Shown here: positions 1 through 40,340 of the stretch, one piece after another
Layout of the letters: each line of letters opens with the position of its first letter
Numbering within the stretch: the first letter of the stretch is position 1
Origin: a virus
Virus record (IMG/VR): IMGVR_UViG_3300023179_000230
Location: 1-40,340 of that record
Direction: 5' to 3' (one strand)
Length of the DNA: 40,340 nucleotides
The notes under the pieces: generated by a model
Told to the model about the DNA's origin: nothing
Database searches by the model: none
Seen by the model: the letters and a program-made list of their open reading frames with translations, nothing else
Position numbers and translations under genes: made by a program

Positions 1-1
1 C

Positions 2-328
2 CTAGCTTGGGAAGAACTACCTCTCCTCAAATACGAATCTGAAGTTTTTGTCCGAGTTGGTGCATGGGCAAGTCTTGAACAATTAGAAGAATCTCTCATA
101 TTGCGTGAACTGTTTCTTTTGCATCGGGCATGCAGTCACGAATTTATGCAACAAATAAAAGCCCTTGCTTATTCACAGGGTGCAGAGGATGTTGACTTTG
201 AAGAGGATTGGTATGATGTTTCTCCAACCACAAGGGATGACCGAGTTATGCGGATGCATGACCTTCCCAGCTTTGCAGCAACTGGTCTATCCTTAGGATA
301 CGAGTCAGCACCGCAACAAAATCAATGA
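2..328 (+). CDS. Probable tail assembly chaperone, 3' part only
   Basis: The reading frame is open from the first bases of the window, so the gene starts upstream and only the last 108 residues are seen. The visible part is rich in Glu, Leu and aromatic residues and looks helical, with an acidic stretch (EDVDFEEDWYD) near the end. No domain is recognised directly. The call rests on position: in siphoviruses the gene just before the tape measure gene is usually the tail assembly chaperone, often made as a short form and a frameshifted long form. The place where such a frameshift would occur lies outside the window. A TTG at 101 is in frame but has no reason to be the start. Confidence 0.5.
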   Translation, partial: LAWEELPLLKYESEVFVRVGAWASLEQLEESLILRELFLLHRACSHEFMQQIKALAYSQGAEDVDFEEDWYDVSPTTRDDRVMRMHDLPSFAATGLSLGYESAPQQNQ

Positions 329-376
329 TTTTATTGCTTTTTTTGATATCAAGTGTAATAATTATTGTGGTGAAAT

Positions 377-3300
377 ATGTCTGATGTCGATATCATAATA
401 CAAGTACATACAGAAGGTGTACAGAAGGTCGGCAATCTTAGCTCATCTCTTAGAAATCTAAGCGCTACATTACGCGGCATTAATGTGCCGATGGCTAAAC
501 TTGATGCCCAAACAAAAGCAGTTCATAAGGCTCTTGGCATTACATCTCGTGGCGTAGATCAACATGCCAAGTCAATAAAGGGCTTAATTCAAAATCAAAA
601 AATTCTTGGTGTTGAACAGAAAAAAATTACAGCTGATTTAAATGCATTAAGATCTGCATATGTATTAGCTGGCAAAGAAACAACGCAATTGGGGCGTTCA
701 ATTGGAGTTACTACAAGAGAACTTCAAGCGTTTTCTAAAACATTTAGAGGGATGAGATTAAGAGCTATCGGCTCCGATTTTCAAAATATTTCTCTTAGGA
801 TGTCTAAACTTGGTAAAGATGCGCAATTCGTTGGTAGAAGCTTATTGATTAACCTTACATTACCACTTGCTACATTTGCAAGAACGGGGTTGCAGACATT
901 TAAAGAGGTTGATACTCAATTAACAAGATTAACAAAGGTGATGGAAAATGTCGCGCCAACTCTTGATATTGCAGCACAGAAAATTACTGGATTAGGCGAT
1001 GCAACATTTAGTGATTTAATAAAACCAGAAGATATTCAAAATGCAAAATTGTTTGTAGAAAACTTTAATAAACTTAATACGGCATTAACGCAAATGTCTT
1101 TAAAGTTTGGTGTAGCAAAACAAATGGTCGTGTCAATTGGTGCTGACTTTGCAGAATTAGGTGTAACTTCTAAAGATAATATTGCATCTCTTGCAGAGAT
1201 GACGCTTGAGCTGGAAAAGCTCGGTACGATGGATATTAAAGGAGCTCAAGATTTAACACAAGCATTATTTTTCCAATCAAAGAGAGCTCTTGAAGCAAAT
1301 GGAGCTTTAAAAGGATTAACATCTGCAAGAGAAAGAGAGACGAGGGCTATTGATGCAGCAAGAGCTCAAATGTATCTTTTCAATGCTGTTGAAAATGCAA
1401 CTGCTTTGACTCTTAGAGACCTCGGTGACGCTCTCCCAGAAGTCGGATCAATGGCTACAAGTTTTGGTATTTCAATGACAGAGGCTGCGGCTCTTCTTGC
1501 TCCTATGAAAGCTGCCGGTCTTGATATTGGCGCATCTGCAAACTCAATTAAAGTTTCACTCCAAAGATTGCTAGCGCCAACTAAACAAAACTCTGACATG
1601 ATTAATAAGCTTGCCAAAGAATATGGTGTTCTTGGCGATGCACAAAAAGACTTTACGCTTTCTACAAAAACTGGTCTTATCGGATTAGATGCTACAGTTA
1701 GAATGTTTAGAGAAATTTTAAGATCAAAAGCTGGACCTGAAGGCGCTCTCAGATTAATGTCTGATTTATTTGAAAAACGTCAAGGTCCAAGAATGTATTT
1801 GGCAATTGAACAGCTTGACTTATTCAATAAACAACTTGAATTAACTGGCGGATATGCTGAAACATTACCAAATCAATTGGCTCCAGCAGAAGTTCAAATG
1901 GCTAGAGTTGCGGAAGAAACTGCTAAGAAATTTGTAAATTTTAATACAACGATTGTTCCAAAAACAGTAAGATCGTTTAAGGATATTGGAAATATTGCAA
2001 GAATTGCAACAGCTACTGCTGGACAAAAAATTGAAATAGAGGCTGGTAAGACATTAATTATTAAGCCTGAAGATATTGCTAATGCTAGGGCGGTCAGAGA
2101 TGCGGTTGGCGATTTTGTTGTAAAGAAAAAGCAGGCTGAAGGTATTGATATAATTTCCGAAGTTAAAACAGAAGCTGGTAGAGCATTAATGATCCAGCTT
2201 GCTGGTGGTGCTAATGCTGCACAGCTTGCACAATCAGAACTTGATAGATCGCTTCAAACAACAGCGGCCAGTATTGATAAGATTAAAAATGCATTTAAAT
2301 TATTTGCTGCCGATTTAATTGCAAGATTGGCTCCTACAATTGAAAAAATTTCTAAGAAAGTCGTTCAGATGTATGAAACATGGATGTCTCCAGAATTTGA
2401 ACAAACAAGAAAAAGAATTACTGATTTAATTTTATCTGTTGGAAGTTTTTTAGCTGGTCTTGGACCAGTCATTCTTGCTATGGGTACATTTCAAGCAGTT
2501 GTTGGCAAAGTTGGTCTTGGTCTTGCTAGATTCTTTCCGAAATTAAAAAATATTGATGGTGGTTTTGTTGGATTAGGGAAAAGCGCAGAGCTTGCTGCAA
2601 CATCAGTAAATAATTTCTATAAAAAGTATATTACAGGTGTTAAAGCCGCTGCAGATCAGGCAAATATAGCAGCTCCATCAATATCAGCTCTTGTTTCTGG
2701 TAAAATTTCTAAAGGTAAAGAATTAATATCTGCAGAAACTGCTCTTGGAACAATTAAGGGAAGAGGTGCTTCAATACAGACTGCAAGATTGGCAAAAATT
2801 GGAATTACTGATATTGAAGGAGGCCCAACTGCGATACAGCAACAAGATATTATATCAAAATATTTAAGGGCTAGACCAACTGCAACAAAGATACCAAGAG
2901 GTCGTATTCAGGGAGCAGCTGTTGGAATTCCAGCTGAATTCTATGAGGGTGGACTCTTAAGACCAGAAATTGCAAGTGCTTTTAGCCAATATCAAGGATT
3001 ATCTTTTGCTGAAAGACAAGGTGTAAGCGCTACAAGGGGTAGGGGATTAGCAAAGAAACAAATTCAAGCAGTACAATCCTTTCAAAGAGCGCAACCAGTT
3101 TTTGCGGCAAAAGGTGTTGGAATTGCTCAACAAATATCTGATACTGGTCAAGTTGGAGCAATGCGCTATGCATTCCGAGACAGAGAAATTACTACACAAC
3201 AGGCAAGAAAAATTGCTGGTGGTGGAATAGGTGGATTAACTCAACGAGCAGCTTTAAGAATGGAAGGGGCAAGAGAAATTGCCACAGCCCCAATACGTTC

Positions 3301-6163
3301 ACTTGGAAAAGTTAAACAGGGTGCTATTGCTGCAACGACAGCATTTAAAGCTGCTCCATCAATTCCGGGAAGCGCTATCCAGTGGACAAAGATGGGAGCT
3401 GGTGCTACTGCTTATTTTGCTCAGCTAAAAGGTGGTCAGGTAGCGCTTGATGCTTTAATTTTGAAACATCAAGTTCTTGGTATGGCTGCTCCAGGAAGAT
3501 TTAAAATGCTGGGTACGGCAATATTAGGTGTTATAAAGAATATGAAGTTAGCAACTATTGCAACAAGAATATTTAAAACTACACTAATGATGACAGGCAT
3601 TGGAGCAATTATTGCCGGTGTTGCGGCTGTTGTATTCCTTGTTATTAAGAACATGGATAAAATTAGAGGCGCTACCAAAGCCTGGGATGCGCTAAAAAGA
3701 GCGTTTGGTCTCATTAAAGATGCCGCTATGGAAGTCATTAGACCAATTCAAGATCTATTTGCTCAATTTGGGTCAAAGGGTGCTCAGGCAGAAGCTGCTG
3801 GTTCTGGCATCGCAAATATATTTACTGGAATAGCAAAAGCTGTTGAATTTGTTGCTGGGATGATTAAAGTATTTGTTGAAAAAGTAATTCAGCCATATCT
3901 CTATGGAATTATAAATATCGTCATGGCGATTGTAAGTATATTTAAGGGTAATTGGGGTGATGCATTTAAATTCTTAATTGCCGCTGTTGCATCTGTTGCT
4001 AAAGGTGTTATTAATCTATTTATTGGGATGGGTGTAGGAATAGTTAAAGTTATTGTTGCTGCAATAAGTAAAGTCCTTGATGCATTTAGTAAAATTCCAA
4101 TTGTTGGTGGATTGTTTGGCGCAGCAAAATCAGGTTTGCAGGCAATAGGTAATTTTGCTACAAGTGCAATGCAAGGCGTTGGTAATATTATCATAAAAGG
4201 TCTTGATAAAGCAGCATCTCTTGGTGTTAAAAAATCAACAGGTGCAGTCATGGCAGGAAAATCCGGTATGGCAAAAGCAGGTGGGGATGTAGGTAAAGCT
4301 GGAAATGAAGCTATAACAAATGCTCTTGGTGATGAAAGTGGCGTTGGGAATGCCATGGATAAGATTAAAAATAAAATTAAAGAAGGCATGGCCGATGCTG
4401 CGCAAAAATTGTATGATTTTGTGGTCGATAGATTCTCCCAGTCAATCAAAAAATTTGTTTCTGATTCAGTAAAAGCTCTTAATAAACAAAAAGAAATGGC
4501 TTTGAAAGTATTTGATGTTCAATTAAATACTTTAATGAAACTTGAAAAAGCAGAAGAGTCATTAACTAGAAAGAAAGAATATGAAACTAACCGTAGAAAG
4601 TTAATTGATGATGCTTCTTTAAGACAAGAGCAGTATAGAAGAAATCGAGCACTTGCGATATATGAAGGCAGAATTGATGATGCTAGAATACTTGATCTAG
4701 AAGAAAGGCAGTCTGCAAAAGAAAGCACTCAGGAATTGGCAACTCTTGATGAAACAAGAAGAAAGGAGCTTGCTAAAGAGAACCTAGAGGCTCTTAGGGA
4801 AGCTATTAATAATGCTAAAGAGTTGGCAGGTAAATTCTTTGATGAATCAATAGAAAAATTCCAATTAGCTGCCGAACACATTACACGTATTGCTCCAGTA
4901 ACTATTGAACAATATGAAGCTCAATTAATGGAATTAAGAAATCTATCTGTTCAATATGCTGATAATAATAATCTTGAATTTGGCAAGATGTTTGAAAAGT
5001 TTAGTACAACTATTGCTGAAAAAATGCCAAATACTGTTGATGATTTCGGAAAGGCTCTCGGTGCATTTACTACTCCACTAGATGCGCTTGTTGCTTTGGC
5101 AGAAGCAAAATATGGTCTGGGTTCAGAGGATGAAGCAACTGTTCTTGGTGTTACTCATGCGATGTCTAAAGCAGTTATTGGCATTACACTTGGAATGCTT
5201 GTTGATATTGGAGATACTTTTGCAACAGCTTCTCCGGCAATTACAGAAAAGTATGGAGACATTACAGGTGGTATTAAAGGCTTAACAGAAGAAGTTTCTG
5301 CTGACGGGACTACTATATTTAGTAATTTTAAAACTGGAGTTTTAGGCATCTTCACAGGATTACTTGCAGAAATAAAAACTGCATTCTTAACACCATTTGA
5401 AGCAGCGTTTGCTGCTTCAAATCCTACAACTGTTTATACGCAAGCAATTGCGGATGGCAATTTAACAATTAAAGCTGAATTTGAAAAAACTCTTGCATAT
5501 AATGAAGAATTAGCAAAAAAAATGAAAGCAGCGCTAGACCCAGCAATTAGAAAATGGATTGAATTAAAAACTAAAATTGAAGAAGCGGGAGATGCTGCTA
5601 AAAATTTTGGTGGTGCTGCTCCAGATCTTACCGGTGGTGCAAGACCTGCTAATTTTACAACAGTAGATAGATATGAAGAATCTTTGATTAGGAGTGGAAT
5701 TATAACTCCATTAGATCGAGTTAAATACCCAACAGCAGATGCAGCAAGAAGAGCTGCAATGAAAAGAATGGCTACTGGTGGTTATTTGAATGCGCCAACA
5801 ACAAGGGAAATTCCAGCCATATTGCATGGCGGTGAATTTGTTCTAAATGCTGCTGCTGTTAAAAGACTTGGAATTGCTACATTAACAAAATTAAACAATT
5901 ATCGTATACCAAAATATAAAATGGGTGGCTATGTTCCATCAAAGTTCACTGTGCCATCGTCGTCAACTCCTCCAGTAGCAGGTGTATCAGTTAATAGTGT
6001 AAGTACAGTAAATATTCAAGTTGAAAACTTTATTGGTCAAGAAGAATGGTTTAAGTCAATGATGAAAGAATATAATGTGAATGTTCTGCCAAGAAATCAA
6101 AAAGCTGCAGGATTAGAATCAAGAACATTTACAACATATAATGGAATTAATCAAGGTCTATAA
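377..6163 (+). CDS. Tail tape measure protein
   Basis: This 1928-residue protein would set tail length and be ejected into the host envelope at infection. The N-terminal 150 residues are helical, as in other tape measure proteins. Hydrophobic segments lie at about residues 690-716, 1072-1098 and 1172-1230, fitting membrane insertion. A basic, Gln/Ala/Gly-rich linker fills about 780-1060, and a strong coiled coil lies at about 1371-1495. The C-terminal part has the motif TGGYLNAP...PAILHGGEFVLN at about 1800-1826, typical of phage tape measure proteins. At the usual 0.15 nm per residue the tail would be near 290 nm (inference). The start ATG follows GTGGTGA. The stop overlaps the next start as TAATG, so the tail genes are translationally coupled. 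Confidence 0.95.
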   Translation: MSDVDIIIQVHTEGVQKVGNLSSSLRNLSATLRGINVPMAKLDAQTKAVHKALGITSRGVDQHAKSIKGLIQNQKILGVEQKKITADLNALRSAYVLAGKETTQLGRSIGVTTRELQAFSKTFRGMRLRAIGSDFQNISLRMSKLGKDAQFVGRSLLINLTLPLATFARTGLQTFKEVDTQLTRLTKVMENVAPTLDIAAQKITGLGDATFSDLIKPEDIQNAKLFVENFNKLNTALTQMSLKFGVAKQMVVSIGADFAELGVTSKDNIASLAEMTLELEKLGTMDIKGAQDLTQALFFQSKRALEANGALKGLTSARERETRAIDAARAQMYLFNAVENATALTLRDLGDALPEVGSMATSFGISMTEAAALLAPMKAAGLDIGASANSIKVSLQRLLAPTKQNSDMINKLAKEYGVLGDAQKDFTLSTKTGLIGLDATVRMFREILRSKAGPEGALRLMSDLFEKRQGPRMYLAIEQLDLFNKQLELTGGYAETLPNQLAPAEVQMARVAEETAKKFVNFNTTIVPKTVRSFKDIGNIARIATATAGQKIEIEAGKTLIIKPEDIANARAVRDAVGDFVVKKKQAEGIDIISEVKTEAGRALMIQLAGGANAAQLAQSELDRSLQTTAASIDKIKNAFKLFAADLIARLAPTIEKISKKVVQMYETWMSPEFEQTRKRITDLILSVGSFLAGLGPVILAMGTFQAVVGKVGLGLARFFPKLKNIDGGFVGLGKSAELAATSVNNFYKKYITGVKAAADQANIAAPSISALVSGKISKGKELISAETALGTIKGRGASIQTARLAKIGITDIEGGPTAIQQQDIISKYLRARPTATKIPRGRIQGAAVGIPAEFYEGGLLRPEIASAFSQYQGLSFAERQGVSATRGRGLAKKQIQAVQSFQRAQPVFAAKGVGIAQQISDTGQVGAMRYAFRDREITTQQARKIAGGGIGGLTQRAALRMEGAREIATAPIRSLGKVKQGAIAATTAFKAAPSIPGSAIQWTKMGAGATAYFAQLKGGQVALDALILKHQVLGMAAPGRFKMLGTAILGVIKNMKLATIATRIFKTTLMMTGIGAIIAGVAAVVFLVIKNMDKIRGATKAWDALKRAFGLIKDAAMEVIRPIQDLFAQFGSKGAQAEAAGSGIANIFTGIAKAVEFVAGMIKVFVEKVIQPYLYGIINIVMAIVSIFKGNWGDAFKFLIAAVASVAKGVINLFIGMGVGIVKVIVAAISKVLDAFSKIPIVGGLFGAAKSGLQAIGNFATSAMQGVGNIIIKGLDKAASLGVKKSTGAVMAGKSGMAKAGGDVGKAGNEAITNALGDESGVGNAMDKIKNKIKEGMADAAQKLYDFVVDRFSQSIKKFVSDSVKALNKQKEMALKVFDVQLNTLMKLEKAEESLTRKKEYETNRRKLIDDASLRQEQYRRNRALAIYEGRIDDARILDLEERQSAKESTQELATLDETRRKELAKENLEALREAINNAKELAGKFFDESIEKFQLAAEHITRIAPVTIEQYEAQLMELRNLSVQYADNNNLEFGKMFEKFSTTIAEKMPNTVDDFGKALGAFTTPLDALVALAEAKYGLGSEDEATVLGVTHAMSKAVIGITLGMLVDIGDTFATASPAITEKYGDITGGIKGLTEEVSADGTTIFSNFKTGVLGIFTGLLAEIKTAFLTPFEAAFAASNPTTVYTQAIADGNLTIKAEFEKTLAYNEELAKKMKAALDPAIRKWIELKTKIEEAGDAAKNFGGAAPDLTGGARPANFTTVDRYEESLIRSGIITPLDRVKYPTADAARRAAMKRMATGGYLNAPTTREIPAILHGGEFVLNAAAVKRLGIATLTKLNNYRIPKYKMGGYVPSKFTVPSSSTPPVAGVSVNSVSTVNIQVENFIGQEEWFKSMMKEYNVNVLPRNQKAAGLESRTFTTYNGINQGL

Positions 6164-6579
6164 TGTCAATTCAAAATCAACAAAATGATATTACTCATCT
6201 AATTGTTTTAAATGGGCAAGAAATTACTGAACACAATAGAATTTTTAGTGGTGGATTTAAACTTAATTCTGTAGATTCAGAACTTGCAAATGGAAATAAA
6301 AGAAGATTTATAAAAAATAATAAAAATACTTATGCTCTATCTTTTACCTATTTACCAAATTCGCATACTAAAACTATTGATGGAAGAAAAGCAAGAGATT
6401 ATTTACTGCAATTAGCAAGAACACCATCAAGTATTTCTTTATCTATTAAGCTTGACCCCGCAGAACCATTCTATAATACAAATGTTTATGTTGATTCATA
6501 TTCAGAAGTCCTAATTCGCCGTGATATCCCAAATCAATGTGCTTATTACGATATAAATATGAATTTAATTGAGGCATAG
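6163..6579 (+). CDS. Distal-tail-like protein (first of two paralogues)
   Basis: A 138-residue protein directly after the tape measure gene, the usual place of the distal tail (Dit) protein. It begins LIVLNGQEITEHNRIF and ends with YSEVLIRRDIPNQCAYYDINMNL. The same elements recur in the C-terminal 140 residues of the next gene (LDGIPLTNQNRQF, ETKTVDLRASRNF, YSENLIRRDL), so the two are tandem paralogues. The central motif HTKTIDGRKARDYL matches ETKTVDLRASRNFI. By position and size it is probably a ring-forming component joining the tail tube to the tip, but sequence alone does not prove the Dit fold. Its start overlaps the tape measure stop. Confidence 0.7.
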   Translation: MSIQNQQNDITHLIVLNGQEITEHNRIFSGGFKLNSVDSELANGNKRRFIKNNKNTYALSFTYLPNSHTKTIDGRKARDYLLQLARTPSSISLSIKLDPAEPFYNTNVYVDSYSEVLIRRDIPNQCAYYDINMNLIEA

Positions 6580-6580
6580 T

Positions 6581-7645
6581 ATGGATTTTGGTTTTTATTC
6601 TTTTAGTGAACCATTAAATCAAGGTATAGATTTTTATACTGGTGACGAATCTGATGTTAGTATACAAATAGATGTAACTTCAAATCTTCAAATTGCAATA
6701 ACAAAAATTGCTTTCTCAAGTGTTACTATTGCAAACACATCAGATCTACAAGTTATAGCTAGAAGAATTATATTTGCTTCTGCAAATATTGTATGTGATG
6801 GTGCAACTCTTACATTGGGAACAAGAGTTAAACTCGCTCAATGCTCAATTACAGCATCTTCTAATCTATCAATTGCTGCTCAGAAGATTGCTTTTGCATC
6901 ATCTTCAATTTCCGGCGATGCAAATATTAGCGCATCAGCAAATAAAATTGCTACCTCTTCTTCATCAATAAATATTACATCTAATGCATTAATTTCGGCA
7001 ATTAAGATTTCTAAAGCAGCCTCAACAATTAATTTAACATCTAATTTAAGTGTATTTAGTACATTAATAAAACTCGCAAAAGCATCACTTAGCGGAAATG
7101 TCAATTTAACAGTAGCTGGAGATATTTTCTTAATTACAGCAAAAATTGTTATCTTTAACAATACAAATATTACTGCTCAAACTATTAGATTTAGTAATTC
7201 AATAACAGCTGATACTACATTAATAAGAACATTGCTTATGCTTGATGGTATTCCATTAACAAATCAAAATCGTCAATTTGATGTGGCTGTATCTCCAATT
7301 TATGTAGAGAATATAAATTGGCAAGGCGATACGTCAAGATATTATAAAAATACAAATTCAAATAGCGGAGCAAAAAGGACATTTAATCTTCAATGGAGAT
7401 TTATTCCAAATTATGAAACTAAAACAGTTGATTTGAGAGCATCAAGAAACTTTATAAGAAAAAAATCTAAAGATGGGGATGTCCATACATTGACTATTTT
7501 AAAACAAGATGAAAATGGAATAACTCCATATACTGAAGAAAATGTTGATGTCCTTATAACTAACTATTCAGAAAATTTGATAAGAAGAGACTTGATTGAT
7601 GATGTATACTATTTTGATTGCTCAATGTCGCTTGAGGAGGTCTAA
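6581..7645 (+). CDS. Distal-tail-like protein with internal repeat array
   Basis: A 354-residue protein. ATG at 6581 is preferred over an in-frame TTG at 6569 inside the previous gene. Residues about 31-215 consist of roughly nine copies of a degenerate 20-21 residue unit of the form TSNLxIxAxKIAFASSSI, alternating small polar and beta-branched residues. This suggests a stacked beta structure. The last 140 residues are a copy of the fold encoded just upstream (shared LIRRD, KTVDLRASRNF and NRQF motifs). The repeat section therefore looks like an extension attached to the N-terminus of a duplicated distal tail domain. I infer a structural tail-tip role and do not recognise the repeat as a named family. 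The stop overlaps the next start as TAATG. Confidence 0.65.
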   Translation: MDFGFYSFSEPLNQGIDFYTGDESDVSIQIDVTSNLQIAITKIAFSSVTIANTSDLQVIARRIIFASANIVCDGATLTLGTRVKLAQCSITASSNLSIAAQKIAFASSSISGDANISASANKIATSSSSINITSNALISAIKISKAASTINLTSNLSVFSTLIKLAKASLSGNVNLTVAGDIFLITAKIVIFNNTNITAQTIRFSNSITADTTLIRTLLMLDGIPLTNQNRQFDVAVSPIYVENINWQGDTSRYYKNTNSNSGAKRTFNLQWRFIPNYETKTVDLRASRNFIRKKSKDGDVHTLTILKQDENGITPYTEENVDVLITNYSENLIRRDLIDDVYYFDCSMSLEEV

Positions 7646-10600
7646 TGATTACAATTGATCAATACGCTAAAGATCTATCATCAGACTTTAACAATGCTAT
7701 TGCGGCAAAAGCTCAAAAAATTAAACCAAAAGTTATTATAACATGGCTTGATAGTCGGCATTTAGATAGTCTCACAGTAAGCACAAATAGCGCTCATGCT
7801 AATACATCATATCCAAATATTGGATTCTTTTTCTCTCCATCTGATGCTTTCAATGGTATTGAGCGCCAATCTTTTACATGGGCTGTAGCGGGCGCTAAGG
7901 ATAAAAATGGAGACATTATAAAAGCAGATGGCAGTTGGTATACTATGCCATCTTTAATAACAACAGATCTTGCAAATACACAAATTGGCGGTAACTTGGA
8001 GTTTGGATGGTGGTCTGGTAGTCAAAGCAATTCATCTGCGCATAATACATATACTGGATATGGTTTTGCAACAGATCCATATATTGAAGCTAGTTTTGCA
8101 GTTAGAAAAGTAAATAAAATAAGAGTTATAACATCTGAATATTACGGTAAAATATCAAATTATACATTGAATGCTTATGATAATTCAAATAATTTAGTTA
8201 CAAGTCAAACTGGCTTAATACAGTCTAATTCATATTATAAAGATCATATTTTATCTTCTGCATTATCAACACAAAATATTGCAAAAATAAGAGTAACTGT
8301 TCACAGTACTCAAAATCCAAGCGACTATGCAAGAATACAAGAGATTATTCCTATCTATGAAGAAGATATGAGTAACTATGTCATTTCAATGTCTGTAAAT
8401 AGAACAAGAGATGTGCATGAAACAAGTTTGCCAATTGGCGGTAGTGAAACTGGTAATGCAACAATTGAGTTTGATAATACAACAAAAAAGTTTAATATAT
8501 TTGATAACTCTTCCGAATTTGGTAAGTATTTAAAAAAAGAATTAAAAGTTGATGTATATTCTGGATGGCGAATCAAAAAGCCCTCAGATGCTGACATTGA
8601 TAATATTTTTCTTTCAACATTTTTAACAGCAAATGCAAATTCATCAACTACAACTTTATATGTTAATGATATTTCAATATTCCCAACTGGTGGTGCTGGG
8701 AATTATTTTACTGCTGTAATAGATCAGGGGAATCAATCAGAAGAAATCATTTTGTGCTCTGGTACAACATCTCCAAACATTTTAAATGTTGTAACTAGGG
8801 GATATGCTGGAACAGACCCAGTTTCTCACAATAATAGTGCATCGGTTAAATTTGAAGTTTATGAATATGTAAAAAATGGAACATATTATATTGATGAATG
8901 GAATGCCAGTTCTTCCGGGATGACTGTTGGTGCTAGCATGCAAGACTGGACAAAGTTTCTTACTGAAAAAAATATTAAATATGGGTTCTTGTTACAAAAT
9001 GCCTTTGTTGGAGATGCCGTTAAAAATATTCTTTTACGTTCCAATTTTCCTCAGGCCGACATAGAGAAATTAAATAAGTATTCTCAGGGCGCTCTTGAAA
9101 GAGGTGCAATTGCAAGTTATTCTTTCAAAGAAGAAACTATTGATAGAAGTGGAAATAGTATTATTCCATCAAATGGATTAAGAGCAAGATTATGGGGCAT
9201 GCCATCAAATAAAAAAGATATGGCTGTAAAAGACATTCTTGCTGATGCCCTAGATAGACAGCTTACTAATTTGGATCTTGCTCTTGGCGAAACACGATTT
9301 GTTAGCCCATCATATGTTGCGCTTTCTAAAAATATCTCTTCTAACTCTTCTAATGCGTTACAATTGGTCGATTACTCTTTTACTGGCAATAACGGCACTG
9401 TTTATTCAGATTATTATAATGGAGTTGTTGATGGTTATTATATTCCTCTTGCAAGTGGAAATCAAAATCTTGTTATCTATATAACTGGTGGCGGAGTTAG
9501 ATTGTATCTTGATGATTCACTAATTATTAATAAATGGATAACGCATGAATCAAATACCAGAATAGCAAGTTCAACAGTAAACTTAACTGCTGGTGTTCCA
9601 AGAAAAATAAGGATTGAATTTTATCATCCATACAACAATGGTTCTTCTTCTAATTTTAGATTAGCGCTTTATAAAGTTATAGGGGCTGGATCAGATACCT
9701 TGGTTACTGCCAATGAATGTACAACTGTTGTTCCATTTGATGCAATAGGTGTTAGAAATGGCTCGACTGATTTAACTGTAGCAGATGCATATCATATGCG
9801 AAATAATGGAGTATATGTTAATAATCCAAAATTGAGTCAGCCAACTGGATTAATTTCAGAAGATAATGACACATCAGTATTACTGGAATCAAATGCTTAT
9901 ATTAGAATACCATTTCATGATAGTATTAATATAACAAATTCAAACAGCAATCTCTATACTGGAAAATGGACATTCGAATTTTATGGAAAATTCAATTCTG
10001 GTTCTTTTAGCGGAGATGGTGAATATATAAGTAATTGGTCAAATGCTACACCATCTAATGGTTTTGAGTTCTTTAATAATGCATCTACAAATGGTTTTAA
10101 AATCAAAACATTATCAAACTCTAGTGTAATCACAGAAACAGTATCATCAAATACAGCATTATCAAGTAATACATTTAATCATATTGTTGCCACTTATGAT
10201 GGGTCTAAATTATATTATTATGTAAATGGTGATTTAAAATCAAATACAACAATTACTGGCTCTCCAATATCTTTCACAGGAGATATTACAATTGGAGGTC
10301 GTGGAGCTTCCTTTACCGCAAATACTGGCGAATCTAATCCTAGTACAATAAGAAGTTTTACTGTTGATGAATTTCAAATATATAATCAATATTTAACATC
10401 AACACAAATAAAAGATAGATATTCAGAAGCACAAATTCAGCCATTAACAAATTTTGCATTTTTATATGGTAATAATTCAACATTGCGGGCCCTGCTTGAT
10501 GATATAACTTTTGCAGATTTGGGTCGTCTATATATTGATGAACTTGGTAAGGCGAAGTATGAACACTTCTATAGGTTTTTTGAATCTTCAATAGCGCAAC

Positions 10601-11577
10601 ATGCAAATGTTCAAGCATCTATAAATGATTCAAATTATATCATTGATGGCAGCTACTCAGTCCAGCTTCAATGCAATAAAGTTGATGTACCATTATCTGG
10701 CCTTCAAAAATCTTTAAATAGTAGACAGGCTTTATGGGGTGCAGAAGATGATACAACCATTACGACAGTTACATTATCAGCAAATTTAACCGCAAACGCT
10801 AATGTTGCTTACTATTCATCAGGTACAGATATCCCATTTCCAAAAGCTGGTTATATTAAAATTGGTAGTGAAATTATAAAATATAATTCTAAAACTGCAA
10901 ATTCATTTAATAACCTTGAAAGAGGACAATTTCAAACAACTGCTTCTTCACATATAATTAATGATGGCAATGCATCAAAAATTAGAGAAGTTAGATATTA
11001 CAATGTTAACTTTCAAAAAGCACCAGCATTTAATGTTCAAACACCATTTATTACAGCCATTCGTATTGATGAACCAGATTTGATTGAAATTCATAAATAT
11101 ATCCCATATGCATATGGTGCAGAGTTAATTATTGCAACAGCAAATACAGCGCCGGTTGAAAAAATAGTATTTATTCAAGGAACTGATAGAGAGACTCAAT
11201 ATCCATATGCTTTATCAATTGCTGGTATTCCAATTGAGATTACAGAACAGAATTCTGAGATTAAATCACAATCAGCGTCAGTTGCGGAAAGTATTAAAAA
11301 ATATGGCTTAAAAGATGTGACAATTCAAAGCAACTTTATAAATGATGCAATTCATGCTCAAAAAATTGCTGATTTTATAATTAGCAAAACTCAACTGCCT
11401 GTTCCAGTCCTAAATATAAATACAATTATTATGCCAAAAATTCAACTAGGTGATCGAATTAGAATATCTAATTTCACAGCCCTTGGAATTGTAAATACGG
11501 ATTATTGGGTGATATCATATAATAGAACAATTGGAAGTAGTTTTTCTCAACAAATGACATTGCGGCAGGTTTCATAA
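7645..11577 (+). CDS. Tail hub / minor tail protein with PA14-like and LamG-like domains
   Basis: A 1310-residue protein with a strong Shine-Dalgarno (GAGGAGG at 7633-7639). Residues about 140-238 resemble a discoidin (F5/8C) fold. Residues about 575-690 resemble PA14 (GGGVRLYLDDSLIINKW, then GVPRKIRIEFYHP). Residues about 755-925 resemble a LamG/concanavalin domain (FNHIVATYDGSKLYYYVNG, IDEFQIYN-like end). A short module ending RG..GT...H..G occurs twice, near residues 321-400 and 1040-1110. The last 165 residues (QLGDRIRIS, YWVISYNRTI, MTLRQV) resemble the C-terminus of phage tail hub proteins. I infer a tail-tip protein whose inserted domains bind host surface glycans. The domain calls are by motif reading only. 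Confidence 0.75.
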   Translation: MITIDQYAKDLSSDFNNAIAAKAQKIKPKVIITWLDSRHLDSLTVSTNSAHANTSYPNIGFFFSPSDAFNGIERQSFTWAVAGAKDKNGDIIKADGSWYTMPSLITTDLANTQIGGNLEFGWWSGSQSNSSAHNTYTGYGFATDPYIEASFAVRKVNKIRVITSEYYGKISNYTLNAYDNSNNLVTSQTGLIQSNSYYKDHILSSALSTQNIAKIRVTVHSTQNPSDYARIQEIIPIYEEDMSNYVISMSVNRTRDVHETSLPIGGSETGNATIEFDNTTKKFNIFDNSSEFGKYLKKELKVDVYSGWRIKKPSDADIDNIFLSTFLTANANSSTTTLYVNDISIFPTGGAGNYFTAVIDQGNQSEEIILCSGTTSPNILNVVTRGYAGTDPVSHNNSASVKFEVYEYVKNGTYYIDEWNASSSGMTVGASMQDWTKFLTEKNIKYGFLLQNAFVGDAVKNILLRSNFPQADIEKLNKYSQGALERGAIASYSFKEETIDRSGNSIIPSNGLRARLWGMPSNKKDMAVKDILADALDRQLTNLDLALGETRFVSPSYVALSKNISSNSSNALQLVDYSFTGNNGTVYSDYYNGVVDGYYIPLASGNQNLVIYITGGGVRLYLDDSLIINKWITHESNTRIASSTVNLTAGVPRKIRIEFYHPYNNGSSSNFRLALYKVIGAGSDTLVTANECTTVVPFDAIGVRNGSTDLTVADAYHMRNNGVYVNNPKLSQPTGLISEDNDTSVLLESNAYIRIPFHDSINITNSNSNLYTGKWTFEFYGKFNSGSFSGDGEYISNWSNATPSNGFEFFNNASTNGFKIKTLSNSSVITETVSSNTALSSNTFNHIVATYDGSKLYYYVNGDLKSNTTITGSPISFTGDITIGGRGASFTANTGESNPSTIRSFTVDEFQIYNQYLTSTQIKDRYSEAQIQPLTNFAFLYGNNSTLRALLDDITFADLGRLYIDELGKAKYEHFYRFFESSIAQHANVQASINDSNYIIDGSYSVQLQCNKVDVPLSGLQKSLNSRQALWGAEDDTTITTVTLSANLTANANVAYYSSGTDIPFPKAGYIKIGSEIIKYNSKTANSFNNLERGQFQTTASSHIINDGNASKIREVRYYNVNFQKAPAFNVQTPFITAIRIDEPDLIEIHKYIPYAYGAELIIATANTAPVEKIVFIQGTDRETQYPYALSIAGIPIEITEQNSEIKSQSASVAESIKKYGLKDVTIQSNFINDAIHAQKIADFIISKTQLPVPVLNINTIIMPKIQLGDRIRISNFTALGIVNTDYWVISYNRTIGSSFSQQMTLRQVS

Positions 11578-11579
11578 TT

Positions 11580-13001
11580 ATGAATGAATCTTCAATATAT
11601 TTTTTCCCCGGTGGAGGTCATAACCATAATGGCGAAAGCTCTTCTTTGATTGATACAAGTGCATATTCATTATTTGATTTTAATTTTGGATTTCAGGGAG
11701 CTCCAAATCGTGTATATAGACAAGAATTGAATTTTAATGGATTTAAACAACTAATTGTCAATACTGTTAATGATTCAATCTTAGAACCAGCTGGACTCGT
11801 GCTTCAACCGGGCGTTGTAAATGGCAATGCTCACATTATTGCTGGAAGTATTACAGGTACAGAGATTGCCGCAGATAGCATTACTGCAAATAATATTGCC
11901 GCTGGAACAATTACTGCTGATGAATTAGCATCAAATATAATTCTTGTAAATAACTTTATAAGAAGTAATAATTTTAATGGAACAATTGCATCAAATGGAA
12001 TTATTACAAGTGATGGCTCCACAGGGTGGGCAATAACATGGGCTGGCGATGCTGTGTTTGATAGTACTGTAATACGAGGCACGATAACTGCTGGTGCAAT
12101 TTATATTAATACAAATAATTATTGGTATTCTAATGGTAATTTTAAAGTCGGTAATAATACAGATTCATTAATATTTGATGGAAGTGATCTCACACTTACT
12201 GGTGAAATTAATGCAACTACTGGAACGATTGCTGGATGGGAAATTGGACCAGGTGATTATTTGCGCACAGGTGGAAGTTTTCTTGGAGATATGACCATTG
12301 GAGAAATTGAAGATGGTGTTCGTGTTGGAATGGAAATTAATGGTCCAAGTGGACCGGGGCAAAATGGATATTCTGCGAGAATTCAATATGATTATATATC
12401 TATTGAGCAAGCAACTGGTGATAATGTAATTCTCTATCCAAATGGAGATATTGTATCTACCGGTCTTTTAGATGTTTTTGATATAGATTGTGCTGACATA
12501 ACAGCTGATGAAATAACTACAACCGACATGATTACATGTGGTGGCACTGGTGTTTATTATAATGCTTCAAATTTATCAGGTAGTAGATTTGGAATAGCAT
12601 TTGGTTGGGATAATGGGTCTGGAGATCTGTCATGTATTGTAAATAATGATGCAAATGTCGATCCGTATTTTACCCCAGATGGGTATTATTCAGATAGAAG
12701 GCTAAAAGAAAATATTATCAATGTCAGTAGTGATTTATTAGAAAGAATATATTCTATAAAGACTTATCAATTTAAATATAAAGATGACATCCCGTATCCG
12801 TGGATTGCTGGTAAAAATGGAACAGGCGTTATTGCTGACGAATTTGCCGAGCTATTTCCAGAATACGTGGAAAACCTTGACAAACCAGAAAAATATCAAC
12901 AGGTTGTTTATGTTAAATCAATACCGTTATTACTAACAGCAATTACTGATTTAAATACAAGAATTAAAGCATTAGAGCAGCAATTGGGGTATAATAGTTA
13001 A
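11580..13001 (+). CDS. Tail fibre protein with C-terminal S74 intramolecular chaperone
   Basis: A 473-residue protein. Residues about 77-120 hold the repeated pattern SITGTEIAADSITANNIAAG, common in the shafts of trimeric phage fibres. The C-terminal 105 residues match the peptidase S74 domain: SDRRLKENI places Ser371 and Lys376 at the Ser-x4-Lys spacing of the endosialidase catalytic dyad, followed by GVIADEFAELFPE and a terminal coiled coil (LNTRIKALEQQL). In this family the domain trimerises the fibre, then cuts itself off. The middle third probably carries receptor-binding surfaces but resembles nothing I know. The start lies 3 bases after the previous stop, so translation is probably coupled. 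Confidence 0.88.
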   Translation: MNESSIYFFPGGGHNHNGESSSLIDTSAYSLFDFNFGFQGAPNRVYRQELNFNGFKQLIVNTVNDSILEPAGLVLQPGVVNGNAHIIAGSITGTEIAADSITANNIAAGTITADELASNIILVNNFIRSNNFNGTIASNGIITSDGSTGWAITWAGDAVFDSTVIRGTITAGAIYINTNNYWYSNGNFKVGNNTDSLIFDGSDLTLTGEINATTGTIAGWEIGPGDYLRTGGSFLGDMTIGEIEDGVRVGMEINGPSGPGQNGYSARIQYDYISIEQATGDNVILYPNGDIVSTGLLDVFDIDCADITADEITTTDMITCGGTGVYYNASNLSGSRFGIAFGWDNGSGDLSCIVNNDANVDPYFTPDGYYSDRRLKENIINVSSDLLERIYSIKTYQFKYKDDIPYPWIAGKNGTGVIADEFAELFPEYVENLDKPEKYQQVVYVKSIPLLLTAITDLNTRIKALEQQLGYNS

Positions 13002-13679
13002 ATGGCATACGAAAATTATACATTTGTTTCTTGGACAGACGGTAGCCCAATTACCGGCGAGCGTTTACAGCAAATGTCTACTAATATTCAACAAGTAAAA
13101 GAGGCTACTGATGATAGACCTCAGGGGTTGAAAAAATATAAAGCGGTTACATCTGGTAGTGGTAATTTTACAGATTTTTCTACAACCCATGAAATTATTT
13201 CTCTTAAAGACGAAACAAGTACAGGTGGAGCTGATAGAAGAGTTTCAATTGATGGCAATAGATACTATAAGGTCACATTAAATTTTACAGGCTTTATAAT
13301 TGATGCTAAGGGCGCAGAAGATTCTTATTATGTTGTTTCATTACATCACGGTACACATGGTGGTGCAAATACAATGATTTATTCCGCTGAATTTACACCG
13401 CCAATTTTTGCTTATATTAATGTTGCAAGTCTTGGTGGTAGTGCGACAATTAGTAATATTGCTTTGCGAAGTGATTCATATGATAGCAAATTTGGTGCTG
13501 GTTGTCATTCTGTTGTTCTTGCAAGCGATAGTGCTGGTTTTACAAATAGATCTTTCTTTGCTGCTGTAAATAGATTCCAAGGTGCAAGTTCTGCAAATGC
13601 ACCAGCTTATAGCATTCCAGCATCCTCTGGTACTAGGGAATTGCAATTGTATGTTGAAGATATCGGAGGAATTGCCTGA
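13002..13679 (+). CDS. Minor tail protein, unknown fold
   Basis: A 225-residue protein whose start directly follows the fibre stop. It opens with YTFVSWTDGSPITGERLQQM, a form seen at the start of minor tail proteins in many actinobacteriophages, followed by a short helix and a beta-rich, Gly/Ser/Thr-rich body without cysteine motifs other than a single Cys near residue 168. The location at the end of the tail operon supports a virion role, possibly a fibre accessory or a second receptor-binding protein. No catalytic motif is visible. The call is by composition, context and the N-terminal motif. Confidence 0.6.
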   Translation: MAYENYTFVSWTDGSPITGERLQQMSTNIQQVKEATDDRPQGLKKYKAVTSGSGNFTDFSTTHEIISLKDETSTGGADRRVSIDGNRYYKVTLNFTGFIIDAKGAEDSYYVVSLHHGTHGGANTMIYSAEFTPPIFAYINVASLGGSATISNIALRSDSYDSKFGAGCHSVVLASDSAGFTNRSFFAAVNRFQGASSANAPAYSIPASSGTRELQLYVEDIGGIA

Positions 13680-13690
13680 AAAAATCAACT

Positions 13691-14101
13691 TTGGCATCAC
13701 AACGTCAAGATGTCAAATGGAATGATCGCGCTCCGATGGGTGAAGGTAGCCCAAATTATCGCGGTGGAAAATATATTGATGATAAAGGTTATGTTAGAGT
13801 TTTAAAACCAGATCACCCCAAAAATATTCGTGGTTACGCATATGAGCATAGGCTTGTAATGGAAAAATATCTTGGTCGTTTTTTAGAAGGGTGGGAAACC
13901 GTTCATCATATAAATGAAATTAAAATTGACAATCGACTAGACAATCTCTTCTTGTGTTCTCACAAAGAACACAGCGCAATTCATCGTGAGGGAATTAAAT
14001 TGTCTGATGATCATCGTAAAAAATTGCGTGAAATGGCGTATAATAATAAACCTCATACACGAAAAAGAAATTTTGCAAAAAATATACCCAGAAAAAAATG
14101 A
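13691..14101 (+). CDS. HNH endonuclease (homing type)
   Basis: Residues 45-100 carry a typical HNH core: EHRLVMEKYLGR, then ETVHHINEIKIDNRLDNL, then CSHKEHSAIH. The paired His residues and the Asn of IDNRLDNL are as expected for the beta-beta-alpha metal site. The basic C-terminal tail (HRKKLREM...RKRNF) would bind DNA. Such free-standing nucleases often lie between phage modules and spread by homing. The start is uncertain: TTG at 13691 opens the frame as used here, but the only good Shine-Dalgarno (GGAGGA, 13665-13670) lies 5 bases before an in-frame CTG at 13676. The first in-frame ATG is at 13736. The frame is open through all three. Confidence 0.85.
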   Translation: MASQRQDVKWNDRAPMGEGSPNYRGGKYIDDKGYVRVLKPDHPKNIRGYAYEHRLVMEKYLGRFLEGWETVHHINEIKIDNRLDNLFLCSHKEHSAIHREGIKLSDDHRKKLREMAYNNKPHTRKRNFAKNIPRKK

Positions 14102-14162
14102 AAGTTAGCGTAATTTCACGGTATCAATGTGATATCCTTGCAGCAGGAGCTGATAAATCCTT

Positions 14163-15332
14163 ATGAAAATATGCGAAGCAGAAGGCTGCAACCAGCAGTT
14201 TGAACCAAAGGCCGCTAATCACAAATACGCCGACAAGGATTGTCGGAAGTCAATTGATATTAGCGGTATATGTAAATTTAGAAGAGAGAAAGGTTTATTT
14301 GAAGTGCCAGTAAATCCAGTAACAGGCGAAGTTCCAAAGACTGATGCCGAATTAAAAGTTGCTTATTCCAAACTTCTTACCGAATATAAGAAAGTTAAGG
14401 AAAAGAGTGATGACTTTGTAGATGCAATCTTCAGAGCAGTCAAAGAGGATATTAATTCCTCTAAGAAAGTTAAGATTCCTAAGCCAAAGATTATCAAAAG
14501 TAAAGGCACTCCAGAAGTTGCGGTTGCAATTTTATCTGATTGGCAGTTGGCTAAAATTACACCGGATTATAATTCACAAATTTGTGAAGAAAGAATTTAC
14601 AAGTTTGCAGAAAAGATCGTTCATCTTACTAATATTCAGCGTAAAGATCATCCAGTTAATGAATTGAGAATCTGGGCGCTTGGAGATATTGTTGAGGGAG
14701 AACTTATATTTCCGGGGCAGTCATTCCTTGTTGATGGTGGTCTATACCGCCAAATCACAGTTGATGGTCCTAGAATCATGAAGAATTTTATTAACATTAT
14801 GTTGGAAAATTTTGAGAAGGTTACATTTGTTGGTGTAATTGGCAATCATGGTGCAATTGGCGGCAGAGCTAGAAGAGATCATGATCCAGAAACAAACGGC
14901 GATAGAATGCTATATCGGATTACACAATTGATGTTTGAAAAAGAACCAAGAGTGAAGTTCATTATTCCAGATGGAAGAGGTGAGCGTCACTGGTATGCTG
15001 TTGATAAGGTTGGCAAATACAAAGCCTTGCTATGTCATGGAGACCAATTTGGAAGCCTTTCATCATTTTATGCCTTCCAAAAGAAAGCTTATGGGTGGAA
15101 AATTGGTGCAGTTGATGAAGACTTTGACGATATTTATATTGGGCATTTTCACACTCCGACCAAGATGACATTTAATACTGTTCAGTTAAGAATTTCTGGA
15201 AGCCCAGAATCTGTTAATACCTATGCTGCAGAAACCCTTGCCGCTGTTGGGAGACCATCACAAACACTCCTATTTGTTCATCCAGAAAAAGGAATGGTAA
15301 CAGCAGAATACAACTGTTGGCTTGATCAATGA
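14163..15332 (+). CDS. Calcineurin-like metallophosphoesterase with N-terminal cysteine motif
   Basis: A 389-residue protein. The phosphoesterase motifs are in order: SDWQ (D126), GD at D175, GNH (N228, H229), HGD (H292) and GHFH (H328, H330). They would bind two metals and cut phosphodiesters. The first motif is D-W-Q instead of the usual D-x-H, so one metal ligand of the standard set is changed; similar DWQ forms occur in phage proteins of this type. Residues 4-27 (CEAEGC...DC) resemble a small zinc site and are followed by a basic helical linker. Substrate is unknown; a nuclease or DNA-processing role is inferred from its place before the replication genes. AGGAG precedes the ATG by 13 bases. 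Confidence 0.82.
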   Translation: MKICEAEGCNQQFEPKAANHKYADKDCRKSIDISGICKFRREKGLFEVPVNPVTGEVPKTDAELKVAYSKLLTEYKKVKEKSDDFVDAIFRAVKEDINSSKKVKIPKPKIIKSKGTPEVAVAILSDWQLAKITPDYNSQICEERIYKFAEKIVHLTNIQRKDHPVNELRIWALGDIVEGELIFPGQSFLVDGGLYRQITVDGPRIMKNFINIMLENFEKVTFVGVIGNHGAIGGRARRDHDPETNGDRMLYRITQLMFEKEPRVKFIIPDGRGERHWYAVDKVGKYKALLCHGDQFGSLSSFYAFQKKAYGWKIGAVDEDFDDIYIGHFHTPTKMTFNTVQLRISGSPESVNTYAAETLAAVGRPSQTLLFVHPEKGMVTAEYNCWLDQ

Positions 15333-15568
15333 AAAACATTTTTATACCAAAACTTAAGGCATATTATACTCCTCACGATATTCGTTGCTCGCACTGTAAC
15401 AACAAAATGCTTGCAGGTATTCAATACTATGCAATGAAAACAATTTGGATTGAATTTTCATGTGTTGGATGCGCAAGAGGCGGAGATGTTGAACTAAAAG
15501 AACTTAATGCAATATTAAGAGAGTTTGGCTTTAGTCCAGTGAGAGAAAGATATGTTGTTTCAAAATAA
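15329..15568 (+). CDS. Small zinc-ribbon protein
   Basis: A 79-residue protein starting inside the previous stop (ATGA). It has two CxxC knuckles, CSHC at residues 20-23 and CVGC at 45-48, separated by a short beta-like stretch (YYAMKTIWIEF). This is a zinc-ribbon layout. The C-terminal 30 residues are helical and charged. It could be a small nucleic-acid or protein-binding factor. I do not recognise a specific family. It is translationally coupled to the phosphoesterase, so the two may act together. Confidence 0.7.
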   Translation: MKNIFIPKLKAYYTPHDIRCSHCNNKMLAGIQYYAMKTIWIEFSCVGCARGGDVELKELNAILREFGFSPVRERYVVSK

Positions 15569-15989
15569 GGTTATTACAAATAAATTTTACATTTATGCAA
15601 ATCATTTTGTAAAAGTAAAAAAAGTTAATAAGTCATCATCCAAGATTACACTTGTTAATCTTCTTGATAATTCTATAATTGATATCCCGCTAAAATCTTC
15701 AGATTTATTGCTAAAACGGATATATACGGTTGGCGAAGTTGCTAAAATCGTTGAGCGACAACCGAATACGCTTCGTAAATACGAACGAAAAAATCTTATT
15801 ACTTCACCAAAGAAATTTGGTGATGCATATAAGGGCTATAAAAATTGGAGATATTATGAGGAATCCGATGTGTATGATATTGTTGAGTTTTTCAATGGTA
15901 GAGTACAAGGTAGACCAATTAATAAAACCAAAGGTTTTGTAGCAACTAAAATCAAAACATTAAATCAAAAAGTCAAACTACACAAATAG
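15552..15989 (+). CDS. MerR-like helix-turn-helix DNA-binding protein
   Basis: A 145-residue protein. Residues 58-112 fit a MerR-type winged helix: YTVGEVAKIVERQPNTLRKYERKN, then a wing with NWRYYEESDVYDI. The Arg-Tyr pair before the acidic residues matches the usual R-Y-(Y/F) wing motif. The N-terminal 55 residues are a small basic beta-rich domain (KITLVNLLDNSIIDI). No C-terminal effector-binding domain is present, so it resembles excisionase or terminase-like MerR minimal regulators more than metal sensors. It overlaps the previous gene by 17 bases and has GAGAGAAAGA before the ATG. It is one candidate for the protein that binds the repeated intergenic dyads, but nothing in the sequence links them directly. 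Confidence 0.7.
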   Translation: MLFQNKVITNKFYIYANHFVKVKKVNKSSSKITLVNLLDNSIIDIPLKSSDLLLKRIYTVGEVAKIVERQPNTLRKYERKNLITSPKKFGDAYKGYKNWRYYEESDVYDIVEFFNGRVQGRPINKTKGFVATKIKTLNQKVKLHK

Positions 15990-15997
15990 GAGATACC

Positions 15998-16204
15998 ATG
16001 AAAGAAAATAACGGCACTGAAATTTGGGCATCAATTGGCATTACCAAAAATCTTGGTAATTATGAGTCATTGAGACTTGATGCAGGTGCAAGAACTTCGG
16101 CTAAGTCTCTTGATGATGCAGAGGCATGGGCTAAACTTTGGGAATCCATTGATTCTCAGATTGAAGCTAAGTTGCAAGAACTTGATAATGAAAAACAGCA
16201 ATAG
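15998..16204 (+). CDS. Small conserved-looking phage protein, function unknown
   Basis: A 68-residue protein with a good ribosome site (AGGAGAT, 15988-15994). The motif WASIGITKNLGNYESLRLD, followed by an acidic helix (DDAEAWAKLWESIDSQIEAKL), resembles small proteins I associate with actinobacteriophage replication regions, always of unknown function. The first half looks like two beta strands, the second a single amphipathic helix that could dimerise. Its end overlaps the start of the WhiB-like gene by 17 bases. Confidence 0.65.
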   Translation: MKENNGTEIWASIGITKNLGNYESLRLDAGARTSAKSLDDAEAWAKLWESIDSQIEAKLQELDNEKQQ

Positions 16205-16493
16205 TCAGGGTTGGCAAGAGTCTGCGATCTGTATCAAAGATAAAAACTCTAAGTATTGGCTATCTTACAATATAAAACATATTGAATATGCAAAGGAGGG
16301 TTGCAAGGCATGCACAGTAAGATCTTCATGCCTTGCAAATGCTCTCAGCCAAGAGTTTTTTACTGGTGTAAATGCTGGCATCTCGGAATGGGATTTTTTA
16401 AATAAAACATGGAAAGAGGTGAAAAGTGTCAGAAAATCTAACTGGTCAAGAAGTGATGCAACACTTCGTAAGTTGTTGCAAGAAGCGAAGTAA
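16188..16493 (+). CDS. WhiB-like iron-sulfur transcription factor
   Basis: A 101-residue protein. Cys15, Cys39, Cys42 and Cys48 are spaced C-x23-C-x2-C-x5-C, the pattern that holds the [4Fe-4S] cluster of WhiB-like (Wbl) proteins. FFTGVNAGISEWDF at 57-70 stands where Wbl proteins have their G[VI]WGG turn; here the Trp is lost. A basic tail (VRKSNWSRSDATLRKLL) would contact DNA. Host Wbl proteins bind the primary sigma factor, and phage members can modulate host transcription. The start at 16188 removes 37 out-of-register residues of a longer open frame that overlaps the previous gene. This gene is the best host clue in the window. Function as a regulator is inferred from the family. Confidence 0.85.
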   Translation: MKNSNSQGWQESAICIKDKNSKYWLSYNIKHIEYAKEGCKACTVRSSCLANALSQEFFTGVNAGISEWDFLNKTWKEVKSVRKSNWSRSDATLRKLLQEAK

Positions 16494-16737
16494 GTTATTC
16501 GTTCCAGATAGTCCTCGTCAAGAGCAAGTGTGTGATGCACTTGCTGATTTTTATAATAAAGAGGTTCTATTTGATGCGATAGACGAATTTACAAAGGCAA
16601 ATCCCGGACCTTTTATTGTCTTTGATTTTGCAATACAGTCAAAGAAATATATTGACCATGTTACATTAGAGAAAAAGTCTAGGGATAAATTTATTAGCAT
16701 AGTCCAAGAAACAAAGAAAAGAATGGAGCAGGAGTGA
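16426..16737 (+). CDS. Unknown protein before the helicase, possible helicase loader
   Basis: A 103-residue protein with a GTG start and AAAGAGGTG just before it, overlapping the WhiB-like gene by 68 bases. It is almost wholly helical with a CC pair at residues 17-18 and a basic-acidic C-terminal helix (KKSRDKFISIVQETKKRM). It ends within the start of the helicase gene (GTGA overlap). Helicase loaders of phages are often small helical proteins encoded immediately before the DnaB-type helicase, so that role is possible. It rests on position alone; no ATPase motif is present. Confidence 0.55.
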   Translation: MSENLTGQEVMQHFVSCCKKRSKLFVPDSPRQEQVCDALADFYNKEVLFDAIDEFTKANPGPFIVFDFAIQSKKYIDHVTLEKKSRDKFISIVQETKKRMEQE

Positions 16738-17951
16738 ACTACGAAGTTAGATTGCTTAATGCAGTTGTTGATAGCGGAAATTATATTGAGGCGATTAGTG
16801 AAGGCGCTGAGAATGTCTTTTTAGAATATAAGGACATTTGGAATTTTGTTGTAAAGCATCATGATGAGCATGGCAAAGTGCCATCAAAAGATACAATTAA
16901 ACATCATTTTCCAGACTTTGATTTTATTTCAACTCCTGAGCCATTAAAGTATTATCTTGATGAAGCAAAGCGTGAATCTCTTGCATATCAAACAAGAGTT
17001 ATTGTTTCTAAATCTAACAATATCTTAAATGAACTTGGAGCTAAAGATGCTTTATCTTTCTTGATGGAACAAACTTCAAAACTTTATAAGTTCTCAAGCA
17101 GTCTTAAAGATAGCGATTTGGCTGGAGAATGGCAAGATCGTGTAAAAGATTTGCGTGAGCGCTCTGAACGCGATCAGAACGATTTTATGGGCATCCCCAG
17201 CGGTATTAGTGTTATTGATAAAACATTTGGAGGCTGGCAACCGGGTGACTTTATTGTTTTGCTTGGCTGGACAGGTGTTGGCAAATCGTTTATTGCAAGA
17301 CTATTTGCAGTAAATGCATGGAGGGCCGGATATAGACCATTAATTATTTCTCTTGAAATGAATAAGCAACAAGAAGGTCAAAGACTTGACACATTGCTCA
17401 CTAATGGCGACACCTCATTCAATAACACCGACCTTGTTCGTGCCAATCCAGCAATTGTTGATGCTTATGAACAATGGGCTCAAAAAACATTTGAAGGCAA
17501 GCATCCAATTCATCTTGTTACATCAGAAGGTCTTGAAACAGCAGACCAAATGATGGTACAAGCAAAGATTGATCAATATCATCCTGATTTAGTTATTCTT
17601 GATTATCATGGATTGTTTGATGATGCATCAGGCGCTAAGACTGAGACTGAGAAGGCAAAGAATCTTTCTAAGGCGTTTAAACGATTGGCTGTTAAGAATG
17701 CAGTACCAATTATTGATGTTGCTGCAGTAACAATGTCCGAAGGTCATTCCGAAAGACCGCCGGAGCTTGAAGAGGTCGCTTGGAGTAAACAGTTGGCTTA
17801 TGACGCTGACTTGGTGTTGGCTATTCATAGAGAGCCATCATCTGATTTATTCCAAGTGGTATCAAGAAAAGTAAGAAGAGCAACGCACTTTGCGTTTTAT
17901 CTTAGATGGAATCTAGAGACTGGTAAATGGTCAGAGGAGTGGGATTTCTAA
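16734..17951 (+). CDS. dnaB: DnaB-type replicative DNA helicase
   Basis: A 405-residue protein. The RecA-like core has Walker A GWTGVGKS (G178-S185, Lys184), Walker B LVILDYHG (Asp290) and a later segment VPIIDVAAVTM with ELEEVAWSKQLAYDADLVLAI, matching motifs H3 and H4 of the family. MGIPSGISVIDKTFGGWQPGDF before Walker A is the typical entry to this core. The N-terminal 140 residues are a helical domain that would bind the primase. As in homologues it should form a hexameric ring that unwinds DNA at the fork. The GTG start overlaps the previous stop. The primase follows almost at once, so the two form a replisome pair. Confidence 0.92.
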   Translation: MNYEVRLLNAVVDSGNYIEAISEGAENVFLEYKDIWNFVVKHHDEHGKVPSKDTIKHHFPDFDFISTPEPLKYYLDEAKRESLAYQTRVIVSKSNNILNELGAKDALSFLMEQTSKLYKFSSSLKDSDLAGEWQDRVKDLRERSERDQNDFMGIPSGISVIDKTFGGWQPGDFIVLLGWTGVGKSFIARLFAVNAWRAGYRPLIISLEMNKQQEGQRLDTLLTNGDTSFNNTDLVRANPAIVDAYEQWAQKTFEGKHPIHLVTSEGLETADQMMVQAKIDQYHPDLVILDYHGLFDDASGAKTETEKAKNLSKAFKRLAVKNAVPIIDVAAVTMSEGHSERPPELEEVAWSKQLAYDADLVLAIHREPSSDLFQVVSRKVRRATHFAFYLRWNLETGKWSEEWDF

Positions 17952-18136
17952 TGGATAATGTTATTATTGGAGCAGCAGTCGATATAGAAACAATAGCAAG
18001 ATTAAGACCTTGGCTAGAAGAAGAAGCAAGAAAGAAAAATGGACTAACAGGAACAACAAAACTATTTACAGATTATGATAAAGACAAGAACATATTCAAC
18101 TTTAAAATCGTATTCGCAGATGAATCTCAGGGATGA
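17951..18136 (+). CDS. Small unknown protein between helicase and primase
   Basis: A 61-residue protein. ATG at 17951 overlaps the helicase stop (TAATG). An in-frame ATG 24 bases upstream lies inside the helicase gene and is less likely. The sequence starts with a short hydrophobic stretch (NVIIGAAVDIETIA), continues with a charged helix and ends in a beta-like segment (NIFNFKIVFADES). No family is recognised. The tight overlaps on both sides make it likely to be translated. Confidence 0.5.
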   Translation: MDNVIIGAAVDIETIARLRPWLEEEARKKNGLTGTTKLFTDYDKDKNIFNFKIVFADESQG

Positions 18137-19016
18137 CATTGAGAGTTTTCTTGAGGAATATCATTTAGATATCCATTCATCAAGCGGTTCTGAATATGTT
18201 ATTTTTTGTCCATTCCATAAGAATGTAAATACCCCATCGTTTTACATTAATTCCGTTACAGGGCTCTGGCAGTGCTTTAATCCATCGTGTGGTAAAAAAG
18301 GTAATTTTAGACAGTTATATCGCCATGTTACCGGCCGCTCGTTTGAATCAAAAATTAAGCTTGATCCAGTAGAATTACAAAGCGTAATTGATGCTGGTTT
18401 TATTGTTCAACAGGAAAAAGATATTGATATCTCTACCATAGGGATAGATTATACTAATATAGATGAAGCAAAAAAAGTTCAGCAATTTATTGATAGAGGA
18501 CTTAGTTCTAAAACTTTGCAATATTTTGAGATTGGATTTTCTGAGATTAAGAATCGGATTGTGATTCCTGTAAGAAATCATCAATATAAGATTGTTGGTC
18601 TCATTGGTCGAGCAATATCCAAAGAGCAAGAGCCTCGCTATCTATATAATAAGGGTTTTAAGAGAGCAGATGTATTGTTTAATATTCAGAATGCAAAACA
18701 TTACACCGATGTAATCGTCGTTGAAGGTAGCGTTGATGCAATGAAAGTTTATGAGGCTGGATTCCCAAATGTTGTTGCGACACTTGGCGCTCAAGTTTCA
18801 AACTATCAAGGATCACTATTGCGAAAATATTTTGATAGCATCACTATCTTTTCTGACGCAGATGAAGCTGGCAACGCTATGCGAGATGCTATAATAGGTT
18901 TGTGCAGAGGGAAAAAAATCTACTCTGCGCAAATATCATCAGGGTGTAAAGATCCTGGTGATATGAATACAGAAGAAATAACAAAAAGCATAAACAACAA
19001 AAATAACATCATATAG
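18120..19016 (+). CDS. dnaG: DnaG-type DNA primase
   Basis: A 298-residue protein. ATG at 18120 overlaps the end of the previous gene; the earlier in-frame ATG at 18075 would add residues unlike the family. The zinc domain is Cys30-x2-His33-x18-Cys52-x4-Cys57 (CPFH...CFNPSC). The TOPRIM domain shows VVEGSVDAMKVYEAG (Glu202) and FSDADEAGNAM (Asp246, Asp248), the metal-binding catalytic acids. It is about half the length of bacterial DnaG and lacks the C-terminal helicase-binding domain, as is usual in phages. It would make RNA primers on the lagging strand with the helicase encoded just before it. Confidence 0.9.
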   Translation: MNLRDDIESFLEEYHLDIHSSSGSEYVIFCPFHKNVNTPSFYINSVTGLWQCFNPSCGKKGNFRQLYRHVTGRSFESKIKLDPVELQSVIDAGFIVQQEKDIDISTIGIDYTNIDEAKKVQQFIDRGLSSKTLQYFEIGFSEIKNRIVIPVRNHQYKIVGLIGRAISKEQEPRYLYNKGFKRADVLFNIQNAKHYTDVIVVEGSVDAMKVYEAGFPNVVATLGAQVSNYQGSLLRKYFDSITIFSDADEAGNAMRDAIIGLCRGKKIYSAQISSGCKDPGDMNTEEITKSINNKNNII

Positions 19017-19024
19017 GAGAAAAC

Positions 19025-19669
19025 ATGACATTCACATCAGTTAAAACACTAAAAGACTTGGAAAAGCAAGTCGCCCCTACGCAGGGTAAGAGCGGAGCGA
19101 AGAAGTTCTTCTCTCTGCAATCAGGAGATTCTTTCAAGATTAGATTCTTGCAGGAACTTACTGAGGACAGCGCAAACTACAACGATAAGGTTGGAACCGG
19201 GATTACGGTCCCAGTTATTGTTTCACCAGTAAACTGGAAGTGGAAGGTTGCTTCAACTGCTTCACTTGAGAAGTTTAATTATCGTTGTTGGGGTAGCGAA
19301 CAAGCTGTTCATGACAAGGCTTGGAGAGCAAAGCCTCACTTGCTTATCAATGTTGCAGTTGAAGTTGAGCCAAACAAGTGGGAAGCCAGAGTGCTTGATA
19401 CAACATTCAATCAGCGCCACATTGGTTTGACTTTGCTGGAATATGCTAAGGAGTTCGGAACAATTACTGACCGTTACTACAAGTATTCCAGAACAGGTTC
19501 CGGCGCTTCAGACACTAACTACAGCCTTATTCCGCTGGCAGTTGGTGAGCCCAATGACCAAATCAAGGAATTGACCTTGCATGATCTTGGCAATGTTTAT
19601 ATGACACTGCCTTATGAAAAGCAACAGGTATATCTGACAACTGGCGAATTGGCTAAGGATAGCTGGTAA
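19025..19669 (+). CDS. Single-stranded DNA-binding protein
   Basis: A 214-residue protein with AGGAGAAAAC before the ATG. FFSLQSGDSFKIRFLQEL near the N-terminus is the pattern seen at the start of gp32-like OB-fold proteins of phages. It is rich in aromatic residues (Trp, Tyr, Phe) that could stack on bases. Its place after helicase and primase fits an SSB. Codon use differs from its neighbours: TTC for Phe, AAG for Lys and AAC for Asn are common here, whereas adjacent genes prefer TTT, AAA and AAT. That suggests selection for high expression, as expected for an SSB. The C-terminus is not strongly acidic. Confidence 0.7.
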   Translation: MTFTSVKTLKDLEKQVAPTQGKSGAKKFFSLQSGDSFKIRFLQELTEDSANYNDKVGTGITVPVIVSPVNWKWKVASTASLEKFNYRCWGSEQAVHDKAWRAKPHLLINVAVEVEPNKWEARVLDTTFNQRHIGLTLLEYAKEFGTITDRYYKYSRTGSGASDTNYSLIPLAVGEPNDQIKELTLHDLGNVYMTLPYEKQQVYLTTGELAKDSW

Positions 19670-19676
19670 TAGGGCA

Positions 19677-19750
19677 GGGGGCATAGCTCAATTGGCTAGA
19701 GCATCTGCTTTGCAAGCAGAAGGTTAAGGGTTCAATTCCCTTTGCCTCCA
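19677..19750 (+). tRNA. tRNA-Ala (anticodon TGC)
   Basis: A full cloverleaf can be drawn. The acceptor arms GGGGGCA and TGCCTCC pair with one G-U. The D arm is GCTC/GAGC around a loop containing TGG. The anticodon arm is TCTGC/GCAGA with loop TTTGCAA, giving anticodon TGC. The variable loop is AGGTT, and the T arm is AAGGG/CCCTT with loop TTCAATT. The discriminator base is A and the CCA end is not encoded (CGA follows). It sits alone between the SSB and nucleotidase genes. Confidence 0.95.
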
Positions 19751-19763
19751 CGAAAGGAATAAA

Positions 19764-20306
19764 ATGCAACTTGTAAATAAAGCGATTGCGCTTGACCTTG
19801 ATGGCGTAATCGCAGACATTGCTACGCCATTGTTTGATATTATATCTTCTCGCGGTGTATCAATAGAAGATATTGATTTAGAGTCTTGGATTATTTCTGA
19901 TACTAATGATAAAGATATTTTAGAAATATTCAATACACCTCTATTTTGGAAAAATATGAAGCCATATCAAGATGCATGGCATCAAGTTAATTATTGGTTT
20001 GCACTTGGTTATGATATACATATTGTTACAGCAAGAAGACAGCCAAATGCTGTAATGCAAACAGAGCCTTGGTTAAATGAGTGGAATATAAATACAAGAG
20101 CGCCAATCTTTTCTAAAATGGGTGATAAGATTTCACATATTAAAAAGATAGATCCATTATTTGTTGTAGAGGATAATCCTAAAGAAATTAGAATTTTGCA
20201 AGAAGCGGGGGTGAAATGTTATTTAAGAGCGCAAAGTTATAATCAGAAATATTGGAATGAATTTAACACTATTGAATCACTATACGATATTGACTTGGAG
20301 AAGTAA
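19764..20306 (+). CDS. HAD-family phosphatase, probable 5'-nucleotidase
   Basis: A 180-residue protein. DLDGVIAD at residues 11-18 contains the HAD nucleophile Asp11 and the general acid Asp13. HIVTARRQ at 87-93 gives motif II (Thr89), Lys118/Lys122 can serve as motif III, and VVEDNP at 134-139 is motif IV. Size and motif layout resemble the small 5'(3')-nucleotidases of the NT5C type often found in phages, which could adjust dNMP pools. AAAGGA precedes the start, and the stop overlaps the polymerase start as TAATG, coupling it to DNA synthesis. The exact substrate cannot be read from the sequence. Confidence 0.8.
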   Translation: MQLVNKAIALDLDGVIADIATPLFDIISSRGVSIEDIDLESWIISDTNDKDILEIFNTPLFWKNMKPYQDAWHQVNYWFALGYDIHIVTARRQPNAVMQTEPWLNEWNINTRAPIFSKMGDKISHIKKIDPLFVVEDNPKEIRILQEAGVKCYLRAQSYNQKYWNEFNTIESLYDIDLEK

Positions 20307-23300
20307 TGAATAACTTCGTTCACCTACATTGCCATTCTGAATATTCACTGCTGGATGGAATGTCAACGCCAGAAGAGATTGCTAAAATTACAAGTGTTAA
20401 TGGACAGTACGCTGCCGCAATTACAGATCACGGCTCAATGGCTGGCGTACTTCGTTTTCAAGAGGCATGTGTTGCTAACAAAGTAAAACCTCTCTTTGGT
20501 GTTGAAGCATACTTTGTTCCTTCTGTTAGTCGTGATGATGATGGTAAACATGAAAGACACCACTTAATTCTACTTGCCAAGACAAACACTGGTCTTGAAA
20601 AACTTTTTAAGATGTCCAAGATTGGTTGGACAGACAATTTTTATTACAAGCCAAGAATTGATTTTTCTCTACTAGAAGATTTGGTTGATGACGACATTGT
20701 TGCACTATCTGGGTGTATGGCTAGTTCTATCTGTAGAGCTATTGAGGCAGACAACTTCTCAAGAGCGCAGGAGTTGTCAGAGCGGTTTATAAAGATTTTT
20801 AAAGATGACTTCTATTACGAAGTGCAGGCTTGGAACAGTAAGAAGATTAATGATGGCATCATGCAATTGGCAAGCACATATAATAGAAAAGTCGTTGCGA
20901 CTGCCGACTGCCATTTCCCCAGCGCACATGATAAAGGCTGTGAAGAAGTCCTATTGTGCGTATCCCAATATCCTGGATTCTCACCAGCGGCTTTAAGGCA
21001 TGCCGAACAAGAAGCGGCAAAGATTGATAAGGCTGAAACAGATCTTGTAAAGAAGATTAATCAGATGTATCCAGACCGCCAATTGCGCTTTGATGAGATT
21101 AATCCTTATATTGCTAAAGCAGAAGAGATTGCGGGATGGTTCAAGACCGCCGGGTATGACCGTTCAGATATTCTAGAAAATACTCTTGAGGTGGCCGAGA
21201 AGTGTACTGCAAGCATTCAAAAGCGCCGCAATCTTTTGCCCAAATATATGAAGTCGCTTAACTCCGATGATTATCTAAAAGAAATGGCTGAATTTCGACT
21301 CAAAGAGCTAGGGCTGAATGATGAATACAAGACTCGACTCAATGAAGAGCTGGGGATTATCAAACAACTTGGCTTTGCCGATTATTTCTTAATCGTCTGG
21401 GACTTGGTGAAATGGGCGGATAATAATGGCATTGGTAGAGGTACAGGCAGAGGTTCGGTTGGCGGTAGTGTCTTGGCATATTTGCTGGAGATTACCAAAG
21501 TTGACCCTGTGAAATATAATCTGCTGTTTGCCCGATTTATTAATGCCGAGCGCAATGACTATCCCGACATTGACTTGGACTTTGAGGACAAACGCAGAAC
21601 AGAAGTTCGGGCTTATCTGGTAGAGCGTTGGGGTAAAGACAATGTAGCAGCAATTACCACCTACGGCACTTTTAAACCAAAGAGTGCGGTCAAAGATATT
21701 GCTCGCGTTCTACAAGTTCCATACAAAGAAACCAACAACATCACGCCATACTTTGAGACAATTGAAGAATTGCAGACCACACAGAAGGGCAAATTATTCT
21801 GTTCAAAGTATCCCGATGTGCCAAAACTTGCCAAAAGACTGGAAGGGCGTATTCGTAACGCAGGCGTACATGCTGCTGGCATGGTTGTATCGTCAATCCC
21901 GCTTACACAGGTTTGCCCAATTGAGACACGCAAAGACACCGATGGTGAGGGCAGGGCGGTTGTAACAGCCTTTGATATGACCGACGCAGAGGCGGTCGGG
22001 CTTATTAAAATTGACATTTTGGGGCTTCGCACCGTATCTGTCATTAAAGACGCTCTAGGGATGATTAGGAAGCGTTATGGGGCAGATGTAGAAGCTCTTT
22101 CATTAGGGCTAGATGACCCCGAAGTGTATCGGAATTTTAATGAGGGCAATACCGTTGGCGTATTCCAGACAGATGCTGCCGCTTATCGTAATTTGATCGA
22201 GCGTATGGGTATTGACAACTTCAATGATCTTGTAGTGTCAAACGCTCTAGTTAGACCCGGTGCTCTGCTCTCACAGGGTGAGCGCTATATTGATTGTAAA
22301 AAAGGTGTCAAGCCTGCTTATTATCCTGACGAGTCAGTTAAGGCTATTCTGGAAGAGACATATGGCACGGTTATTTTCCAAGAGCAGTTGATGCAAATGT
22401 GTGTGAAGCTGTCTGGCTTTTCATGGTCAGATGCTGATAAATTGCGTAAGATTATCGGTAAGAAGCGTGATGCCGCTGAGTTTGAGCAATACAAGGATAA
22501 GTTTATTAACAACTCAATCCTGCCTAAATCAGAGGCAAAGCAGATGTGGTCAGAGTTTGAACTTTCGGCTCTATATATGTTTAATAAGTCTCACGCGGTT
22601 GCATATTCAATGTTGTCTTATCAAACCATGTGGCTAAAGGTCAATTATCCGTCTGAATATCTTTGGGCTTTGTTGTTCAATGAAGATGTCGGTGAAAAGA
22701 TTACAGCCTATCTTATGGAGGCACAGCGTCTTGATATCCCCATTTTGCCGCCAGATGTTAATTTGTCGGATGAATTCTTCTCTATTGATTATTCAGCAGA
22801 AAAGCCAGCCATTCGTTTTGGTCTATCTAATGTCTTGTCTTGCGGTCGGGCAGCAATTGCAGAAATTCTTGCTAAGCGCCCATTCAACTGTTATGAAGAA
22901 TTTGATGCCAAGTGCTCAAAGAGTGCGGTTAAAAAACCTTTGAGAGAAAACTTTGACAAAGTTGGGGCTTTCGGTTCTCTTGGTTATATATCTCAGTTTG
23001 ATCATAAACGGTACTATCTGCCAATACTTGGCTTTTCAATTGAAGATACTGAGAAAAATGAGATTGATGTTGTCATTGATAATCTAAGTGATTTTCATGA
23101 AACCAATTCTCCACTAATGCTTGTTAAAGCAATTATTAGATCAACTAAAAAGACACCACAATATCTCCGGGTTGAATTAGAAGACTTGTCGGGGTCTGCA
23201 ACAATATTTGCAGAAAGGAATACAGAGTTATCAACTAGAGATCATATTTATGCGTTAATTGGAGATAGAACATTGCATTATTTTTGTGATGTTTACAATT

Positions 23301-23698
23301 ATATTGATACTCCATTGCATGAGTTTATTAAACTTAAGATGCAAGGCATTAATCACGAATATGCATGGCTATACAATCATGGTCTTGGTGATGTAGATAA
23401 TGATAAAACATTATTGTACATTTTCAATTTGAGAATATTTAAAACATCTCGCGGTTTTGATATGGCAAATATTTATTGCTGGGATGGTAAAAGAATGTTT
23501 AAGATTGTCGTATTTGCCAGCGTGTTGAAAAAAGTAAAGGGCATCCTTAAACAAAATGCTTGGTATGCAGCTAAAATTGATAAAATTGATGAAAAAAATC
23601 CGCTGGTGCAAATTGATTCGTATAAACTTGCATCTTCAGATGCTCTCATTACTGTTAATGATTTTATTAAAAGAAAGAATTTGGTAGCACAAAAATGA
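20306..23698 (+). CDS. dnaE: DNA polymerase III alpha subunit (DnaE, family C)
   Basis: A 1130-residue polymerase, close to the usual length of bacterial DnaE. The PHP domain starts at residue 5 with HLHCHSEYSLLDG and continues with ITDHGSMAG and FGVEAYF, so its metal-binding residues look intact and it may proofread. The palm shows GRGTGRGSVGGS and PDIDLDF (Asp421, Asp423), and IDILGL gives the third acid (Asp570). VFQTDAAAYRNLI, VSNALVRPG and FNKSHAVAYS belong to the fingers. A helix-hairpin region and an OB domain (about 940-1000) follow. It would be the phage replicative polymerase. The first 900 codons are clearly GC-richer than the last 230 (see findings). Confidence 0.96.
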   Translation: MNNFVHLHCHSEYSLLDGMSTPEEIAKITSVNGQYAAAITDHGSMAGVLRFQEACVANKVKPLFGVEAYFVPSVSRDDDGKHERHHLILLAKTNTGLEKLFKMSKIGWTDNFYYKPRIDFSLLEDLVDDDIVALSGCMASSICRAIEADNFSRAQELSERFIKIFKDDFYYEVQAWNSKKINDGIMQLASTYNRKVVATADCHFPSAHDKGCEEVLLCVSQYPGFSPAALRHAEQEAAKIDKAETDLVKKINQMYPDRQLRFDEINPYIAKAEEIAGWFKTAGYDRSDILENTLEVAEKCTASIQKRRNLLPKYMKSLNSDDYLKEMAEFRLKELGLNDEYKTRLNEELGIIKQLGFADYFLIVWDLVKWADNNGIGRGTGRGSVGGSVLAYLLEITKVDPVKYNLLFARFINAERNDYPDIDLDFEDKRRTEVRAYLVERWGKDNVAAITTYGTFKPKSAVKDIARVLQVPYKETNNITPYFETIEELQTTQKGKLFCSKYPDVPKLAKRLEGRIRNAGVHAAGMVVSSIPLTQVCPIETRKDTDGEGRAVVTAFDMTDAEAVGLIKIDILGLRTVSVIKDALGMIRKRYGADVEALSLGLDDPEVYRNFNEGNTVGVFQTDAAAYRNLIERMGIDNFNDLVVSNALVRPGALLSQGERYIDCKKGVKPAYYPDESVKAILEETYGTVIFQEQLMQMCVKLSGFSWSDADKLRKIIGKKRDAAEFEQYKDKFINNSILPKSEAKQMWSEFELSALYMFNKSHAVAYSMLSYQTMWLKVNYPSEYLWALLFNEDVGEKITAYLMEAQRLDIPILPPDVNLSDEFFSIDYSAEKPAIRFGLSNVLSCGRAAIAEILAKRPFNCYEEFDAKCSKSAVKKPLRENFDKVGAFGSLGYISQFDHKRYYLPILGFSIEDTEKNEIDVVIDNLSDFHETNSPLMLVKAIIRSTKKTPQYLRVELEDLSGSATIFAERNTELSTRDHIYALIGDRTLHYFCDVYNYIDTPLHEFIKLKMQGINHEYAWLYNHGLGDVDNDKTLLYIFNLRIFKTSRGFDMANIYCWDGKRMFKIVVFASVLKKVKGILKQNAWYAAKIDKIDEKNPLVQIDSYKLASSDALITVNDFIKRKNLVAQK

Positions 23699-23705
23699 CA
23701 TTTAC

Positions 23706-23722
23706 TATGATAGAATTTTTCT
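23706..23722 (+). promoter_or_regulatory. Extended -10 promoter for the glycan cassette
   Basis: TGATAGAAT at 23708-23716 fits an extended -10 element (TG-n-TAGAAT). The start codon of the next gene is 6 bases further on, where transcription would begin. No -35 hexamer stands out at the right distance. The gap between dnaE and the next gene is only 24 bases. Confidence 0.4.
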
Positions 23723-24775
23723 ATGCTTGTTTGGTCTGATAATCAAATTCCTAAATTTAGTGAAGGATATGGCTATACTCCAGATTGCCTTTATGAACAC
23801 ATTTCTCGTTCTGGATTGCCGATTAGAAGAAGCAAGCCGCAATTACCCAATGAGATTGGGAGGCTACAAATGGGTATCGGGATTGGTTATTTCTCAAAAG
23901 AAGATGTTATAAATGAAATTGTAATAAATCACTCAATCCCAGACACATTTGTTAAATCACAACGCTATAGCGTTGGATTTACTTTTTGGGAAACAAATCA
24001 ATTGCCAAAAAATTGGGTTGAAAGATGTAACGAAATGGATGAAATTTGGACATGTACTAAGGCAATGCAAGATGTTTTTATAGATTCTGGAATTACTAAG
24101 CCGGTATATGAATTTAAACTTGGCGTTGATCCAGAGCTTTATTTTCCCAAGAAAAGATCGCCACATAGACAATTTACATTTTTATCTATTGGCTCTCCAG
24201 CTACCAGAAAAAATTCTCAAATGGCTTTAGATGCATTTTTAAAGACATATGGTAAAGACGAGGATTTTAGATTGATTTATAAATCTAATGGTCCTCCGGA
24301 TGCCAGAATGTGGTTTGGTGATGACAAGATGGCTATTAATCATCCTAGAATTACGGTTATTGATGATGAAGTATCTCATGCTGAATTGGCAAGAATTTAT
24401 GATAGAGCTGATTGCGTTCTGTTTCCAACAAGTGGAGAAGGTTGGGGTAATTTACCATTTCAGGCTATTGCAAAAGGAATTCCAACAATCTGTACAAATG
24501 TTTTAGCATGCACAGAATTTGCAAATATGTCTGTGCCGTTAGATTTTGAATGGGATACCAACAGCCTTTTTGGTTTATATGTTGGGTGTGGTCAATGGGC
24601 TAAACCAAGTTTTGATGATCTTTGTGATAAGATGAAATATGTTGTAAATAATTATGATCAGGTTTCTAATAAAACATATACAAATGCAGTATGGATATCT
24701 AACAATATGACTTGGCAAAAAGTTTCTGAAAAATACATTGATAGAATGTGGAAAATATTGGAATCTGTAAAATGA
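23723..24775 (+). CDS. Glycosyltransferase, GT4-like (GT-B fold)
   Basis: A 350-residue protein. The C-terminal half has the GT-B donor-site pattern: FTFLSIGSPATRKNSQMALDAF, then RADCVLFPTSGEGWGNLPFQAIAKGIP. In GT4 enzymes the E-x7-E motif spans this segment; here the first Glu is present (GEGWG) but the second is Gln. YEFKLGVDPELYFP is the usual linker between domains. It would transfer a sugar from a nucleotide donor. There is no signal peptide or membrane segment, so it acts in the cytoplasm, probably on a phage virion protein, DNA or a host surface precursor. No ribosome site is seen; the transcript may be leaderless. First gene of a four-gene cassette. Confidence 0.8.
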   Translation: MLVWSDNQIPKFSEGYGYTPDCLYEHISRSGLPIRRSKPQLPNEIGRLQMGIGIGYFSKEDVINEIVINHSIPDTFVKSQRYSVGFTFWETNQLPKNWVERCNEMDEIWTCTKAMQDVFIDSGITKPVYEFKLGVDPELYFPKKRSPHRQFTFLSIGSPATRKNSQMALDAFLKTYGKDEDFRLIYKSNGPPDARMWFGDDKMAINHPRITVIDDEVSHAELARIYDRADCVLFPTSGEGWGNLPFQAIAKGIPTICTNVLACTEFANMSVPLDFEWDTNSLFGLYVGCGQWAKPSFDDLCDKMKYVVNNYDQVSNKTYTNAVWISNNMTWQKVSEKYIDRMWKILESVK

Positions 24776-25770
24776 AAATACATTACATCAGCTGTCATTC
24801 TATTTTAGAATATGACGAATTAAAATTATTAACAGATCTTGGGCATGAAGTATTTTCTAATGGGGCTTATCTTGATCCGAGAGGTCATATTACTTTACCA
24901 AGACCAAATGTGCCAAAGGCAAAATATTATGAAGATTGGGCTAAATTAGCAACACAGACAGCAAAAACAAATATCCCGCAAGAGTTAATTGATCCGTTTG
25001 ATGTAATTATTGTGATGCATTCGCCAACCGTCATTACAGAAAATTGGCAAAAGATGCGCCATAAAAAAGTTATTTGGAGAACTATTGGGCAGTCAATTGG
25101 CATTACTGAAGATACACTTTCTGAACATAGAAGAGACGGATTAAAGATCGTCAGATATTCTCCAAAAGAACGAAATATACCTAATTATCTTGGTGAAGAT
25201 ACACTTATAAGATTCTATAAAGATGAAGATGAATTATCTAATTGGAATGGTAAAACAAACAGTGTATTAACATTTTCTCAAAGCCTAAAAGGTCGAAGAG
25301 ATCATTGCCATTATGATCAGATTATGTCGGTAATAGAAAAATTTGATGGTATTGTATATGGCCCTGGGAATGATGATCTTGGAAAGTTTAATGGCGGTTG
25401 TATTCCATATGATATGCAAATACAAAAAATGCAGGATGCACGAGCAATGATTTATGGCGGTACAGCCCCGGCATCATACACGCTTTCTTTTGTAGAGGCA
25501 TTAATGACGGGAACGCCGATTGTTGCTATTAATAGTAGGCTTGCAAATATTATCTATAATTTTGATTTTTATGAAGTTGAAGATCTTCTCAATCAAGTTG
25601 GCGGAATAGTGTGTGACAGTGTTGATCAAATGAACGAAGCGACAACGAGATTAATTCAAGATTATGATTACGCAACTCAAATAAGTTCTCAGCAAAGAGA
25701 TTTTGCCATTGAACACTTTGGTAAAAAAAAGATAATCAAGCAATGGGAGGATTACTTAAATGGAATTTGA
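24772..25770 (+). CDS. Glycosyltransferase-like protein (GT-B fold)
   Basis: A 332-residue protein whose ATG overlaps the previous stop (ATGA); an in-frame ATG at 24748 lies inside the previous gene and is less likely. The end has ASYTLSFVEALMTGTPIVAINSRLANI, which matches the donor-binding helix of GT-B enzymes (the E of FVEAL is in place), followed by GGIVCDSVDQMNEA and a terminal helix. The N-terminus (MKIHYISCHSILEYDELKLL) begins with a short beta strand as in this fold. It is more distant from named families than the gene before it. I infer sugar transfer on the same target as its neighbours. Confidence 0.72.
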   Translation: MKIHYISCHSILEYDELKLLTDLGHEVFSNGAYLDPRGHITLPRPNVPKAKYYEDWAKLATQTAKTNIPQELIDPFDVIIVMHSPTVITENWQKMRHKKVIWRTIGQSIGITEDTLSEHRRDGLKIVRYSPKERNIPNYLGEDTLIRFYKDEDELSNWNGKTNSVLTFSQSLKGRRDHCHYDQIMSVIEKFDGIVYGPGNDDLGKFNGGCIPYDMQIQKMQDARAMIYGGTAPASYTLSFVEALMTGTPIVAINSRLANIIYNFDFYEVEDLLNQVGGIVCDSVDQMNEATTRLIQDYDYATQISSQQRDFAIEHFGKKKIIKQWEDYLNGI

Positions 25771-26512
25771 AATTAATACATTTACTACACCATGGGGTGC
25801 AGAAATTAAAGCGTGTACGAGAAATGGTACAAATGATTGGAATACACTCTACTCCTGTCTCGTACAAGATGAATATAAGCTTGCTCACTTAAATGAATCC
25901 AACCCAAGTAAAAAAATAGCAGTTGATATTGGCGGTCATATTGGCGGCTGTACATTAGCATTATTGAGTCTTGGGTATACCGTCTATACAGTTGAGCCAA
26001 TGCCAGAAAATATTGAAATGATTAAAAAAAATGTTGAATTGAATAATTTTCAAAATAGATCACATTTGTTTGGTAAGGCTATCTCTTCTAAGTCAAATGA
26101 AAAACTTATTTTAAAATACGGGAGTTCACTGACTGAATCTGGTCGCCATCATAAATATATTGGCAATACAATTGTTCTTGATGAAACAAATAAAGATAAT
26201 ATTTGGAATGACGGTGATGAAATTTTAGTTGAAACAGTTTCTGTTGATGATGTCATGAAAGATATTAGCTATGTTGATTTCTTAAAAATTGATTGCGAAG
26301 GCGCTGAATGGTCAGCTTTCTCTGGTACATCAAAAGAAACATTTGCAAAAATTCAAAGAATTGCAGCTGAGGTTCACCCAACGGATGGCCGTGAAGATTT
26401 GTATAAAAAGATGAATGATTTAATCGGGGAAGATTTTAAAGATTTTTCTTCTGAATATTTTGGAATTATTGAAAATAAAAATAGTATCAATCTTGCATAT
26501 TTCCAAAAATGA
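25760..26512 (+). CDS. FkbM-family SAM-dependent methyltransferase
   Basis: A 250-residue protein with GGGAGG before the ATG. VDIGGHIGGCTLALLSLG (residues 55-72) is the SAM-binding glycine motif and VEPMPENIEMIKKNVELN the acidic second strand. SYVDFLKIDCEGAEW near residues 172-184 is the signature of FkbM methyltransferases. Members often O-methylate sugars or polyketides. Lying between glycosyltransferase genes, it most likely caps or decorates a glycan made by them. It overlaps the previous gene by 11 bases and the next by 4. Confidence 0.88.
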   Translation: MEFEINTFTTPWGAEIKACTRNGTNDWNTLYSCLVQDEYKLAHLNESNPSKKIAVDIGGHIGGCTLALLSLGYTVYTVEPMPENIEMIKKNVELNNFQNRSHLFGKAISSKSNEKLILKYGSSLTESGRHHKYIGNTIVLDETNKDNIWNDGDEILVETVSVDDVMKDISYVDFLKIDCEGAEWSAFSGTSKETFAKIQRIAAEVHPTDGREDLYKKMNDLIGEDFKDFSSEYFGIIENKNSINLAYFQK

Positions 26513-27555
26513 TCTTTGTTGATTTTCATCACAACTCATTACTTAGATCGCTGGTAATGTTATTTGAAAATCGGCTGGGAATTCCAGTATATCGACCAAT
26601 CGGTATGGAGTGGTTTAATAATGGATATTGGGCCATTAATAATCAAATTGATACTGCCAGACAATTTTTACACATTGAATGCACTAGTCTTGCTGATAAT
26701 ACCCCATTATTAAATACCATATCTAATGAGGAAAGCGGGATATATCATGTTTATGATCCCGGTAATTTAACAACGCACAAAGCTATTACATTTAATGTTT
26801 TTAAAGAAATGAAGTTTGATTTTATTATCGCTTCTATACCTCAGCATATTCAATTGTATGAAAACTTGATTCGCAAATATCAACCTCAAGCAAGATTAAT
26901 TGTTCAGGTAGGTAATAACTGGTCTGATGATTGGTTATTTGGTAGGAATGTTTTAGCTTCTGTGAAGCCAAAATCTGATCCTGCATATAATGCAATGTAT
27001 TATCACCAAGAATTTGATTTGAATATATTCAATTTTTCTCATCATAAATCCAATAAAAAAATTAGTAGTTATATTAACATTCTTCAATACACTAGATATG
27101 GCTGGGATGACTTTGTAAAACTAGAAACAGAACTTGCTGTAGATGGTTATAATTTTAGATCATACGGTGGTCAATGCCGTGATGGTAATTTTGCTGGACC
27201 TATTGCATTGGCAAATTCAATGAAAAATAATGATATGATTTTTCATGTTAAGTACGGTGGAGATGGCTATGGTCATATTTTATATAATGCATACGCTTGC
27301 GGCAAGCCAACAATTATACGAAGTAGTTTTTACAAAAATCAATTAGCAGAAGAATTGTTTGATGATACAAATTGTATTGATTTAGATAAAATGAGTACGG
27401 ATGATGCAGTCAATAAAATTAAATCTATTTCTTCAGACGAAGAGCTTTTAAATTCAATGTCAATAGATGCATATAGCCGCTTTAAAGCCGCAGTTGATTT
27501 TGAAGAAGAGTCTAAAAAGATTAATGAATGGCTCAACACTGTCACACCATTGTGA
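26509..27555 (+). CDS. Glycosyltransferase-like protein, divergent
   Basis: A 348-residue protein starting inside the previous stop (ATGA). The region around residues 230-285 (MIFHVKYGGDGYGHILYNAYACGKPTIIRSS, given here in part) has the layout of a GT-B donor site: beta strand, Gly-rich loop, helix, then GKPTI. The usual acidic residue of that helix is not clear. The N-terminal half has FIIASIPQHIQLYENLI and a Trp-rich loop (NNWSDDWLF). Context with two other glycosyltransferase-like genes and an FkbM enzyme supports a sugar-related role. The C-terminal 50 residues are an acidic helix. Confidence 0.6.
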   Translation: MIFVDFHHNSLLRSLVMLFENRLGIPVYRPIGMEWFNNGYWAINNQIDTARQFLHIECTSLADNTPLLNTISNEESGIYHVYDPGNLTTHKAITFNVFKEMKFDFIIASIPQHIQLYENLIRKYQPQARLIVQVGNNWSDDWLFGRNVLASVKPKSDPAYNAMYYHQEFDLNIFNFSHHKSNKKISSYINILQYTRYGWDDFVKLETELAVDGYNFRSYGGQCRDGNFAGPIALANSMKNNDMIFHVKYGGDGYGHILYNAYACGKPTIIRSSFYKNQLAEELFDDTNCIDLDKMSTDDAVNKIKSISSDEELLNSMSIDAYSRFKAAVDFEEESKKINEWLNTVTPL

Positions 27556-27587
27556 TAGTATATTTCTATTCACGGAAGGACATTTGA
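27538..27587 (+). promoter_or_regulatory. Dyad and extended -10 promoter before recA
   Basis: ACTGTCACA (27538-27546) and TGTGATAGT (27551-27559) form an inverted repeat with one G-U pair and a 4-base loop, overlapping the stop codon of the previous gene. The right arm contains TGATAGTAT (27553-27561), an extended -10 element. A Shine-Dalgarno GGAAGGA (27574-27580) follows 7 bases before the GTG start. The dyad could be an operator over the -10 region, or a weak terminator without a T tract. Confidence 0.4.
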
Positions 27588-28508
27588 GTGTTAATTGTAG
27601 ATAAAAGAAAAGGCGATCTGATGCCGGTGCATCAGGTCATTCCAACTCCAAGCATTGGATTAAATAGAGCTCTTGGCGGAGGATTAAATACCGGTGCAAC
27701 GCATCTCTTCTGGGGAACGCCATCTGTTGGCAAAACGACAATGTGCTTCAGAATTATTGCAGAAGCTCAAAAAATGGGTTATAGACCAATTATCGTTGAC
27801 TCCGAATCATCTTACAATGATGAGTATGCAAAAAAATGCGGCATTGATGTTGATGATATTGTTGTTATCCAATCAACTGTTGTAGAGGATATTTTGAAGA
27901 ATATTCATCAGTATCTAACTCATGAAGAGGAGAAACACATTTTCTTATTTGATAGTATTTCCAATATTATCAAGGAAGAGTTTTATGATAAGCCAGAGGG
28001 TGGGAAAGCTATGGGGCTTCAATCTCGCTCTCAAGGATTCTTCCTTCAAAAGCTTGTCAATTATCTACACAAAGAGAGAAATATCATGCTCTTTATTGCC
28101 CATCAGACAGTTGATCTTAGCGGAATGTTTGCTGTGACAAAAGGCAAGATGGGTAATACAGTACATCACAATATGCATAATATTGTTAAGCTTTTTTTAT
28201 CTATGTCTAAGAGTGAAATGGAGAGAGATGAAACTAATCTCATCACTAGCCAGAAAGCAACATGGACTATTGAGAAGTCTAAACAGACTCCAAGTATCGG
28301 TACAAATGGTTATTACTATGTTCTTCCTCAAGAGGGTAAGATTGATACTAACCGGGAACTCATTGACATTGCAGTTGAGATGAATGTGATTGAAAGAAAA
28401 GGCGCGTGGTATACTTATCAAGATAGCAAATGGAATGGGCTTGGCTCGATTGACTTGTCTGATAAAGAAAGAAAGGCAATTGAAAAGGTGATTCTGAATG
28501 GAGAGTGA
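27588..28508 (+). CDS. recA: RecA-family recombinase
   Basis: A 306-residue protein with a GTG start. Walker A is GTPSVGKTT (residues 43-51, Lys49). IIVDSESSYNDEYAKKCGID follows as in RecA, and HIFLFDSISNI is the Walker B strand. LFIAHQTVDLSGMF leads into the loop region, and a Gln or His switch is plausible there. It is somewhat shorter than bacterial RecA and lacks the long C-terminal domain, as phage RecA/UvsX proteins often do. It should form filaments on ssDNA for strand exchange and recombination-dependent replication. The preceding gap holds its own promoter-like element, so it seems to start a new DNA-metabolism operon after the glycan genes. Confidence 0.9.
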   Translation: MLIVDKRKGDLMPVHQVIPTPSIGLNRALGGGLNTGATHLFWGTPSVGKTTMCFRIIAEAQKMGYRPIIVDSESSYNDEYAKKCGIDVDDIVVIQSTVVEDILKNIHQYLTHEEEKHIFLFDSISNIIKEEFYDKPEGGKAMGLQSRSQGFFLQKLVNYLHKERNIMLFIAHQTVDLSGMFAVTKGKMGNTVHHNMHNIVKLFLSMSKSEMERDETNLITSQKATWTIEKSKQTPSIGTNGYYYVLPQEGKIDTNRELIDIAVEMNVIERKGAWYTYQDSKWNGLGSIDLSDKERKAIEKVILNGE

Positions 28509-28509
28509 A

Positions 28510-28842
28510 ATGGATTTTTCTAATTATCAATTTAGGGCATGTAAAACTGCGAAATATCCGCAGAACCCTACTATTGGGGTCATTTACACTGCTCTTGGAT
28601 TGGCTTCAGAGGCTGGAGAAGTTGCTGGTAAAATAAAGAAAATGATCCGCGATGATAATATGGAATTAACATTTGAAAGAAAACAGCAGATCGTTGATGA
28701 GCTTGGTGATGTTCTATGGTATTGTGCAATGCTCGCTACAGAGCTTAATGTTTCTTTTAATGAAGTTGCTATTAAGAATCTAAAAAAACTAGAGGATCGC
28801 AATAATAGAGGTGTTATTCACGGCTCTGGAGATAATCGTTGA
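28510..28842 (+). CDS. MazG-like nucleotide pyrophosphohydrolase
   Basis: A 110-residue protein. ATG at 28510 is chosen because GGAG lies 6 bases before it; an in-frame ATG at 28498 would overlap recA by 11 bases and is also possible. LASEAGEVAGKIKKMIRDD and DELGDVLWYCAMLA give the paired acidic helices of the MazG fold (E-x2-E and E-x2-D type metal ligands). It would hydrolyse nucleoside triphosphates to monophosphates. In phages such proteins are thought to alter nucleotide pools or the host alarmone response. It sits in the recA operon next to DNA-processing genes. Confidence 0.87.
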   Translation: MDFSNYQFRACKTAKYPQNPTIGVIYTALGLASEAGEVAGKIKKMIRDDNMELTFERKQQIVDELGDVLWYCAMLATELNVSFNEVAIKNLKKLEDRNNRGVIHGSGDNR

Positions 28843-29138
28843 AACGAACAGAGAAGGAAGAAATTAAAAAAGATAAGGCTAAAGGTGTAAAAAACTCTGG
28901 GCGTGGCGTGAAGAAAGGCGATGCTACTCTTAACAAGTTTCTAGTTGATTACAAGCATAACGGCAAGTCATTTACGCTTACCCATGAAAATTGGCTTGAG
29001 CACCGAAAAAATTCTTGGAAATCAAATTATCGTTATCCTTGTATTTCTGTGGTATTTGGCGAAGATTCGGAAACGAAGGTCGCTATAGTGGAGTGGGAAG
29101 TATTCAAAGAACTCATAAAAGGCTCGGAATATGAATAA
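28839..29138 (+). CDS. Putative PD-(D/E)XK-fold DNA-processing protein
   Basis: A 99-residue protein with a TTG start overlapping the previous stop, preceded by GGAG. The segment GRGVKKGDATLNKFLVDYKHN has an Asp followed about 10 residues later by D-x-K. NGKSFTLTHENWLEHRKNSW comes next, then a strand (PCISVVF) and VAIVEWEVF. This order of Gly-Asp, (E/D)xK, SFTL-helix and late strands resembles small phage resolvase or nuclease proteins of the PD-(D/E)XK fold. It is basic at the N-terminus. I rate the fold as plausible and the function as unproven. Confidence 0.5.
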   Translation: MKRTEKEEIKKDKAKGVKNSGRGVKKGDATLNKFLVDYKHNGKSFTLTHENWLEHRKNSWKSNYRYPCISVVFGEDSETKVAIVEWEVFKELIKGSEYE

Positions 29139-30501
29139 AAAAACTTTTGGTTCATTATTTGCAGGCGTTGGTGGATTTGATATTGGCATGGAAAATGCTG
29201 GTTGGGATTGTAGTTGGCAAGTTGAATGGGATAAGCATTGCCAATCAGTACTGCAAAAACATTGGCCTGATGTGCCAAAGTATTGGGATATTCAAGATGT
29301 AAATGGTGCAAAGCTAACACCAGTAGATTGCATCGTTTTTGGTTCTCCCTGCCAAGACCTATCGGTTGCTGGTAAGGGTGGAGGGCTTGAGGGATCACGC
29401 TCAGGTTTATTTTATGAAGCAATTAGAGTTATAAAGGAGATGAGAAATGCAACTGGAAATCAATTTCCAAAATGGTCAATCTGGGAGAATGTCCCAGGAG
29501 CCCTCACAAGCAATAAAGGAAACGACTTCGCAAAAGTCCTTGACGAAATGGCAAACATCGGGGCATTGGTCCTTGAATGGCACATCTTGGATGCACAATG
29601 GTTCGGAGTCGCCCAGCGCAGAAGAAGAATCTTCTTGCTTGCTTGTTACGATTCTGGAACCGCTTCAAGATGTTCCGAAAAAATATTATCTGTCCCCGAA
29701 GACAGCGAGGGGCATATTAAAAAGGGCAGAAAAGAAAGGAAACATTCTGCCAGAGCCTCTAAGACAAACACTGATCAACCTATCCTCTATGGACAGTCAG
29801 GATTTGCAAAATGGACAGAAGGCGGAGTAACGCTGGCAGCAACTGATTATAAACGACCAGAAAGAAATGTTGTTTGTGAACCTATATCGTTTCATTTAAA
29901 ACAAGATCCAGTGCATTCATATAATGTTTCACAATGTTTATATGGGCAAAATGGTGTTGGGGTAGCAATTGAAAGACCTTTTATTCTTGATGGTACAAGA
30001 GTTGGTGATGCGAGAATATATGAAGATCAAATTGCTCCAACGCTAAAACACAGGATGGGAACAGGCGGCGGTCAAGTTCCACTTGTTGGCGTAGATGCAG
30101 AGATTCTTGCTTATGACGGTTATAATAATGCTGTTAGCGAAAACATTTATCGTACATTAAGGATTGGAATTGATTCTGCTGACCATATTGCAATACCAAT
30201 TCAAGGAACAATTATTGGTCGATCAGACAAGGCCGGACCACAGGGTAAAGGTTTTGGTGATGAAAATGATCCATCGTATACTCTTGATACGATTTCACAG
30301 CATGGCGTTATGACACCTGATTTATTACTCAGAAGATTAACTCCGCTTGAATGTGAAAGGCTTATGGGGTTCCCTGATGAACATACGAAATATTATCACG
30401 ATGGGAAGGTTGTTGCGGATACCAACAGGTACAAAATGTGCGGTAATGCTGTGGCAAGTCCAGTTGCAGAATGGATTGGGAGGAAAATCTATGAAATTTA
30501 A
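29131..30501 (+). CDS. DNA (cytosine-5) methyltransferase
   Basis: A 456-residue protein with the ordered motifs of C5 methyltransferases: FAGVGGFDIG (motif I, residues 10-19), GSPCQDLS (motif IV, catalytic Cys74), ENV at 119-121 (motif VI, Glu119), AQRRRRIF at 161-168 (motif VIII), then a variable target-recognition region and MCGNAVA near the C-terminus (motif X). LTPLECERLMGFPDEHT is the usual motif IX region. It would methylate cytosine in a specific site, probably to evade host restriction; no cognate restriction gene is next to it. The target site cannot be read from sequence. A second gene appears to be nested in another frame across motif VI to VIII (29447-29830). Confidence 0.95.
   Translation: MNKKTFGSLFAGVGGFDIGMENAGWDCSWQVEWDKHCQSVLQKHWPDVPKYWDIQDVNGAKLTPVDCIVFGSPCQDLSVAGKGGGLEGSRSGLFYEAIRVIKEMRNATGNQFPKWSIWENVPGALTSNKGNDFAKVLDEMANIGALVLEWHILDAQWFGVAQRRRRIFLLACYDSGTASRCSEKILSVPEDSEGHIKKGRKERKHSARASKTNTDQPILYGQSGFAKWTEGGVTLAATDYKRPERNVVCEPISFHLKQDPVHSYNVSQCLYGQNGVGVAIERPFILDGTRVGDARIYEDQIAPTLKHRMGTGGGQVPLVGVDAEILAYDGYNNAVSENIYRTLRIGIDSADHIAIPIQGTIIGRSDKAGPQGKGFGDENDPSYTLDTISQHGVMTPDLLLRRLTPLECERLMGFPDEHTKYYHDGKVVADTNRYKMCGNAVASPVAEWIGRKIYEI
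29447..29830 (+). CDS. Probable nested gene inside the methyltransferase (+1 frame)
   Basis: A 127-codon frame lies wholly inside the methyltransferase gene, shifted by one base. AAGGAG at 29434-29439 stands 7 bases before its ATG, one of the best ribosome sites in the window, although the host frame needs no such site there. The product has LNGTSWMHNGSESPSAEEE, then a spacer and KKYYLSPKTARGILKRAEKKG followed by ILPEPLRQTL. I associate the YYLSPKTARGILKRAEK pattern with small proteins encoded at or over phage cytosine methyltransferase genes. The stretch is also GC-richer than its flanks, as expected if two frames are constrained. Function unknown; the basic helix could bind DNA. No other gene overlaps the methyltransferase core this way. 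Confidence 0.6.
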   Translation: MQLEINFQNGQSGRMSQEPSQAIKETTSQKSLTKWQTSGHWSLNGTSWMHNGSESPSAEEESSCLLVTILEPLQDVPKKYYLSPKTARGILKRAEKKGNILPEPLRQTLINLSSMDSQDLQNGQKAE

Positions 30502-30706
30502 GTTTTTTTGTGACAGATTAGTTGGTTGGATGGCATTTGGCATCACAATTAACTGGGATGATGGTGTATACTTTGGGGTGTACATTGCGAAATGGCTCAT
30601 TGGGTTACAATCATATAAAGAAAAGAAAGCGGTAGTAATGGCAGAAGATCTTATCAAGTACAACTACGGTAGAAAGGGATCAGATGCCGGATATCTTAAT
30701 AAATAA
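30491..30706 (+). CDS. Small unknown protein, possibly membrane-associated
   Basis: A 71-residue protein. ATG at 30491 follows GGGAGGAAA and overlaps the end of the methyltransferase by 11 bases; a longer in-frame version beginning at 30347 would lie within that gene. Residues 10-38 (LVGWMAFGITINWDDGVYFGVYIAKWLIGL) are hydrophobic and aromatic, interrupted by acidic residues, so it might be a membrane hairpin or a surface-seeking segment. A basic tail (KYNYGRKGSD) follows. No family recognised. Confidence 0.6.
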   Translation: MKFKFFCDRLVGWMAFGITINWDDGVYFGVYIAKWLIGLQSYKEKKAVVMAEDLIKYNYGRKGSDAGYLNK

Positions 30707-31007
30707 AGAAATTCTCGCCTCCCATATGGGAGATAAAGCGGATGAATTTATTGAGTGTCTTCGTATAGTTGAAGATATTATTGTAAATCCAGACCATTAT
30801 GTTGGTTTGCAAGCTATTAAATATGCCAATATTCTTGCTGCATACAGAACAATGATGATTGTAAAATCTCAAATGTTTAAGAGAAAATCAACAATGATGA
30901 CTGAACAAGATAAATTTGTTAATGATATATGGAAAACAATGTACGAAGCCCTATCTGAAAATATTAATGCGCTTAAACTGGCCGCTAAAGGAGGCTATAA
31001 CCAATGA
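30684..31007 (+). CDS. Helical protein of unknown function
   Basis: A 107-residue protein with GAAAGG before the ATG and overlaps of 23 and 4 bases with its neighbours. It is predicted helical throughout, with a Met-rich centre (YRTMMIVKSQMFKRKSTMMTE) and no cysteine or catalytic motif. This style resembles small helical subunits of other phage recombination or packaging genes, but no link can be shown. It is coupled to the Cas4-like nuclease that follows. Confidence 0.6.
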   Translation: MPDILINKEILASHMGDKADEFIECLRIVEDIIVNPDHYVGLQAIKYANILAAYRTMMIVKSQMFKRKSTMMTEQDKFVNDIWKTMYEALSENINALKLAAKGGYNQ

Positions 31008-31747
31008 AATCATTAAAGAAGTTAAAGGAAAAGAAAGAAACCATAACAAAGGATGTTCAGGTTGAAATAAGAAAAACGATTACTGAGGGAATTGATGAAT
31101 TCCTTGCAAAAAGAAATACTCCTGTTTATAAACAAGTAAGCGGTTTTCATCCAAGTTATACCAATCAATGTGCAAGATATTGGTATTATTTATTTAATGG
31201 CGTTGAAGTGACATCATCTTTTAATCCCCAGACATACAGAATTTTTGACAATGGACATGCTGTTCATAATAGATTATATAGTTATTTTAGAGACATGGGT
31301 ATCTTGGTTGAAGAAGAAATTCCAGTAACTCATGATTCTCCCCCAATTGAAGGCACTGCAGATGGTATTATTGATTGGTATGGACATAAGCTTATTGAGC
31401 TAAAATCAATTAGTTCAGAAGGCTTCCATTACAGAAAACTTTATAATAAACCCAAAGATGAGCATTATAGACAGGCGCAGATTTATATGCGTTGTTTAAA
31501 TCTTGACTCTGGTTATGTTATTTACGAAAACAAAAATAATCAAGAGATATTACCAATTTACATTGAACGAGACGATAAATTCATTAACAAACTGTTTGAT
31601 AAATATACAAAAATTTACAATAATTATCTGAATAAACAGATACCTGAGCGGCCTTATAAGAGAACTTCAGAGCATTGCAGTTCTTGTGATTTGGCTGCTT
31701 TATGTTGGTCGGAGAATGTACAAGAAAGAAAAGAAGAAATGTTCTAA
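31004..31747 (+). CDS. Cas4-like PD-(D/E)XK exonuclease with Fe-S cysteines
   Basis: A 247-residue protein with AAAGGAGG (30988-30995) before the ATG. The nuclease core is His85 (DNGHAVH), Asp120 (EGTADGIID), Glu132 and Lys134 (IELKS) and Gln157/Gln159 (YRQAQIYM). Cys56 (QCARYWYY) and Cys225, Cys228 and Cys234 (CSSCDLAALC) would hold a [4Fe-4S] cluster, as in Cas4 and AddB-type nucleases. It is likely a 5'-3' or 3'-5' exonuclease used in recombination or end processing. No cas1, cas2 or CRISPR repeats are visible, so it is a stand-alone phage enzyme. It overlaps the next gene by 32 bases. Confidence 0.85.
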   Translation: MKSLKKLKEKKETITKDVQVEIRKTITEGIDEFLAKRNTPVYKQVSGFHPSYTNQCARYWYYLFNGVEVTSSFNPQTYRIFDNGHAVHNRLYSYFRDMGILVEEEIPVTHDSPPIEGTADGIIDWYGHKLIELKSISSEGFHYRKLYNKPKDEHYRQAQIYMRCLNLDSGYVIYENKNNQEILPIYIERDDKFINKLFDKYTKIYNNYLNKQIPERPYKRTSEHCSSCDLAALCWSENVQERKEEMF

Positions 31748-32027
31748 CCCAGAATGTAAAAAGGTTTTTGTAGCAAAAGTCTACAATGCTATATATTGCT
31801 CTGCAGAATGTAGGAGAATAATAACCAATAAAAATCTTCTTGCAAATTATTACGAAAAGAAAAATAATAAAAATAAAAAAAGAATTTGCAAAACTGATGG
31901 CTGTACAACAATCTTATCTAAATATAACAAGGAAAAGATTTGTGAAAATTGTAAACGCGAAAGATTTGTCAAGCGTCTTATGTCTTGGGGCTGGACAGAA
32001 GAACATGCCAGACGAGGCATGCAATGA
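31716..32027 (+). CDS. Double zinc-finger protein
   Basis: A 103-residue, strongly basic protein. ATG at 31716 is preferred because the upstream extension lies within the nuclease gene and reads as its shadow. Two cysteine sets are visible: CSNPEC with CSAEC in the first 35 residues, and CKTDGC with CENC at about 60-85, each giving four Cys for zinc. Between them lies a Lys/Asn-rich linker. The last 20 residues (FVKRLMSWGWTEEHARRGM) form an amphipathic helix. It probably binds nucleic acid. The first set resembles the zinc knuckles of HNH proteins, but no HNH core is present. Confidence 0.7.
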   Translation: MYKKEKKKCSNPECKKVFVAKVYNAIYCSAECRRIITNKNLLANYYEKKNNKNKKRICKTDGCTTILSKYNKEKICENCKRERFVKRLMSWGWTEEHARRGMQ

Positions 32028-32620
32028 CAATAGCAAGTTTAGTTTCATCGGTTAAAGATACAAGAATTATTGCAATAGATCCGGCATCGCATTCTTTGGC
32101 TTGGGTTATTTATGATATCAAAGCATCCAAAATAAAAATTGCTGCATGCGGTAAAATCAATTATAAAGAGTACAAAGGCCCATCTGCAAAATTTGCTATT
32201 ATCAATCATGAACTTACTAAGGTTTACAAACAGCATAAACCTCTTATTGCAATAATTGAGCAATCAATATACATTCAAAATTTTGAAACAAGTAGAATTA
32301 TTTCTTACATTATAGGATATTCTTGGGGTGTTCTAAATAATTTTGGTTGTTCAGTTACTGATGTGAATCCATTAGTTTGGAAATCAGGAATTGGGTATAA
32401 GAATTTGAATAAAAAAGAACAGCAGATTATTGCAAATAATGGCGAGAAAGGATCTCTTGCAGTGAAATTAAAAAAGGAAAGAAAGCGCCGGGTGCAGGAG
32501 ATTGTTGAAAAATACTTTAAACATCTTCCTGAATATCTAGATGATGATGATATCATAGATGCTGCAGGGATTGGTTTATGGTATTCTAAAAAAATTCTAG
32601 AAGGTTCAAATGGCAAATGA
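32024..32620 (+). CDS. RuvC-like Holliday junction resolvase
   Basis: A 198-residue protein. ATG at 32024 overlaps the previous stop (ATGA). The RNase H-like fold is shown by IIAIDPASHSLAWVIYD (Asp19), IAIIEQSIY (Glu79), SVTDVNPLVWKSGIG and the C-terminal acidic group DDDDIIDAAGIG (Asp173-176, Asp179). These match the four acidic residues of RuvC. Such proteins cut four-way junctions and help resolve branched phage DNA before packaging. A Lys/Arg-rich stretch (KLKKERKRRVQEIV) precedes the last motif. Its position near recA, the Cas4-like nuclease and terminase fits that role. Confidence 0.87.
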   Translation: MTIASLVSSVKDTRIIAIDPASHSLAWVIYDIKASKIKIAACGKINYKEYKGPSAKFAIINHELTKVYKQHKPLIAIIEQSIYIQNFETSRIISYIIGYSWGVLNNFGCSVTDVNPLVWKSGIGYKNLNKKEQQIIANNGEKGSLAVKLKKERKRRVQEIVEKYFKHLPEYLDDDDIIDAAGIGLWYSKKILEGSNGK

Positions 32621-32909
32621 AATATATAAAGATAAGGGCTTCTTGTACGATATGTATGTCAAGCGAAGAATGAATCTTACAGATATATGCAAACATCTTG
32701 AGCAGGCATATAATGTTAAAGTAACACCTCAGGCATTATATAACTGGGTTAAAAAATATGATCTTCTTAAATTTAGAGGAAAAGGTCGAAGACTTGCAAA
32801 TACTAGCATGCGAAGACCAAAATCCCCAGCTCAAGAAGAGGCTAATAGAAGAAAAAGAGAGCAGCAAAAACGAGTTAAAATAAAAAGAAAGGAAATTAGA
32901 GGAAGATGA
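32610..32909 (+). CDS. Helix-turn-helix DNA-binding protein
   Basis: A 99-residue protein overlapping the resolvase by 11 bases. Residues about 15-52 (RRMNLTDICKHLEQAYNVKVTPQALYNWVKKYDL, in part) form a helix-turn-helix with TPQALYNWVKK as the recognition helix, similar to transposase-like or terminase-small-subunit HTH domains. The C-terminal half is almost wholly Arg/Lys (RRKREQQKRVKIKRKE) and unstructured, so it would bind DNA tightly. It could be a regulator, a nucleoid-type protein or a packaging factor. Together with the MerR-like protein it is a candidate for reading the intergenic dyads. Confidence 0.68.
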   Translation: MANEIYKDKGFLYDMYVKRRMNLTDICKHLEQAYNVKVTPQALYNWVKKYDLLKFRGKGRRLANTSMRRPKSPAQEEANRRKREQQKRVKIKRKEIRGR

Positions 32910-33661
32910 GAAGAAGCGTAAGCGTTAAGGACATTTCAAGTTTTGCAAAACTTAATATGATCTATAATCAAGTAAGAGTTATTGAGGCAAAGCAAAATGC
33001 TACACAATATAAATGTTTGGGTTCTGGCAATTGTTGTAGAATAGGTCTCAATATTCACATGGCTGAGTGTGCGAATATTGCTTTCAATATTCGCCAGCAA
33101 TATTATCTTTATCTAGAGGATAAAGGTCTAGAGTATGCTGATAATTGGATTGATGGAATTGTAAAAGATCTAAAAGAAGCAATGTTTGATGAGGATTGGC
33201 AAATTGGTGGTGAAACAAAACGTCACTGTGCTTTCTATAAAGGAGGTTGCAGTATTTATGGATATAGGCCAATGGTATGTAGAACATTTGGTACAGTAAC
33301 TTATGTTGATGATTATTGCCCAAGAATTAGAAATGCGATGGGCAATATTGACTACTTTAGTGGTGATGGTGTGAAAAAAGTAATCATAGCTTTTCAAGAA
33401 TTTTTGAAAGAGTATGTTTCTGATAAAGAACAAGGCTATGATATGGTTGTGTACATGCCTCTTGGTGTTTTAAGTTTTCTTTTGACAACTGAAGAGCTTA
33501 TTGAATTAGAAAAAACGACTGATAAAAAATTCTGGAAAGCTGTTCAGGGCTGGTTTAACTACAGAGTTGGATATACTAAACTTCATGGCTACGGATATGA
33601 TAAACTTAATAGTGAAGCAAAAGCTGTTGGAGTTGAATTAAGATTTCCAAAGGAAGAGTAA
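32906..33661 (+). CDS. YkgJ-family cysteine-cluster protein
   Basis: A 251-residue protein with GAGGAAG before the ATG. Cys37-x5-Cys43-Cys44, then Cys108-x6-Cys115-x9-Cys125 and Cys138 fit the YkgJ pattern (CLGSGNCC ... CAFYKGGCSIYGYRPMVCRTF), a putative iron or zinc-binding module. The family is known from bacteria, where some members are linked to metal-dependent modification, but its role in phages is unclear. The C-terminal 100 residues are helical and not part of the signature. It sits between DNA-processing genes and terminase. Function unproven. Confidence 0.8.
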   Translation: MRRSVSVKDISSFAKLNMIYNQVRVIEAKQNATQYKCLGSGNCCRIGLNIHMAECANIAFNIRQQYYLYLEDKGLEYADNWIDGIVKDLKEAMFDEDWQIGGETKRHCAFYKGGCSIYGYRPMVCRTFGTVTYVDDYCPRIRNAMGNIDYFSGDGVKKVIIAFQEFLKEYVSDKEQGYDMVVYMPLGVLSFLLTTEELIELEKTTDKKFWKAVQGWFNYRVGYTKLHGYGYDKLNSEAKAVGVELRFPKEE

Positions 33662-33664
33662 CTG

Positions 33665-34237
33665 GTGTCAGAAATTGAACCATATGTAAAACAAGAAATT
33701 GAGCCAGAATCTAGGACCATCCTAGACGATCTTGCTGATATTGAACAAGCTGGGCTTTTGCATGTAAAAGGCTATTCAATACATGAAATAAGTTCTTTGA
33801 TGTCTGTTAATGCTGACAAAGCAAAACAGATGATTGTTGAATATAGAAAAATTCTTAATAGGCAAGCTGAATCTGATCCCTATTTCCTTGAAAAAATACA
33901 GTTTAATACAATTAAAGCTCTGCAAGAGTTTGATCAACTAAGTAAAGAAGCTTGGGAAACTATTAATATTGCTACAGACCATGGTATGGTTCCAGCAAGA
34001 ATTCAAGCAATTAAATTAGCAGCAGAGGTTGCAACAAAGAAAGCTCAACTCCATAAACTCATGGGCGGGAATCAAACTGATGCTCAATATATTGCTAGAA
34101 TGCAAAAAGCAGAAAATGTAAATCAAATACTTTCTAAGATTCTACGAGATGTTATCTCCAAGCATCCTCAAATTGCTGAAGAGGTAAGAAAAGAATTAGA
34201 AATTGCTTTTGAGATTATGAGTGATGGAGTTGAATAA
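33665..34237 (+). CDS. Putative terminase small subunit
   Basis: A 190-residue helical protein with a GTG start after AAAGGAAGAG. Residues about 30-65 (GLLHVKGYSIHEISSLMSVNADKAKQMI, in part) can form an HTH. Residues 75-190 are helices with heptad patterns (IQAIKLAAEVATKKAQLHKL), as in the oligomer core of small terminases. It lies just before the large terminase gene, separated by a 224-bp repeat-rich region, which is where a small terminase often has its binding site. Identification rests on this position and fold impression; there is no diagnostic motif. Confidence 0.6.
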   Translation: MSEIEPYVKQEIEPESRTILDDLADIEQAGLLHVKGYSIHEISSLMSVNADKAKQMIVEYRKILNRQAESDPYFLEKIQFNTIKALQEFDQLSKEAWETINIATDHGMVPARIQAIKLAAEVATKKAQLHKLMGGNQTDAQYIARMQKAENVNQILSKILRDVISKHPQIAEEVRKELEIAFEIMSDGVE

Positions 34238-34307
34238 AGAGACGGTAGCGCTCATACATAAAGGTTTACACAAAGAGACGGAAAAACTTCCACATAAAGG
34301 TGTAAAC
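34236..34307. repeat. Tandem 36-bp repeat before terL
   Basis: Two 36-base units, 34236-34271 and 34272-34307, each start AAAGAGACGG and contain ACATAAAGGT 20 bases later. The ten bases between the boxes differ. The first unit begins within the stop codon of the gene before it. Equal spacing of both boxes makes chance unlikely. Possible roles are a terminase or replication protein site, or a control site. Confidence 0.75.
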
Positions 34308-34426
34308 TTACTGTGAAACGCTTACATTCCCGTCTTGTAATCTTACATCCCCGTAAGAATACACCGGTGTAAGATTACGAATTCTCGTAAGATTACTGAG
34401 CTGTAATATTCGCGGCGTGTAAGATT
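34301..34426. repeat. Cluster of TGTAAGATTAC-type dyads before terL
   Basis: At least six related sites: TGTAAACTTAC (34301), TGTAATCTTACA (34336), TGTAAGATTAC (34368), CGTAAGATTAC (34386), TGTAATATT (34402) and TGTAAGATT (34418), plus half-sites such as CTTACA at 34321. Both orientations occur. The ideal site would be the palindrome TGTAATATTACA. The last copy lies just before the probable -10 box of terL. Confidence 0.75.
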
Positions 34427-34461
34427 TCATAATGGATAGTGTATACTATTAAGGGTGACAA
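34418..34461 (+). promoter_or_regulatory. Probable terL promoter and ribosome site
   Basis: TATACT at 34442-34447 is a good -10 box; GATAGTGT just upstream resembles the element seen before recA and at 37994. AAGGG (34451-34455) lies 6 bases before the ATG. No clear -35 hexamer is present; a TGTAAGATT site occupies that region, suggesting control by a DNA-binding protein. Confidence 0.45.
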
Positions 34462-36192
34462 ATGAGTGACTTTATTGGATTAAATTTAGATTTTAATGAC
34501 TTTGATCGACTACTTAGACAAGACGATCTAGTTGAAACTCCTGTCCCGATTCAAGTATTTGTTCAGGATAAAAAATATTTAGGTTTACCACCATTGTCTC
34601 CAATACAAGAAGAGATCGTTAAACATAGTACTCAAATACTTAAAGAAAAGACTTTGATATCTATATACGGCGAGAAAGAAGGGCGCGAGTATTATCAAAA
34701 ATATACTGATAACGAAGTAATATGCATGTTGGGCAAAGGATCTGGTAAAGATCATTGCTCAAGAATTTCAATCGCTTATACAGCGTACATACTCCATTGT
34801 TTGAGGGATCCATTAAGTTATTACGGTAAAGCTCACGGTGTTTATATTGACTTGCTTAATCTTGCTGTTAACGCACAGCAAGCACAAAGAGTTTTCTTTG
34901 AACCGCTAAAGAACTTATTATTAAGCTCTCCATATTTTAATGAAATTGGTTTTGAGCCAAGAGTGTCAGAAATATTTTTCTTTTCAAGGCCGGTAAGATG
35001 CTTTTCAGGTCACTCTGAAAGTGAAGGTTGGGAAGGTTATGAAGTATTAACTGTGGTTTTGGATGAAATTGCAGCTTTTAAAACTGATGCAGAATTGAAA
35101 GGTGAAACAAGATCTAAAGGATCGGCATCGGCAATTTATAACATGAGCAAATTATCAGTTATGTCGCGTTTTCCAGAAGTCGGTAAAGTTATTCTTCTTT
35201 CATTCCCTCGATATAAAGGAGACTTCATTGAACAAAGATTTTATGGGGCTAAGGAAAAGAAAGAACCTAAGACTTGGTTCATAAAAGCTGCTACTTGGGA
35301 GGTAAATCCAACGATTAAGAGAGAGCAATTGGAATCTGAATATATTAGAAATCCGGTTGAAGCTGCTGCTCGATTTGAATGTAATCCTCCGAATATGGAA
35401 GATGCTTACTTTAGAGATCCTGAATTGGTTAGAAAAGCTTTTATGTATGGTGAAGATCCTATTAATGAAGACGGTACATTTAAAAAATGGTTTAATAATA
35501 CAGATCAACATGTTCGTTTTATTCATGTTGACTTAGCGCTCAAAAGAGACCGCGCGGCGTTAAGCTTAGTGCATTCTCCTGGATTAAGAGAAGTCAAAAC
35601 ATTAAATGGCGTTGAAAAGCTTCCGGTAATTAATGTTGATTTAGTTTATTCTTGGGAGGCCGGCATTAATGAAGAAATTAATTTCTCAAGCATCAGGCAA
35701 ATGATTATTGATCTTTGTCGTAAATTTGATGTAGCTAAAGTTACATTTGACAGATGGCAATCTATCGAGATGATTCAAAGTTTAAGATCATTAACAATTA
35801 ATGCTGATTTCCATAGCGTAAAGAAAACAGACTACGATACATTAACATCTGCTATATATGATGGTAGATTGCGTGGCTATTGGAATGAATTATTAGTTGA
35901 AGAAGAACTTCTCAAATTACGTTTATTTTCAAATAATAAAATTGATCACCCAACAAAAGGATCAAAAGACTTAGCAGATGCTATTGCCGGTGCTGTATTT
36001 AATTGTGTAGAAAATATTTCAATAAGTAGTGAAATTGAAATTGAATTATTGCAACCAGATAAATGGCACGAGATAAATGAGGAAATGCCTGATTTTGGCA
36101 CTGTATCATTGTATAATAGCGGAATGGGGAGATTTGAACAAGGATTTTCCGAAAAGAAATCGGAGGCTAATAAATGGTTGGAAACTCTTTAG
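34462..36192 (+). CDS. terL: Terminase large subunit
   Basis: A 576-residue packaging motor. The ATPase domain has Walker A LGKGSGKD (Lys96) and Walker B TVVLDEIAAF (Asp201, Glu202). The nuclease domain has FIHVDLALKRDRAAL (Asp357), VTFDRWQS and KDLADAIAGAVFN (Asp503, Asp506), giving the three acids of the RNase H-like cutter. Length is normal. It would drive DNA into the prohead and cut it to size. It is preceded by a rich regulatory region and appears to have its own promoter. No portal or capsid gene follows, which is unusual (see findings). Confidence 0.95.
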   Translation: MSDFIGLNLDFNDFDRLLRQDDLVETPVPIQVFVQDKKYLGLPPLSPIQEEIVKHSTQILKEKTLISIYGEKEGREYYQKYTDNEVICMLGKGSGKDHCSRISIAYTAYILHCLRDPLSYYGKAHGVYIDLLNLAVNAQQAQRVFFEPLKNLLLSSPYFNEIGFEPRVSEIFFFSRPVRCFSGHSESEGWEGYEVLTVVLDEIAAFKTDAELKGETRSKGSASAIYNMSKLSVMSRFPEVGKVILLSFPRYKGDFIEQRFYGAKEKKEPKTWFIKAATWEVNPTIKREQLESEYIRNPVEAAARFECNPPNMEDAYFRDPELVRKAFMYGEDPINEDGTFKKWFNNTDQHVRFIHVDLALKRDRAALSLVHSPGLREVKTLNGVEKLPVINVDLVYSWEAGINEEINFSSIRQMIIDLCRKFDVAKVTFDRWQSIEMIQSLRSLTINADFHSVKKTDYDTLTSAIYDGRLRGYWNELLVEEELLKLRLFSNNKIDHPTKGSKDLADAIAGAVFNCVENISISSEIEIELLQPDKWHEINEEMPDFGTVSLYNSGMGRFEQGFSEKKSEANKWLETL

Positions 36193-36341
36193 AAGATGTT
36201 GTGGCAACAGGCGAGGAAATCGCTGTAGTTTTATCCGGGGAATTACAGAAAGCCATTCTCCAAATCACTGCTCTGCGAATTGAGAATGAGAAGTTGAAAA
36301 AAAAGTTCAGGGAACTATTAAAGCAATCTGTTGATCATTGA
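36174..36341 (+). CDS. Small coiled-coil protein overlapping terL
   Basis: A 55-residue frame starting within the end of terL, with a strong Shine-Dalgarno GGAGG (36162-36166) 7 bases before the ATG. It begins MVGNSLEDVVATGEEIAVVL and ends with a heptad helix (ALRIENEKLKKKFRELL) likely to form a coiled coil. It may be a small partner or chaperone of terminase, or an unrelated factor; only position and expression signals support it. Confidence 0.6.
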   Translation: MVGNSLEDVVATGEEIAVVLSGELQKAILQITALRIENEKLKKKFRELLKQSVDH

Positions 36342-36474
36342 TACCCAACTTGGCTCAACTATTAAAAAAATTTTTTGTTTCTCACACATTAGATATTTCC
36401 GTGTGCTACTGTTCTTCGTGCTGGCATCAGTCAGCGTTACATAAACAAACAACTCAGAATACGGAGAAAATAAA
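36342..36474 (+). promoter_or_regulatory. Leader before a single-gene unit
   Basis: The 133-bp gap holds TGCTACTGT (36404-36412), which fits an extended -10 element, and ACGGAGAAAA just before the next ATG as a ribosome site. An A7/T6 tract at 36364-36376 may mark the end of the terL transcript but has no GC-rich stem. Leader length would be near 55 bases. Confidence 0.35.
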
Positions 36475-36810
36475 ATGACACTAAAGATGAACAAAGTGGA
36501 TAGTTTCCCAGAAATCACTAGGGCTGGCAGACAGTCTGAAGATTTGCAAGCAATTATCACTGCGCTACATGAATCGGCTAATACTGGACAAAAGTTTAGC
36601 CTTTTTGTTGAACCTGGCAATCCATATAACTCAATGCAACAGCGTATTCGTGCGCAAGCAAAGAAGTTTGGATATAAAATCATCATTCGTTATGATTCAG
36701 CCAAGAAAGAGCTTTTCTTTAAGGCAAATCGTGGCGGTAATGCTCTGGTTTCGGTTAGCGAAGTTCCAACCGTCAAGGCTAAGAATACGACTACCGTAAA
36801 GTCCAAGTAA
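36475..36810 (+). CDS. Small basic protein of unknown function, single-gene unit
   Basis: A 111-residue protein with its own leader and a strong terminator 33 bases after its stop, so it is probably transcribed alone. The middle (MQQRIRAQAKKFGYKIIIRYDSAKKELFFKA) reads as a basic helix followed by a beta hairpin, which could bind nucleic acid. The C-terminus is Lys/Thr-rich and disordered (VKAKNTTTVKSK). Codon use is more C- and G-ended than in neighbours, hinting at high expression. I do not recognise the family. Confidence 0.72.
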   Translation: MTLKMNKVDSFPEITRAGRQSEDLQAIITALHESANTGQKFSLFVEPGNPYNSMQQRIRAQAKKFGYKIIIRYDSAKKELFFKANRGGNALVSVSEVPTVKAKNTTTVKSK

Positions 36811-36842
36811 TAAATCAATAAAAAAAATAAAAAACTTTTTTG

Positions 36843-36870
36843 GGTGGGGCGAAAGCCCCACCTTTTTTTT
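36843..36870 (+). terminator. Strong rho-independent terminator
   Basis: GGTGGGGC (36843-36850), loop GAAA, then GCCCCACC (36855-36862) form a perfect 8-bp GC-rich stem capped by a GNRA tetraloop and followed by eight T. It is the only textbook intrinsic terminator I found in the window. Confidence 0.95.
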
Positions 36871-36884
36871 GCTATACTGTAAAT
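36870..36884 (+). promoter_or_regulatory. Extended -10 promoter directly after the terminator
   Basis: TGC-TATACT (36870-36878) is an extended -10 element that begins in the last T of the terminator. The next ATG is at 36885, 6 bases after the hexamer, where transcription should start. No Shine-Dalgarno exists between them. Confidence 0.5.
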
Positions 36885-37697
36885 ATGTTAACTACTGAAA
36901 AACAAAATATTGAAATATTGCCGGAGCAAATTAAAAATTGGGCTCCTATGATTGCGCTTCCTTGTTACGATAGACAATTGACTGAACCATTTACCTTGTC
37001 TCTTGTTCAAGCTTGCATGTATTTTAAACAGATCGGATTGCGTTTCGGAATTGGTACAATTAGTGATTCTTTAATTTCCCGGGCTAGAAATAGCATTGTT
37101 GCTAAATTTATGGCTGCCGAACAGTTTACTCATTTATTGTTTATTGATGTTGATTTAAAGTTCAACCATAATGATGTATTAAAGATGCTCTGGCACGATA
37201 AGGATATTATTACAGGAGCTTATCCAATTAAAGATATCAATTGGGAAAAGGTGCAAAAACTTGTTAAGGATGGAGTTGAGCCAAGTAAATTGGCAGCAAA
37301 AGCTACACGATTTGTTGTGAATCCAGTTAATGTTGGGCAAAATAAAATTGAAACCGATAATGGTGCTATTGCTGTTCATGATGCCGGTACTGGATTTATG
37401 TTAATTAAAAGAGAAGTCTTTACCAAGATGTTTGAGGCTTACCCCGAATTGCAATTTAAAGACGATACAGGAAGTTTAAAAGGTGATGAGTTGAAATATA
37501 CCTATGCTCTCTTTAATTCTTATGTAGACGAAAATAAACGCTTCCTGAGTGAAGATTACGGCTTCTGTCGATATTGGCAAAAGCTTGGCGGTAAAGTTTG
37601 GGTTGATCCGGCCATTGAACTTAGTCATTTTGGTAGATTTACATATGAAGGTAGTATGATTGATTACCTTATGGAAATTTCTAAAAACAATTCCTAA
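36885..37697 (+). CDS. Glycosyltransferase, GT-A-like
   Basis: A 270-residue protein. The first in-frame ATG compatible with the -10 box is at 36885; an earlier in-frame start at 36840 would run through the terminator hairpin. IALPCYDRQLTEPFTLSL, then SLISRARNSIVAKFM and THLLFIDVDLKF (D88-x-D90) give the nucleotide-sugar and metal site of a GT-A fold. Later AGTGFMLIKREVF and LSEDYGFCRYWQKLGGKVWVDP match the acceptor side, with SHFG near the end as a possible metal ligand. It is similar in kind to phage glycosyltransferases that modify DNA, capsid or host surface. The target is unknown. It is separate from the 23.7-27.6 kb cassette. Confidence 0.83.
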   Translation: MLTTEKQNIEILPEQIKNWAPMIALPCYDRQLTEPFTLSLVQACMYFKQIGLRFGIGTISDSLISRARNSIVAKFMAAEQFTHLLFIDVDLKFNHNDVLKMLWHDKDIITGAYPIKDINWEKVQKLVKDGVEPSKLAAKATRFVVNPVNVGQNKIETDNGAIAVHDAGTGFMLIKREVFTKMFEAYPELQFKDDTGSLKGDELKYTYALFNSYVDENKRFLSEDYGFCRYWQKLGGKVWVDPAIELSHFGRFTYEGSMIDYLMEISKNNS

Positions 37698-37775
37698 AAT
37701 GGTATTTCCATAAAGCCGCTAAGGTGCTTTAAAAAATATATTAAAATTTGCTAAAATATTGGCTAAACGCCAGCG

Positions 37776-37802
37776 GTAATATTACAGGGCTGTAATCTTA
37801 CA
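37776..37802. repeat. Two TGTAA/TTACA dyads matching the terL cluster
   Basis: GGTAATATTACAG (37775-37787) holds the perfect palindrome GTAATATTAC. TGTAATCTTACA (37791-37802) is identical to the site at 34336-34347 before terL. They sit 15 bases apart centre to centre. Confidence 0.75.
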
Positions 37803-37836
37803 TGGCCCCTTCGTGTTTTTAGCTAATTCATTATAT

Positions 37837-37895
37837 CTCCTGGATCGACAAGCCGATCATTAAATATAAGCTCATCCAGGAGCTTATGCCTGGAT
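37837..37895 (+). promoter_or_regulatory. Competing stem-loops (attenuator- or riboswitch-like)
   Basis: CTCCTGGAT (37837-37845) pairs with ATCCAGGAG (37874-37882). CCTGGAT (37889-37895) can pair with the same ATCCAGG. ATAAGCTC (37866-37873) pairs with GAGCTTAT (37880-37887). These helices share bases and exclude each other, so the RNA could switch between forms. Confidence 0.45.
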
Positions 37896-37993
37896 CTTAA
37901 TTAATAGATAAATTGAGCATCTGTCTGATCTTATCCCCGATCCAAAAGAAATCTGAGAAATCTATATTTTGAGGTTTTTTTTGACCTGTTCTC

Positions 37994-38003
37994 GTGATAG
38001 TGT
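37994..38003 (+). promoter_or_regulatory. Possible extended -10 element of the last operon
   Basis: GTGATAGTGT matches GTGATAGTAT before recA in nine of ten bases. TTGACC at 37981-37986 is too close to act as its -35 box. A transcript from here would begin just at the start of the long hairpin. Confidence 0.35.
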
Positions 38004-38006
38004 GGT

Positions 38007-38078
38007 GGCACAAATGGCGATACATTATCTAACCAATAGTTTCACTAATAGGTTAGGTTTTGTATTGCCATTTGTGCC
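38007..38078 (+). repeat. 72-nt inverted repeat (long hairpin)
   Basis: The arms 38007-38034 and 38051-38078 are complementary at 24 of 28 positions. They start GGCACAAATGG and end CCATTTGTGCC. The 16-base loop contains a smaller dyad, TAGT-TTC-ACTA. It ends 46 bases before the next start codon. Confidence 0.85.
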
Positions 38079-38124
38079 GCTATTTGTATCGTGTAAAAAA
38101 TCAGTTACAAGAAAGGGTTAGGGT

Positions 38125-38562
38125 ATGGATTTGTCAATTTTTGACGCTTTGGTTGGGCTATCTATCTCAGATAGAAAAACCGACTATGGCAAGGTAATGA
38201 AATTTGTTACTGTTGAGCAAGACGGTAAGACAACTGTTTATGCTGTCCTTACATCTATTGGTGATAGTGGTAAAAATAAAGCGATTACGCTCAGGTTTTT
38301 GTCTGAGTTATTGGCTTCGCAAAAAATGTTTCTTCGTCGCAAAGATGACGGTAAGTTTTTTATTGTGGCTTATCCAGAAGGTCACAAATACGCTAAGCGT
38401 GTATTTTCTGGTAAGCGCATCAATAAATACTCTGTTGTTGGTATCGGCAGTATCAACAATAGTGTAATCATTGACGGTGAACGTATTGACATTACAAAAT
38501 ACGTTTCATCAAATGAAAGTACAAAAGTAAGTATCAAAAACATCCAAGAAAGGACAAACTAA
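38125..38562 (+). CDS. Unknown protein, first gene of the last operon
   Basis: A 145-residue protein with GAAAGGGTTAGGG before the ATG. It has a beta-rich first half (KFVTVEQDGKTTVYAVLTSIG), a short helix (LRFLSELLASQK), and basic strands (FLRRKDDGKFFIVAYPEGHKYAKRVF) that could bind nucleic acid. No family is recognised. It overlaps the next gene by one base (TAATG). The long hairpin and possible switch in its leader suggest that the whole operon is controlled through this gene. Confidence 0.7.
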   Translation: MDLSIFDALVGLSISDRKTDYGKVMKFVTVEQDGKTTVYAVLTSIGDSGKNKAITLRFLSELLASQKMFLRRKDDGKFFIVAYPEGHKYAKRVFSGKRINKYSVVGIGSINNSVIIDGERIDITKYVSSNESTKVSIKNIQERTN

Positions 38563-38903
38563 TGAATAACGATACAACTAAGTTAGTTGAATTTGCTTAT
38601 GAAGTTTATAAATTTGATCATACTTATAATTATTCAGATGATGGTCGAGTTTGGAGAAATGGAGAAGCGTTGAAGAAAAGCCTTACTGAAAAGGCTCAGT
38701 CTATGAATTTGTCTATTAGTGACAAAATGCTTATGATTGAAGTCTTCAAAACTCTTTGGAATGATAATAAGTATCGTCAAGATGATGATAAATGGGAATT
38801 GATTGATGCTAATCATATCCAATGGATTTACAAAGCGAGTATGTATCGCATTATTGGAATAACTGAACAAGATTATTTGTTTATTCCGGCCGGTAATCAA
38901 TAG
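38562..38903 (+). CDS. Unknown small acidic protein
   Basis: A 113-residue protein with CAAGAAAGGACAA before the ATG. It is rich in Tyr, Trp, Asp and Asn, with alternating helices and no cysteine. NLSISDKMLMIEVFKTLWND looks like a folded helical core. No family recognised. Size, charge and operon setting are typical of small early phage proteins that act on host functions, which is inference. Confidence 0.68.
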   Translation: MNNDTTKLVEFAYEVYKFDHTYNYSDDGRVWRNGEALKKSLTEKAQSMNLSISDKMLMIEVFKTLWNDNKYRQDDDKWELIDANHIQWIYKASMYRIIGITEQDYLFIPAGNQ

Positions 38904-38923
38904 TTACAAGAAAGGTAACAGCA

Positions 38924-39328
38924 ATGGAAAACAATGAGATAAGAGACAATGTTTTACAAAATGATGTTTCATCAGCAGATAGTCTAGACTTCGTTATTTG
39001 TGATGAAAATGAATTGGAATTTCCACGTCAAAAGAAAAAGAAAGTAAAACCGTATTTTGATGGTGGTACTTATTTGGTAAATTATCCACATCACCGTGAT
39101 GGTTGGACAAAAGTTGATTGGGATTTTTATGCTTCACTTGTGCGTATCAAAGTGCGTCGAGTAAACAAAAAAGGTTTGGTAGCAATATTGGATGACATTA
39201 TTGAATTCCGTATGCTTCCAACTAATGAAGCAAATATCCTTTGTCAATGGCTATTTGACAACGATTTTGTTTTTGTTGTCTATGAAGGTGACGAAATTAG
39301 AAAGAAGGAAAATGGACAATCTAACTAG
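38924..39328 (+). CDS. Unknown small protein
   Basis: A 134-residue protein with AGTTACAAGAAAGG (38902-38915) 8 bases before its ATG, identical to the leader of the operon's first gene. The N-terminal 45 residues are acidic and probably disordered, ending in a Lys patch (RQKKKKVKPYF). The rest (YLVNYPHHRDGWTKVDWDFYA, in part) reads as a compact alpha-beta domain ending VYEGDEIRKK. No family recognised. Confidence 0.68.
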   Translation: MENNEIRDNVLQNDVSSADSLDFVICDENELEFPRQKKKKVKPYFDGGTYLVNYPHHRDGWTKVDWDFYASLVRIKVRRVNKKGLVAILDDIIEFRMLPTNEANILCQWLFDNDFVFVVYEGDEIRKKENGQSN

Positions 39329-39506
39329 AAATCAACTATTGAATGAGTTAGAAAATCTAACTCGTCAAATGGATGTGCCAATTCATCGGCAAAAAGATCC
39401 AAGTTGGCTAATTAGAAATGTTGGGATAAATAATCCCGGTCACAAAAATCTTGAAAAAATCATGAAGATTTGTAAATTACTTTGGAAAGAAGATGACAAT
39501 GTTTAA
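39312..39506 (+). CDS. Small helical protein, unknown
   Basis: A 64-residue protein. ATG at 39312 follows GAAGGAAA and overlaps the previous gene by 17 bases; a longer in-frame reading from 39192 would lie inside that gene and looks like its shadow. It is helical, with a basic centre (IHRQKDPSWLIRNVG) and an acidic end. No family recognised. Confidence 0.58.
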   Translation: MDNLTRNQLLNELENLTRQMDVPIHRQKDPSWLIRNVGINNPGHKNLEKIMKICKLLWKEDDNV

Positions 39507-39750
39507 AAAAGGCGACTTAGTTAGATGGTATCCAGAATATGATAACTGGATAGATTATGAATTGGCATACTTTGATAGTTATGCCAAAGAAGACCCAGAT
39601 AGTTGTTATATTTATGAAGTAAATAACACGTTAACTGGTTGGTATACAGATGTCAATCAGGTTAAAAAATCAACATCAAAAGATGTTGATTTATTCCTGA
39701 TGAACATCTTTACAATAAGAGATGAAGAAAATCTAAGAGAAGAATGCTGA
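39499..39750 (+). CDS. Unknown small acidic protein, SH3-like start
   Basis: An 83-residue protein. ATG at 39499 has GGAAAG 9 bases before it; an ATG two codons earlier is possible but too close to that site. FKKGDLVRWYPEYDNWIDYELAYFDS resembles the first strands of a small beta-barrel (KOW or SH3-like). The rest is acidic. It overlaps the previous gene by 8 bases. Function unknown. Confidence 0.6.
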   Translation: MFKKGDLVRWYPEYDNWIDYELAYFDSYAKEDPDSCYIYEVNNTLTGWYTDVNQVKKSTSKDVDLFLMNIFTIRDEENLREEC

Positions 39751-39760
39751 AAGGACAAAA

Positions 39761-40000
39761 ATGGCTATTTGTATTTATTGTGAACAAGAGTTTTCAGATG
39801 AGCGAAAAGAAGCCGGATACGATTATTGTATGGCTCACGATTGCCATTTGAAAGGTCTTGATATAAAGCATCGAGAGTTTATTAAAGAATACACAGTCGC
39901 TCTACTTCATAAATCCAATTATTTTTGGATTAAGAAAGATCAACTACAAACACTAAATACAAGAAGTGACCTATTACAAGAAAGAGAAGATTTACAATGA
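39761..40000 (+). CDS. Small cysteine/histidine zinc-binding protein
   Basis: A 79-residue protein with GAAAGGACAA before the ATG. CIYC at residues 4-7 and CMAHDCHLKG at 23-32 provide four Cys and two His for one zinc site. A helical C-terminal half with Trp and Lys residues follows. The N-terminal part resembles a short treble-clef or ribbon. No family is recognised; regulatory or nucleic-acid binding is possible. Confidence 0.66.
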   Translation: MAICIYCEQEFSDERKEAGYDYCMAHDCHLKGLDIKHREFIKEYTVALLHKSNYFWIKKDQLQTLNTRSDLLQEREDLQ

Positions 40001-40236
40001 GAAACAATCAGCCAACAAATTGTATTATTTGTGACCGTGAAGTGAAGTATCTATGGCCGGATTTGGAAAAAACAACAAATCTGGAAAATGCTTCAGATAT
40101 CACTGTCCAAAGCGATTACGGCAGTGATTTTGATTTAGATCAATTTGAAGCAACAATTTGCGATAACTGCTTGAAACAAGCAATTGAATCGCAAAAAGTT
40201 CGCTATGTGAAAACGCTGCAATTTAAATCCGAATAA
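39997..40236 (+). CDS. Small zinc-ribbon protein
   Basis: A 79-residue protein with TTACAAGAAAGAG before the ATG, overlapping the previous gene by 4 bases. CIIC at residues 9-12 and CDNC at 55-58 form a zinc ribbon. Between them lies SDYGSDFDLDQFEATI, a pattern I have seen in small ribbon proteins of phages and bacteria without known function. The end is a short basic helix. Confidence 0.7.
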   Translation: MRNNQPTNCIICDREVKYLWPDLEKTTNLENASDITVQSDYGSDFDLDQFEATICDNCLKQAIESQKVRYVKTLQFKSE

Positions 40237-40256
40237 CAACAAAGAAAGGCAAAACA

Positions 40257-40340
40257 ATGGGTAAACATAGAAGAAATTGGCAATACGCAATTACAAAAGA
40301 AGTATTGGCTATTCACGAAGTGATTGAGCCATATGATTGG
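40257..40340 (+). CDS. Start of an unknown gene, cut by the window end
   Basis: Only 28 codons are visible (MGKHRRNWQYAITKEVLAIH, then EVIEPYDW). ACAAAGAAAGG stands about 8 bases before the ATG, the same kind of ribosome site as its operon neighbours. The start is basic, then acidic. Nothing more can be said. Confidence 0.6.
   Translation, partial: MGKHRRNWQYAITKEVLAIHEVIEPYDW

Follow-up and report, generated by a model that had tools for sequence, protein, structure and literature searches.

The DNA analysed here, which we call the window, is the whole of an IMG/VR virus record, 40,340 bases of an uncultivated phage with a GC content of 36%. Its relatives in IMG/VR reach 105–109 kb, so the window is a fragment of a larger phage genome. 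The terminase (positions 34462–36192) is nearest to those of Streptomyces phages of the Karimac group (Stanwilliamsviridae) and of Gordonia phages, with at most 42% identity, which points to an actinobacterium as the probable host; a search of bacterial genomes for relatives or a host contig found none. The window also carries a tRNA-Ala gene (19677–19751) and encodes a protein of 1130 amino acids that looks, by eye, like a DNA polymerase III alpha subunit (20306–23698). The first 102 bases of a 105,121-base relative (L128 1–102) recur at its position 104306 (L133 4306–4407), so this record is possibly an almost complete genome that carries a terminal repeat.

Between the late end of the window (the terminase and a 285-aa gene) and a series of small genes lies a leader region that contains a large hairpin and precedes a gene for a 145-aa protein (Table 1). 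All relatives of this gene were collected, giving 42 loci with 30 distinct leaders (numbered with the prefix L below); the related leaders come from freshwater phages. The leader DNA had no match among 50,697 phage records, nor did the 145-aa protein among phage records. A search across IMG/VR with the promoter plus ACAAATG pattern returned 19 stretches, among which a leader ORF with a hairpin was found only in members already known; the others look like chance occurrences.

Table 1. Features of the leader region, by position in the window
Feature	Position	Strand	Basis
TGAGG-T7 tract, 23 nt (fixed) from the -10 box	37970–37981	+	conserved as AGGTTTTTTT
Extended -10 element TGA-TAGTGT (TGNTANNNT), putative operon promoter	37995–38003	+	conservation, actinobacterial form
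72-nt hairpin	38007–38078	+	folding, covariation
Outer stem, 18 bp, no mismatch	38007–38024 with 38061–38078	+	folding
Inner stem, 8 bp	38027–38034 with 38051–38058	+	folding
uORF, 35 codons, MAIHYLTNSFTNRLGFVLPFVPLFVSCKKSVTRKG; start codon within the 5' arm of the hairpin	38014–38121	+	ORF in 30/30 leaders
GAAAGGG, ribosome-binding site of the 145-aa gene, in the end of the uORF, outside the hairpin	38111–38117	+	sequence; relatives
145-aa gene, the operon's first full-length gene	38125–38562	+	family; weak fold resemblance

The preliminary description of this DNA reported a near-perfect hairpin whose 28-base arms match at 24 positions, and RNA folding bears this out. The arms form 24 Watson-Crick and 2 G-U pairs, with a further 4-bp stem at the apex, and the folding energy of the 72 nt is -42.5 kcal/mol (z -10.6), compared with -11.7 +/- 2.9 kcal/mol for 200 dinucleotide shuffles, none of which is as stable. 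It is the strongest hairpin in the window and the longest close inverted repeat across the 40 kb. The statement that it is not a standard terminator also holds; an intrinsic terminator was rejected because no T tract follows the stem, the DNA 3' of it reading GCTATTTG... and A6 instead. For the suggested roles as a small RNA and as a single-strand origin no evidence was found; the origin, and a small RNA with its own terminator, were considered and dropped. An Rfam 15 search of the window gave no family above the gathering score at the hairpin and found the tRNA alone. There are strong hairpins elsewhere in the 105-kb relative, several of them terminator-like, and none was seen over a start codon.

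What that description overlooked is a short open reading frame (uORF) inside which the hairpin lies, covering its ATG. An ORF of 31–44 codons is present at the equivalent place in all 30 distinct leaders, beginning 99–128 nt before the downstream gene, and it keeps its position even where the downstream protein is only about 26–34% identical to that of the window. Its stop overlaps the next start as ATGA in 14 leaders (a gap of -4), lies 3 nt before it in 8, the window among them, and has gaps between -8 and +15 in the others. By shuffling, the chance of an open ORF is 2–25% per leader, with a product over 15 representatives of about 10^-18, and the other two frames contain a mean of 2–3 stops.

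The uORF has no obvious Shine-Dalgarno sequence. The 145-aa gene has the ribosome-binding site GAAAGGG, and a purine run occupies the matching position in most relatives; in the window this site lies outside the hairpin, so the earlier proposal that the hairpin hides the ribosome site fails, and it is the start codon of the uORF that is hidden instead. A riboswitch or a ribosome-mediated attenuator was set aside on the same ground and because no terminator lies between the uORF and the gene, and a put-like antiterminator because no RNA sequence is conserved between clades. An identical 14-mer, AGTTACAAGAAAGG, precedes two genes of the operon (38103–38116 and 38902–38915), a case of repeated ribosome-binding sites.

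When the 30 distinct leaders are aligned on the ORF start, every one shows a TANNNT box, which precedes the uORF ATG by 7–11 nt (10 nt in the window) and has the extended form TGNTANNNT in the window's clade and the form CGATANNNT in many others. In mycobacteria TANNNT is centred 7–12 nt before the transcription start and no -35 element was found (PMC3898074); the window's box matches this actinobacterial TANNNT or TGNTANNNT form (PMC3898074). By the mycobacterial spacing, transcription of the window's operon is predicted to start at about 38008–38012, 2–6 nt before the AUG, and the same spacing predicts a leader of 0–6 nt before the uORF ATG over the 30 leaders. The preliminary description had the RNA from a -10-like element begin with the hairpin, and the conserved TANNNT, with a predicted start within a few bases of 38007, agrees with this. 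Covarying pairs 2 and 3 of the outer stem (see below) require a start at or before 38008 and so suggest the early edge of the predicted range. The promoter motif did not occur elsewhere in the relatives' genomes above a reversed-pattern control.

Upstream of the -10 box the 30-leader alignment also conserves AGGTTTTTTT at a fixed distance, a sequence that is unique in the window and is putatively the tail of an upstream terminator and/or a promoter element. Just 5' of the promoter, at 37943–37982, is an A/U-rich inverted repeat (CAAAAGAAATCTGAG..GAGGTTTTTTTTG) that is kept in relatives and resembles a weak terminator for the preceding operon. After the 285-aa gene, a terminator-like site (37787–37808) is made up of a GGGCTGTAATCTTACATGGCCC stem with T-rich DNA behind it.

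Compensatory changes, the check that the preliminary description had proposed, are present in the outer stem across eight related leaders (the window, L085–L088 and L090–L092) whose 72 nt align without gaps. In these homologs 84.7% of outer-stem cells are paired, and 6 of the 18 pairs show double changes (10 cells in total); for example GGCAC/GTGCC in the window is GATAC/GTATT in L086 and GAGAC/GTCTC in L091, and CGATACA/TGTATTG in the window is CGACCTA/TAGGTCG in L086. The covariation score of 0.272 compares with 0.185 +/- 0.025 in shuffles, of which 1 in 500 is as high, and with at most 0.09 for slid versions of the pairing; with few and related sequences, these statistics are supportive and not final. 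Mismatched positions read on the + strand are G-U in 7 columns and A-C in 1, whereas a DNA palindrome would show both alike, which favours a conserved RNA element of the + strand. Just 3' of the hairpin the window carries 12 nt that L085–L088 lack (38079–38090), inserted in frame and resembling a copied ATTTGTNNCG unit. Despite this insertion after the 3' arm, the window's pairing at 72-nt spacing is kept (reading by eye), and its 3' arm may have been replaced via the insertion with pairing and spacing retained.

Most other clades also have a strong hairpin in the leader ORF, but its sequence is unrelated and it often sits mid-ORF (TATCACACTA..TAGTGTGATA in L110, ATACACACACAATTTGTGTGTGTAT in L116, TTAGCCAAAGTATTATCTTTGGCTAA in L107 and GGCACACGACCTCGTGTGCT in L022). 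The mean z is -2.8 over the 30 leaders and -0.8 over 143 ordinary gene starts from these phages, the lowest of which reaches -5.3; the window's leader is at -7.8. Exceptions with weak structure are L090 (z +1.2), L094 (z -0.5), L124 and L126 (range +1.2 to -0.5). Closure of the AUG is seen in the clade of the window and in neighbouring leaders (L089, L091, L092, L097 and L098 as well); in the distant clades L121, L110, L116 and L022, where the hairpin is in mid-uORF, the AUG is only partly paired. By these comparisons a structured, translated leader appears to be the usual form, and start-codon closure to be particular to the window's clade and those nearest to it, not shared by the whole family.

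We favour, by somewhat better than an even chance, a near-leaderless, translated uORF that is coupled to the 145-aa gene, with the hairpin acting as a timed gate over its AUG. Transcription would begin a few bases 5' of the uORF AUG, and the mRNA would thus be near-leaderless. As long as this RNA is no longer than ~60 nt the AUG should be mostly single-stranded, so that a ribosome could load; once it has grown to about 75 nt, the 3' arm would pair with the 5' arm and lock the AUG. Computed folding is in keeping with such a sequence of events: with the first 58 nt alone the AUG is unpaired with a probability of 68% in the window and 92–99% in L085–L088, and at 80 nt of RNA this falls to 0.00 in all five. 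A ribosome that had loaded in time would translate the uORF, hold the stem open, stop 3 nt before the 145-aa start (or at the ATGA overlap of many relatives) and might re-initiate there. Transcripts that missed the loading window would be closed, with the 5' end of the untranslated mRNA perhaps shielded, and the hairpin would thereby set the number of transcripts that are translated. Counting against this model are the window's exposed ribosome-binding site for the 145-aa gene, which would permit direct initiation without the uORF, the only partial pairing of the AUG in distant clades, and the weak structure of L090 and L094. A stricter form, which we regard as doubtful, would have the AUG open only during the first ~60–70 nt, so that only transcripts catching a ribosome at once express the operon and its possibly CarD/CdnL-like first protein, with the unrelated hairpins of other clades working likewise.

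The hairpin might instead be a 5'-terminal stabiliser of the mRNA that blocks pyrophosphohydrolase and RNase E or RNase J, the uORF being merely a translated spacer. Its position on, or only a few bases from, the predicted transcript start, its very stable fold (-42.5 to -49 kcal/mol) and the freedom with which its sequence varies provided that pairing is kept would all suit such a role, but this leaves unexplained both the open, coupled ORF in every one of the 30 leaders and the hairpins of other clades that stand 35–60 nt from the 5' end, and we consider it unlikely, though compatible with what is seen in the window. The leader of E. coli ompA, a 5'-terminal stem-loop stabiliser, likewise puts a stable hairpin at the mRNA 5' end; there the stem-loop belongs to a leader that is not translated, and the start codon stays accessible, whereas the phage hairpin covers that of the uORF.

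That the small protein itself matters, as a fast-changing phage microprotein of 31–44 amino acids whose level the hairpin tunes, seems to us quite unlikely. A hydrophobic middle and a basic C-terminus recur in the peptides, the ORF is always present, and pN/pS is 0.59 in the uORF frame, compared with 0.68 and 1.34 for the other two (from non-independent pairs), values that point to weak peptide-level selection at best. Yet almost no residue is common between clades, and over the conserved AAAAAATCAGATA DNA the C-terminal reading frame itself differs (KKSDxRKG in some clades, IKNQIxER in others), as if only translation mattered. We therefore think that what has been preserved is leader translation more than the peptide. 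The AAAAAATCAGATA-like stretch, conserved as DNA across clades while its reading frame changes, comes before AGTTACAAGAAAGG.

A palindrome acting as DNA is very unlikely in our view, whether as the operator of a dimeric repressor by the -10 box or as a cruciform or replication signal, with the pairing of the arms arising from protein binding or template switching. Palindromes do vary among the clades, as immunity operators do, and template switching between arms can produce apparent compensatory changes like those seen here; but 18-bp arms set 36 nt apart do not resemble an operator, the neighbourhood yielded no identified repressor gene, and the + strand excess of G-U over A-C described above argues for RNA. 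Least probable of all is an RNase III processing site that separates the leader from the coding RNA as in T7 early transcripts: while the window clade's perfect 18-bp stem plus 8 bp is a possible RNase III substrate, the ~9–13-bp stems of other clades are short for a typical one and cleavage would destroy the uORF.

A Pfam search with the 145-aa protein gave nothing above threshold, only scattered sub-threshold matches. Two AlphaFold models of different homologs have a pLDDT of 64, better over the first ~75 residues, and for both the best solved match is the N-terminal, RNA-polymerase-binding domain of CdnL, with weak E-values (0.035 and 0.15); CarD and the Tudor (RID/Tudor-like) domains of Mfd and UvrD are also among the top fold matches. 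Sequence profiles did not confirm the CdnL-like resemblance, and a phage RNA-polymerase-binding protein under translational control is offered as a lead only. If the protein does bind RNA polymerase, the leader would be a translational control of a host-takeover regulator.

Across a large, uncultivated group of freshwater phages, these leaders document conserved, apparently coupled and near-leaderless uORFs at the start of one operon, ORFs of a length that standard gene callers easily miss. Because the 30 distinct leaders are natural variants that differ in peptide but share one arrangement, selection on leader translation as opposed to the peptide becomes directly testable, and the idea that a 5' hairpin over a leaderless AUG sets a time window for ribosome loading could be tested with variants.

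Mycobacteria commonly make leaderless transcripts with a small ORF that finishes where the next gene starts, and there the peptide need not be conserved, only the arrangement (PMC4633059). The phage leaders are like these (Shell et al. 2015, PMC4633059) in having a small ORF first on the predicted transcript behind a TANNNT promoter, an AUG which by the predicted start is no more than ~5 nt from the 5' end, and a stop at or overlapping the next start (NTGA), with the arrangement again kept where the peptide is not. Coupled leaderless uORFs are recognized as ORFs of 5–50 codons directly upstream of a gene, and all 30 phage leaders have one in this range, with the NTGA junction present as ATGA in 14 and a gap of no more than 15 nt in all. 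They differ in being phage-borne, in a leader predicted to be 0–6 nt rather than proven to be zero, and in a conserved hairpin that, in the window's clade, includes the ORF's own start codon. In M. tuberculosis the expression of PPE2 depends on translation of a uORF via an AUGA overlap (PMC11260477), and the coupling proposed here would be similar to the termination-reinitiation of uPPE2-PPE2. RNA structure controls uORF initiation in the uPPE2-PPE2 and Mbox-uORF leaders (PMC11260477, PMC12810186), as we propose for the phage; those leaders combine ligand aptamers with a uORF Shine-Dalgarno sequence, whereas the phage leader has neither an aptamer match nor an obvious Shine-Dalgarno sequence. 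By these likenesses, the best reading of the phage leader is as a phage version of the mycobacterial coupled leaderless uORFs, unusual in its structured start.
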